A stretch of DNA of 44,035 nucleotides from Pirellulales bacterium. Its GTDB lineage: Bacteria > Planctomycetota > Planctomycetia > Pirellulales > S012-138. Each line of letters opens with the position of its first letter. Position 1 is the first letter of the stretch. The notes beneath the pieces were generated by a model that did not search any database, had not been told where the DNA came from, and saw only the letters and a list, made by a program, of their open reading frames with translations. The translations under genes and the position numbers were made by a program. The DNA lies in the NCBI GenBank assembly GCA_028066245.1, contig JALCBR010000031.1, forward strand, positions 1 to 44,035, read 5' to 3'. Shown one piece after another: positions 1 through 44,035 of this stretch.

Positions 1-637
1 ACGTCACAGTTACACGCTCGGGAACTCGGACGAGAATCCGTTCCAGGGAGGGTGGATCCCCTCCAAAGCAGCAATCCCCGTTGTCCCGGCAGAGCACGAA
101 CTCCTCTACCTTCTGTCCTGGCAACTTGCCCGGCGGTGGATACATATAGCCCTTGATGAAGATATCGGCGCCATCGAGTTGCCTGGCAGACTCTGGCGGA
201 AGTTGAAAGCCACGCAGCGGCAGGTTGGGATCTCGCAGTTGATCATAGCTGATCCGAGTGTAACCCTCAGGCACTTCCGTGGCATACACGTAAGCGTGCA
301 ACCCGCCCCCGCTCAACAGGAAGATCCCGGAAAGCAAGATCCCCACAACGGCCAAGGATGAGCCAGTATAAAATTGTGGTTCAGCACGGATCCGCTTCAA
401 AGCGAATCCCCCCACTATGATGCCTGCGACTGGCAGCGCGACGAACAGAAAGAAATCAGCGAACAGTAGAGCTGACAGCAAGCCAGTGGCAAAACTGGCC
501 ACCGCTTGCGGGGACATCGCGCGGTAATCAGATGGGGTTGGACCGGAATCAGTCCGCGGCTCTTCAAAGCCTTGCGGCTTTTGCACGACGGTGACTTCCG
601 ATTCGACCTGCCGATCATTGAAGAGGATCGTTGGCAT
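1..637 (-). CDS. DUF3299-like membrane protein, C-terminus cut by window edge
   Basis: The reading frame starts at ATG 637 and stays open for 212 codons to base 1, so the C-terminus lies outside the window. A short polar N-terminus is followed by hydrophobic stretches at about residues 46-80 and 93-117 (two or three membrane segments). A soluble part then ends in IKGYMYPPP (about 161-169), VEEFVLC (about 177-183) and CCFGG (about 189-193). This last part resembles the DUF3299 fold, in which a GYM.P strand precedes an EFLL strand and a Cys-containing segment; here Cys-Cys-Phe-Gly takes that place. It lies downstream of the ABC transporter and the two CPFC genes on the same strand, 248 bp after the last of them. 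DUF3299 proteins occur beside similar ABC transporters in zinc-regulated loci, so a metal-linked envelope role is possible but inferred. No strong Shine-Dalgarno site is visible. Confidence 0.75.
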   Translation of the reverse strand, partial: MPTILFNDRQVESEVTVVQKPQGFEEPRTDSGPTPSDYRAMSPQAVASFATGLLSALLFADFFLFVALPVAGIIVGGFALKRIRAEPQFYTGSSLAVVGILLSGIFLLSGGGLHAYVYATEVPEGYTRISYDQLRDPNLPLRGFQLPPESARQLDGADIFIKGYMYPPPGKLPGQKVEEFVLCRDNGDCCFGGDPPSLERILVRVPERVTVT

Positions 638-885
638 GATTCTTGAAACCCTAATCTCTGTTCTCTGCGGAAAATCAGCGGATGTGCGGCTGAGTGCCTG
701 ACATCCTGACATTATAGACCCACAGTCGGAGAGGCCAAGCAACCTGTAGTTGTACGTGGGCAGGTGGCCGAGTGTTCGCTGGACTCAACAACCTTTCCGA
801 GCCATCTCCACCGTTGTCGAACACCTTATCTTCGACGGTTTTGATGCGAGTTCCTGCTGCGCTGGTGCGAAAAGGGTGGAATGAC

Positions 886-2400
886 TTACCAAGGCCGCAG
901 AATCAACAAAATCGTCAGTACAACCAAAATTCCCAAACCAACGAACATGATGCCCACAAAAGCATTTGTGAAGATTGAGTGAGAGTCCTGGCTGTTCGCG
1001 GAGTTGGCGTTGTCCGGCTGTGACCTTCCGGAAGGGCTCTGATCACCGATATCTTGCTCGCCAACTTCTGCGGCTGCGTTGATCCCTTCAACTCCGTTGT
1101 CACTTTCCTGCTGCTCGCCTCCAGATGTCTTCTCGCCGAGAGGGTGATCGCCGACATCCGCACTCTCACTGGGGATGCTGTCCGGTAACCGTCGAGCGGC
1201 ATCGGGCGATCTGCGGCGGCCAAGTTCAAATGGGAACACGCTGGCCAGGGCGACAACCTGCGGGTGTTCTTGTTCGATCTTTCTCAACGCCGTCGTAGCA
1301 TGAGGGAGCGGGCACGCTTGCAAGTATTTAATAATCGGCACACGCAAGAACTTATGGTCGCTCGATGATTCATCAAACAACGTCACCAATTCCTCCAAGA
1401 CACTCCAGTCCTCCCATCGCGCCAGATCACGGATGACGAGATCAGCCGCTTCCGGTTGTTTCAACAGCAGCCGCATAGACTCAAGCAACGCCGAGCGAGG
1501 TATTTTCGTCTCTTCCTCGCCGTGGAATCGCAAGGCCAAGACAGCGGACTGCCGATTTCCCAGGGAAACTCCGTCAGCCTCCAAGATCAATTCGTCGATG
1601 GTTGGCAAGCCGGCTTCGCCAGAAAGTGTCAGATAGCAAGCCACCATGGCGTCTAGTGCCGCGTCTTGCTGCTCCTTGTTCACGCTGCGCTGAATCATCG
1701 CCACCAGGGATTCAGCGTCTTTCAACTCTCCGCAAACGCCCAGCAACGTGAGGTACAGGCGGCGGTCGTTGGACGGAATGGTTTCGTCGGCAATCCATTC
1801 CTTGAGCTTCGCGCGAGGCAGTTGACCGGCGACTGCCTTGACGTCTTCGTAGGGCGCCGCTCCAAATTCGTTATAGGCATCCCGGGCAATCAACGGATCC
1901 GCGTGATTCAGAAACGGAATAAAGTAAGCGACGCGTTCTGGACCGGGCTCCGGGGAGTCGCCCAAACCAACGATGTAGTCAGCCGCAACTTCTGAAACAG
2001 GAGTCGGCAAACTCCAAACCACGCGGTCCCTTCCAGCGACGTCCGCTTCAAGAGCCCCTATCACAAAGTAGCTCAAGGTTGCATCGGGCTGCTGCGGAAT
2101 CGGCGCCATGAAGGACTGCACGCCCAATGCGCGCTCGTCGCCTTGCAGAAATCGGACAGGAGCAAATTCGATCTCGCGAATGCTTGAATCGGAGGACAGC
2201 GCGGAGCCAACCATACGGGCCACAACCGCAAACCTCGCTCCCTTCAACCTGTCCGTCAAGCTCGGAGAAACCGCAGCGCAAAACGGACATGCGAAGACAC
2301 CGCTGGCGAAAGTCAGCAGCAGGATGGCCGCCAGACACGCCGCCACTGCGCGAGGCATGCCCCGGCACGCCTGGATTTCGGTCTGCTGGCTGAGCTTCAT
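886..2400 (-). CDS. Secreted CPFC-motif protein with C-terminal membrane anchor (paralogue 1)
   Basis: This 504-residue protein begins with a signal peptide (hydrophobic core about residues 18-36). The mature protein starts near the motif ACPFCAAVSPSLTDRL. The middle (about 150-390) is helical and repeat-like. A low-complexity linker rich in S, G, E, D and Q (about 400-470) leads to one C-terminal membrane helix (about 478-501). The first 390 residues are clearly homologous to the upstream neighbour; both contain RLYLT.LGVCG, LALRFHG/MALRFHG and DLARWEDW. I do not recognise a function. The CxxC could be redox-active or bind a metal, and the topology suggests an anchored domain outside the cytoplasmic membrane. 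It starts 41 bp after the neighbour's stop, so co-transcription is likely. Start 2400 has a weak ribosome site; ATG 2358, just before the hydrophobic core, is an alternative. Confidence 0.8.
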   Translation of the reverse strand: MKLSQQTEIQACRGMPRAVAACLAAILLLTFASGVFACPFCAAVSPSLTDRLKGARFAVVARMVGSALSSDSSIREIEFAPVRFLQGDERALGVQSFMAPIPQQPDATLSYFVIGALEADVAGRDRVVWSLPTPVSEVAADYIVGLGDSPEPGPERVAYFIPFLNHADPLIARDAYNEFGAAPYEDVKAVAGQLPRAKLKEWIADETIPSNDRRLYLTLLGVCGELKDAESLVAMIQRSVNKEQQDAALDAMVACYLTLSGEAGLPTIDELILEADGVSLGNRQSAVLALRFHGEEETKIPRSALLESMRLLLKQPEAADLVIRDLARWEDWSVLEELVTLFDESSSDHKFLRVPIIKYLQACPLPHATTALRKIEQEHPQVVALASVFPFELGRRRSPDAARRLPDSIPSESADVGDHPLGEKTSGGEQQESDNGVEGINAAAEVGEQDIGDQSPSGRSQPDNANSANSQDSHSIFTNAFVGIMFVGLGILVVLTILLILRPW

Positions 2401-2441
2401 TTCGATGCGACGTCGCGAATCCGAATGCTCGGCGTCGCCCT

Positions 2442-3722
2442 CTATTTGCCGTCGTCGGACTTCGTTGGCGGCGGAGCAGAGCTGGAACCACCATTGGAAC
2501 CACCGCCACCCGTGTTCCCGGTGCGGGGACCGCCGCCAAATGTCTGAAAGAACTTGGCACGGCGAACAGCATCGCTGTCAATCTTTTCCAATTCCGAGAT
2601 GAGCGTCGCCATCTTTGGATCAGGATTAGCGAGCAAATACTGCACGACAGGCACGCGAACCCAACTGGTCTCCTCATCGGCATCTTTAAACAGTGTGACC
2701 AGCTTGTCCGTGATCGTCCAATCTTCCCAGCGAGCCAGATCTGGAATCACCAGGTCTGCCAGTTGGGGACGGTCCAGCATCAGGCGCATGCCTTGCTTGA
2801 CGCGATCCAGCGGAATGCGATTCTCCGAAGTCCCGTGAAAACGCAGCGCCATGATTGCCGAGTACGTCTGCGTATATGGCGCATCATGATTGGCGAGGAA
2901 GTTCTTTTCGACAAACGGCATGCCATCCGCGCCGGCCAAAGAAAGATAGCAGGCAATCGCGGCGTCTAATCCGCTCGATGAATCGTCCTTTTTCTCCGCA
3001 ATGAATTGCCTGATAGCCTCGGCGTCATCCTTGGTTCCACAAACGCCGAGCATTGTCAAATACAGTCGACGGCGACTCGTGACGATTTCGGGGTCGGCGA
3101 TCCAAGCCAACAGCTTCTGTCGTTGCATGCGATCCTTGAGCGCGATCACGTCTTCATACGCTGCCCGAGCGAACTCGTCATAGGCATCGCGGGCGAGCAG
3201 TGTTTCCTCGTCTTCAAAATAGTCTTGGAAAAACGCCAACCGGTCAGCGCCGGACTCGGGAAGACCTGGAAGTTCGCGGACATACGCGGCGCAACGCTCA
3301 TTGAGAGGAATTGGAATATTCCAGTCCTCGTTGTCACCCTCCAAGGTCATCATCAAAAACAGGTCCCCCTTCTTGCCAGCGCCGTAGTAATAGGCGCCAA
3401 ACTTTGTCGCGTTCTCACCAGCGGAAACAAAGTCCGCTCCTTTGAGGACATGATGGACCGCGAACTGTGCCTTGGCGGCAACCTCGTCGTTTGCCTCAGG
3501 CGGCGCGGGCGGATCGGCCAGCAACTCGGCCACAACCGCCACGTCGCGCGTTGCCATCTCTTCAGAGAGCGTCAATGCCACGGGATTGCAAAACGGGCAA
3601 AGCGCAGCACATGCGTGCGCTTCCGCAGCTATGACGTTCCTGTTTCCAGGCAAGGTGCTTCCCAAGAAAGCAACCACGGCGAGAACCGTCAGTGCAAGCC
3701 AGCGAGATTGGGAGAACCGCAT
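2442..3722 (-). CDS. Secreted CPFC-motif protein (paralogue 2)
   Basis: The start at 3722 is chosen because a GAGGAG ribosome site lies just upstream and a signal peptide (MRFSQSRWLALTVLAVVAF) follows at once; the frame is open further upstream but without such support. The product has 426 residues. After the signal peptide comes CAALCPFCNPVALTLSEE, then a long helical region sharing many motifs with the downstream paralogue (RLYLTMLGVCG, MALRFHG, DLARWEDW). Unlike that paralogue it has no C-terminal membrane helix and ends in a short Gly/Ser/Pro-rich tail, so it is probably free in the periplasm. It follows the ABC permease gene by 118 bp on the same strand. No catalytic family is recognised; a role linked to the ABC transporter is inferred from position only. 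Confidence 0.82.
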   Translation of the reverse strand: MRFSQSRWLALTVLAVVAFLGSTLPGNRNVIAAEAHACAALCPFCNPVALTLSEEMATRDVAVVAELLADPPAPPEANDEVAAKAQFAVHHVLKGADFVSAGENATKFGAYYYGAGKKGDLFLMMTLEGDNEDWNIPIPLNERCAAYVRELPGLPESGADRLAFFQDYFEDEETLLARDAYDEFARAAYEDVIALKDRMQRQKLLAWIADPEIVTSRRRLYLTMLGVCGTKDDAEAIRQFIAEKKDDSSSGLDAAIACYLSLAGADGMPFVEKNFLANHDAPYTQTYSAIMALRFHGTSENRIPLDRVKQGMRLMLDRPQLADLVIPDLARWEDWTITDKLVTLFKDADEETSWVRVPVVQYLLANPDPKMATLISELEKIDSDAVRRAKFFQTFGGGPRTGNTGGGGSNGGSSSAPPPTKSDDGK

Positions 3723-3840
3723 CACAGTTGTCTCCTCAGTAAATCGAGTTAGTTCGTGTTCGGAGGACGAGATTGATACCGGACCGAACACCTTCCAGGC
3801 GAGAGGACGCAAGTGAGGCCCGCTTAGCATTATTACGGCG

Positions 3841-5343
3841 CTAAGGGGTCGCCGTCAAAGACTTGCTCACGTCCGTGCGGTATGCGGACAAGGCGGGCCA
3901 AAAGCCGGCCAGGGCCGCCAAAATCACCAATCCCGGCAAAAGCACCATCTCTTGCCAGGTCAAAAACCACATGGGAATTTCCACGCCTGTCGTTCCGGAG
4001 ATGCTGGAACTGACAATCCCGACGGCGACATGTCCCAGCAGAAAACCGAACAGCCCACCGCCAACAGCCAGGATCAAAGACTCAAACAAGATCACCGCCA
4101 TCACTGTTACTTGCCCTGCGCCCAGGGCTCTCATCACGGCGATGTCTCGTCGGCGGTCATTCATCGTGTTGTAAATCCCGACCATAATCCCAATGCCGGC
4201 AACAACCACAATCAGCACGGCCAGGAACATGAGCAGACCTTTCAAAGGTCCAATGAAGGTATTGAAAAGGTCAGTGATCTCTTTGAGCGGCAAAACGGCC
4301 TGAGCGACGTTGCCTTTGTTGATATCCTTGACCATTTTCATGGAATACATCGACGAAAGCGCTGTCTGCTCGGGGTCGAAACGAATCAAAATCGCCGTGA
4401 CTTCACGCAGTTCTTCTGGCAATGCTTCCGCCTGACCATGTCCGGCGTGCGATTGGCCATCTTCTTGTTCTTGCAGTGTGTTTTCCGTAAAGGCAACCGG
4501 GCGGACGTTCCAATGCCTGTTGCTGGCAGTTGCCTGTTCTCCTGCATCTTGATTCCCACCGCCCTGATCTCCGGAATCTTGACTTTGGTCTTCGTTTGTC
4601 GGTTCCTTGTTGTCATCTTGCGAACGGGATTGGCCGTTCTGCTGCGCTCTCTGGTTGGCCAGTTCCTCGCTCAGCGCGTGTCCTTCCTGCAGGTAGAAAG
4701 ACTCCATGTTGATGAAGATGGCCCGGTCATTGGGTGTTCCTGTTGGCGCCAGCACGCCAACAACTGTAAATGCATCGTGGTCCTTCAGGTCGGTCTCGTC
4801 GCTAATGCCATGCGCCGGGCGGATCTTGTCATTCACTTTAAGCCCTAGCTTGTGCGCCGCGACGGATCCAGCCACTGCCTCATTATTGCCGGGGATATCC
4901 TTGAACGCCCTCCCTGCGGCAAACTCGTACTCCAGGTTACCTGCATAAGGAACCTGAAACATGCGTGGAATGGTGGCGACCACGCGATGGCCCTGGTAGC
5001 TATCGCCCATGCAAACGGGGATCACTGCCACGTTGCCGAGCTGAGAGACAAAGATTGGCGATTGGAATTTCGTTTCCCATTCCTTGTAGAAGGAATACGG
5101 CACATTCTCCACCGGCGTGCTGAGGTGATACACCGTATTGAGCACCACTTGGAGCTTGCTCCCTTTCGCTCCCAAGATCATGTCCCAGCTGCCGGAGTTC
5201 TTGCGAAACGTGTCCTCCACGGTGTTGAGAATCACCAGCACGATCACGACCAACGCCACCCCCAAGGCCATGGAAAGCCCTGTGAGCGCTGAAGACAGCC
5301 TGCGTTGCTGAACGCTGCGCCAGGCGATTTTGAACAGATTCAT
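3841..5343 (-). CDS. FtsX/MacB-like ABC transporter permease with acidic/His-containing insert
   Basis: This 500-residue permease has the FtsX-type layout: one N-terminal helix (about 18-40), a large outside domain, and three C-terminal helices (about 366-390, 412-440, 465-487). The short cytoplasmic loop NDRRRDIAVMRALGA (about 395-409) is the usual coupling element to the ATPase. The outside domain contains DMILGAKGSKLQ (about 54-65), GDSYQGHRVVAT (about 113-124) and VVGVLAPTGTPNDRA (about 194-208). I associate this pattern with permeases of Zrg-type, zinc-regulated ABC loci rather than with LolC/E. Residues about 231-305 form a low-complexity insert rich in Q, D, G and N with a SHAGHG segment. 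The start codon overlaps the ATPase stop (ATGA, 5340-5343), so the two are translationally coupled. The metal link is an inference from family resemblance. Confidence 0.88.
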   Translation of the reverse strand: MNLFKIAWRSVQQRRLSSALTGLSMALGVALVVIVLVILNTVEDTFRKNSGSWDMILGAKGSKLQVVLNTVYHLSTPVENVPYSFYKEWETKFQSPIFVSQLGNVAVIPVCMGDSYQGHRVVATIPRMFQVPYAGNLEYEFAAGRAFKDIPGNNEAVAGSVAAHKLGLKVNDKIRPAHGISDETDLKDHDAFTVVGVLAPTGTPNDRAIFINMESFYLQEGHALSEELANQRAQQNGQSRSQDDNKEPTNEDQSQDSGDQGGGNQDAGEQATASNRHWNVRPVAFTENTLQEQEDGQSHAGHGQAEALPEELREVTAILIRFDPEQTALSSMYSMKMVKDINKGNVAQAVLPLKEITDLFNTFIGPLKGLLMFLAVLIVVVAGIGIMVGIYNTMNDRRRDIAVMRALGAGQVTVMAVILFESLILAVGGGLFGFLLGHVAVGIVSSSISGTTGVEIPMWFLTWQEMVLLPGLVILAALAGFWPALSAYRTDVSKSLTATP

Positions 5344-6035
5344 GGTGACTTCTTCTTGGGGTCCGAATGCGCCTGGCTCTGTCGATTCAATTCGTTCAGG
5401 TGGTCCACGCGGTCGAATTGCTCTGCCACGTCATCTGCGTGCGTGACCATCAACAGAGAAACTCCTTCTTCCCGGCACGTTTCGCGAATGAGATCCACGA
5501 TTTGTTGTTGGTTACCGGGATCAACGTTGGCGGTCGGTTCATCGGCCAGCAGCAGCTTGGGGCGATTGGACAACGCTCTGGCCACGGACACGCGCTGCTG
5601 CTCGCCCACGGAGAGCTCCGATGGCTTGTGATTGAGCCTGTGCGACAGCCCCACGCGGTCAAGCAGGCTGTGGGCTCGCTGGCGATCCGTCCTCATCCGA
5701 CCGAAGGTCATGCCCAGCAAAACGTTCTCCAGCGCCGTAAACGCTGGCAACAGGTTAAAGGTCTGAAAGACGTAGCCCATGTGCTGAGCGCGGAACATGT
5801 CGCGTCCAGCTTCTGGCATGGGGCAGATATCTAGCCCATTGATGATTACCTGGCCAGAATCTGCACGGCTAATACCAGCGATGATATGCAGCAACGTCGT
5901 CTTGCCCGAGCCACTGCGACCGACCAGTACCATTTGTTCACCGGCGCCCAATTCAAACTCGGGCACGTCCAGAATCGGCAATACCCCTCCGCCGGGTTCC
6001 GAAAAAGACTTGCGGACATCCTTAAGCTGCAACAT
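5340..6035 (-). CDS. LolD/MacB-type ABC transporter ATP-binding protein
   Basis: This cytoplasmic ATPase of 231 residues powers the FtsX-like permease encoded directly downstream. Walker A is GRSGSGKTT (about 39-47), the Q-loop is FQTFN (about 90-94), the ABC signature is LSVGEQQRVSVARAL (about 141-155), Walker B is KLLLADEPT (about 160-168) and the switch His is in MVTHADD. The length is typical for LolD/MacB-type ATPases. The signature reads LSVGE instead of the common LSGGE, which occurs in some members of the family. The ATG at 6035 is preferred over a TTG one codon upstream; neither has a strong ribosome site. It is the first gene of the probable minus-strand run that continues with the permease and the CPFC proteins. 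Confidence 0.92.
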   Translation of the reverse strand: MLQLKDVRKSFSEPGGGVLPILDVPEFELGAGEQMVLVGRSGSGKTTLLHIIAGISRADSGQVIINGLDICPMPEAGRDMFRAQHMGYVFQTFNLLPAFTALENVLLGMTFGRMRTDRQRAHSLLDRVGLSHRLNHKPSELSVGEQQRVSVARALSNRPKLLLADEPTANVDPGNQQQIVDLIRETCREEGVSLLMVTHADDVAEQFDRVDHLNELNRQSQAHSDPKKKSP

Positions 6036-6466
6036 CAATGACCCGCCGCTTGAATCAGAAGCTCGTGCATAAAACCGCGTGAAGCGCCATCAATCATAAA
6101 CCGTCGGAAGCTCCCCGCAAGACAAGTCCAGATTACGCAGGCGGTTGCGCCGACGCGATGTGCGAGCCTCCACCATCTCCAAGTAAGTGGGTCTCCTGTG
6201 GGAGATACTCCTGAAGGGCGCTTCCGGAGTCCACTGGCACCTCCCCACAAACATCGCGCGCCCGACAATGTTTGAACACCGCCGTCAACCTGACTGCGGA
6301 TAGGTGCGTGTTGGGAGAACTCGCGGAGGAATTCTTGGGCGCGAGACAGTCATTTCCTCGCAAACCCCCGTGCCATCTGCGGTTGCGATGATTCTCGCTA
6401 ACTGCTAGCATGACCGATTCGGGATCTACTATCAAAGTCGGGCCATGACATCTCCGGAGCGCTTGC
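6036..6466. other. Gene-free stretch between ABC operon and small basic protein
   Basis: About 430 bases without a convincing gene. It should contain the promoter of the minus-strand ABC operon and that of the small plus-strand gene starting at 6467. An inverted repeat CTCGCG/CGCGAG lies at 6320-6325 and 6340-6345. Short open frames here lack ribosome sites and coding-like composition. Confidence 0.5.
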
Positions 6467-6556
6467 GTGGGAACGAAGAAATCGGGCAAAGGTCGTCGCA
6501 AAATTGGCCGTAAGAAGCGACGTATGCGGGCAAAGATTCGCCATCGCAAGAAGTAG
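6467..6556 (+). CDS. 29-residue basic protein, AURKAIP1/COX24-like small ribosomal protein family
   Basis: A short frame opens with GTG at 6467, preceded by GGAG at 6456-6459 with a 7-base spacing, and ends with TAG at 6554. Upstream an in-frame TGA (6446-6448) leaves no ATG, so GTG is the only sensible start. The product has 29 residues, about two thirds of them Lys, Arg or His (KKSGKGRRKIGRKKRRMRAK, then IRHRKK), and no acidic residue. It resembles the small basic proteins annotated in Bacteroidetes, Planctomycetes and Actinobacteria as AURKAIP1/COX24-domain proteins, some of which are ribosomal subunits. The likely role is binding rRNA in the small subunit; this is inferred from resemblance. 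It is monocistronic, convergent with the DUF481 gene that ends at 6708. Confidence 0.78.
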   Translation: MGTKKSGKGRRKIGRKKRRMRAKIRHRKK

Positions 6557-6707
6557 CGCTCACGAGATCGGTCCTGTGGTCTCTGCTACCCATCGCCATT
6601 TTGGGGATCGCCGGTGCGCTGATGGAAACTGCCGCCGCTGGCGGTCAGTTTGTCTGGAGTCTCCCCGGTACTTGCCCTGTCCGTGACTGCCGGGGACGTT
6701 GCGCCGG

Positions 6708-7622
6708 CTAGTATTTCCACAACAGCACGGCGGAGTAGTCCAGATCATTGGCTTTCTTGCCGCCGGGCGTACTGTCATAGCGATCGATCAGGCCCAGCTT
6801 CAGGCTCACGTCCAGGACCTCATCCATGAGAATTTCCCAGTCCGCGGACGTGTTGAGCCGGTAGTCACCAAAATCGGAAAGGTCCGGATAGTAATCCGCC
6901 TTGAAGTTCAGCTTGGAGCGCGGAGTGAGCTGGTGGGACGCTTCCGCACCGAAGACGCCTTCAGGGACGTAGCTGTCGTCCATACCGCCGATCTCGTGCG
7001 AAAAACCACCACCGAACCGCCCCAGGAAGGAGCTGCAATCGTTGCGGATGAAGTAGTATCCCAAACCGGTGTCCGCCGCCACGCGCACGTTGTAGTCGCG
7101 GAATTCGTCGTATTCTGTCGTGCCATGGATGAAGACAGACCAGGGAGATTGCTCGTCAAAGATCCATTCGTTGCGACCCTCCGCGAACATCAAATTGGCC
7201 GTCTCCGCGCCATCGGCTTCGCTCTTACGATACGTGATGTCCAAAGTCGATTTCTGCAGATCGGAAGTGCGCGCAAAACGCGCCGCAGTCCTCAGGTTGA
7301 AGACTTCACTATTGCCTTCTGAACCGGAAACCCCGAACTCCAAGCTGCGATCCCATGTCACGGGGCTGATGACGGGGGCTCCCGCGGCGACGCCAGGGAA
7401 GATTTCGTCGGGGAGATCCAGACCATCCGGGGCGGGAACAGTCAGTTCCGGACCTGGCTGAATAGGTTGCGGTCCGCCAGGTGGCGGAAGGAAATTGCCA
7501 GCCGGGTTAGGCGGCTGGGCCCAACCCTGTGCCGTTGCGTTTTCCACCACCGATAACACGCTCAACAATGCCATCGTGAACACCACGATTGCAAAGAAAG
7601 CAGAATGCTTGAGGACTTTCAT
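6708..7622 (-). CDS. DUF481 family outer-membrane protein
   Basis: The 304-residue product has a signal peptide (hydrophobic core about residues 8-26, cleavage near ATAQG), then a Pro/Gly-rich linker (about 32-75), then a region of alternating beta strands to the C-terminus. The beta region opens with SLEFGVSGSEGNSEVFNLR (about 93-111). That opening is typical of DUF481 (YdiY-like) proteins, which are predicted outer-membrane beta-barrels related to salt-induced proteins. Later motifs such as GLGYYF and GRFGGGFSHE fit barrel strands. Molecular function is unknown in the family. It is transcribed divergently from argJ; the 192 bp between them should hold both promoters. Confidence 0.85.
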   Translation of the reverse strand: MKVLKHSAFFAIVVFTMALLSVLSVVENATAQGWAQPPNPAGNFLPPPGGPQPIQPGPELTVPAPDGLDLPDEIFPGVAAGAPVISPVTWDRSLEFGVSGSEGNSEVFNLRTAARFARTSDLQKSTLDITYRKSEADGAETANLMFAEGRNEWIFDEQSPWSVFIHGTTEYDEFRDYNVRVAADTGLGYYFIRNDCSSFLGRFGGGFSHEIGGMDDSYVPEGVFGAEASHQLTPRSKLNFKADYYPDLSDFGDYRLNTSADWEILMDEVLDVSLKLGLIDRYDSTPGGKKANDLDYSAVLLWKY

Positions 7623-7814
7623 GGATCGTACTCGCCAGAATCGGCTACTCGGATCGCCCTGTTTCCCCCCACAGCACGAGACTCCGCCGCGTCTCGCTTG
7701 TCGCGGTTTCCCAAAAGGGGCAGAATGCTAGCCAAACCCGCGAATTTGGACAACCCAGACGTCTGCTCGCGGGCAGCAGATGCTCCCCTGTTCTTCGCTT
7801 CCAGTTACGCATCG

Positions 7815-9020
7815 ATGCATCTCTCTGATACTCACGAGCTTCCTTTGGGGTTTCGGGCCGCGGGCGTCTACTCCGGCGTTAAACGCAACGCTAAGAAGTT
7901 GGACCTGAGCTTGATCGTTTCGGACGTGCCATGTTCCGCTGCTGGCGTTTACACCACCAATCGCGTGTTCGGTGCACCAATTGCCTGGAATCGCAAGCTG
8001 ACGCCGGGCAGCGACCTGCGCGCCGTGGCCATGAACGCTGGCGTTGCTAATGCATGCACGGGCGAGCGCGGCGACGATGACGCCCGGCAGATGGCCAGTC
8101 TGGCAGCATTGACATTTAACGGTCAGGCTGAGCAAGTCCTTGTCTTGTCTACCGGCGTGATTGGTGCGTTCTTGCCGATGGATAAGATCGCCGCCGGAAT
8201 TGACCTCGCCGCAAAGGACCTAGCGACCTCCCCGGAAGCTCTGCTCGCGGCCGCACGTGGCATCATGACGACGGACACCGTTCCCAAAGTCAGTGGGCGA
8301 AAACTCACGCTCTCTGGCAAGGCCGTGCATGTGACAGGTCTTGCCAAAGGGGCGGCGATGATCGCCCCGAGAATGGCGACGATGCTCGCGGTGATCTTGA
8401 CGGATGCCTCGCTGCCGGCAGAGGTCGCCCAGGAGATCTTGGCCGAGGCCGTCGATGAGAGCTTTCATTGCATCAGTGTGGATGGCCACATGAGCACGAG
8501 CGATGCTGTGCTGCTGTTGGCCAACGGTTGCGCATGCGCGTCCCCGCCCCGTCCCGACGATTTGCAGGAATTGCGAACCGCGATCACTGAAATCTGCCAG
8601 GACTTGGCGAGGGCCATTCCCGCCGATGGCGAAGGCGCGACACACTTGGTGACCATCGACATCGAAGGCGCTGCGGATCGTGCCGCGGCGCGAGCAATCG
8701 CCCGCACGGTGGCGGAGAGCCCCTTGGTCAAAACGGCCATCGCCGGCGCTGATCCCAACTGGGGCCGGATTGTTTCCGCCGTCGGATATGCGGATGTTCC
8801 GCTGGACCCCAATCAGATTTCGCTTTGGATCAACGATGCGTTGATCTACGAAAACGGAGCGCCCGTCACCATTGACGAGCCGCGCGTTTCCGCATCCATC
8901 AAGGAAAATCGAGAAACGCGTGTGCGGCTTGTCGTTGGCCGGGGAGAAGCAGGCACCAGGTTCTGGACGACAGACCTCACCACTGAATATGTCCGCTTGA
9001 ACGCCGATTATCGCACATAA
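7815..9020 (+). CDS. argJ: Bifunctional ornithine acetyltransferase/N-acetylglutamate synthase
   Basis: ArgJ transfers the acetyl group from N-acetylornithine to glutamate in the cyclic arginine pathway; some members also use acetyl-CoA. The 401-residue frame starting at 7815 begins LPLGFRAAGVYSGVK, as family members do. It contains the NAGVANACTG motif (about 74-83) and the self-cleavage region KGAAMIAPRMATMLAV (about 178-193), where Thr189 would become the N-terminal nucleophile of the beta chain. The C-terminus carries GADPNWGRI. The frame is open further upstream, and ATG 7725, preceded by AAAAGGGG, is a possible earlier start adding 30 residues; family length favours 7815. The stop codon directly abuts the next ATG at 9021, so the potassium-channel gene is probably co-translated. 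Confidence 0.95.
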   Translation: MHLSDTHELPLGFRAAGVYSGVKRNAKKLDLSLIVSDVPCSAAGVYTTNRVFGAPIAWNRKLTPGSDLRAVAMNAGVANACTGERGDDDARQMASLAALTFNGQAEQVLVLSTGVIGAFLPMDKIAAGIDLAAKDLATSPEALLAAARGIMTTDTVPKVSGRKLTLSGKAVHVTGLAKGAAMIAPRMATMLAVILTDASLPAEVAQEILAEAVDESFHCISVDGHMSTSDAVLLLANGCACASPPRPDDLQELRTAITEICQDLARAIPADGEGATHLVTIDIEGAADRAAARAIARTVAESPLVKTAIAGADPNWGRIVSAVGYADVPLDPNQISLWINDALIYENGAPVTIDEPRVSASIKENRETRVRLVVGRGEAGTRFWTTDLTTEYVRLNADYRT

Positions 9021-10025
9021 ATGGCACCGCTACTTCGACGCATGTTGATTGGCGCGGCGGTCCTGGCTCTCGTCATGATCGTCGGCGTGATCGGCTTCTA
9101 TTATCTGGGCGAAGACCGCGACTTGCTCGATGCGATCTACATGGTCGTCATCACCTTGTCCACGGTCGGATTTGGTGAGCGGTCTGAGCTAAGCCCGATC
9201 GAAAAAGCTTGGACGATTCTCGTGATCGCAATCGGCATTTCCACATTTGCCTATATTCTAGGAGGGTTCCTGCAGAAGATGACTGAAGGAGAAATTCAAA
9301 GAGCGTTAGGTCTGCAGCGAATCACGAAGGAAATCGCCCGGCTGCAAGACCATACCATCGTGTGCGGGTTTGGCCGCATGGGCAGAATGGTGTGCAACGA
9401 ACTTGCCGCACACAGCGAACAAATGGTTGTCATCGACAACGATGCCGAGCGCCTGGCCGAAGCCAAGAGCATGGGATATCTCGGCTGTAACGGAGACGCC
9501 TCGGAAGAAGAGATCTTGCAGGGCGTGGGAATCGCCAAAGCTAAGAACTTGGTCTCCGCGCTTTCCAGCGATGCGGATAATGTCTACATCGCGCTGACCG
9601 CGCGGAATTTGAACAGCAAGCTTAAGATCATTGCCCGCGGTGAATACCCCTCGACCCGCAAGAAACTGTTGCAAGCCGGCGCGGACCGCGTGGTTTTGCC
9701 AGCGGCAATTGGGGCCAAACGGATCGCTGCAATGATCGCGCGGCCATTCACCGCGGAAATGTTGGAGACCGTGATCGGCGACCAAAACGTCGGCATCGAG
9801 ATTGATGAGTTCACGATCCCCGCAGACAGCCGATTGGCAGGCAAGACCGTGCAACAGGCCGAAATCCGTAGCAAGTACAACCTGCTGGTTGTTGCGGTCC
9901 GCAGCAAGGACGGCCAAATGCGCGTTAACCCCAACGAAAATACATCTCTAGGTGTAGGCGACACCGTCATCCTGTTGGGAGAAAAGGATGAAGTGGACCG
10001 ATTCCGAGCGGAGAATCCGGTCTAA
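9021..10025 (+). CDS. Two-TM potassium channel with RCK (TrkA-N/TrkA-C) domain
   Basis: The 334-residue product is a membrane K+ channel subunit with its own ligand-gating domain. Helix 1 is at about 9-28. A pore loop carries the selectivity filter TVGFG (about 48-52), and helix 2 is at about 63-82. The cytoplasmic RCK domain begins with IVCGFGRMG (about 113-121), a GxGxxG nucleotide-binding Rossmann motif, followed by VVIDND at the end of strand 2. A TrkA-C domain fills the last 80 or so residues. This is the KtrA/MthK-like single-chain layout, expected to form tetramers. Its ATG touches the argJ stop codon with no gap, an unusual pairing of arginine synthesis with ion transport; a functional link is not evident. 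Confidence 0.92.
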   Translation: MAPLLRRMLIGAAVLALVMIVGVIGFYYLGEDRDLLDAIYMVVITLSTVGFGERSELSPIEKAWTILVIAIGISTFAYILGGFLQKMTEGEIQRALGLQRITKEIARLQDHTIVCGFGRMGRMVCNELAAHSEQMVVIDNDAERLAEAKSMGYLGCNGDASEEEILQGVGIAKAKNLVSALSSDADNVYIALTARNLNSKLKIIARGEYPSTRKKLLQAGADRVVLPAAIGAKRIAAMIARPFTAEMLETVIGDQNVGIEIDEFTIPADSRLAGKTVQQAEIRSKYNLLVVAVRSKDGQMRVNPNENTSLGVGDTVILLGEKDEVDRFRAENPV

Positions 10026-10678
10026 CAGCTTGTTGGTTTTTCAGCAGGCAGCGCGAGGCCATGTGCTTATTCCCAATCGGAGGAAGACTGATCCGCAGGT
10101 GCTGGGCGAGGCTGTTACGACTCGCCAATACAGGAAGATGCGGCGGCGTGATCCAAAAAGTAGAGATTTTTGGATCATTCTCCAAACTCCTGCCGCGCGA
10201 GGGGACTGTCCGGATCGTTTTCCCGCTTGCCGATACACCCTGAAAGGGGGCTCTTCATCCTCCCTCTGATGGGCGGTTTTGGAGGGCGTTCTGACAGGGG
10301 CGCCAACAGGAGTCTCAACAGGCGCGCCACCAGTGCTTCCCACAGTCGCACCAGGAGGGGCGCTATCCGCTTCCTGGACCGTAGCACTGAACAGCCTGTG
10401 ACAGTCTCCGTTTTGGCCGCCGTCGCGATTATGAATTGACGAGGAGCAATCTCGCCTGGATGCTCAGCCTTGGCTGCCTTGCTGTTCAGCTCCTTTCCGT
10501 CTCGACTTTGAAGGTCTTTCCGCGCTGTGAGGGTTTCTCGGTACGCATTGTTTGAGTCGTGAAGCGTGTTTTGCATAATCGGAGAGGGGAGTTCTCGGCG
10601 AGGCTTCCCCTGAGCGTAATCGACCGCCATGACCGATGGACTGCGAATGTCAGTCCCCCCACAACTCCGCGTATCACC
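10026..10678. other. 653-bp intergenic stretch
   Basis: No convincing gene. The first bases after the channel stop contain a T-rich segment (GGTTTTTCAG) but no clear terminator hairpin. On the minus strand around 10290-10400 one frame reads as a short Pro/Gly/Val-rich repeat (GAPVETPVGAPVRTP), which may be the remains of a secreted protein's tail. No start, ribosome site or signal peptide could be joined to it, so it is not called as a gene. The promoter of the downstream isomerase gene presumably lies at the right end. Confidence 0.4.
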
Positions 10679-11614
10679 ATGACCAAACGCATCTCTATTG
10701 GCACCTGGGCGTATTCCATCGGACCTTATGAGGAGAACCCGGTGCCCTTTGCGGAGGTTGTGCAAAAACTCAGCGAGCTGGGTTTTGACGGTCTGGAGCT
10801 CGGCGGTTTTGGCGTGCATCCCAATCCCGATTCACAAACGACCCAAGATGCTCGCGCTGAGGTGCGTTCGCTTTGGGAGTCACGCGGCATGGGATGCAGC
10901 GGCTTGGCGGCTGATTTGTGGGGCGAATCGCTGATCACAGCGGCCAGCAATGAATCGTACCTGTCCACGTTCCGCAAGAACTTGGAGTTTTGCTGCGATC
11001 TTGGCATCGACGTGATTCGCGTTGATACCACGGAAGATCCGCGTGTACTGGGACAAGTGGGTGATGAGCCTGCGTTAGAAGACAAGCCTATTGTTGATTA
11101 CGACCAGGCGTTGACTCGTGTATGCGAAACCTGGAATCAGTGTGCAAAGTTAGCCGCGGACACCGGTGTTCGCGTTGTGTGGGAGTTTGAGCCGGGGTTT
11201 GCTTTCAACAAGCCCAGCGACGTGTTTCGCGTGCTGGATGGTGTCAATCACGACAATTTCAGCACGATGTTTGACACGTGCCATGCCAATATGGTGGCCG
11301 TGCATGGAGCCCGGCAGCCCGGCCAGCGTGAGACGCTCGAAGGCGGAATCGCCGAGCTTGCCCGCAAGTTGAAAGGCAAGGTTGGCCGGTTGCATCTGAT
11401 CGATTCTGACGGAACTCTGCACGACAATCACACCAGCACCCATCCGCCTTTTGGCGAGGGGAACCTGGATTTTGACGCGATCATGCCGGACGTTGTTGCC
11501 GCGGGATGCCCTGATGATTGGTGGACGATCGATCTTTGTTTTTGGCCAGATGCTTGGGCGGCAACGGCCAAGTGCAAGGCGGGAATCGACGATCTGGCCG
11601 TCCGGTTTGGCTAG
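10679..11614 (+). CDS. Sugar phosphate isomerase/epimerase family TIM barrel (AP endonuclease 2 fold)
   Basis: From ATG 10679 the product has 311 residues, the usual size for this family. N-terminal motifs are SIGTWAYSIGPYE and KLSELGFDGLELGGFG, the first and second strands of the barrel. Likely metal ligands are the Glu in VVWEFEPG, the Asp/His in MFDTCHANM, the His in RLHLIDSDG and the Glu in PFGEGNLDF; these match the divalent-metal site of xylose isomerase-like TIM barrels such as IolE and hydroxypyruvate isomerases. There is no signal peptide, so it acts in the cytoplasm. The substrate cannot be told from sequence. The frame extends upstream to 10559 without a good start. No clear Shine-Dalgarno site is present, and no partner genes flank it. 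Confidence 0.85.
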   Translation: MTKRISIGTWAYSIGPYEENPVPFAEVVQKLSELGFDGLELGGFGVHPNPDSQTTQDARAEVRSLWESRGMGCSGLAADLWGESLITAASNESYLSTFRKNLEFCCDLGIDVIRVDTTEDPRVLGQVGDEPALEDKPIVDYDQALTRVCETWNQCAKLAADTGVRVVWEFEPGFAFNKPSDVFRVLDGVNHDNFSTMFDTCHANMVAVHGARQPGQRETLEGGIAELARKLKGKVGRLHLIDSDGTLHDNHTSTHPPFGEGNLDFDAIMPDVVAAGCPDDWWTIDLCFWPDAWAATAKCKAGIDDLAVRFG

Positions 11615-12053
11615 CCAGCCGTTGAAAACCCAGGGGTGTGGAAGGATCTCGGCACCGTGGATGGTGCCTTTGAAGTGTGCAAAAACCTACGGTTTGCACT
11701 ATTCAATCTTGAGACAATCCACATTCGGTTAAATTGGCAGAACTGAAAAGATAAGCGGCAATTCTTGTCTTTTCAATCTCTTCAAAATATGGAGAGAGAA
11801 CACTATTTATTTTCTAAAATGTTTGCGATACTATCTCGCTTCAAATGTTATTGATTCAATCAGTATAAATCAAAGTAATCCGATGTCTGTGTGGTGTTTT
11901 TTCGCCGTAAGCCATTGAATGAAATTGGTTTATGCATTGTTGCCTGCTTCATTAATAAACTTGTCATCCCCCTCTGCCAGATGTATTCTAGCATGCCAAG
12001 CCTTCATTGAACTGCGGGGTGGTGCTCTTAGGGGGGGAGATTGGCCACCGAAT
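11615..12053. other. AT-rich intergenic stretch with two hairpins
   Basis: Two inverted repeats follow the isomerase gene: GGCACC/GGTGCC (11651-11656 and 11663-11668) and GTGCAAA/TTTGCAC (11677-11683 and 11693-11699). They may act as a transcription terminator, although no long T-run follows. From about 11700 to 11960 the sequence is much richer in A and T than any other part of the window and has no coding frame. Confidence 0.55.
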
Positions 12054-12389
12054 ATGCTTGAGACTAGTCGCGTGCAGATTGCTTTGCCCATGTATTCGTT
12101 GCTGCATGTCAAGGATGCGGCAGTATTACGGGCGGCCTTCAGCAAAGAATCAAACGCCGTATTCCTATTTTCGGAACGGAAAAAAGCCGAAGCCTCGCTT
12201 AAAGCACTCAACGACTCGGAATTGCGCCCTGTCGAGCATGCTGATCGTGACCGGCTCGCCAACTTTCTGGAAGACTTGGTTGCCGATCACGGAATTTCCA
12301 GCATCAGCATTGATCCGGACCTTGTCCGCAATCGAAGCGGTTCTGTGGTTTCGATGAAATCAATGATTGCCCAACTCCGGGATGAATAA
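12054..12389 (+). CDS. Small hypothetical protein (111 residues)
   Basis: The frame from ATG 12054 gives 111 residues with a protein-like composition: a strand/helix start (IALPMYSLLHVKDAAVLRAA), then NAVFLFSERKKAEASLKAL, then a helix and the segment ISSISIDPD. There is no signal peptide or membrane helix, so it is probably cytoplasmic. I do not recognise the family; the pattern of a LP.Y..L opening with a later VFLFS strand is loosely like SseB-type proteins, but this is a guess. The frame continues upstream through AT-rich DNA to 11919, where codon use is no longer coding-like, so the internal ATG is preferred. A GGGGGGAGA purine tract lies about 14 bases upstream, further than usual. It sits 15 bp before the trpD open frame. 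Confidence 0.55.
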   Translation: MLETSRVQIALPMYSLLHVKDAAVLRAAFSKESNAVFLFSERKKAEASLKALNDSELRPVEHADRDRLANFLEDLVADHGISSISIDPDLVRNRSGSVVSMKSMIAQLRDE

Positions 12390-12538
12390 CTTTTCCCTCT
12401 GGTTTGTTGGGTAGGCTTCTTCTGAGTTCGGACTCTCCTGGCCCTGTTGCCGAGGATCCGAGTGACTACACTGGGGTTCTTTGTCGACCGCCCTCTCCAT
12501 CTCCCGGGGCGGAAATTCCTCAGTTCAATTGTCGCATC

Positions 12539-13564
12539 GTGCTCGCCGCTACACTCGGACAGCTCGCCGCCGGACATGATCTCTCGAGTGAAGAGATGGT
12601 CCGCGCCATGGAATTCATCATGGATGGAGGAGCTTCGGCGGGAGAGATTGGACTGTTTCTGCTGGGGTTGCGTGATAAGGGGGAAACCTACACGGAAGTC
12701 GCCGCCGCCGCTAAAGTCATGCGACAACGCATGACTCGGATTCGGAGCCAGCGTGATAATCTGATCGATACCTGTGGAACAGGCGGAGATGGAGCCGGCA
12801 CGTTCAACATCAGCACTGCCGCAGCGCTGGTGACCGCCGCTGCGGGTGTCCCGGTCGCCAAACACGGGAATCGCAAAGTCAGCAGCACAACGGGTTCAGC
12901 GGATGTGCTCCGGCAATTGGGCGTCAACGTCGAGGCTGACGTGGCCACGGTTGAGGCGTGTCTTGAGGAGGTCGGCGTTTGCTTTTGCTTTGCTCCGCTC
13001 CTGCATTCGAGCATGAAACACGTCGCAGACGTTCGGCGCGAATTGGGCGTACCTACCATCTTTAACATTGTCGGGCCATTGACCAATCCGGCCGAGTGTC
13101 CCTATCAGCTCATTGGCGTGGGGCGTGCCGAGTTGCGGCCCTTGCTGGCCAAAGCACTGGGCGTTCTTGGTGCCCGTCGTGCATTCGTGGTTCACGGACA
13201 GGACGGCCTGGATGAACTCACGCTGGCCGCGGCGACTGACGTCAGTGAAGCCGCCAATCCGTCGGCCACGGAACGCGTCTATCATGAGCATGTTTGGGCA
13301 CCTGAGGACTTTGGGTTGTCGCGGGCGTCTTTGCAATCAATCTGCGTTGAAGGTCCGGAGGAAAGCGCAGCAATGATTCAAGGCGTGCTGGACGGGAATC
13401 CAGGCCCAGCTCGCGAGATCACGGTGCTTAATGCGGCGGCGTCACTTTATACGGTTGGCAAGTTTGAAGATCCTTTGGAGTGTGCCGTGGCGGCGGCGGA
13501 AGCCATTGACAGCGGACAGGCCGCCCTCGTGCTGCGCAAACTTGCCGATCGAACAAACTCATGA
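12539..13564 (+). CDS. trpD: Anthranilate phosphoribosyltransferase
   Basis: TrpD joins anthranilate and PRPP to give phosphoribosyl anthranilate, the second step of tryptophan synthesis, in the cytoplasm. The helical N-domain includes LSSEEMVRAMEFIMDGGASA. The PRPP-binding loop is CGTGGDGAGTFNIST (about 79-93 counted from GTG 12539), and KHGNRKVSSTTGSADVL (about 108-124) is the second conserved segment. GPLTNPA occurs near the middle. The start is uncertain: the frame is open from TTG 12404, but those 45 residues look non-coding. GTG 12539 gives 341 residues, the usual family length, although its ribosome site is weak. The 3' end overlaps the MFS gene by ATGA (13561-13564), indicating translational coupling. 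No other trp gene is nearby. Confidence 0.93.
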   Translation: MLAATLGQLAAGHDLSSEEMVRAMEFIMDGGASAGEIGLFLLGLRDKGETYTEVAAAAKVMRQRMTRIRSQRDNLIDTCGTGGDGAGTFNISTAAALVTAAAGVPVAKHGNRKVSSTTGSADVLRQLGVNVEADVATVEACLEEVGVCFCFAPLLHSSMKHVADVRRELGVPTIFNIVGPLTNPAECPYQLIGVGRAELRPLLAKALGVLGARRAFVVHGQDGLDELTLAAATDVSEAANPSATERVYHEHVWAPEDFGLSRASLQSICVEGPEESAAMIQGVLDGNPGPAREITVLNAAASLYTVGKFEDPLECAVAAAEAIDSGQAALVLRKLADRTNS

Positions 13565-14823
13565 CGCGGCAAACTTTGCGCCTGGTGTTAATGATCAGTT
13601 GTGCCCACGCGATGGTGCACGTCTTCGAACTTTCTCTGCCTGCTGTCGAAGAATTGATCGCCTCCGAGTACCGCGTGGGTACGGACGCCACGGGATTGAT
13701 GGGCAATCTGTGGCGATTTCCCTTTGGTTTGGGCGCCTTGGCCGCTGGATGGTTTGTCGATCGGTACGGCGCCAAGTGGATGCTGACAATTTACCTAATT
13801 GGCTGTAGCGCATCCTGTGTCGCTGCCTGGCTTTCTCCGCAAGCGGTGAATTTGCCGTTATTGTTCTGTGTGATGTTTAGCATGGGAACGTTTGCCAGCA
13901 TCTATCATCCTGCGGGTTTGGCGTTGATCTCACATGAAGCTCCACGGCACCTCCGCGCCCGAGCATTGGGCATTCACGGAGTGTTTGGTTCTGCCGGAAT
14001 CGCCGCGGCGCCTTTCATCGCCGGGCTGGTATTGTCCTGGCTCACTTGGCGCCAGTTCTATCTCGTGCTGTCGATCCCGGGATTCCTGCTGGGCTTGATG
14101 ATTGCCACCATGCTCACTGAGCATCATCGTCAATCGGCCTCAACGGACGATCAGCAGAACGGAAACGCGGAACCCGATGACGACAATGGGAATTGGAGGG
14201 CATTCTTCATTTTGGCGGCGTCTGGTGCAATCTTTGGGTTCATCTACGCAGCGCTGATGAACTTTCTTCCGCGATATCTGGGAGATCTTCCACTCCGCGA
14301 TAACATCAATGCTTGGCTGGGAAGCGATGGAACCTTCGGTGGCATGCAGGATAAAGCCTTCCGTAACTTTGCTGCCGGAGGAGTCTTGCTCATCGGCATG
14401 CTGGGCCAGTACATCTCCGGCCGTATCGCTCAACCCGGCAAGCAGGAACGGCAACTCGGTTGGGTGATCGTCACCACGGCTCCGTTTTTTGTCGCAATGG
14501 CGTTTGCCGAAGGGAATTGGCGTCTCGTTGCCGCGGCGATTGTGAGTTTGGTGTTGTTCATGCAGCAACCTTTGTACAACAGCCTGATTGCGGACTTTGT
14601 TCCGCCCCGCCGCCGCAGTCTAGGTTACGGCTTTTCCAACATGATGTCTTTTGGCATCGGCTCCTTTGGAGCCTGGTTTGCCGGCAGCGTCCTGGAAAAC
14701 GCTCAGCAGGGTCGGGCGATTGCCTATTCCAGCCTGGCTGTCCTGGCTCTCGCGGGCGGGGGGATCGCTTTCTATCTGGCGAGGCGGCGAACCGCGATGG
14801 CGGCCAAAGTCATTGAATCATGA
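13561..14823 (+). CDS. Major facilitator superfamily transporter
   Basis: A 420-residue integral membrane protein with about twelve hydrophobic segments in two groups of six. The central loop (about residues 190-215) is hydrophilic and rich in D, N, Q and E. The loop between helices 2 and 3 reads GWFVDRYGAKWML, the MFS signature. Helix 4 contains ASIYHPAGLALISHEAP, a pattern seen in Fsr-like (fosmidomycin-resistance) exporters, so an efflux role is plausible; the substrate is unknown. Translation is coupled to trpD through a 4-base overlap, which hints at export of a tryptophan-pathway compound, though this may just be chance packing. A strong hairpin lies downstream at 15037-15073. Confidence 0.88.
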   Translation: MTRQTLRLVLMISCAHAMVHVFELSLPAVEELIASEYRVGTDATGLMGNLWRFPFGLGALAAGWFVDRYGAKWMLTIYLIGCSASCVAAWLSPQAVNLPLLFCVMFSMGTFASIYHPAGLALISHEAPRHLRARALGIHGVFGSAGIAAAPFIAGLVLSWLTWRQFYLVLSIPGFLLGLMIATMLTEHHRQSASTDDQQNGNAEPDDDNGNWRAFFILAASGAIFGFIYAALMNFLPRYLGDLPLRDNINAWLGSDGTFGGMQDKAFRNFAAGGVLLIGMLGQYISGRIAQPGKQERQLGWVIVTTAPFFVAMAFAEGNWRLVAAAIVSLVLFMQQPLYNSLIADFVPPRRRSLGYGFSNMMSFGIGSFGAWFAGSVLENAQQGRAIAYSSLAVLALAGGGIAFYLARRRTAMAAKVIES

Positions 14824-15294
14824 AGTTGGCTGGACAACTCCTGCGCTGCGTTTCCATCAGCACCAGGATGTCGATTGCTTCCGGCTGCGTGGAGACGGGC
14901 GAGAGATGCAAGGCCATCCGCTGTCTGATTTGTTGATGGTTGCCGTTGCAATTCATGACTGGCACCGCGATGGTGACTCTCCAGCTGCCGTCGTTGACAG
15001 TCCTTGCGATTCCAGTTGAAGTAACCACCCGCGCAAGTCAAAACGCCCAGGAGAAAATCCCGGGCGCTTTGACGGCACTCACGAGGAAAGAGAACCGGCG
15101 AGGGTTCCAGTCCGACGAACGGTCATGGAGGGTCACTGAGACTTGCGGCGATCAGTAGCCCACCGAAACACAACACACAGACAGACACGAAAATCCGGCG
15201 AACTGCATCCGTTGCGAACAGCGTCTAGAGAACAACACATTCAACACGCGGTCTTGCGGGGGAAAGACCTTAGGCTGACACCCTGGAGGAGGGT
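14824..15294. other. Convergent intergenic stretch between MFS gene and csrA
   Basis: About 470 bases without a gene, lying between two convergent genes. A tiny frame overlapping the MFS stop (ATG 14820, 38 codons) has no ribosome site and is not coding-like. The main feature is the hairpin at 15037-15073. A second short inverted repeat, CTGGAG/CTCCAG, surrounds the csrA stop codon at about 15283-15303. Confidence 0.5.
15037..15073. terminator. Hairpin between convergent genes
   Basis: Arms GTCAAAaCGCCC (15037-15048) and GGGCGcTTTGAC (15062-15073) pair over 11 of 12 bases around a 13-base loop. The symmetrical position between convergent genes suggests a bidirectional terminator, but no T-run follows on either strand, so this is tentative. 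Confidence 0.45.
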
Positions 15295-15828
15295 TTACTC
15301 CAGTAGAGCGCGGACCTGGTCATAGGCGGCCAGGCGGTTGGTATGAGGAGACGCCGGGCCCAGGCGGGGGAGACGGGGAAGCACGGCGGGTTTTTCGCCT
15401 GGGGCCCGGCGTCGAGAATTCAATTGCAGCGAGCCAATGGCATCATCCGAAGTGGCGTCACCATGTGCGGCGTGCCGCTGCGGGGGTTGACTTTGGGAGG
15501 ACGTGTTCCTGGTGGACTTCTGCTGCATGACTTCCGCCAGCGGTCCGCAGGCGTGGTCATGCCGGACGTGGGAAGGCGTGCGGATGTCACCGTCTTCACC
15601 GGTATCAGCAGGGGCGGTGTGTGCTTCACCTGTTGCTGTGCCATGTTCCGAGGATTTCGGAACAGGCTCGCCGGCGCCGCTCTGGGGAAGTTCAGCACGA
15701 ATCACGCGTACATCACGTGGGGCATCAATGCCGACGCGAACCGTGTTTCCCTTGACGCGCACGACGGTTATGGTGATATCGTTTCCGATTTGGATTTGCT
15801 CATTGAGCTTGCGTGTTAAGACCAACAT
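15295..15828 (-). CDS. csrA: CsrA translational regulator with a long C-terminal extension
   Basis: CsrA dimers bind GGA motifs in mRNA leaders and control translation. Residues 1-49 match the family well: MLVLTRKLNEQIQIG, ITVVRVKGNTVRVGIDAP and the R in VIRAELP that belongs to the RNA-binding edge. Normal CsrA is about 60-75 residues, whereas this frame runs to 177. The extra 125 or so residues are low in hydrophobic amino acids, rich in S, T, P, H, Q and R, and look disordered until a short end NRLAAYDQVRALLE that could form a helix. A near-perfect AAGGAG ribosome site 7 bases before ATG 15828 fixes the start. It is divergent from the acyl-CoA dehydrogenase gene. Either the extension is real or a frameshift removed an early stop. 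Confidence 0.85.
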   Translation of the reverse strand: MLVLTRKLNEQIQIGNDITITVVRVKGNTVRVGIDAPRDVRVIRAELPQSGAGEPVPKSSEHGTATGEAHTAPADTGEDGDIRTPSHVRHDHACGPLAEVMQQKSTRNTSSQSQPPQRHAAHGDATSDDAIGSLQLNSRRRAPGEKPAVLPRLPRLGPASPHTNRLAAYDQVRALLE

Positions 15829-16232
15829 GGCGTTACTCCTTCGCCTTGAGAAATTGTCGCTTGTCGTTGGGGCCTAATTGCATGTGCCGTGCCAGAACGC
15901 TCGGGAATCGTGAAATCACCCGCAACTGGCTGATTCAAAAGGGTTTGTGGCTTTTTGAAAATCTGGCGTCATGGAGTTCGCCACAAGAATCCTTACAATC
16001 GCTGGCAGAGACACGGATTTTCTAAAGTACCCCGCTCGCGACGGCCGATATGGCCCGCTTGCCATACCTGAATTGCGGGCGCGCTGAAATGAACGATCGC
16101 GCCGCTGGCTGTGACGTGAACTCAGTTGCTTGCAGAACTGGCAGGTCGCCAATTTGAACCGGCGGCGGCTCGAAGAAAAACGCTGACGCTTTGTCAAAGC
16201 GCGCCACACCACTCACACGCGGAGATGCCCAC
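15829..16232. other. Divergent promoter region of csrA and acyl-CoA dehydrogenase
   Basis: About 400 bases between divergent genes. It contains the csrA ribosome site at its left end and a GGAGA ribosome site (16221-16225) at its right end. No RNA gene or convincing small ORF is seen; the acyl-CoA dehydrogenase frame is open from 16191 but lacks a good start there. Confidence 0.5.
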
Positions 16233-18020
16233 ATGGGGACAATGAGTCGCGACAAGCAGATCAAAGATGCGGAGGAGCTCTTTGGTGATCGTTTGAAAGA
16301 AGTGGGTTTTGCCGGTGGCCTGTACTTTGGTCAGCATCTCAGCGACAAACTGCTGCCGTATCCGGACATTGAAGCTGATTCGTCCGTGAATGCATTCGTG
16401 GATGATGTGAAGTCGTTTTGCAAAGAGCATGTCGATCCGGTGAAGATCGATCGTGAAGAGGACATCCCGCGGAGCGTGATCGATGGTCTCGGCAAGTTGG
16501 GCGTGCTGGGCGCGTGCCTGCCAAAAGAAGCTGGTGGCAAAGATCTTTCCCAGACGCATTATTGCCGCATCTTGGAAGTGTTGGGCGGCCACTGCGCCAG
16601 CACGGCTTTGTTTGTCAACGCCCATCACTCCATCGGCCCGCGCGCCATCGTTCTGTTCGGTACGGAAGACCAGGAGAAGAAGTACCTGCCTGATATGGTG
16701 GCTGGTCGCTCGATTAGTGCTTTTGCGTTGACCGAGCCGGAAGCAGGCAGTGATGCCGGCAATGTGCAAACTCAAGCCGTGCCATCTCCCGATGGCAAGG
16801 GGTACATCCTCAACGGAGAGAAGCGCTACATCACCAACGGAGCAATCTCCCAAGTGCTGACGGTCATGGCTCGCACGCCAGTCAAGGGCTCCCAAGAGAC
16901 CAAGGTGACCGCGTTTATTGTCACGCCGGACATGCCAGGTTTTTCCGTGACTGAAGCCCGAATGCCCAAATGCGGCGTCCGTGGCACCGCCACGGGTCGC
17001 TTGGCGTTCAAAGATATGTTTGTGCCCAAGGAGAACATCCTGGGCAAGATTGGCCGCGGCTTGAAGGTCGCCCTCACGGTTCTGGACTATGGCCGAGTGA
17101 CGTTTGGGGGCAGTTGTACAGGAGCCGCCAAATTCTGTGTCGAGAAAGCCATTGCGCATGCGAACACGCGCAAGCAGTTTGGACAAACCCTGGGGGAGTT
17201 CGAACTCGTCAAAGACAAACTGGCCTATATGGGCGCTTGTGCGTTCGCGATGGAGTCTTGCACCTATCAGACGGCTTCCCTGATGGACTCCGGCGCGGAT
17301 GACTACATGGTTGAAACGGCCATGCTCAAAGTGTTCGCCACGGAATGTTTGTGGAAGATTGTTAACGATACCTTCCAGATCTACGGCGGCGCGGCCTACT
17401 TCAACGATCAGCCGTTTGAACGGATGATGCGAGACGCCCGCATCAATATGATCGGGGAGGGCGCCAACGATGTGCTGCTGGCTTTCGTCGCTTTGGTCGG
17501 TATGCGCGATGTCGGGCTGGAACTTGAAGGCATCCTGAAGTCGTTCAAGAATCCCATTGGCAACTTTGGCCGAATCGGTGGATTCGCTGCTCGTAAGTTG
17601 GGATCGATGTTGATGTCGCCGGAAGTTCCGGTGCGCAATTCTGCTCTTGAAGATGAGGCGACACGGTTGGGACGCTTGGTTGGCAAGTTTGGCACCGCCA
17701 TTGAACGGCTCTTGCGCCGCTATCAACTCGATATCCTCGACATGCAGTACATGCAGGCTCGTGTGGCCAACGTCGCTATCGAGTTGTACGTCAGTTCTTG
17801 TGTGCTTAATCGGCTGGACTTCATGCTTTCCCATCCGAAAGCCGACGCGAGCAGCGACCGCTACGGTTTGGCGAGCGGACGATATTATCTCAAAGCCGCC
17901 GCCGCCCGCATTCAACGCAACCTATCCAATCTATGGGATAACTTGGACGCGGAGACGACAGAGTATGCCAACATGATGCTCCGGCGTGGCGCAGGCGCCG
18001 TGGAATCAAACGGACGCTAG
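16233..18020 (+). CDS. Acyl-CoA dehydrogenase, very-long-chain-type (extended)
   Basis: This flavoenzyme of 595 residues would introduce the first double bond in fatty acyl-CoA during beta-oxidation, passing electrons to ETF. The N-terminal helical domain covers about residues 40-160. The FAD-binding beta domain contains AFALTEPEAGSDAG (about 166-179) and NGEKRYITNG. The C-terminal helical domain contains HANTRKQFGQTLGEFELVK, and the segment QIYGGAAYF is followed by INMIGEGANDVL, whose Glu is the probable catalytic base. About 150 further residues follow the core, as in VLCAD/ACAD9-type enzymes of roughly 600 residues, which can be membrane-associated. ATG 16233 has GGAG 8 bases upstream; ATG 16242 is a second option. 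It stands alone with no other beta-oxidation gene beside it. Confidence 0.92.
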   Translation: MGTMSRDKQIKDAEELFGDRLKEVGFAGGLYFGQHLSDKLLPYPDIEADSSVNAFVDDVKSFCKEHVDPVKIDREEDIPRSVIDGLGKLGVLGACLPKEAGGKDLSQTHYCRILEVLGGHCASTALFVNAHHSIGPRAIVLFGTEDQEKKYLPDMVAGRSISAFALTEPEAGSDAGNVQTQAVPSPDGKGYILNGEKRYITNGAISQVLTVMARTPVKGSQETKVTAFIVTPDMPGFSVTEARMPKCGVRGTATGRLAFKDMFVPKENILGKIGRGLKVALTVLDYGRVTFGGSCTGAAKFCVEKAIAHANTRKQFGQTLGEFELVKDKLAYMGACAFAMESCTYQTASLMDSGADDYMVETAMLKVFATECLWKIVNDTFQIYGGAAYFNDQPFERMMRDARINMIGEGANDVLLAFVALVGMRDVGLELEGILKSFKNPIGNFGRIGGFAARKLGSMLMSPEVPVRNSALEDEATRLGRLVGKFGTAIERLLRRYQLDILDMQYMQARVANVAIELYVSSCVLNRLDFMLSHPKADASSDRYGLASGRYYLKAAAARIQRNLSNLWDNLDAETTEYANMMLRRGAGAVESNGR

Positions 18021-18104
18021 AGCGTTCATTCCGTCGGCTGGGTTATGGTGGTCGCCCGCGTACTTTGGGTCAGCGCGGCGCGAGCTGCAAAGAGTGATGC
18101 GACG

Positions 18105-18147
18105 AAAAAAACGCCTGTGGCCAACTGCTGGGCGACAGGCGTTTTTT
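18105..18147 (-). terminator. Rho-independent terminator after tRNA-Asp
   Basis: Arms AAAAAAACGCCTGT (18105-18118) and ACAGGCGTTTTTT (18135-18147) form a GC-rich stem flanked by A- and T-runs on both strands. It ends the minus-strand tRNA transcript just 3 bases after the tRNA and, being symmetrical, can also end the acyl-CoA dehydrogenase transcript arriving on the plus strand. Confidence 0.88.
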
Positions 18148-18150
18148 GAG

Positions 18151-18224
18151 CGAGGACGACGGGACTCGAACCCGCAACCTCCGGATCGACAGTCCGGAAC
18201 TCTAACCAATTGAGCTACGTCCCC
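18151..18224 (-). tRNA. tRNA-Asp (anticodon GTC)
   Basis: Read on the minus strand, the acceptor stem GGGGACG pairs with CGTCCTC, followed by discriminator G. The anticodon stem CCGGA/TCCGG encloses the loop CTGTCGA with anticodon GTC. The T-arm is GCGGG-TTCGAGT-CCCGT. All conserved positions (T8, GG in the D-loop, TTC in the T-loop) are present. The CCA end is not encoded. A strong terminator follows. Confidence 0.97.
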
Positions 18225-18486
18225 TGGCAGAGAAGCGACAAATTATACTCTCCGGTGGTTCGCTCGCAAGACCGGCGAGACGCCGGAGATCTGGCATAAA
18301 TCCCTGGGAGTTCGTTCCCAGTGTGTCAGAGATTTTGCCATTGATCATCCCGTGTACACATCCCTTGATCGGACGGCTTCCGGGATTCGACGTTGGCTCT
18401 CCTGGTGTTATGATGGGCTATTTGGCGCACAACATTCCGGCGTTCTGGTCGCCCGACCCCACCACCGTCCTGACTGCATTCCCGGC

Positions 18487-18930
18487 ATGTCCGATACAAT
18501 CCCCGATCTCTGGCCAGACGAATACTCGGATCAGGAAGCGAATTCGCCCGAGAGTCTGCTCCGCGCGCAAGCTCAGATGCTGGCAGCACGAAGCAGGCAC
18601 TTGCTTGCCAGCGTTAAACGGACGGATGACGGGAAACTTCTGACCCTGGAATTCATGCTCAGCCTGGCGGACGGAACGCGGATGACTCGTCTATGCTCGA
18701 TGTATCATCCCGTTGATCGTTGCTATCCCGTGCGAGTAAATGCCGAAGGTTTGGGTCATCATGTCGCCAATACTCAGCAGCAGTTTCTGACGTTGTTGGC
18801 TGAAGTGTTGCGGAATCCGTTAGTGAAGAGTGGCGTGGAGAGTTTGCGCGCCGCGGCGCTGACCCAACAAGTGAAAAGTAATGGTTCACCGCGGATAGGT
18901 GAAGCCTCGTCCGGACCATCCGCTACATGA
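18487..18930 (+). CDS. Hypothetical cytoplasmic protein (147 residues)
   Basis: From ATG 18487 the product starts MSDTIPDLWPDEYSDQEAN and has 147 residues. A helical segment (ESLLRAQAQMLAARSRHLLA) leads into strands (LLTLEFMLSLADGTRMTRL), then a helix (QQQFLTLLAEVLRNPLV), ending in a polar Ser/Gly tail. There is no signal peptide or membrane helix. I do not recognise the family. The frame extends upstream to 18352, but that part does not look coding. No ribosome site is obvious. It lies between tRNA-Asp and asnS. Confidence 0.6.
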   Translation: MSDTIPDLWPDEYSDQEANSPESLLRAQAQMLAARSRHLLASVKRTDDGKLLTLEFMLSLADGTRMTRLCSMYHPVDRCYPVRVNAEGLGHHVANTQQQFLTLLAEVLRNPLVKSGVESLRAAALTQQVKSNGSPRIGEASSGPSAT

Positions 18931-19137
18931 GATGGACCGAGAATTCGTGGCGGGCAGGGGGGCGGTCTCGATAATTCCAGGCTCTCGCTCTAAGATGGCG
19001 ATCCGCGAACCTTTCCCCCGTTGTGGGGAACATTGTCAAAGGGTGGGCCGGTCGCGGAACTCTCGCCACAGCGATTGAGTTGTGCGCGATCCAACCGTCT
19101 TTCAACGCGGAAATCTCTCGCCAAAAGAACATTCACG

Positions 19138-20529
<1,392 letters not shown>

Positions 20530-20538
20530 CGAGATGAG

Positions 20539-21252
20539 TCAATCAGCCCGCTTTTCCTCCGCTTTCAGCGCGGCAGGAAGCGGCACGCACAATTCAATTG
20601 TCCGGATCAACGGATCACGTCCCTTGACGCCCTCCGGCTGATAGCGACGGGCGATCTCGCCGAGTGTTTTCCAGCGCACGTTGTGCGTGGGTGCTTCGAA
20701 CTTCGGCTCTGGGATTTCTCCTGCGGCGATTTTTTGCAGCAAAGCCTCGCGAATGATCATGATCCGCAGTTTGCGCACCCGAACATCTGCGTCCGGCTCA
20801 GACGTCAGGACGAAGACGTAGATTTCCTTGCGAACCGGAATCCGCATGTCCGCCGCCAGCATGCCGGCTGAAAACTTCTCGGATAGCTCATTCAGAATCG
20901 CGATCTGGATCAGCCAACCCTCGTCCTTGGGCAATGGGACAATCGGGTCCGCGACCGTCGTTCGTTTGGCCGACTTCAAGACGAGCCGCATCGCCTGCTC
21001 GTTATTGAGAAGCACCTCCTTGAGTTCCTTTTCAATCAACGTTCGAATCCTCAGGTATCCGCCCTCGATGATGTTGAGCGAGAAGTTGACCCGCCCGAGG
21101 AACTGCCGTTGATACCATCGTTGGCGGTCAATGAGCTTCTTCAGCAACCAGGCCAGGAGCGTGGATCCGATGATCACGAGCACCTTCAGCCAGTGCTCGG
21201 AAATGAAGTCCGTCACCAGCGACTGGGCTCGCTCCCAGAAGTTGTTGAACAT
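20539..21252 (-). CDS. Hypothetical protein with one N-terminal membrane helix
   Basis: ATG 21252 is preceded by GGAGG at a good distance, so the start is firm. The 237-residue product has a single hydrophobic segment (about residues 20-38, LKVLVIIGSTLLAWLLKKL), then a soluble, charged domain of about 195 residues. Motifs include RVNFSLNIIEGGYLRIRTL, VFVLTSEPDADVRVRKLR and MIIREALLQKIAAGE. The overall look is of a membrane-tethered protein with most of its mass in the cytoplasm. I do not recognise the family. Upstream of the ribosome site the 5' region has two copies of GGTGTAGTAAC (plus-strand reading). It converges on asnS with only a 9-bp gap. Confidence 0.8.
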   Translation of the reverse strand: MFNNFWERAQSLVTDFISEHWLKVLVIIGSTLLAWLLKKLIDRQRWYQRQFLGRVNFSLNIIEGGYLRIRTLIEKELKEVLLNNEQAMRLVLKSAKRTTVADPIVPLPKDEGWLIQIAILNELSEKFSAGMLAADMRIPVRKEIYVFVLTSEPDADVRVRKLRIMIIREALLQKIAAGEIPEPKFEAPTHNVRWKTLGEIARRYQPEGVKGRDPLIRTIELCVPLPAALKAEEKRAD

Positions 21253-21266
21253 CGGGGTTCCTCCAC

Positions 21267-21291
21267 GGTGTAGTAACTATGGTGTAGTAAC
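21267..21291. repeat. Tandem direct repeat GGTGTAGTAAC
   Basis: Two perfect 11-base copies at 21267-21277 and 21281-21291, period 14, lie directly upstream of the ribosome site of the gene starting at 21252. TGTAGTAA resembles the half-site of BlaI/MecI-type operators, so a repressor site is possible, but the copies are in direct rather than inverted order. Confidence 0.5.
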
Positions 21292-21478
21292 GACTGGTAC
21301 TTGATTAGGTGCGCAAACTCAACGCGTTCGGCGATACACGATCGATAAGGACAACCGTCCGTCAGGAAGGTTCTAGAGTATCGCATTGATTGGTGTCCTG
21401 TTCGTCGGCAGTTCTCATCGCTTCGCGGATGCGTGATTGAATGGCCCGTAGCGTTCCCGCGCGCGTCCTGCTCTCACG

Positions 21479-21703
21479 CGTACGGGCGAAATTGTCATCG
21501 GTCAAGTTTATCCCACCTCAAGGGGGCGGGCGCAAACGCTTCACGCCCATGCAACACACCATCGACGGCACCGTGAACATCACCGACAATCCTGACGTTA
21601 AGTTCAGTAGCATGCCTACCGGCAACCCCCTATGGCGCTCGGCAGCACCCCTGGGGCCCCAAAACATCCCACGCACTTGACCAATGTTAATTTTGCCCGT
21701 ACG
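21479..21703. repeat. 225-bp element bounded by 28-bp imperfect inverted repeats
   Basis: The left end (21479-21506) and the reverse complement of the right end (21676-21703) agree at 24 of 28 positions, both beginning CGTACGGGC and ending GGTCAAG. The interior has no coding frame. This is the shape of a small non-autonomous transposon (MITE-like), but no target duplication is evident at the flanks. The matching ends might instead be fragments of one gene in opposite orientation. Confidence 0.5.
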
Positions 21704-21860
21704 CCTGAGGAGCTTGCCGCGTGGCCTCCTATCTCGGGGCGACTTGACAGCGTCCGTCTGGTCGAGCGGAGCAGCAATCGGACAGAGTATTCTGACGAGA
21801 AGTTTCCTGGCGGTGATGGCGCACGGCGAACCAAGCACGAACTCAACGCTGTGGCACACA

Positions 21861-24470
21861 CTACGGTCGATTCTTGCAGCGTTTCAGCAGCGCCTCGAAT
21901 TGCTGCTTTAATTCGGGATTGCCTAGCTCCGGATGCAGCGCTTGCGTGACAAGGATAATCTTGGCCGCTTGATCTTTGTTCCCCAACCCCTCATGGGTGG
22001 CGGCCAAACCGTATTTCGCGCGGAACCACCGTGGCGAACCGGCTTTGCTGCCGCGCTCGATCTTTCTCCATAGCCCAAGGGCGTCGGGCAGCTTCTCTGT
22101 ACTGCCGGCGTCCAGCAGCGTTTGAGCATAGGCTTCGAGGATGTCGCCGTTTCGCGGATATTGCTCGTGGAGTTGTTCATAGTGAGCGATTGCGTAGGCC
22201 AGGTTGCCGGCAGCGGCTGTCGCGGCAGCTAACAGGATGCGCAGTTGCTGTAACTCCTCCTCGGCTAAGTCGAGCTCTTTCCTTCGAACTCGTTCATACA
22301 CGGGCCCGCCGGCGGCCAATTGCAATTCTCCAATCTCGCGCCGTTTTTCCCGTGGCAGCCGTTGGGCGACATCGTCTAGCCCGGCCAACAGCGTAATCAC
22401 CGATGACGGTTGCGCATCGGCGAGCGAATCGACCATTTGCTGGGCGAGTTGCAGGTTGTTGTTCTCTGTGTTTGCCGATCCGACCAACGCCCATACGTAG
22501 CTCGACTTGAGTCGCACTCGCCACTCGTCCGGAGCGATGGAGTTGTCTCGGAGTGCTCGTTCCAGGATGGAGATACAACGTGCGTAGGGGTCTTGTGTGA
22601 ACAATAATCGCAATTCCACGGCTGCCAGTGCGGCTTCACGCTGGGCCGGACTCCACCGCTCTGGCCAGGTGGGATTCTCACCGGAGCCAAACAAGATGTT
22701 TTCAAAGACAGCGGCGGCCTGTCGAGCAGGTTGGTCGACATCTTCACCCCCCGCACGACGGCTGCTCAGCCATTGTCGGTGAACGCGTGCGGCGGCCAGA
22801 ATCCCGGGCAGCGCGTTGCTATCTTGCGGTGGAATTTCCAGATAGGTTTGCGCGGCCTGGGCCCATTCTTGCCGGTGCTCATAGACGCGGGCGAGTGCCC
22901 AAACCGCCTGGCCGGTGGTCTCATGCATTGGCCAGGTCGTTTGGTGCTCAACCAACAGCTCGACATATGCGGTAAGGTCTGGAGGCGAAGTTTCGCGAGC
23001 GATTTGTGCGGCGTTGTGAATGGCCAGCATATGTGCGTCAGGCGATTCCGCGTTTCCCGTGTACTTCATCGAGACTTCGCGACAACGCCGTAGTGCGTCG
23101 GCGTATTCCAAACGCTCATGCTGAACCACGGCCGCTTTATGAGCCAACTGAAAAGCTTCTTCCGGCTGGCCTGCCGTCTCCGCTGCCGCAACCGCTTGAT
23201 CGAAGAGATTCAAGGCCTCATCAATCTGCCCCTGCTGCAGTAACGCCTGAGCATTTCCGGCAAGCATTGCCATGTCGCCCGTGAGTGCGGCTCCGGTCAC
23301 ACTGCTGGCCAACAATGTCTGCGCCCGCAGCCCCCAATACGGATCGTAGTACCGCTGGATGCGTTTGACGGCTTCAATGGCCCGGTTCTGCCAGTCTTCC
23401 ACTTCATCGGAGTTCGCCGCCTTGTGTGCCTGCCATTGAGCCAGAGACGTTTCCAGCAACGCGTAGTCCAATTCCGCGAAGCGACGGACCAGGAGCTCAA
23501 TCACCTGTTGAAATACGTTAAGAGCCGCGGCCAGGTCATGACTCGCCAAGTGAATTCTCACCTGTTCCGCCCGAGCATCCAGCACAACTTGCGGTGGCGG
23601 ATCTTCGACTAAGAGCGAGTCCAACCGACGCTGCGCCAATCTTGACAGCCCGCGCAGCCGGTAGCATTTGATGGACTCCAAGCGTGCCTGCCATGCTAAG
23701 GGATCAACGGTTTGCAACTTGGCCAGTTCATCCAGAATCTGCGCAGCGGAAATCAAAGCCGACTCATGATCGAGGGATTTCGGCTCATAGCACAAGCCTT
23801 GCTGCATATAAGCTCGCGCTGTTTGAAAGCGGAGGTTCTTTTGCAGCGCCAGGAGTTGTTCACGGGAAGGGATGGTCGGATCGATGTTGCGGCCACGGTT
23901 GCTCAAGGCTTCGAGCAGGTCTGGCGTGAGCTCTTTGATTTCGTCAAGTGCGTCACGCAGGTACGACTTGGCTTCTTCAATCAGTCGCGGGTTGTTGCCG
24001 GCGACCTCCGCCCTTTGCCGTGTCCAAATGCCGCGGTCAAGTTGCACCATGACTGCCTGTGCCCGAACAACCGTTGACCAGGGGCTGTTCGCGTTTTGCT
24101 CGCCGAACTGTTGGGCCGTGTTCGACGCGCGCCCCCAAAGATCATCTCCTTGATTGCCGCGAGTTTGCATTGCCTGGCTGGCCAGCGTCTGCGAAAGCTG
24201 GACGACGATGTCCGCTTGCCGTTTGAGCGACAAGTCATCGCGCTCCAGCACGCGTAGACAATAGGATTCGGCCAGGGCGAACAGTTGGCGGCGGCGGAGC
24301 CCGGACAGGTACTCGGCATCAACTTCCGCACTCTCTATGTCTTGAGCCGTGGCGACCTTGGGAACACTAAGCGCAGAACACCATAAGGCGATCACTGAGA
24401 AGACCACTGCCAGTCGTTTCCCGGCAGCGCTTCGCAGTTGCCATTTTCGCTCTGTCCGCCGCTTGTTCAT
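21861..24470 (-). CDS. Large secreted TPR/helical-repeat protein of the ExbBD operon
   Basis: The start is placed at ATG 24470, which gives an arginine/lysine-rich N-terminus and a signal peptide (LAVVFSVIALWCSALSVPKVATA) and 869 residues in all; the open frame upstream overlaps the preceding ExbD gene in another frame. The mature protein is almost wholly alpha-helical with many TPR-like pairs, for example QALLQQGQIDEALNLFDQAV, AVWALARVYEHRQEWAQAAQ and LAYAIAHYEQLHEQYPRNGD. Such repeats bind other proteins. It lies 37 bp downstream of the second exbD, the last gene in the run. The likely place is the periplasm. No enzyme motif is seen. It may be the structural partner that senses or transmits the force generated by ExbB/ExbD. 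Confidence 0.85.
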   Translation of the reverse strand: MNKRRTERKWQLRSAAGKRLAVVFSVIALWCSALSVPKVATAQDIESAEVDAEYLSGLRRRQLFALAESYCLRVLERDDLSLKRQADIVVQLSQTLASQAMQTRGNQGDDLWGRASNTAQQFGEQNANSPWSTVVRAQAVMVQLDRGIWTRQRAEVAGNNPRLIEEAKSYLRDALDEIKELTPDLLEALSNRGRNIDPTIPSREQLLALQKNLRFQTARAYMQQGLCYEPKSLDHESALISAAQILDELAKLQTVDPLAWQARLESIKCYRLRGLSRLAQRRLDSLLVEDPPPQVVLDARAEQVRIHLASHDLAAALNVFQQVIELLVRRFAELDYALLETSLAQWQAHKAANSDEVEDWQNRAIEAVKRIQRYYDPYWGLRAQTLLASSVTGAALTGDMAMLAGNAQALLQQGQIDEALNLFDQAVAAAETAGQPEEAFQLAHKAAVVQHERLEYADALRRCREVSMKYTGNAESPDAHMLAIHNAAQIARETSPPDLTAYVELLVEHQTTWPMHETTGQAVWALARVYEHRQEWAQAAQTYLEIPPQDSNALPGILAAARVHRQWLSSRRAGGEDVDQPARQAAAVFENILFGSGENPTWPERWSPAQREAALAAVELRLLFTQDPYARCISILERALRDNSIAPDEWRVRLKSSYVWALVGSANTENNNLQLAQQMVDSLADAQPSSVITLLAGLDDVAQRLPREKRREIGELQLAAGGPVYERVRRKELDLAEEELQQLRILLAAATAAAGNLAYAIAHYEQLHEQYPRNGDILEAYAQTLLDAGSTEKLPDALGLWRKIERGSKAGSPRWFRAKYGLAATHEGLGNKDQAAKIILVTQALHPELGNPELKQQFEALLKRCKNRP

Positions 24471-24507
24471 TCTTGATTCGTTGTTGCCTTTGACCGAGGT
24501 GGTACCG

Positions 24508-24957
24508 CTACTGACGCACAGGAACGGACGCCGCAAACTGAATTCTGCTAAACCCAGCCCGCCGTGAAAGATCGTAGACCTTAACCGCTTCGCCGATGCC
24601 TGCTTCTCCATCGATATCCAAGATGACGGGCAACTGATTATCCACGGCACTCAAGGTTTGCAAGAAGGACTCCAACTCATCCCGTGATTGGAACAGTGTA
24701 TCGCGAACGCTCCACGAAGGACCGCCGACGGCCGCGAGAACTTTGATCACGATTGGCTCTTCCGCGTCATCGCGAGGCTCAACGTCCTCAACCTCCATGT
24801 TGGAGCCTTGCATGGAGAGTGTCGCCGGCAGCGAGTCTTCTGGCGCTTGAAAACTCGAAGTCCAGATAAAGAAGACTAACAGCAAAAAGACAACGTCGAT
24901 CATCGGCGTCATTGTGACGTCGAGCCGTCCGCGGTCGTTTCGCTGAGGTAAACGCAT
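24508..24957 (-). CDS. ExbD/TolR family protein, second copy
   Basis: From ATG 24957 the product has 149 residues. A short cytoplasmic N-terminus (MRLPQRNDRGRLD) precedes a single membrane helix (PMIDVVFLLLVFFIW, about 18-32) with the essential Asp at about 21, and a periplasmic domain of about 110 residues. It pairs with ExbB to couple proton flow to work at the envelope. The periplasmic part, with an acidic linker (about 45-65), differs strongly from that of the first ExbD, so the two are likely to form a mixed dimer or contact different partners. The gene begins 8 bp after the first exbD stop. Confidence 0.9.
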   Translation of the reverse strand: MRLPQRNDRGRLDVTMTPMIDVVFLLLVFFIWTSSFQAPEDSLPATLSMQGSNMEVEDVEPRDDAEEPIVIKVLAAVGGPSWSVRDTLFQSRDELESFLQTLSAVDNQLPVILDIDGEAGIGEAVKVYDLSRRAGFSRIQFAASVPVRQ

Positions 24958-24965
24958 GCTGTTGG

Positions 24966-25373
24966 CTAACGCTGTGGATTGGTGACGCCAAAGGTGATGT
25001 TCCAAATGCCGCTGCGGGCACAGGCGATCATGATTGGCTCAACGTGGCGGTAGCGTGTCACTTCGTCCGACCGGATGTGCACTTCCGTGTCTTTGTCTTG
25101 TTCGCCTGCGAGTACAACTTCGAGTTGTGAGATGTCAAGCGATTGGCCAGCCATCCGCATTTTCCCGCCGGGTAGGACATTCACAACGATCCGCCGCACA
25201 ACGTCACTCTCATGTCCGGTGGTGGCCGTGGGCAACGTCAGCCCCAACTCCACTTCCTGACGAGCAAGGTGTGTAGAAACAAGGAAGAAGATGATCAGCA
25301 GAAAGACAACGTCAATCAATGGCGTCATGTTGAAGCCCACGGCTCCCCGCTCACGATACGTCGGCAAACGCAC
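24966..25373 (-). CDS. ExbD/TolR family protein, first copy (GTG start)
   Basis: This 135-residue ExbD has the same N-terminus style as the next gene (MRLPTYRERGAVGFNMTP), a membrane helix with PLIDVVFLLIIFFLV (about 18-32), an Asp at about 21 on the proton path, and a periplasmic domain ending in SGIWNITFG. The start is GTG 25373, which shares one base with the exbB stop (TAGTG), and AAAGGAG lies 6 bases upstream inside exbB. Translation of exbB and exbD1 is therefore tightly coupled, which suits a complex needing fixed subunit ratios. Confidence 0.92.
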   Translation of the reverse strand: MRLPTYRERGAVGFNMTPLIDVVFLLIIFFLVSTHLARQEVELGLTLPTATTGHESDVVRRIVVNVLPGGKMRMAGQSLDISQLEVVLAGEQDKDTEVHIRSDEVTRYRHVEPIMIACARSGIWNITFGVTNPQR

Positions 25374-26188
25374 TAACGGCTCCTTTCGCCGGCGAGACGC
25401 GAACGCTTGAACGGCGTGAAGACATGCAAGGCTTGCTGAGCCGTCTCGGCGACAAGTTGATCGACGCGATTGCGAAAATACGCAAAGGCGGCCAACGCGG
25501 GAATCGCCACGATCAGCCCTTCCACCGTCGTGACGAGCGCCAGATAGATGCCCTCAGCCAACTCCTTGGCCTGCGGCGCCCCTTGCGCCGTGGAAACATC
25601 GCGAAAGGCCATAACCATTCCGATCACTGTTCCCAGCAATCCCAGCATGGGGGCCAGATTACCAATGACGGAAAGGTACTCCACTTTGCGATACAGCCGT
25701 GCGGATTGCTCTGCCGTGGCGTCTTCCATGGCCTTCTCGATGGATGTCCACTTGCCGTCAATTTCTGCTAGCCCGGACTGGATGATGTACGAGAGCAAGC
25801 TAGGCTCCGCTTGGCATTCTTGAAGTGCTTGGGCGACATGCCCGGTCTTGAGTGTCTCGCGCACTTTTTCCGATAGGCCAGTAGGCATCAAAACTCTTGC
25901 TCGGATGTGGATCACATGCTCAACCACCAGCGCCGCGCCACCGATGGACAGCAAGAGAATGACAATTCCCACCGGCCCGCTATTGAGCACAATCTGCCAA
26001 AAGCTTGCCTGATTGGCATCAGCGGCTTGCTCCTGGTTTGTGGCTGTGCTACCTGCATCGTCAGGTTGCGCTAATGCTGGAGTACCATGCCCTGCAACGA
26101 GCACCAAGATGACTGCGAGCGTCAGCAGGAGCCGCAACGTCAGTGGTCGCAGTTGGCCGCGCCGTACAGTTGCTACGAATGGATGCAA
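25373..26188 (-). CDS. ExbB/TolQ/MotA family proton-channel protein
   Basis: The 271-residue product begins with a cleavable-looking signal region (hydrophobic about 18-33, cleavage near PALAQ), then a polar stretch, then three membrane helices at about 66-88, 165-190 and 215-238. The family motifs are NLAPMLGLLGTVIGMVMAF and ALVTTVEGLIVAIPALAAF, which line the proton path with ExbD. An extended N-terminus with its own signal is common in ExbB of Planctomycetes and other large-genome bacteria. The start is TTG 26188, supported by GAGGAG 8 bases upstream. It is followed without a gap by exbD. Confidence 0.93.
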   Translation of the reverse strand: MHPFVATVRRGQLRPLTLRLLLTLAVILVLVAGHGTPALAQPDDAGSTATNQEQAADANQASFWQIVLNSGPVGIVILLLSIGGAALVVEHVIHIRARVLMPTGLSEKVRETLKTGHVAQALQECQAEPSLLSYIIQSGLAEIDGKWTSIEKAMEDATAEQSARLYRKVEYLSVIGNLAPMLGLLGTVIGMVMAFRDVSTAQGAPQAKELAEGIYLALVTTVEGLIVAIPALAAFAYFRNRVDQLVAETAQQALHVFTPFKRSRLAGERSR

Positions 26189-26272
26189 AAGCGGATCTCC
26201 TCGTTGTTAGGCAGGATGGCCGTGCTGGAGGTCTGCGTCTCTCAGTTGTGGCTGCGCCCCGTGCGTCATATG

Positions 26273-27346
26273 TCACGGCGCGTCACCACCACCGATCTCG
26301 TCCAAGCGTTCCTTCGCTTCTTGGCTTTCTGGAAACGCGGCAAACTCGTCCAGTAACTCATTGTAGAGTCTTGTTGCTCCGGCGGTCTGCCCCAATGCTT
26401 CGAGCTGGCGCGCGGCTTCGATCAGGCACCGCGCCCCCAGCCGACGCTGCTGGGGATAATGAATGGGAACGCGCATGAGTTTGAGCGCCGCATCTTCAGC
26501 ACGATTGATCTCTGCATTGGCGGAGCCGATGAGAAAGTAACCACCCGCCAGCAGCGAATGCGGAAAACGCTCCATCTCTTGGACCCAACGGTCAATCATG
26601 TCCTCATTCACTCGATGGAGGTCCGTTCGCCAAAGCTGCATGCGTGCCAGAGCGGCAACCCGCTGATCCGCGTCAAACCGCAAGTCGGAAAGTGCCTGTT
26701 CGGCTTCTGCGCGGCGCGTCGAAAGGAGATGACTCGCTCCCAACAATCGCGCAATCGGCTGCGGCGAATTGAGCCAGGACATTGCCTGACGCTCAAGCGG
26801 AGCTGAAGGAGGGTCAGAGACCCAGGCAAGTGGGATCGATGAAAAGTAAGGCGTGTTGGGGTCAGACGACACCAATTGCAGGAATCGCTGGCCGGCTACG
26901 TCCAATTGCCCCAAGTTTTGCCGGCAATAGATCACTCGTTCCAGGATCAGTCGTTGAACCCAGGTCCGACTTTCCAGTTCGAAGGCATTCCCAAATCCTT
27001 GCAGGGCTTTGTCGAACTCGCCCGACTCGTAGAGAGCCAACGCCTCGCGATATTCCGAGGTATGCTGCGTGTCGATGCGCAATACCCGGTCATTGCTGGC
27101 AAACGTTCGTTCCGTGCCATTGGCTAAGCGGAGCACGAGCTTGCCGCCGACATAGCTGACAATCTCCCCTCGATAGGAAAGCGTGTCAGCTGAATCTCCG
27201 ACCGAAACATAGACGGTGTCTTCATTCGTTGCCGCCAGTTTGACGGCACGTTCAGCAGGCGGCGCGCTCCACTCGCCATGACAGTCTGAAAATCCGCAGT
27301 AGCACGCTACCAGCCAAGAACAGGCGATAATCAAGCAGTGCGGCAT
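26273..27346 (-). CDS. TPR-containing envelope protein, possible lipoprotein
   Basis: ATG 27346 gives 357 residues and lies 10 bases after an AGAGGA ribosome site; GTG 27349 is also possible. The N-terminus is hydrophobic and contains SWLVAC, a match to a lipobox, although the segment before it lacks a Lys or Arg. Next comes a strand-rich part (DTLSYRGEIVSYVGGKLVL and RTFASNDRVLRIDT), then TPR-like repeats such as YREALALYESGEFDKALQGF and LLAGGYFLIGSANAEINRAE, ending in EAKERLDEIGGG. It lies between the VWA gene (24 bp) and exbB (84 bp). The likely role is a scaffold of the ExbB/ExbD machine at the membrane; this is inferred from position. Confidence 0.82.
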   Translation of the reverse strand: MPHCLIIACSWLVACYCGFSDCHGEWSAPPAERAVKLAATNEDTVYVSVGDSADTLSYRGEIVSYVGGKLVLRLANGTERTFASNDRVLRIDTQHTSEYREALALYESGEFDKALQGFGNAFELESRTWVQRLILERVIYCRQNLGQLDVAGQRFLQLVSSDPNTPYFSSIPLAWVSDPPSAPLERQAMSWLNSPQPIARLLGASHLLSTRRAEAEQALSDLRFDADQRVAALARMQLWRTDLHRVNEDMIDRWVQEMERFPHSLLAGGYFLIGSANAEINRAEDAALKLMRVPIHYPQQRRLGARCLIEAARQLEALGQTAGATRLYNELLDEFAAFPESQEAKERLDEIGGGDAP

Positions 27347-27370
27347 CACAAGCAAGCAAATCCTCTGTGG

Positions 27371-28459
27371 TCAGTCAATGGCGTTGGTGCTGACGAAGCG
27401 ATACTCACCGTTGTTCTGCTGGGCGAGTTTGCGCAGATTATTCTTGGCTGCATCACCCTGGGTAGGTGCGAATTCGATCACGTTGATGGAGACACTGCCG
27501 CCGTTGTTCTTCCGGCGAATGGACTCCAGGTCGATATAGTTCAAGTTGCTCTGCGAATCGCTGAGGAAGAAAACAACATCTGGTCCGTAGGCCAAGGCCT
27601 TGAGAATTGCCTGCGCGCTTTCGGTATTTCCTGTGGCTCCCACGCCACCCAAGAAACGCCCGGCCAAAGTCTTATTCTGTTCCGTGGCAAAGTACATCTG
27701 CTCTGACTTCCCGGCGATGCGGAAGGGCAGAATGTCATGATTGTAGAATAGGATCTGAAACCGAGTGTGCTCATCCAGATGTCGCAAGCTGGCTTGGGCT
27801 TGCGTGACCGCATAATTCAGCCGGCTACCGACATGGCCATCGCCCATGCTGGCGGAGCGATCGATCAGGTACACAAAACTGCTGCCCTCAGCCGTCATGG
27901 ACATGAATGTTGTCCGTGACGTATGGCCTGCAGCCCGTGGTTGGCCAGGGTTGCTGATGATTTCACTCAGTCCGCCGCCATTGCCACTATTGCCCGTGGC
28001 TGCCGTGGGACCAATCGCGTCAAGTTCCAGCGGATTGATGCTGGGCGTGACGGAAGGGGCATCGGCAAGCGGATCAGAGCTGGGCGCGTCAACAAGTTGG
28101 TCCAGAGCGTTGGCGCTTTCCTCGGTGTAGTACTTTTCGCCCTCGTCCGTCATTTGCTTGAGGACGATTTCACCGCCGATGGTGGTGGAGTCATCGGCTT
28201 TCATGCCAACTGGTCGAAGTTGGATTGTCATCGCAGCGGCGACGATCAGAATCACGTGAAAGATCACGGAGATCAACCAGGCGGGCAGCGGATTCCGTGG
28301 TTCGAACTCAACGGTACTCCCGTCACCAACGTCCGATCTTGCATGTGCTGCTTTTGACTTGGCGACGGGTGCCGCCACTGGAACAGCTGATGGTGGAGAG
28401 TCCACAGCGGACGTTTTCTGCGGCGCCCGACGTGGATCAGGGGGGTGTGACTGGCTCAT
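27371..28459 (-). CDS. Membrane-anchored VWA-domain protein with TonB-like topology
   Basis: The 362-residue product has a cytoplasmic, Pro/Ala-rich N-terminus of about 58 residues, one membrane helix (about 60-80, WLISVIFHVILIVAAAMTIQ), an acidic linker with a Gly/Asn-rich end (about 90-170) and a periplasmic von Willebrand A domain. The MIDAS metal motif is DRSASMG (about 200-206), with a later Thr/Asp set (GNTESAQAILKAL and VVFFLSDSQSN). The single helix with a Pro-rich side resembles TonB/TolA, which also work with ExbB/ExbD, but TonB's C-terminal domain is replaced by VWA. It is the first gene of the six-gene minus-strand run. VWA domains bind proteins in a metal-dependent way. Confidence 0.88.
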   Translation of the reverse strand: MSQSHPPDPRRAPQKTSAVDSPPSAVPVAAPVAKSKAAHARSDVGDGSTVEFEPRNPLPAWLISVIFHVILIVAAAMTIQLRPVGMKADDSTTIGGEIVLKQMTDEGEKYYTEESANALDQLVDAPSSDPLADAPSVTPSINPLELDAIGPTAATGNSGNGGGLSEIISNPGQPRAAGHTSRTTFMSMTAEGSSFVYLIDRSASMGDGHVGSRLNYAVTQAQASLRHLDEHTRFQILFYNHDILPFRIAGKSEQMYFATEQNKTLAGRFLGGVGATGNTESAQAILKALAYGPDVVFFLSDSQSNLNYIDLESIRRKNNGGSVSINVIEFAPTQGDAAKNNLRKLAQQNNGEYRFVSTNAID

Positions 28460-28655
28460 TGACGCAGACCCCGTAGATTGTGCCTCTTGAAAGCAAGCTC
28501 AGCGCTACAGTCAACGGTTCCCAGGTTGACCATATTTCCCAATTCTAGGTCTCATCAGAACTTCGGTCAACGTAAGTGGCTCGCATAAGCAACGGCTGAC
28601 GCCATGCCTGGGGTGCCGAAAATGTCGTGACGGAGGCGATGCTGTCTCATTGCGT

Positions 28656-29984
28656 TCAAGCAGCTTCTCGCTGCCTTATCTGCACAGACCCGGCTATTGC
28701 AAGTAAGAACTGGATCGTTTGCTGCGTTGCGCCCTGCTGAGCGATGACTAATCTCTTGGCCCGCTCTTCCATTTCGCCAGTTTTGACCGGATTCGTCAGG
28801 CACTCACGAACGAATTCCGTCATCTCTTGCTGGTCATGGACAACTGTCGCACAGTCTTCCTGCTTCATCATCTCGACGACATCTCGGAAGTTCTTGGTCT
28901 TGGGACCAAACGAAACGGCCGCGCCATACGCCGCCGGTTCAATCATGTTCTGCCCTCCGCGCGTGCCCATACTACCGCCGACGAACGCGATGTAAGCAAC
29001 GCCCCACCACGCGCCCAATTCGCCAACGGTATCAATGAGCAAGACCGGTTTGCCGGCGTGGGCCGAGTCATTGTCCGCAGTTAGATCATCAAACTGACTG
29101 CGACGTTTCCAGAGCAGGCCGCTTTCGTTCAACAGGCGCGCGACGGTGTCGAACCGTTCTGGGTGTCGTGGCACCAAGATCAATCGTAGGTCAGGATGTG
29201 CATCGTGTAGCTGTTTGTAGACTCCAATGGCCAGCGCCTCTTCTGGGGCTTGCGTGCTGCCGGCCAAGAAGACCTTCTCTGAGTTATCAATCCCGGCAAG
29301 CGTTCTCATGCGGCGCGTCCGCTCGTTTTCACGATCCGTTTGGGCATTGTCGAACTTGATCGACCCCGTGGTGTGGATTCGTTCCGTAGGGATGCCCAGG
29401 AGCTCAAACCGCTTAGCGTAATCCATATTTTGTGCGGCGATTCCGTCGAGCTGCTGAAGCACGCTCCGCATCAGCCAGCCGAGCCGACGATAGCCACGAA
29501 AACTCTTCTCACTCAGCCGCGCGTTGACAACCGCAACTTTGACGTCACCGCCAGCGGCCCGACGAATCAAGTTCGGCCACAATTCCAACTCAGCAAGAAC
29601 CAGTAGATCCGGAGCGATATTCGCCAGCGCCCGATCAACCGCCCAAGTGAAATCCAGCGGGGCGTAGAAAACGGTATGTTCCGAATACTTCTCACGCGCG
29701 AGTTCGTAGCCGGTATCCGTCGTTGTCGAAATGACGCATTCCCATTCCGGACGTTCACGGGCAATGCCTTCTAGCAAGGGCGCGAGCAGATTGACTTCAC
29801 CGACACTGACAGCATGGAACCAGATGCGAAAGCGATCGCGAGTCAGTTTTGGAGCGTGGCCGAGAAGCTTCTCTGCCCAACCCCGTCGATAGCGTCCCGT
29901 CCGCCACGACCGATACAACAGCCACGGAGAGATGACAATCAGCAGGAGCAAGTATGCAATATTGAAGAGCCAGGCCACGAGCAT
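28656..29984 (-). CDS. waaA: 3-deoxy-D-manno-octulosonic acid (Kdo) transferase
   Basis: WaaA (KdtA) adds Kdo from CMP-Kdo to lipid A precursor at the inner face of the cytoplasmic membrane. The 442-residue product has an N-terminal membrane anchor (about 5-25). The GT30 N-domain carries WFHAVSVGEVNLLAPLL, with the catalytic-base Glu in GEVN, and LLVLAELELWPNLI. The C-domain includes GSTQAPEEALAIGVYKQL and LILVPRHPERFD. The motif GGQNMIEPAAYGAAVSFGP is the sugar-nucleotide site. The length is normal. ATG 29984 follows AGGAAAGG. It points to a lipid A-based outer membrane, agreeing with lpxD and lpxI further right. It is placed after the kinase gene on the same strand with a 187-bp gap. Confidence 0.95.
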   Translation of the reverse strand: MLVAWLFNIAYLLLLIVISPWLLYRSWRTGRYRRGWAEKLLGHAPKLTRDRFRIWFHAVSVGEVNLLAPLLEGIARERPEWECVISTTTDTGYELAREKYSEHTVFYAPLDFTWAVDRALANIAPDLLVLAELELWPNLIRRAAGGDVKVAVVNARLSEKSFRGYRRLGWLMRSVLQQLDGIAAQNMDYAKRFELLGIPTERIHTTGSIKFDNAQTDRENERTRRMRTLAGIDNSEKVFLAGSTQAPEEALAIGVYKQLHDAHPDLRLILVPRHPERFDTVARLLNESGLLWKRRSQFDDLTADNDSAHAGKPVLLIDTVGELGAWWGVAYIAFVGGSMGTRGGQNMIEPAAYGAAVSFGPKTKNFRDVVEMMKQEDCATVVHDQQEMTEFVRECLTNPVKTGEMEERAKRLVIAQQGATQQTIQFLLAIAGSVQIRQREAA

Positions 29985-30171
29985 CCTTTCCTGTTGGCGA
30001 AATTCGTGGAAGGCAGCAGCGGGGCAATCTTAGCTGGCGCTTTCAATTCCGTGAAGGCGAGCCCGGCCAACTTCATGCTGTGGCGTGCATTCCTAGCCTT
30101 CCTGTGTCGCGCCCGCCTAATGAGGTCACTATGACCCGTCAATGAAGTCAGCGAAACGAGCCCGAGTTCTG

Positions 30172-33100
30172 TCAGACAAACTGTTCTCGCAGTTGTTTAA
30201 AGGCCTCGCGGACTCGGATTCGGGGTGTCGTCTCGTCGATGCCAAGTTCTGTCGCCAAGGCTTTCGCCGCTGATGCCTGCTCTTCTGCGACGTTTCTCTG
30301 ACCTGCTGCTGCCAGTGCTCGCGCATGGGCCGCCATGTAGAGAAATCCATCGGGTTTACGCAAAGCGTTGAGCCCCTCCAAGGTTTCCAGAGCTTCTTGC
30401 AGCGCGGAGGATGCTTTTGCGTGGTCCCCTTGCATTTCGAGAACGGTGCCGAGATCGCCTCGGCACATGGCGATCTGGGCACGGTTTCCCAGCTCGTGGT
30501 GGATCTTGATTGCCGCCTCAATGGCAGTTTGAGCCTCCTCCAGCCGACCCAAAGCAGCCAAGACAGCACCACGATTGCCGAGGTTGATAGCAACGCCTGA
30601 ACGATTCCCCAACTCTCGATTCAAGGCTTCCGCGCGATCAAAGCAGGTTTGCGCTTCTTCGTAGTCGCCACGGTCTGCCAGAGCCAGGCCTCGATTTCCT
30701 TGATTTGTTGCGACGCCACGTTTCTCACCAAGTTGCCGCGTTGTTCGCTCGGCCTCGTTGTAGCAGCGAATGGCTTCATCGTAATTCCCCGCTTCCGCCA
30801 GCGCCATTCCCCGACTACTGGTGGCCAGGTGCAGTGTTCGTTTGTCGCCACGACGCCGGGCGATCGTTTCCGCTTCCAGGAAACACTTGTCTGCAACGGC
30901 GAAGTCTCCGCGAGCCATGAACACATGTCCGCGCTGCCGCGAGATGCCTGCCAGCAGAGCATCCTCTCCTTCCGCGCGGGCGATCTGCCCGGCTTCGTCA
31001 TAGGCGGCAAGCGCATCATCAAATTCGCCTTGCTGCCACAGCGTAAACCCGCGGGACGCGATTGTCCTCGCCAAGAGATGTTGCTCATCCAAGTCGCGGC
31101 TGATCTGAATCGCGTGGTCGTACGCGGCGACCGCGAGAGCGACTTCGCCACGCCCACGTCGCATTTCAGCCAGCTGCAGGAAGGCCGCAGCGGACGCAGG
31201 ACAATGGGTAACGTCCTCTGCAATCTTTGTGGCCTGTTCCGCCGCCTGCAGCGCCAAATCCCAAGCACCATCGCTACGCTGGGCTTCAGAGATTGCCGTC
31301 AGCAGGGCTATCCGACTCTCGATCGACACACCATCTAGCGGAAGCTGCAATCGCGCGACCCATTCCGTTAGCCCGCCGCGCATTTTCACAGCAGCATGCA
31401 ATGCCAAGATGGCCCTGGCAGCCAGGTCGTGTTCGCCGGCGGAGACTGCCCAATCTTCCGCCGCCAGTAAGTTTTCGCGCTCCAGCATCACGCGATCGAG
31501 CGCTTCCGGACCATCAGCCCCGGGAATTCTCTCCGACCATTGCTCCGCATAGTCGACCATGTACTCGGCAAATCGCCTTCGCAGTTCTCGTTCCTGCTCA
31601 TGCTGCTGCTTAGAGTTGCGGCGGTTGGTGCCGTACTCGCGGATGGACCGGAACATGTCGAACCGCAGTTCGTGCTGTTCGTCTCGCACGCGGAGCAGGC
31701 TCTTCTCCCGCAACGATTGCACAACATCCATCGCCAACGGAGCAGCAGGGAAGTCGTCCAGATCAATCACGGCTTCGGCTGCATCCAGAAAAAACCCACT
31801 GGAAAACACGCAAGCCTGCTCGAATGCAGCCTGTTCCCAATCGGAAAGCTGTTCGTAGGAGAGATCAATTGCCCCGGCCAGCGTCCGTTGCCGGGCGGGG
31901 ATATCTTTGCGCGTCGAACTGAGTAGTTGAAACTTGCGATCGATCTTCTTCAGCATTTGCGCTGGCTTGAGCACTTTGACCCGCGCGGCGGCCAGTTCCA
32001 GCGCAAGCGGAATACCTTCCAAGTGTGAACAGATCAAAGCGACGTCGCTGGCGGTCGCGTCGTTGAGCTGAAAGTGACGATCCACCTGCTGTGCCCGATC
32101 AACGAACAGCTGCACCGAAGCCAAGGATTCAATCTCCTCGCGCTCCAAGGTCGCACATTTATCGAGCCCAGGCGTCGTAAGATTGTCCAGTTCAAACTGT
32201 TGTTCTCCCTCGGAGCCTAACGCCGTGCGCGCCGTCGTCAGGCAAGTCATCCGTGGCGCAACACGTGTCCATGCTTCTAGACACGAAACGAGCGCCGAGA
32301 TGGCCAGATCCGCTTGGTCAAAAACCAGCAGCAAGGGACGCCGGAGCTCCAAAATGGCTCCAACCATATCGGTGGCGTCACCTTCGTCCTGCGGGGGAAT
32401 CTCAAAAGCGGTCAGGACGGCATGCGCAATCGCTTCGGCTGTCGTGGTGTTTGAGAGATCGCACCACCAGCAGCCGCCGGGAAGCCGTGGCATCAGAGCG
32501 AGTCCTAGCTCCTGTGCCAGGCGGCTTTTCCCGATCCCAGCCGCGCCGGTGAGGGTAACAAGCGAGACCCCATCATCGGTTAGCCATGACTTCAATTGCT
32601 CCTGTTCGGCATCTCGGCCGATCAACCGTCCGCTGGCGCGTGGGAATGTTCGCCCCCCCGAACTTTGGCTCGTCGATTCGCCTCGCCACCTGATGGGTCC
32701 GACTTGATCGCCGGAAGTGGAATGCGCCGCAGACGCGGCGTTCGACGCTTCCATTCTTGCCAGCGAGGTCTCGATGGAACGTCGCAGATCTTCTGCCACA
32801 TCACGCGCGGTTGAATAGCGTTCGGCGACGTTCTTGGCTAGGCACCCCTGGACAATCCGTTCCAGCGAAACCGGGATGGTATCGTCGATTTGCCGAGGTG
32901 GTTTGGGTTCCCGGTGTTTGATTTCGTCAAAGACTTCGTAAACGGACGAACCGTCAAACGGCTTTCGTCCTGTCAGCAACTCGTACAAGATCACGCCCAT
33001 TGCCCAGATGTCGCAGCGGCCGTCCAGTCGGTGTGTCTCCCCGCGAACCTGCTCAGGCGACATGTAGGCCGGTGTTCCGGAAACTTCGCCTGCGCGGCTG

Positions 33101-34188
33101 CGCTGGTCGGTTTCGAGCACGGCAAGGCCGAAATCGGCAACCCTTGGATCCCCTTGCTTGTCAATCAGGATGTTACCCGGTTTCAAGTCGCGATGAACAA
33201 GACCGAGCTTGTGTGCTTCGTGCAACGCATCGCCAACGGCGCTGATTGTCCGCGCGATCTCCGTCAACGTCATCGAACGTTGGCGGGAAAGCGTTCGCAG
33301 CGTCGACCCTTCGATGTATTCCATCACAATGAAACACAGCTTGTCTTGGCGTTCGATATCGAACACTCGCACCGCGGAAGGGTGCCTCAACTGGGCCGCC
33401 ATTCGTGCTTCGCGCATGAACAACTCGACCGATTCCTCGTCCGATAGCCGATCGGTATGCGGAACTTTGATGGCTACCTGGCGATCCAAGTCTGGGTCGC
33501 GGGCTAAATAGACCGCGCCAAAGGCGCCTTCACCCAAGACACTTTCCACGGCATAGCGGCCAATTTTTTCTGGGATCGCGAGCGAATCGCTGGCGTCCTC
33601 CGATGTCGAAGCGGACGCAACTCGCTCTTTCTCCACTGCCACGGGTTTGGACGGCGCGGGGTCCCCGCTATCTGCGTCTGAAAGAGGTCCAGCATCCCTC
33701 TCTATCCCTGAGGATTCAGCCAGTGCGAGTTGTAACTTCTCGGAGAGTTCCTCGGCCATTGATGAGAAGCGAGAAAGGAACTCATCTTTGGTCGGGCGGT
33801 CGCCGTATTTGTGGCGGACACGAAATTCTTCCAAAGCCAGATCCACTGAGTTCGACAACTCCGGAATCCGGCGTAGATAGTCTTCCACGTGCGGCGTTTC
33901 CGGAAAATCGGTGGCCGATTGATCAGAAATGGAAAGCTTTGTCTCCTGCCCAAATCCGCCCCGTTTGTTCCAAAGTCGCCAACGGTACTCAAGGTCGATC
34001 TTGACCAGTTCCGCCAATGCCTCTTTCTGCGCCTCATTACCAGAGAGTTGCAGCGCTTGAACAGAAAACGCCAGGATCATGGGCGGTACGGCGTTCGCAT
34101 CGAACGCTGGCTGCCAGGCTTGCTCGAATCGTTCGAGCAACGCTTCGACATCGCGGTGCAGCCAGGAGCTGTTCTGTTCGGACGCCAT
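30172..34188 (-). CDS. Ser/Thr protein kinase fused to STAND ATPase and TPR repeats
   Basis: This 1338-residue protein combines signalling modules in one chain. Residues about 95-145 hold the EDYLRRIPEL/RFSS pre-kinase segment common in planctomycete kinases. The Hanks kinase (about 210-470) has GEGAFGAVYLA, VAIK, HRDLKPGN (332-339), DFG (352-354) and GTPAYMSPEQ, so it looks active. A STAND-type ATPase (about 520-760) follows, with Walker A TGAAGIGKSRLA, Walker B LLLVFDQAD, LTTAR and EGIPLALELAAARVKVL, the style of COG3903 predicted ATPases. The C-terminal 400 residues are TPRs (for example ALAAYDEAGQIARAEGEDAL). No membrane helix is seen, so it is cytoplasmic. It resembles mycobacterial PknK in layout. 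It is divergent from the 5-oxoprolinase gene. Confidence 0.9.
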   Translation of the reverse strand: MASEQNSSWLHRDVEALLERFEQAWQPAFDANAVPPMILAFSVQALQLSGNEAQKEALAELVKIDLEYRWRLWNKRGGFGQETKLSISDQSATDFPETPHVEDYLRRIPELSNSVDLALEEFRVRHKYGDRPTKDEFLSRFSSMAEELSEKLQLALAESSGIERDAGPLSDADSGDPAPSKPVAVEKERVASASTSEDASDSLAIPEKIGRYAVESVLGEGAFGAVYLARDPDLDRQVAIKVPHTDRLSDEESVELFMREARMAAQLRHPSAVRVFDIERQDKLCFIVMEYIEGSTLRTLSRQRSMTLTEIARTISAVGDALHEAHKLGLVHRDLKPGNILIDKQGDPRVADFGLAVLETDQRSRAGEVSGTPAYMSPEQVRGETHRLDGRCDIWAMGVILYELLTGRKPFDGSSVYEVFDEIKHREPKPPRQIDDTIPVSLERIVQGCLAKNVAERYSTARDVAEDLRRSIETSLARMEASNAASAAHSTSGDQVGPIRWRGESTSQSSGGRTFPRASGRLIGRDAEQEQLKSWLTDDGVSLVTLTGAAGIGKSRLAQELGLALMPRLPGGCWWCDLSNTTTAEAIAHAVLTAFEIPPQDEGDATDMVGAILELRRPLLLVFDQADLAISALVSCLEAWTRVAPRMTCLTTARTALGSEGEQQFELDNLTTPGLDKCATLEREEIESLASVQLFVDRAQQVDRHFQLNDATASDVALICSHLEGIPLALELAAARVKVLKPAQMLKKIDRKFQLLSSTRKDIPARQRTLAGAIDLSYEQLSDWEQAAFEQACVFSSGFFLDAAEAVIDLDDFPAAPLAMDVVQSLREKSLLRVRDEQHELRFDMFRSIREYGTNRRNSKQQHEQERELRRRFAEYMVDYAEQWSERIPGADGPEALDRVMLERENLLAAEDWAVSAGEHDLAARAILALHAAVKMRGGLTEWVARLQLPLDGVSIESRIALLTAISEAQRSDGAWDLALQAAEQATKIAEDVTHCPASAAAFLQLAEMRRGRGEVALAVAAYDHAIQISRDLDEQHLLARTIASRGFTLWQQGEFDDALAAYDEAGQIARAEGEDALLAGISRQRGHVFMARGDFAVADKCFLEAETIARRRGDKRTLHLATSSRGMALAEAGNYDEAIRCYNEAERTTRQLGEKRGVATNQGNRGLALADRGDYEEAQTCFDRAEALNRELGNRSGVAINLGNRGAVLAALGRLEEAQTAIEAAIKIHHELGNRAQIAMCRGDLGTVLEMQGDHAKASSALQEALETLEGLNALRKPDGFLYMAAHARALAAAGQRNVAEEQASAAKALATELGIDETTPRIRVREAFKQLREQFV

Positions 34189-34346
34189 GTAACTTCAGGG
34201 ATTTTCTGGGGGCGACGGAAACGGAAGGTAGGGAATGCGACAAGATGTTTGCCCCTGTCTCGCTGCAATCCGTCACTTTATCATGCCAAGCCGCGCTCGT
34301 CGCGTGCCGCTTGTGGTCAAGGGCGACTTCCGTCAAATTGGTCCGC

Positions 34347-37300
34347 ATGACGATTGCAAGTGACTGGGAGTTTTGGATTGACGTTGGCGGAACCTTTACT
34401 GATTGTTTCGGCCGTGCGCCTGATGGGTGCATCCACCGCTGCAAGGTGCTGAGCTCTGGCGTTACCCAGGGAGTCGTTTCACGAAGCTCGACTTTGCTCA
34501 AGATCATTGATCCAGCGCGCGCGAGTGATCGGAACAGCTTTTGGATCGGATATCAACTGCGGATTCTGGACGAGACAGGCGAGAAAACAGACCGCGGAAC
34601 CGTAGCAAACTTTGAGCCTGGAGCGGGAAGACTGATCCTTGAAGCTCCGTTGGAGATCGCGCCGCGAGAAGGAACTGTCTACGAGCTCGTCAGTGGCGAA
34701 GAGGCCCCGATTCTGGCTATTCGTCGCCTGCTTGGACTGCGTTTGGATGAGCCAATCCCCGATTGTTCAGTGCGGTTGGGAACCACCCGAGGTACCAACG
34801 CGTTGTTGACTCGCCGTGGCGCCGAGACAGCTTTTGTGACCACGCGCGGCTTCGCGGATGTCCTGCGAATCGGTTATCAGAATCGCCCTCAACTTTTTGA
34901 GTTGGCCATTCACATGCCGGAGCCACTGTTTGGTTGGACCTTGGAAGTTGACGAGCGTGTGACGCCATCAGGCGAAGTCTTGCGAAAGCTGGATTTGGGC
35001 GTCATTCGAGCTGACTTGCAGCGATTGAAGCAGGGCGGCGCGAGATCATTGGCGATCTGCCTGTTGAATGCGTACGCTTTCTCAGCGCACGAGGAACTTG
35101 TCGAGCAAGTCGCCAGGGAAGTGGGGTTTGAAGAGGTTAGCCGCAGCAGCGTTGTCGCGCCGTTGGTCAAGTTGGTTTCCCGTGGCGATACGACGGTTGT
35201 TGACGCGTACTTGAATCCAGTGCTCCGGCAATATGTCCGAAAGTTGGAACGCGCGCTGCCGCCAAATTCGTTGCGCATGATGACGTCCGCGGGCGGGCTT
35301 GTGTCCGCGGACAAGTTCTCCGGCAAGGACAGTATTCTGTCAGGCCCAGCCGGAGGAGTTGTCGGCTTTGCGCGCGTTGCGGAAGCGGCGGGATTCAAAA
35401 AAGCCATCGGATTCGACATGGGGGGAACGAGTACCGATGTTGCCCGCTACGATGGCGAGTTCGAACGCGAATACGAAACCGAGAAAGCTGGCGTTCGCAT
35501 CGTTGCGCCGATGATGGCGATTGAAACGGTCGCCGCCGGTGGGGGCTCCGTCTGTTCGTTCGACGGGATCAAGCTTACCGTTGGACCGGAATCAGCCGGA
35601 GCTGATCCGGGACCGGCTTGCTATGGCCGTGGTGGGCCGCTGGCCGTTACCGATGTCAACTATTATCTGGGACGCGTGCCGCCGCATCGTTTTCCGTTCG
35701 TGCTTGATCTGGCCGCCGTCGAGCGGCGCATTGATGAGCTCCGCGCAACCATCGAAACAACAACCGGGTGTGCCTATTCACGGATCGAGATTTGCGAAGG
35801 GTTTCTTCGGATAGCCAACGAGAACATGGTGCAGGCGATCCGTGCGATCAGCATTGCACGAGGCTACGATCCACGTGAGTACGTGCTTGTGGCCTTTGGT
35901 GGCGCGGCCGGTCAGCATGCGTGTGCAATTGCCGAAGAGCTAAGCATGTCGCAGGTTCTTGTGCACGAGGACGCCGGCATTTTGAGTGCCTATGGAATCG
36001 GCGCAGCGGATGTTGTCCGCACGGCCGCGGTAGGAATCTATCGCCCCTACGAGGCTGCGACGCTTCAGGAGTTGGAGTGTCAATTTGCGAACCTTGCCCG
36101 TCCGTTTCAATCCGAATTGCGCGATGAAGGTTTTGCCGCTTCGCAAGTCACGGTTCGCTGCTCGCTTGACTTGAGGTACCAAGGGCTTGACGCTTGCTTG
36201 TCAATTCCCGTTCCGGCTGACTCGCCTGGCGACTTTGATTTTGCATCCGCCTATGCGGCTGCACATGAGCAACTGTATGGCTATCGCCGCGAAGGGTGCG
36301 CGCTTGAGGTTGTTGCCGCTCGTGTTGAAGTGATCGGTCGTAGTTCTCATCAGCAGCAGCGAAGCGTGCGGCTCAACGCGAAAGTAAAGCCTGTTTCTGC
36401 GACCTTTCCTGCTGTATTCGCGAGTGAGCAGCGCGACACGGCGATCTTCTCCCGCGACGAGATCACATCTGGCGATCGTGTTTCTGGTCCGGCCATCATC
36501 CAAGAGCAAACGTCGACAACGGTTGTTGCGCCTGGGTGGAGCGCGGATGTTCTCAGTGGTAGAGAGGTCTTGTTGGAGCGACATCCTAAGGTTGGCGATG
36601 AAGCTTCCGTGTTGGCGACTGACGCCGAGACTTCCACAACTGTTGATCCGGTGATGCTGGAGGTTTTCAACAACCAGTTTGCAGGCATCGCTGAACAGAT
36701 GGGCATCACACTTCGCAACACGGCCAGTAGTGTCAACGTGAAAGAGCGACTCGACTTCAGTTGCGCTGTGTTCACGGCTGAAGGTGATCTGGTGGTCAAC
36801 GCTCCTCACATCCCAGTGCACTTGGGTGCGATGTCAGAGACCGTTAAGCGGGTTCTCTTTGACAATCCAGAGCTAACGCCGGGTGATGTGTTGGTCACGA
36901 ATGATCCGTATCGCGGGGGTTCGCACTTGCCCGATGTCACGGTTGTTACGCCCGTGCACGATCGTGAATCGGCGGAGCTGTTGTTCTTTACGGCCAGCCG
37001 AGCACACCATGCCGAGATTGGCGGAATCGCACCCGGCTCGATGCCGCCTTTCTCTGAAAATTTGGCCGAGGAGGGTGTGCTGATCCAAAATTTCAAACTC
37101 GTCAATGCAGGACATCATTGTGAGGGTGAACTTCGCGAGCTACTGACGAGCGGTGAACATCCCACGCGAGCTGTGGAAGACAACTTGGCGGATATCGCCG
37201 CACAAGCGGCCGCAAATTATCGTGGCGTGCAGGCTTTGTTGGAGTTGTGCCGACGGCATTCCTGGCCTGTCGTCCAAGCGTATATGGGACACATTCAGAC

Positions 37301-38192
37301 CGCCGCGGAGACCAAGGCCAGACGAGCTTTAAGCAAACTTGCTGATGGTCGCCGAGAGTTTACGGATCACATGGATGACGGTACTCAAATCACCGTTGGG
37401 ATCGAAGTCCAACGCGATTCCGCGACGATCGACTTCACGGGAACCGGTCCAGAATCCAGCGGGAATCTCAACGCCAATCCCGCGATTGTTACCGCGGCTG
37501 TGCTGTATGTGCTGCGGTTGCTGATTGATGAACCAATCCCACTCAATCAGGGTGTGCTCGCTCCGGTGGAGATTGTGCTCCCGACGTGCCTGCTCAATCC
37601 GCGATCCGGTCAAAGTGCGGCGGATTCTCCCGCAGTCGCCGGGGGCAACGTTGAGACCTCGCAGCGGATTGTCGATGTGCTTTTGGGAGCCCTGGGGTTG
37701 TCCGCCGCCAGTGCGGGAACGATGAACAACACGCTCTTTGGCGACGTGACCTTTGGCTACTACGAGACAATTTGCGGTGGGGCCGGCGCAACTTCCGAGT
37801 CCAACGGCGCCAACGCTGTGCAGACACATATGACCAATACCCGGCTCACCGACGCCGAGATTATCGAACAGCGCTACCCGGCGCGGGTGTTGGAGTTCGC
37901 CATCCGTCGTGGTTCAGGTGGCCAAGGTCGTTGTGCTGGTGGAGACGGCGTCATCCGCAGGATTGAATTTCTTCAAGATGTCGATATCTCGCTCGTCACT
38001 CAGCGGCGCGGTAAATTCGCACCGTATGGAATGCAGGGAGGAGCAGCGGGAAAGACCGGCCGCAACGCCATCGAGAGAGCTAACGGGATGGTTGAGGAAT
38101 TGCCTGGCGTCTGTCAGGCATCGGCAGGCCCAGCAGATGTGTTGATCATTGAAACGCCTGGCGGCGGTGGCTGGGGCAAACCGAATTCCTAG
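34347..38192 (+). CDS. 5-oxoprolinase / hydantoinase (HyuA-HyuB fusion)
   Basis: The protein of 1281 residues from ATG 34347 has the size of ATP-dependent 5-oxoprolinase (OplAH), which opens 5-oxoproline to glutamate. The N-terminal HyuA half has the ATPase-type motif [11 protein letters not shown] and later [16 protein letters not shown] and [10 protein letters not shown]. The HyuB half begins near residue 766 ([20 protein letters not shown]) and contains [44 protein letters not shown] and the C-terminal ETPGGGGWG. Fused and split forms exist, and N-methylhydantoinase or acetone carboxylase relatives share the fold, so the exact substrate is open. The longer frame from 34017 overlaps the divergent kinase gene and is rejected. 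There is no clear ribosome site. Confidence 0.92.
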
Positions 38193-38214
38193 TCAAGAGG
38201 AACGACAAAAGCGG

Positions 38215-38625
38215 ATGAGACTCACTCTCTTGGTCGGCGAGTATTCCATTGTGCGACTGGCTGCCACGGCGACATTGCCCGAATGGACTCAAGCGGCGAT
38301 TGCTGTCAACTCTGAGATGGATTTTGCCTGTGTCGCTCGCACATCCGATGAACTCTCGATTGTGTGCACCAGTTTGTCTGTCGACGAATCGACTGCGGAG
38401 AAGGTCGAAGCGGGCTGGCGGACCTTTCGTGTGTCTGGGCAATTGGATTTCGATCAGGTTGGCATTGTGGCGGGCCTTTCTCAGCCGCTGGCGGCGGAGG
38501 GAATTCCGCTCTTCTGTGTGAGCACATTTGATACAGATTATATCTTGGTCAAAGAGCGTGATCTTGAGCACGCACAGCAGGTGTGGACCAACGCTGGACA
38601 TCAAGTCGACGCGTCATTAGCCTGA
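38215..38625 (+). CDS. ACT-domain protein (COG3603-like)
   Basis: The 136-residue product has the layout of paired small ACT-like domains. It starts MRLTLLVGEYSIVRLAA. The middle has ELSIVCTSLSVDESTAEKVE, and the end has GIPLFCVSTFDTDYILVKER, the typical C-terminal strand-turn-strand of ACT_7/CASTOR-type domains that bind amino acids. It begins 22 bp after the 5-oxoprolinase stop, with AAGAGGA about 14 bases before the ATG, so it is probably in the same transcript. A role as an amino-acid sensor related to glutamate or oxoproline is inferred from this position. Confidence 0.82.
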   Translation: MRLTLLVGEYSIVRLAATATLPEWTQAAIAVNSEMDFACVARTSDELSIVCTSLSVDESTAEKVEAGWRTFRVSGQLDFDQVGIVAGLSQPLAAEGIPLFCVSTFDTDYILVKERDLEHAQQVWTNAGHQVDASLA

Positions 38626-38660
38626 GAACAAGCTCTGTAGAAACGCATCGGGACGCGGCC

Positions 38661-38924
38661 ATGTCAAACCTGAAGAAGCCTGCGAAACAACTCGCGCTGC
38701 AAGCGGCGGAGGCGCGCAAGCTTGTCCGCTGTTCTGTTGAGAGTGCCGAGAAACAAACGGATGGCACTTATCGCATCGTCGTTTCCGGTTCCCTCGATGT
38801 TGATCTTCAAGGCGCCCTCAACATGGGGCACGACAGTGACGACCTCTCAAAGCTGGTCTCCAACATGCGGTTGCAAGTTGATGTCAAAGACGGGCAGGTG
38901 ATCACTGAACAATGGCTGCGATAA
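38661..38924 (+). CDS. Small hypothetical protein (87 residues)
   Basis: ATG 38661 starts an 87-residue frame: a basic helical N-terminus (MSNLKKPAKQLALQAAEARK) and a strand-rich rest (YRIVVSGSLDVDLQGAL and LVSNMRLQVDVKDGQVITE). There is no signal or membrane helix. I do not recognise it. It fits snugly between the ACT-domain gene (35 bp) and moaE (21 bp) on the same strand, which supports its being real. The ribosome site is weak. Confidence 0.65.
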   Translation: MSNLKKPAKQLALQAAEARKLVRCSVESAEKQTDGTYRIVVSGSLDVDLQGALNMGHDSDDLSKLVSNMRLQVDVKDGQVITEQWLR

Positions 38925-38945
38925 CTCAACGGTCCCCCTCCTGGC

Positions 38946-39359
38946 ATGATTCAACTCACGCGCGAACCGATTGACGCCAATAAACTGCTGGGATTGGTCA
39001 CAAAACCGGCTGCCGGTGCCGTGGTGCTGTTCCTCGGCACAGTGCGTGAATTCACTGGCGACCGACAAACGATTGCGCTGGATTATGAAGGCTATCCCGA
39101 GATGGCCGAGAAGAAGTTGGCAGAACTTGAGCAGGAAGCCAAAGTGAGATGGCCGTTGGTTGAATGCGCGTTAGTTCATCGGCTGGGGCGATTGGAATTG
39201 GCCGAAGCGAGCGTGGCCGTGGCCGTGAGTTCACCACATCGTGATGTCGCTTTTGAAGCCGGCAAATGGCTAATCGACACGCTCAAAGAAGTCGTCCCTA
39301 TCTGGAAGAAAGAAAACTGGGCCGACGGGCGAACAGAATGGGTGCATCCAGGCGGGTAG
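38946..39359 (+). CDS. moaE: Molybdopterin synthase catalytic subunit
   Basis: MoaE, with MoaD-thiocarboxylate, turns cyclic pyranopterin monophosphate into molybdopterin. The 137-residue product has the family motifs: GAVVLFLGTVREFTGDR (about 24-40), LDYEGYPEMAEKKL (about 45-58), HRLGRLELAEASVAVAVSS and the C-terminal VPIWKKENWADG with the conserved catalytic Lys. The length is slightly below the usual 140-150. No moaD or other molybdenum cofactor gene lies nearby, so it depends on partners elsewhere. It is the last gene of the plus-strand run beginning with the 5-oxoprolinase; it starts 21 bp after the small hypothetical gene. Confidence 0.94.
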   Translation: MIQLTREPIDANKLLGLVTKPAAGAVVLFLGTVREFTGDRQTIALDYEGYPEMAEKKLAELEQEAKVRWPLVECALVHRLGRLELAEASVAVAVSSPHRDVAFEAGKWLIDTLKEVVPIWKKENWADGRTEWVHPGG

Positions 39360-39680
39360 CAATGCTTCCGGTCCGTTCCCAGAAAGCGTTCACGCTTGAA
39401 ACGCCGTCACCCACAACGGTGTTTTGAAAGAAAGAAAAACCTGGAGACCGGACTGAAATAGAGGTGGGTCAGCTGAGGTGGGTCATAGAGGTGGGATATC
39501 GCGGGAGGCTCACCAAAGCGCGATTTGAGGAGCCCTGAGTCTTCTACCTTTCCCTTCGTTCAGCCTTTGGTCTCCAGGTTTTACTGACGCGGACGATCCC
39601 CTATTAGCAACCGCGGGTGGCTGCTTCCGTCTTCGCGCTGTGGAGAGCGTTGTCAGTATGGAGTGCGGGAAGAGCAACTC
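39360..39680. other. Convergent intergenic stretch with structured repeat
   Basis: About 320 bases between the convergent genes moaE and lpxI. No gene is seen. It holds the inverted repeat at 39436-39582 with an internal set of GAGGTGGG repeats. Confidence 0.6.
39436..39582. repeat. 147-bp inverted-repeat element with three GAGGTGGG copies
   Basis: Perfect 14-base arms AAAACCTGGAGACC (39436-39449) and GGTCTCCAGGTTTT (39569-39582) bound the element, with a further CTGAA/TTCAG pairing just inside. Within it GAGGTGGG occurs three times (near 39461, 39475 and 39488), and GGCTC/GAGCC (39507-39511, 39530-39534) forms an inner stem. A transcript would fold into one long hairpin with a branched loop. 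It may be a MITE, a structured RNA or a bidirectional terminator. Confidence 0.65.
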
Positions 39681-40616
39681 CTATGCCGCCACGTCTTGTT
39701 GGTTCAATGAATTTGTCGCCCCGTCCGCTTCCAAGGCGACAATCACCATTTTATTGCGGTTGGCAAAGTCGATGACTTGATCTTCACCAACGATGATTGT
39801 CTTGTCAGCTTGCACGGCTAGTACCGTTGCTCCGGCGGTAGCCATTGTTTCCAGTGTCCCACGACCGATTGTGGGAACGTCGAACCGCATATCTTGTTGC
39901 GGCTTCGCGACTTTAACGATGGTGAATCCGCCGGCGCGGCACAGCTTGCCCGCTCTGCGAATGCACTCATCCGTTCCTTCGATGGCTTCCACCGCCAGCG
40001 CCGCCTGACCTTTAACGGCAACAGTCTGCCCCACGTCCAGCCTGCCCATTTCCTTGGCGAGCTTCCAGCCGAACTCAACATCCTTGAGTTGCTTTGCCGT
40101 GGGTTTGCGCAGCGTCAGCAATCCATAATCCACAAGTAACTCCGGCACATAGTTGGTAGGGGGACGAAACTCGATGCCATGTTCTGCAAACGCGTTCACC
40201 AGCGTTGCCAACAGGGAATCATCTCGCCTATCTTTATTGTTCTTGAGGAAGTGTGGTGCAAACGTCTTGATTGCACGCCAATCGGGAACATGTTTGACGA
40301 ACGCTAACGGTTGAAAGAAGATCGCTTTTTGGATCTTCCCTGCCATTGTCGCTTGATGCACGTCGTACCGTCGAAAGAACCGGATCGCCGCGCCCAACCT
40401 GGCAGCGCCAATCCAGCGGAACTCACGACACAACATGCCCAGCCGAGTATCTGCATGCCCCCGTAGGCCCAGCGCAAACACGTCATAGCCTAGCCGGTTG
40501 AGTTTTTCCGCAATGCAAACTGGGTATTCTCCCCACCCAGCCAGCAACCCAATCCGTGGGCGATTGTGCTGATGAGCATGGTGCATGCGTACGATGGAGG
40601 CAGCCGTCTTCATCAT
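39681..40616 (-). CDS. lpxI: UDP-2,3-diacylglucosamine pyrophosphatase LpxI
   Basis: LpxI hydrolyses UDP-2,3-diacylglucosamine to lipid X, the fourth step of lipid A synthesis, replacing LpxH in many bacteria. The 311-residue product has the family opening IGLLAGWGEYPVCIAEKL. Its middle contains QATMAGKIQK and DDSLLATLVNAFAEHGIEF. The C-terminal catalytic domain has EGTDECIRRAGKLC, MRFDVPTIGRGTLETM and the metal-site region VGEDQVIDFAN. An N-terminal extension of about 20 residues is a little longer than usual; starts at 40616 and 40613 are next to each other. It begins 13 bp after the lpxD stop, so the two are co-transcribed. Confidence 0.95.
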   Translation of the reverse strand: MMKTAASIVRMHHAHQHNRPRIGLLAGWGEYPVCIAEKLNRLGYDVFALGLRGHADTRLGMLCREFRWIGAARLGAAIRFFRRYDVHQATMAGKIQKAIFFQPLAFVKHVPDWRAIKTFAPHFLKNNKDRRDDSLLATLVNAFAEHGIEFRPPTNYVPELLVDYGLLTLRKPTAKQLKDVEFGWKLAKEMGRLDVGQTVAVKGQAALAVEAIEGTDECIRRAGKLCRAGGFTIVKVAKPQQDMRFDVPTIGRGTLETMATAGATVLAVQADKTIIVGEDQVIDFANRNKMVIVALEADGATNSLNQQDVAA

Positions 40617-40629
40617 AAGGGGTGAAGTA

Positions 40630-41694
40630 TCAGGCAGCGGGACGCTGTTCGTTAGCTCGGCTTTGCAACTCTTCCACAGCCTGCTGCAATTGTTTCAATT
40701 GTTGTCGCATGTCAGGCAGCTTGCTCAGCAACGCTTGCTTGACCTTTTGTTGGCGTTCTGGCGTGGCGGGGATACCCAGCATTCGCGCCCCGGCGGGAAC
40801 GTCATGAGAGATGCCAGCCATGGCGGCCAACACGGCTCGATCGCCAATCGTCACGTGGTCTCGCACGCCAACTTGGCCAGCCATGACCACGTAGTCACCT
40901 GTGGTGGTGCTGCCGGCGATTCCCACCTGAGAGCAGATCAGGTTGTGCCGCCCGATGCGGCAGTTGTGAGCAACCATCACTTGATCGTCGATCTTTGTCC
41001 CTTCTCCAATGACGGTCGAACCATAGGTACCACGGTCGATGGTGGTCCCAGCGCCGATCTCTACGTGAGGTCCAATTTCCACGTTTCCCAATTGTGCGGA
41101 AAGCTGATGTCGGCCGTCGGCCATGTTGTAACCAAAGCCGTGCGCGCCGATCACGGCGCACGCGTGAATGATCACAAAGGGGCCAACGTTCGTTCCCTCA
41201 TAGAGTACGGCGTTGGGATAGATCGTGACGTTTTCGCCGATCTTGCTGCCGGCCATGATGCGAACGCCGGAGTAGATCGTGCAGTGGTCTCCAATCCATA
41301 CGTCGTCGCCAATCATCGCTCCGCAGTGAATGTTGACGTTCTCGCCCAACTCCGCGTGCGGTGAAACAAACGCATGAGGACTAACGCCCGTCTCTGGTTG
41401 CCGCCAGGGTGGGCGAAACTTGCTAACGATTTGAGCAAAAGCCGAATGAACGTTGTTGACGGTGATTGCTGGCAGCGGGGTTGGGTCAAACCCGGCTGGG
41501 ATGACAATCGCTGCTGCCGTTTCTTTACGCTTCAAATGTGCGCGAAACAGATGTGCTTTCTCGGTCGAGTCGAGAAAAGTAATCTGACCCGGCCGCGCAT
41601 CACGCAGCGTGTCGGCTCCTTCGATGAGCGTGTGTGAATCACCGATGACCTCTCCGCCAACAAGCGAAGCAAGGTCGGACAGGGTCGCATGCAT
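40630..41694 (-). CDS. lpxD: UDP-3-O-acylglucosamine N-acyltransferase
   Basis: LpxD adds the second acyl chain to UDP-3-O-acylglucosamine in lipid A synthesis. The start ATG 41694 has AAGGA about 9 bases upstream and gives 354 residues, close to the family's usual 340. The N-terminal uridine-binding domain (about 1-100) ends before a left-handed beta-helix of hexapeptide repeats (for example IGDDVWIGDHCTIYSGVRI). The catalytic His is in MVAHNCRIG (His243). A C-terminal helix (about 315-350, QLKQLQQAVEELQ) matches the ACP-binding tail. An open frame continues upstream to 41748 but has no support. lpxI follows after 13 bp; lpxA and lpxB are not in the window. Confidence 0.95.
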   Translation of the reverse strand: MHATLSDLASLVGGEVIGDSHTLIEGADTLRDARPGQITFLDSTEKAHLFRAHLKRKETAAAIVIPAGFDPTPLPAITVNNVHSAFAQIVSKFRPPWRQPETGVSPHAFVSPHAELGENVNIHCGAMIGDDVWIGDHCTIYSGVRIMAGSKIGENVTIYPNAVLYEGTNVGPFVIIHACAVIGAHGFGYNMADGRHQLSAQLGNVEIGPHVEIGAGTTIDRGTYGSTVIGEGTKIDDQVMVAHNCRIGRHNLICSQVGIAGSTTTGDYVVMAGQVGVRDHVTIGDRAVLAAMAGISHDVPAGARMLGIPATPERQQKVKQALLSKLPDMRQQLKQLQQAVEELQSRANEQRPAA

Positions 41695-41916
41695 CTCGGC
41701 ATCCTTCCGAGGCAATGTGTCTGCGGGCGATTTGGGGGATCGCGCCAACCGCAGACCTCAGCGGGGCCGATGCTAATGCTTTCACGCAGCCCAAACAAGA
41801 TCGATCGCGACCATGAGTGATCGAGTGCCAATCTGGGCGACGCAAGATGTCTTGCTAGCACGCATGGCAGCGGTGCATCGCGAAAGAGTGGTACAACACA
41901 AAAGAAAGTGGAATTG

Positions 41917-42243
41917 CTACTCCGGTGGAAACAGATCGATCACTCTGTGTGCAGACATGTCCGTCCCGCGACGAAGCACAATCACCCACGGCCCATGAAA
42001 TTGGTCGATCCACCATTCGCCGCCCAGCGCTCCTTCACCGTCGTATTATCCAAGATAATCGACAGTGTGCCTGCCGTGATACTTCTTACGGATGGCGACT
42101 GTGCCATCAGAAGTGATGTCGCCAAGTAGCGAGAACGAGCCGACAACGTCGCACCCAGAGCCGCGGATTTGCCCGCTGTCGAAGGAAAGGCTCAAGTCCC
42201 ACATTGGCTGACGGCCGAGTTCGGCTTGTTCCCCACCAGCCAT
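41917..42243 (-). pseudogene. Small gene interrupted by an in-frame TAA
   Basis: On the minus strand one continuous frame runs from ATG 42243 to TAG 41917 and is coding-like throughout, but TAA at 42046-42048 splits it after 65 codons; 42 codons follow. The first part includes WDLSLSFDSGQIRGSG and TVAIRKKYHGRHTVDYLG. The part after the stop continues naturally as YDGEGALGGEWWIDQFHGPW. No frameshift is needed to join them, so a single point mutation explains the break. Together they would be about 108 residues and strand-rich; the family is not recognised. Further upstream, in the same frame, a TGA (42262-42264) separates the gene from an ATG next to a purine-rich AAGAGGAG. The alternative is a real 65-residue protein or stop readthrough. 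Confidence 0.65.
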
Positions 42244-42473
42244 TACATGCCCAATGTGACTTCACCGACTCATCTCCTCTTGTTGTGAAGGTGCTGATTT
42301 CACCTTCGCCCTGAGGCCGTTTGACGGTGGGTTGCTAGCACACGCCAATGGTGACCGCGCCTGGCAAGCGACCTTGACGGTTCTACTTGTGAATTTTACT
42401 TTTTCGCGGCCTAAGCCAAAAGAACGCACTCTCTGTCACCTCGAATTAACCCAACTCGTCGATTTGTCCACTT

Positions 42474-43637
42474 ATGTTCCATCACGACGATGACGCTGGC
42501 GTCCCGCTGATTGATGTTGCTCGCGAGAATGATCCGATTCAGCACGAGTTAGATACTGCCTGGAGCAGGGTTCGCGAGTCTGGGCGATTTGTGTTTGGGC
42601 CGGAGGTTGAGTTGCTTGAGGAGCGGATTGCTGAGCACTGTCGTGTGAGTCATGGAATTGGATGTGCGTCTGGAAGCGATGCTTTGTTGCTTGCTCTGAT
42701 GGCCTTGGACATCGGTCCGGGGGACGAGGTCATTCTTCCGAGCTTCACGTTCTTTGCCACGGCCAGCGCCGTCTGGCGATTAGGCGGGATGCCTGTCTTC
42801 GTGGATATTGAGCCGGTCCACTTTCAGATGGACCTTGAGAAGCTGGAAGCGGCCATTACGCGCAGCACAAAAGCGATCATGCCGGTTCACCTGTTCGGAC
42901 AATGCGGTGAGATGGGTGAGATCATGAAGATCGCTCACCGGCACGGGCTTGCCGTTGTCGAAGATGCGGCGCAGGCCATCGGCGCGGAGTACAACGGGCA
43001 TCGTGCAGGCGGAATCGGTGACATCGGCTGTTTCAGCTTTTATCCCACCAAAAACTTGGGGGCTTTTGGCGATGGCGGGATGTTGACTACCAACGATGAC
43101 AAGATTGGACAGCGCTTACGGTTGTTGCGCGGACACGGAATGGCGCCCAGATATTACCATCGCGAAGTGGGAATCAATAGCCGCTTGGACGCCCTGCAGG
43201 CTGCCGTGTTGAACGTTAAATGGAACCACTTGTCTGGTTGGACCGACGCTCGCCGCAGCAACGCGGGCAGGTATGATCATCTCTTCCGCGAAGCCGACTT
43301 GACGGATTGGATTTCGCTGCCGAGTCAAGACTCGCGCTGTCGTCATGTATGGAATCAGTACGTGATCCGCGTTCCTGACGGTCGCCGCGACGACTTACGG
43401 GCGTATCTTGCTGAACGGAACATCGGCACAGAGATCTATTATCCCGTGCCAGTTCATCGGCAAGATTGCTTCGCTGCACTCGATTATCCGGCTGGACAAA
43501 TGCCAGAAACCGAGCGAGCCGCTGGCGAAGTGTTGGCGATTCCCATCTTCCCTGGCCTGACGGTGGAAGAGCAATCACGCGTTGTGGGTGCCTGTCGGTC
43601 ATTCTATACCAACCAACGAGCAGCCGTGGCCGCCTAA
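42474..43637 (+). CDS. DegT/DnrJ/EryC1/StrS family sugar aminotransferase
   Basis: The 387-residue PLP enzyme would transfer an amino group to a keto-sugar nucleotide, usually for cell-surface polysaccharides. The N-terminus has VPLIDVARENDPIQHEL. GCASGSDALLLALMALDIGPG and DEVILPSFTFFATASAV are the typical phosphate-cup and substrate segments. VVEDAAQAIGAEYNG contains the Asp that contacts the pyridine nitrogen, and FSFYPTKNLGAFGDGG contains the PLP-binding Lys. GINSRLDALQAAVL and GTEIYYPVPVHRQ follow, as in the WecE/FdtB/WbpE group. The substrate cannot be told. No Shine-Dalgarno site is seen before ATG 42474. No other sugar-nucleotide gene is adjacent. Confidence 0.93.
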   Translation: MFHHDDDAGVPLIDVARENDPIQHELDTAWSRVRESGRFVFGPEVELLEERIAEHCRVSHGIGCASGSDALLLALMALDIGPGDEVILPSFTFFATASAVWRLGGMPVFVDIEPVHFQMDLEKLEAAITRSTKAIMPVHLFGQCGEMGEIMKIAHRHGLAVVEDAAQAIGAEYNGHRAGGIGDIGCFSFYPTKNLGAFGDGGMLTTNDDKIGQRLRLLRGHGMAPRYYHREVGINSRLDALQAAVLNVKWNHLSGWTDARRSNAGRYDHLFREADLTDWISLPSQDSRCRHVWNQYVIRVPDGRRDDLRAYLAERNIGTEIYYPVPVHRQDCFAALDYPAGQMPETERAAGEVLAIPIFPGLTVEEQSRVVGACRSFYTNQRAAVAA

Positions 43638-43639
43638 CA

Positions 43640-43653
43640 CGGTTCGGTAACCG
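43640..43653 (+). terminator. Short hairpin after the aminotransferase gene
   Basis: CGGTT/AACCG with a 4-base loop begins 3 bases after the stop codon and is followed by ACTCTTTCC. A weak candidate terminator; the stem is only 5 bp. Confidence 0.3.
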
Positions 43654-43884
43654 ACTCTTTCCTTCGTAGGCTATTGATCGATCGACTGCCTGCTAGTCCA
43701 ACTTGCCTTGCCGAACCGGCTGTTGTGCCGCGTGTCATTTTTGACCGGGATATTATTGCAGCGTGGCTGATAATCTTGCTCGCATACAGCTGCGAGCGAA
43801 TTGACATCCCAACGGATTCCGCACAAGATAGGTCGCTTCGCACGGCGGACTATGGTGATGTTTGACGCTGTGCACGACTAACTG

Positions 43885-43957
43885 GCCCCCTTCGTCTAGT
43901 GGCCTAGGACACCGGATTCTCAGTCCGGCGACACGGGTTCGACTCCCGTAGGGGGTA
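43885..43957 (+). tRNA. tRNA-Glu (anticodon CTC)
   Basis: The acceptor stem GCCCCCT pairs with AGGGGGT, followed by discriminator A. The D-arm starts TCGTCTAGTGGCC. The anticodon stem CCGGA/TCCGG encloses the loop TTCTCAG with anticodon CTC. The T-arm contains ACGGG-TTCGACT-CCCGT. No CCA is encoded. Bacterial tRNA-Glu with CTC is usually an extra isoacceptor for GAG beside the TTC form. Confidence 0.97.
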
Positions 43958-44003
43958 CTTGGAAAACGACACAGAGTTCGTTTATTGTCTCACTTTGGGA
44001 TCT

Positions 44004-44026
44004 AAAAACCCTCGCCTTCAGGCGAT
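44004..44026 (-). terminator. Rho-independent terminator of a minus-strand gene beyond the window
   Basis: On the minus strand the hairpin TCGCC-TGAA-GGCGA is followed by GGG and five T's (plus-strand A's at 44004-44008). This is a proper terminator for a transcript coming from the right, so a minus-strand gene probably ends just outside the window. It can also block read-through from the tRNA. Confidence 0.6.
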
Positions 44027-44035
44027 CACTTCGAG

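Follow-up and report, generated by a model that had tools for sequence, protein, structure and literature searches.

A conserved VWA-TPR-ExbB-ExbD-ExbD-TPR operon in Pirellulales with a candidate TonB/TolA-like force transducer

The window, that is the whole stretch of DNA that was analysed (44,035 nucleotides), contains six reading frames on the minus strand at 21861-28459, which were confirmed as encoding, in the order of transcription: a VWA protein, a small TPR protein, an ExbB-type protein, two ExbD-type proteins (ExbD1 and ExbD2) and a large TPR protein (Table 1). Read from the sequence, the intergenic gaps from the VWA gene to the large TPR gene amount to 15, 84, -1, 8 and 37 bases, the negative value reflecting a single G at 25373 that is common to the stop codon of exbB (TAG) and the start codon of exbD1 (GTG). 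An earlier note on this DNA had described a six-gene minus-strand set with gaps of 84 bp or less and a one-base stop/start overlap between exbB and the first exbD, and was correct on both points. An alternative, longer TTG start for ExbD2 at 25005 would overlap ExbD1, and the reading frame of the large TPR protein as such opens at 24650. Scans of the region for promoters and terminators returned matches at chance level only.

Table 1. Features of the six-gene operon and its upstream region (window coordinates).
Feature	Position	Strand	Remarks
VWA protein, candidate force transducer	27371..28459	(-)	362 aa
VWA-protein membrane helix carrying the TonB/TolA-type Ser-x3-His docking pair	28208..28283	(-)	Pair invariant in 26/26 aligned relatives
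Small TPR protein, secreted type	26273..27355	(-)	360 aa; N-terminal small beta-barrel 46-95, helical TPR-like solenoid 100-354
ExbB/TolQ-type motor subunit	25373..26188	(-)	271 aa; T187, T220, Ser81 and Pro230 conserved
ExbD1, TolR/ExbD type	24966..25373	(-)	135 aa; GTG start; helix aspartate
ExbD2, separate ExbD orthologue group	24508..24957	(-)	149 aa from ATG; helix aspartate
Large secreted TPR protein	21861..24470	(-)	869 aa from ATG 24470; signal peptide ends VATA-QD by eye
Promoter-like TTGACC-17-TAGAAT preceding the VWA gene	28542..28570	(-)	Such sites in the region no commoner than chance

The ExbB protein matched the Pfam family MotA_ExbB (E 1.5e-30), while the two ExbD proteins matched the ExbD family with E values of 1e-19 and 1.6e-18. 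The channel threonines are kept throughout the ExbBs of the family, T187 in 67/67 and T220 in 66/67 sequences. ExbD1 and ExbD2 form separate orthologue groups, in which the helix aspartate pattern was matched in 66/67 and 61/62 sequences respectively; both ExbDs missing the pattern still carry the Asp, in TSLVD and TPMID.

The Pfam VWA match of the first protein (E 3e-4) lies under the curated cut-off. Its AlphaFold model displays a clear VWA fold at residues ~176-362, with a Z of about 20 over ~160 residues against solved VWA domains, and its MIDAS is complete (D200-x-S202-x-S204, T279 and D301) and invariant in 26 relatives; the fold and the MIDAS residues together bear out the previous claim that the protein ends in a VWA domain. 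This domain at the C-terminus is preceded by a cytoplasmic tail (residues 1-58), a membrane helix (~60-80; AWLISVIFHVILIVAA) and a linker of ~100 residues (81-178), disordered and of low pLDDT in the AlphaFold model. In a 26-sequence alignment at ~30% identity the other helix positions vary, but Ser64 and His68 never do, and they are nearly the sole invariant residues ahead of position 140. Their spacing equals that of TonB Ser16/His20 and TolA Ser18/His22. The rest of the SHLS motif (x6-Leu, x3-Ser) is absent from the window protein, which has Ala75 and Ile79 there; most of the VWA relatives have a Leu at +7. After the helix, an RxxGIVL-like stretch is conserved in the VWA-family consensus, and the model, of low confidence in this region, has no motor-box strand. 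The TonB/TolA topology that had been proposed for this protein therefore stands as regards the motif in the helix and the periplasmic linker of ~100 residues, but not as regards the Pro-rich tail: the Pro-rich part of TonB is periplasmic, so a Pro-rich stretch that lies on the cytoplasmic side, and is moreover not kept in relatives, is not TonB-like.

The E. coli TonB/TolA Ser-His pair, of which the His is indispensable, contacts TM1 of ExbB/TolQ (ExbB Ser34/Trp38, TolQ Ser28/Trp32; PMC12215075). Based on a by-eye alignment of the E. coli helix, Ser81 (67/67) and Pro230 (66/67) of the ExbB family are the counterparts of E. coli Ser34 and Pro190, and the position of the E. coli Trp (Trp38/Trp32) is taken by Val or Ala in most members. 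Since the ExbB Ser and Pro are kept and the Trp is replaced, the predicted Ser-His docking network is in part kept and in part rebuilt; as the window protein also lacks two SHLS residues, the Leu and the second Ser, the putative interface must differ in detail. The window operon thus resembles TonB-ExbB-ExbD and TolA-TolQ-TolR in the channel Thr and Asp of the motor, the Ser-His pair of the transducer and the Ser/Pro of ExbB, whereas it differs from them in having a VWA head in place of the TonB/TolA C-terminal domain, a replaced docking Trp, no SHLS Leu or second Ser, two ExbD genes, and no recognised receptor or TolB-Pal genes.

Pfam TPR matches are weak in both TPR proteins, and the match of the secreted TPR protein to the YbgF model is likewise weak and under the cut-off (E 1.4e-7). 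The small TPR protein was modelled (pLDDT 90) as a barrel of five strands that leads into a helical repeat solenoid, for which Foldseek retrieved generic TPR solenoids only, with a weak match to BamD as the best solved one; judged by eye, its signal peptide is doubtful, and clear ones are present in relatives. CpoB-like partners of Tol are similar in being secreted TPR proteins that adjoin a tolQ/tolR-type motor, although the small TPR protein differs from them by its N-terminal beta-barrel and longer solenoid.

VWA relatives were found in 39/40 sampled genomes, spanning 20 families of Pirellulales. Among 109 non-redundant loci selected by VWA similarity, the order VWA-TPR-ExbB-ExbD1-ExbD2-TPR is complete in 33, and many others reach a contig end first. 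Blastopirellula marina DSM 3645 (L081), which can be cultured, is a named example of the full order, while a Gimesia locus (L147) has all but a recognised last TPR gene. Beyond Pirellulales, the arrangement VWA-(lspA)-TPR-ExbB-ExbD-ExbD was found in three genomes of the same class, and VWA-(TPR-position gene)-ExbB-ExbD-ExbD-(large gene) in several genomes elsewhere in the phylum; outside Pirellulales the TPR genes were identified by position, because they are often too diverged for profiles. Two genomes carry a second, diverged six-gene copy (L076, L239). Conserved synteny, which the earlier note had named as a check, is therefore present in Pirellulales and in other Planctomycetota lineages, and the putative six-gene machine is thus of old standing and conserved in the phylum. 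Genes resembling peptide deformylase (26 loci) and methionyl-tRNA formyltransferase (19 loci), names that were assigned from their sequences, flank the operon; they were considered as operon parts and judged to be chromosomal context.

In a minority of relatives, VWA and TPR genes are found apart from any motor gene, which corresponds in part to a refutation that the earlier note had named; yet these VWA proteins keep the docking residues. One genome (G012) has a complete TPR-ExbB-ExbD-ExbD-TPR cluster from which only the VWA gene has been separated, and a genome of the same genus has all six genes together (L054). Several genomes encode a VWA protein together with TPR genes, fused or adjacent, but have no ExbB that is a close orthologue, the best ExbB matches in those with fused TPR genes not being close orthologues, and these VWAs keep S-x3-H. 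An unusual ExbB clade is common to four genomes in which no motor is linked to the VWA gene, and in one of them it lies next to that gene in divergent orientation; its role as the missing motor of the unlinked VWA genes is suggestive only.

Among the VWA relatives having a hydrophobic segment, S-x3-H was detected by script in 112/121 and on inspection in three more, those without it being mostly secreted forms with a signal peptide alone. Restricting the comparison to VWAs with enough flanking DNA, an ExbB gene lies within 6 kb of 70/98 VWAs with S-x3-H and of 1/10 others (Fisher p 2e-4, by script); after inspection, which moved three cases, the counts become 71/101 with and 0/7 without the pair, leaving about 30 S-x3-H VWAs without a nearby motor gene, among them the group with fused TPR genes. 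The invariance of Ser64/His68 and this association with motor genes lend strong support to the proposal, already made in the earlier note, that the VWA protein is the moving partner of the motor, and we consider it probable that it acts as a TonB/TolA-like transducer of a proton-driven ExbB/ExbD motor. It could instead serve the motor as a static anchor or as a regulator, such as a plug or an assembly factor, rather than carry force, given that its motion is a proposal rather than a direct observation and that VWA and TPR genes occur without a linked motor in some lineages; however, a docking pair, a disordered linker of ~100 residues and a globular head together make up the TonB/TolA plan, and a static role appears unlikely.

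The genome as a whole has seven MotA/ExbB genes (flagellar MotA among them), two OmpA-family genes (MotB and one on another contig) and one TonB-dependent-receptor-like protein with a plug. No TolB or Pal gene is found among the six genes, nor could a gene for an outer-membrane receptor be recognised next to the operon, in agreement with the previous statement that no TonB-dependent receptor is nearby. As a receptor-plug gene exists, some TonB-like protein is presumably present in the genome, and Ton and Tol components are partly interchangeable in E. coli (PMC12215075); both points speak for a reading in which the ExbB/ExbD proteins power a TonB or TolA of the usual kind, encoded at another locus, and the VWA and TPR genes are mere neighbours. 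However, the Pfam TonB_C domain had no match in the genome, just one further S-x3-H transducer was found next to an ExbB/ExbD pair, and it sits in an ExbB-ExbD operon of its own, and the VWA gene and the motor are linked across distant lineages, with the docking pair retained in the VWA helix. A partnership with a TonB or TolA from elsewhere is quite improbable.

Two further clusters of this genome have the order TPR-ExbB-ExbD-transducer-like protein, the last protein of both carrying a squalene-hopene-cyclase-like C-terminal domain (weak Pfam matches). For the C23-type transducer, S-x3-H was present in the membrane helix of 27/30 relatives' best frames, itself included, and most of the relatives with the pair have ExbB and ExbD alongside; one further C23-type frame is fragmentary and lacks the helix. 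Homology to the C23-type protein was found in 40/40 genomes, many of the matches spanning the toroid domain only. The squalene-cyclase-like domain is not mentioned in the vWA-transducer paper (PMC12204202), and none of the papers searched pairs such a domain with ExbD. The squalene-cyclase-tipped proteins represent a second, apparently unreported class of candidate transducers and may be a more novel lead than the VWA operon.

The VWA machine itself had been regarded as possibly undescribed, a claim overtaken by the literature: in 2025 Williams-Jones et al. proposed a class of vWA force transducers for a Tichowtungia family (their Fig. 4a; PMC12204202), which their text assigns to the PVC group, Planctomycetes included. 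According to that text, these transducers share with the window protein a single helix with Ser-x3-His, a linker of ~100 residues and a VWA head, and with the window operon the adjoining TPR, tolQ-like and two different tolR-like genes. The window operon is a member of this published class of proposed transducers, and the independent model agrees with our reading of the VWA protein. We treat the missing second half of SHLS as not decisive, because the same text states that 'many' vWA transducers, not all, bear SHLS (PMC12204202) and because this half is poorly conserved in Ton (PMC12215075). The gene order differs, as the text places vWA downstream of TPR-tolQ-tolR-tolR whereas the VWA gene comes first here; the window operon also ends in a second, large TPR gene. 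This comparison is with the published text, and the arrangement drawn in Fig. 4a may be the same as in the window. Compared with that text, the present analysis adds the second TPR gene, the VWA-first order, how deeply the operon is conserved, the rebuilt docking site, and variants that are split or lack a motor.

Gliding is raised as an option in the text of Williams-Jones et al. (PMC12204202), and the motor might belong to a surface-motility or adhesion machine in which the VWA head is set in motion as the contact of an adhesin; the AglRQS motor and CglB, a vWA lipoprotein, of Myxococcus gliding would be the parallel. AglR/AglQ/AglS similarly combine one ExbB-type with two ExbD-type subunits, vWA proteins are involved in the AglRQS/Glt system (PMC4488436), and the metal site of the window VWA is intact. 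However, CglB is an outer-membrane lipoprotein with no inner-membrane tether, whereas the window protein has a helix that anchors it in the inner membrane and is not a surface lipoprotein, and no GltA-K-like genes were recognised within the window, short of a family-level search. Nor is gliding known to be a general trait of the order Pirellulales, and a motility or adhesion machine seems hardly likely.

Returning to the VWA protein as a transducer, we infer the stoichiometry, docking, force and partner of the machine as follows. The motor would consist of ExbB, presumably a pentamer, around an ExbD helix pair, probably an ExbD1:ExbD2 heterodimer, and the VWA protein would dock on the flank of ExbB through its single membrane helix by means of Ser64/His68, like TonB/TolA. 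The ~100-residue disordered linker would span the periplasm, so that the metal-site VWA head could grip a partner in the periplasm or at the outer membrane; proton flow would move the motor, and the resulting tension on the linker would pull or release the gripped partner. The two TPR proteins may be periplasmic scaffolds or the gripped partners themselves.

The most likely job of such a machine, though one we put forward tentatively, would be general envelope upkeep, with tethering of outer membrane and wall as in Tol-Pal, since the genes are near-universal in Pirellulales and no receptor gene was recognised alongside. No Exb, Ton or Tol genes were found in the main text of the essential-gene papers on P. 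limnophila and V. spinosum, and exbB and exbD of Rhodopirellula baltica, compared here by gene name, are reported to be induced by salt stress (PMC2754498). More broadly, it is conceivable, if somewhat doubtful, that Planctomycetota run a set of dedicated ExbB/ExbD machines whose heads, VWA or squalene-cyclase-like, differ from those of TonB and TolA; the metal-site VWA head would hold a TPR or outer-membrane partner under load, and together the machines would do the work of Tol-Pal and part of that of Ton. Planctomycetes possess an outer membrane, yet no Pfam TonB_C domain and no Tol-Pal-like cluster were met in the genome, which raises the question of how that membrane is energised. This question becomes testable with a motor operon that is near-universal in Pirellulales and whose putative docking residue, His68, can be named; the operon would also extend the family of force-carrying proteins past TonB and TolA.

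In three genomes of the same class outside the order Pirellulales (loci L221, L222 and L223), lspA, encoding lipoprotein signal peptidase, lies between the VWA and small TPR genes, and its product at L222 was matched to SPase II (E 1e-29). At L048, L050, L057, L067 and L068 both TPR genes are fused into one gene of about 1200 aa following VWA; no motor gene was found near these five loci, and despite this the Ser-x3-His docking pair is still kept in the VWA helix. At L059 the large-TPR part was the only TPR portion recognised. The VWA-domain relatives at L062 and L069-L074 are apparently secreted, with a signal-peptide-like N-terminus; the helix carrying the docking pair is absent from them, and no motor gene was found nearby.

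Features of the window, of its own genome (G000) and of a further genome (G016)
Feature	Location	Strand	Remarks
237-aa membrane-helix protein	window 20539-21252	-, as operon	downstream of operon
Kdo-transferase-family gene (lipid A pathway)	window 28656-29984	-, as operon	immediately upstream of operon
1338-aa Ser/Thr protein kinase	window 30172-34188		fused to NB-ARC/AAA-like NTPase and TPR repeats
1391-aa 5-oxoprolinase/hydantoinase frame	window 34017-38192	opposite to kinase frame	
TPR-ExbB-ExbD operon	L241:1909-8515 (G000:C23)		last gene: membrane protein, squalene-hopene-cyclase-like C-terminal domain
Second TPR-ExbB-ExbD operon	L242:1159-10314 (G000:C12)		same ending
VWA-less paralogous module	L243:1899-8460 (G000:C42); L240 (G016:C4)		large TPR, small TPR, ExbB, ExbD, ExbD

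A gene similar in appearance to the window's Kdo-transferase-family gene adjoins the VWA gene of L088. The 237-aa protein gave no match in Pfam or NCBIfam. The kinase frame overlaps the start of the opposite-strand 5-oxoprolinase/hydantoinase frame by 172 bases.

The small TPR protein of the VWA-less module carries an N-terminal stretch of the same kind as that of the operon, and the module's ExbB type was found again in several relatives.

Relatives of the two squalene-hopene-cyclase-like operons comprised loci L247-L276. For the type of protein that closes the C23 operon, most of the 30 relatives have Ser-x3-His in the membrane helix, as in TonB/TolA, with ExbB/ExbD adjoining. These proteins may possibly represent a second, unreported class of force transducers.
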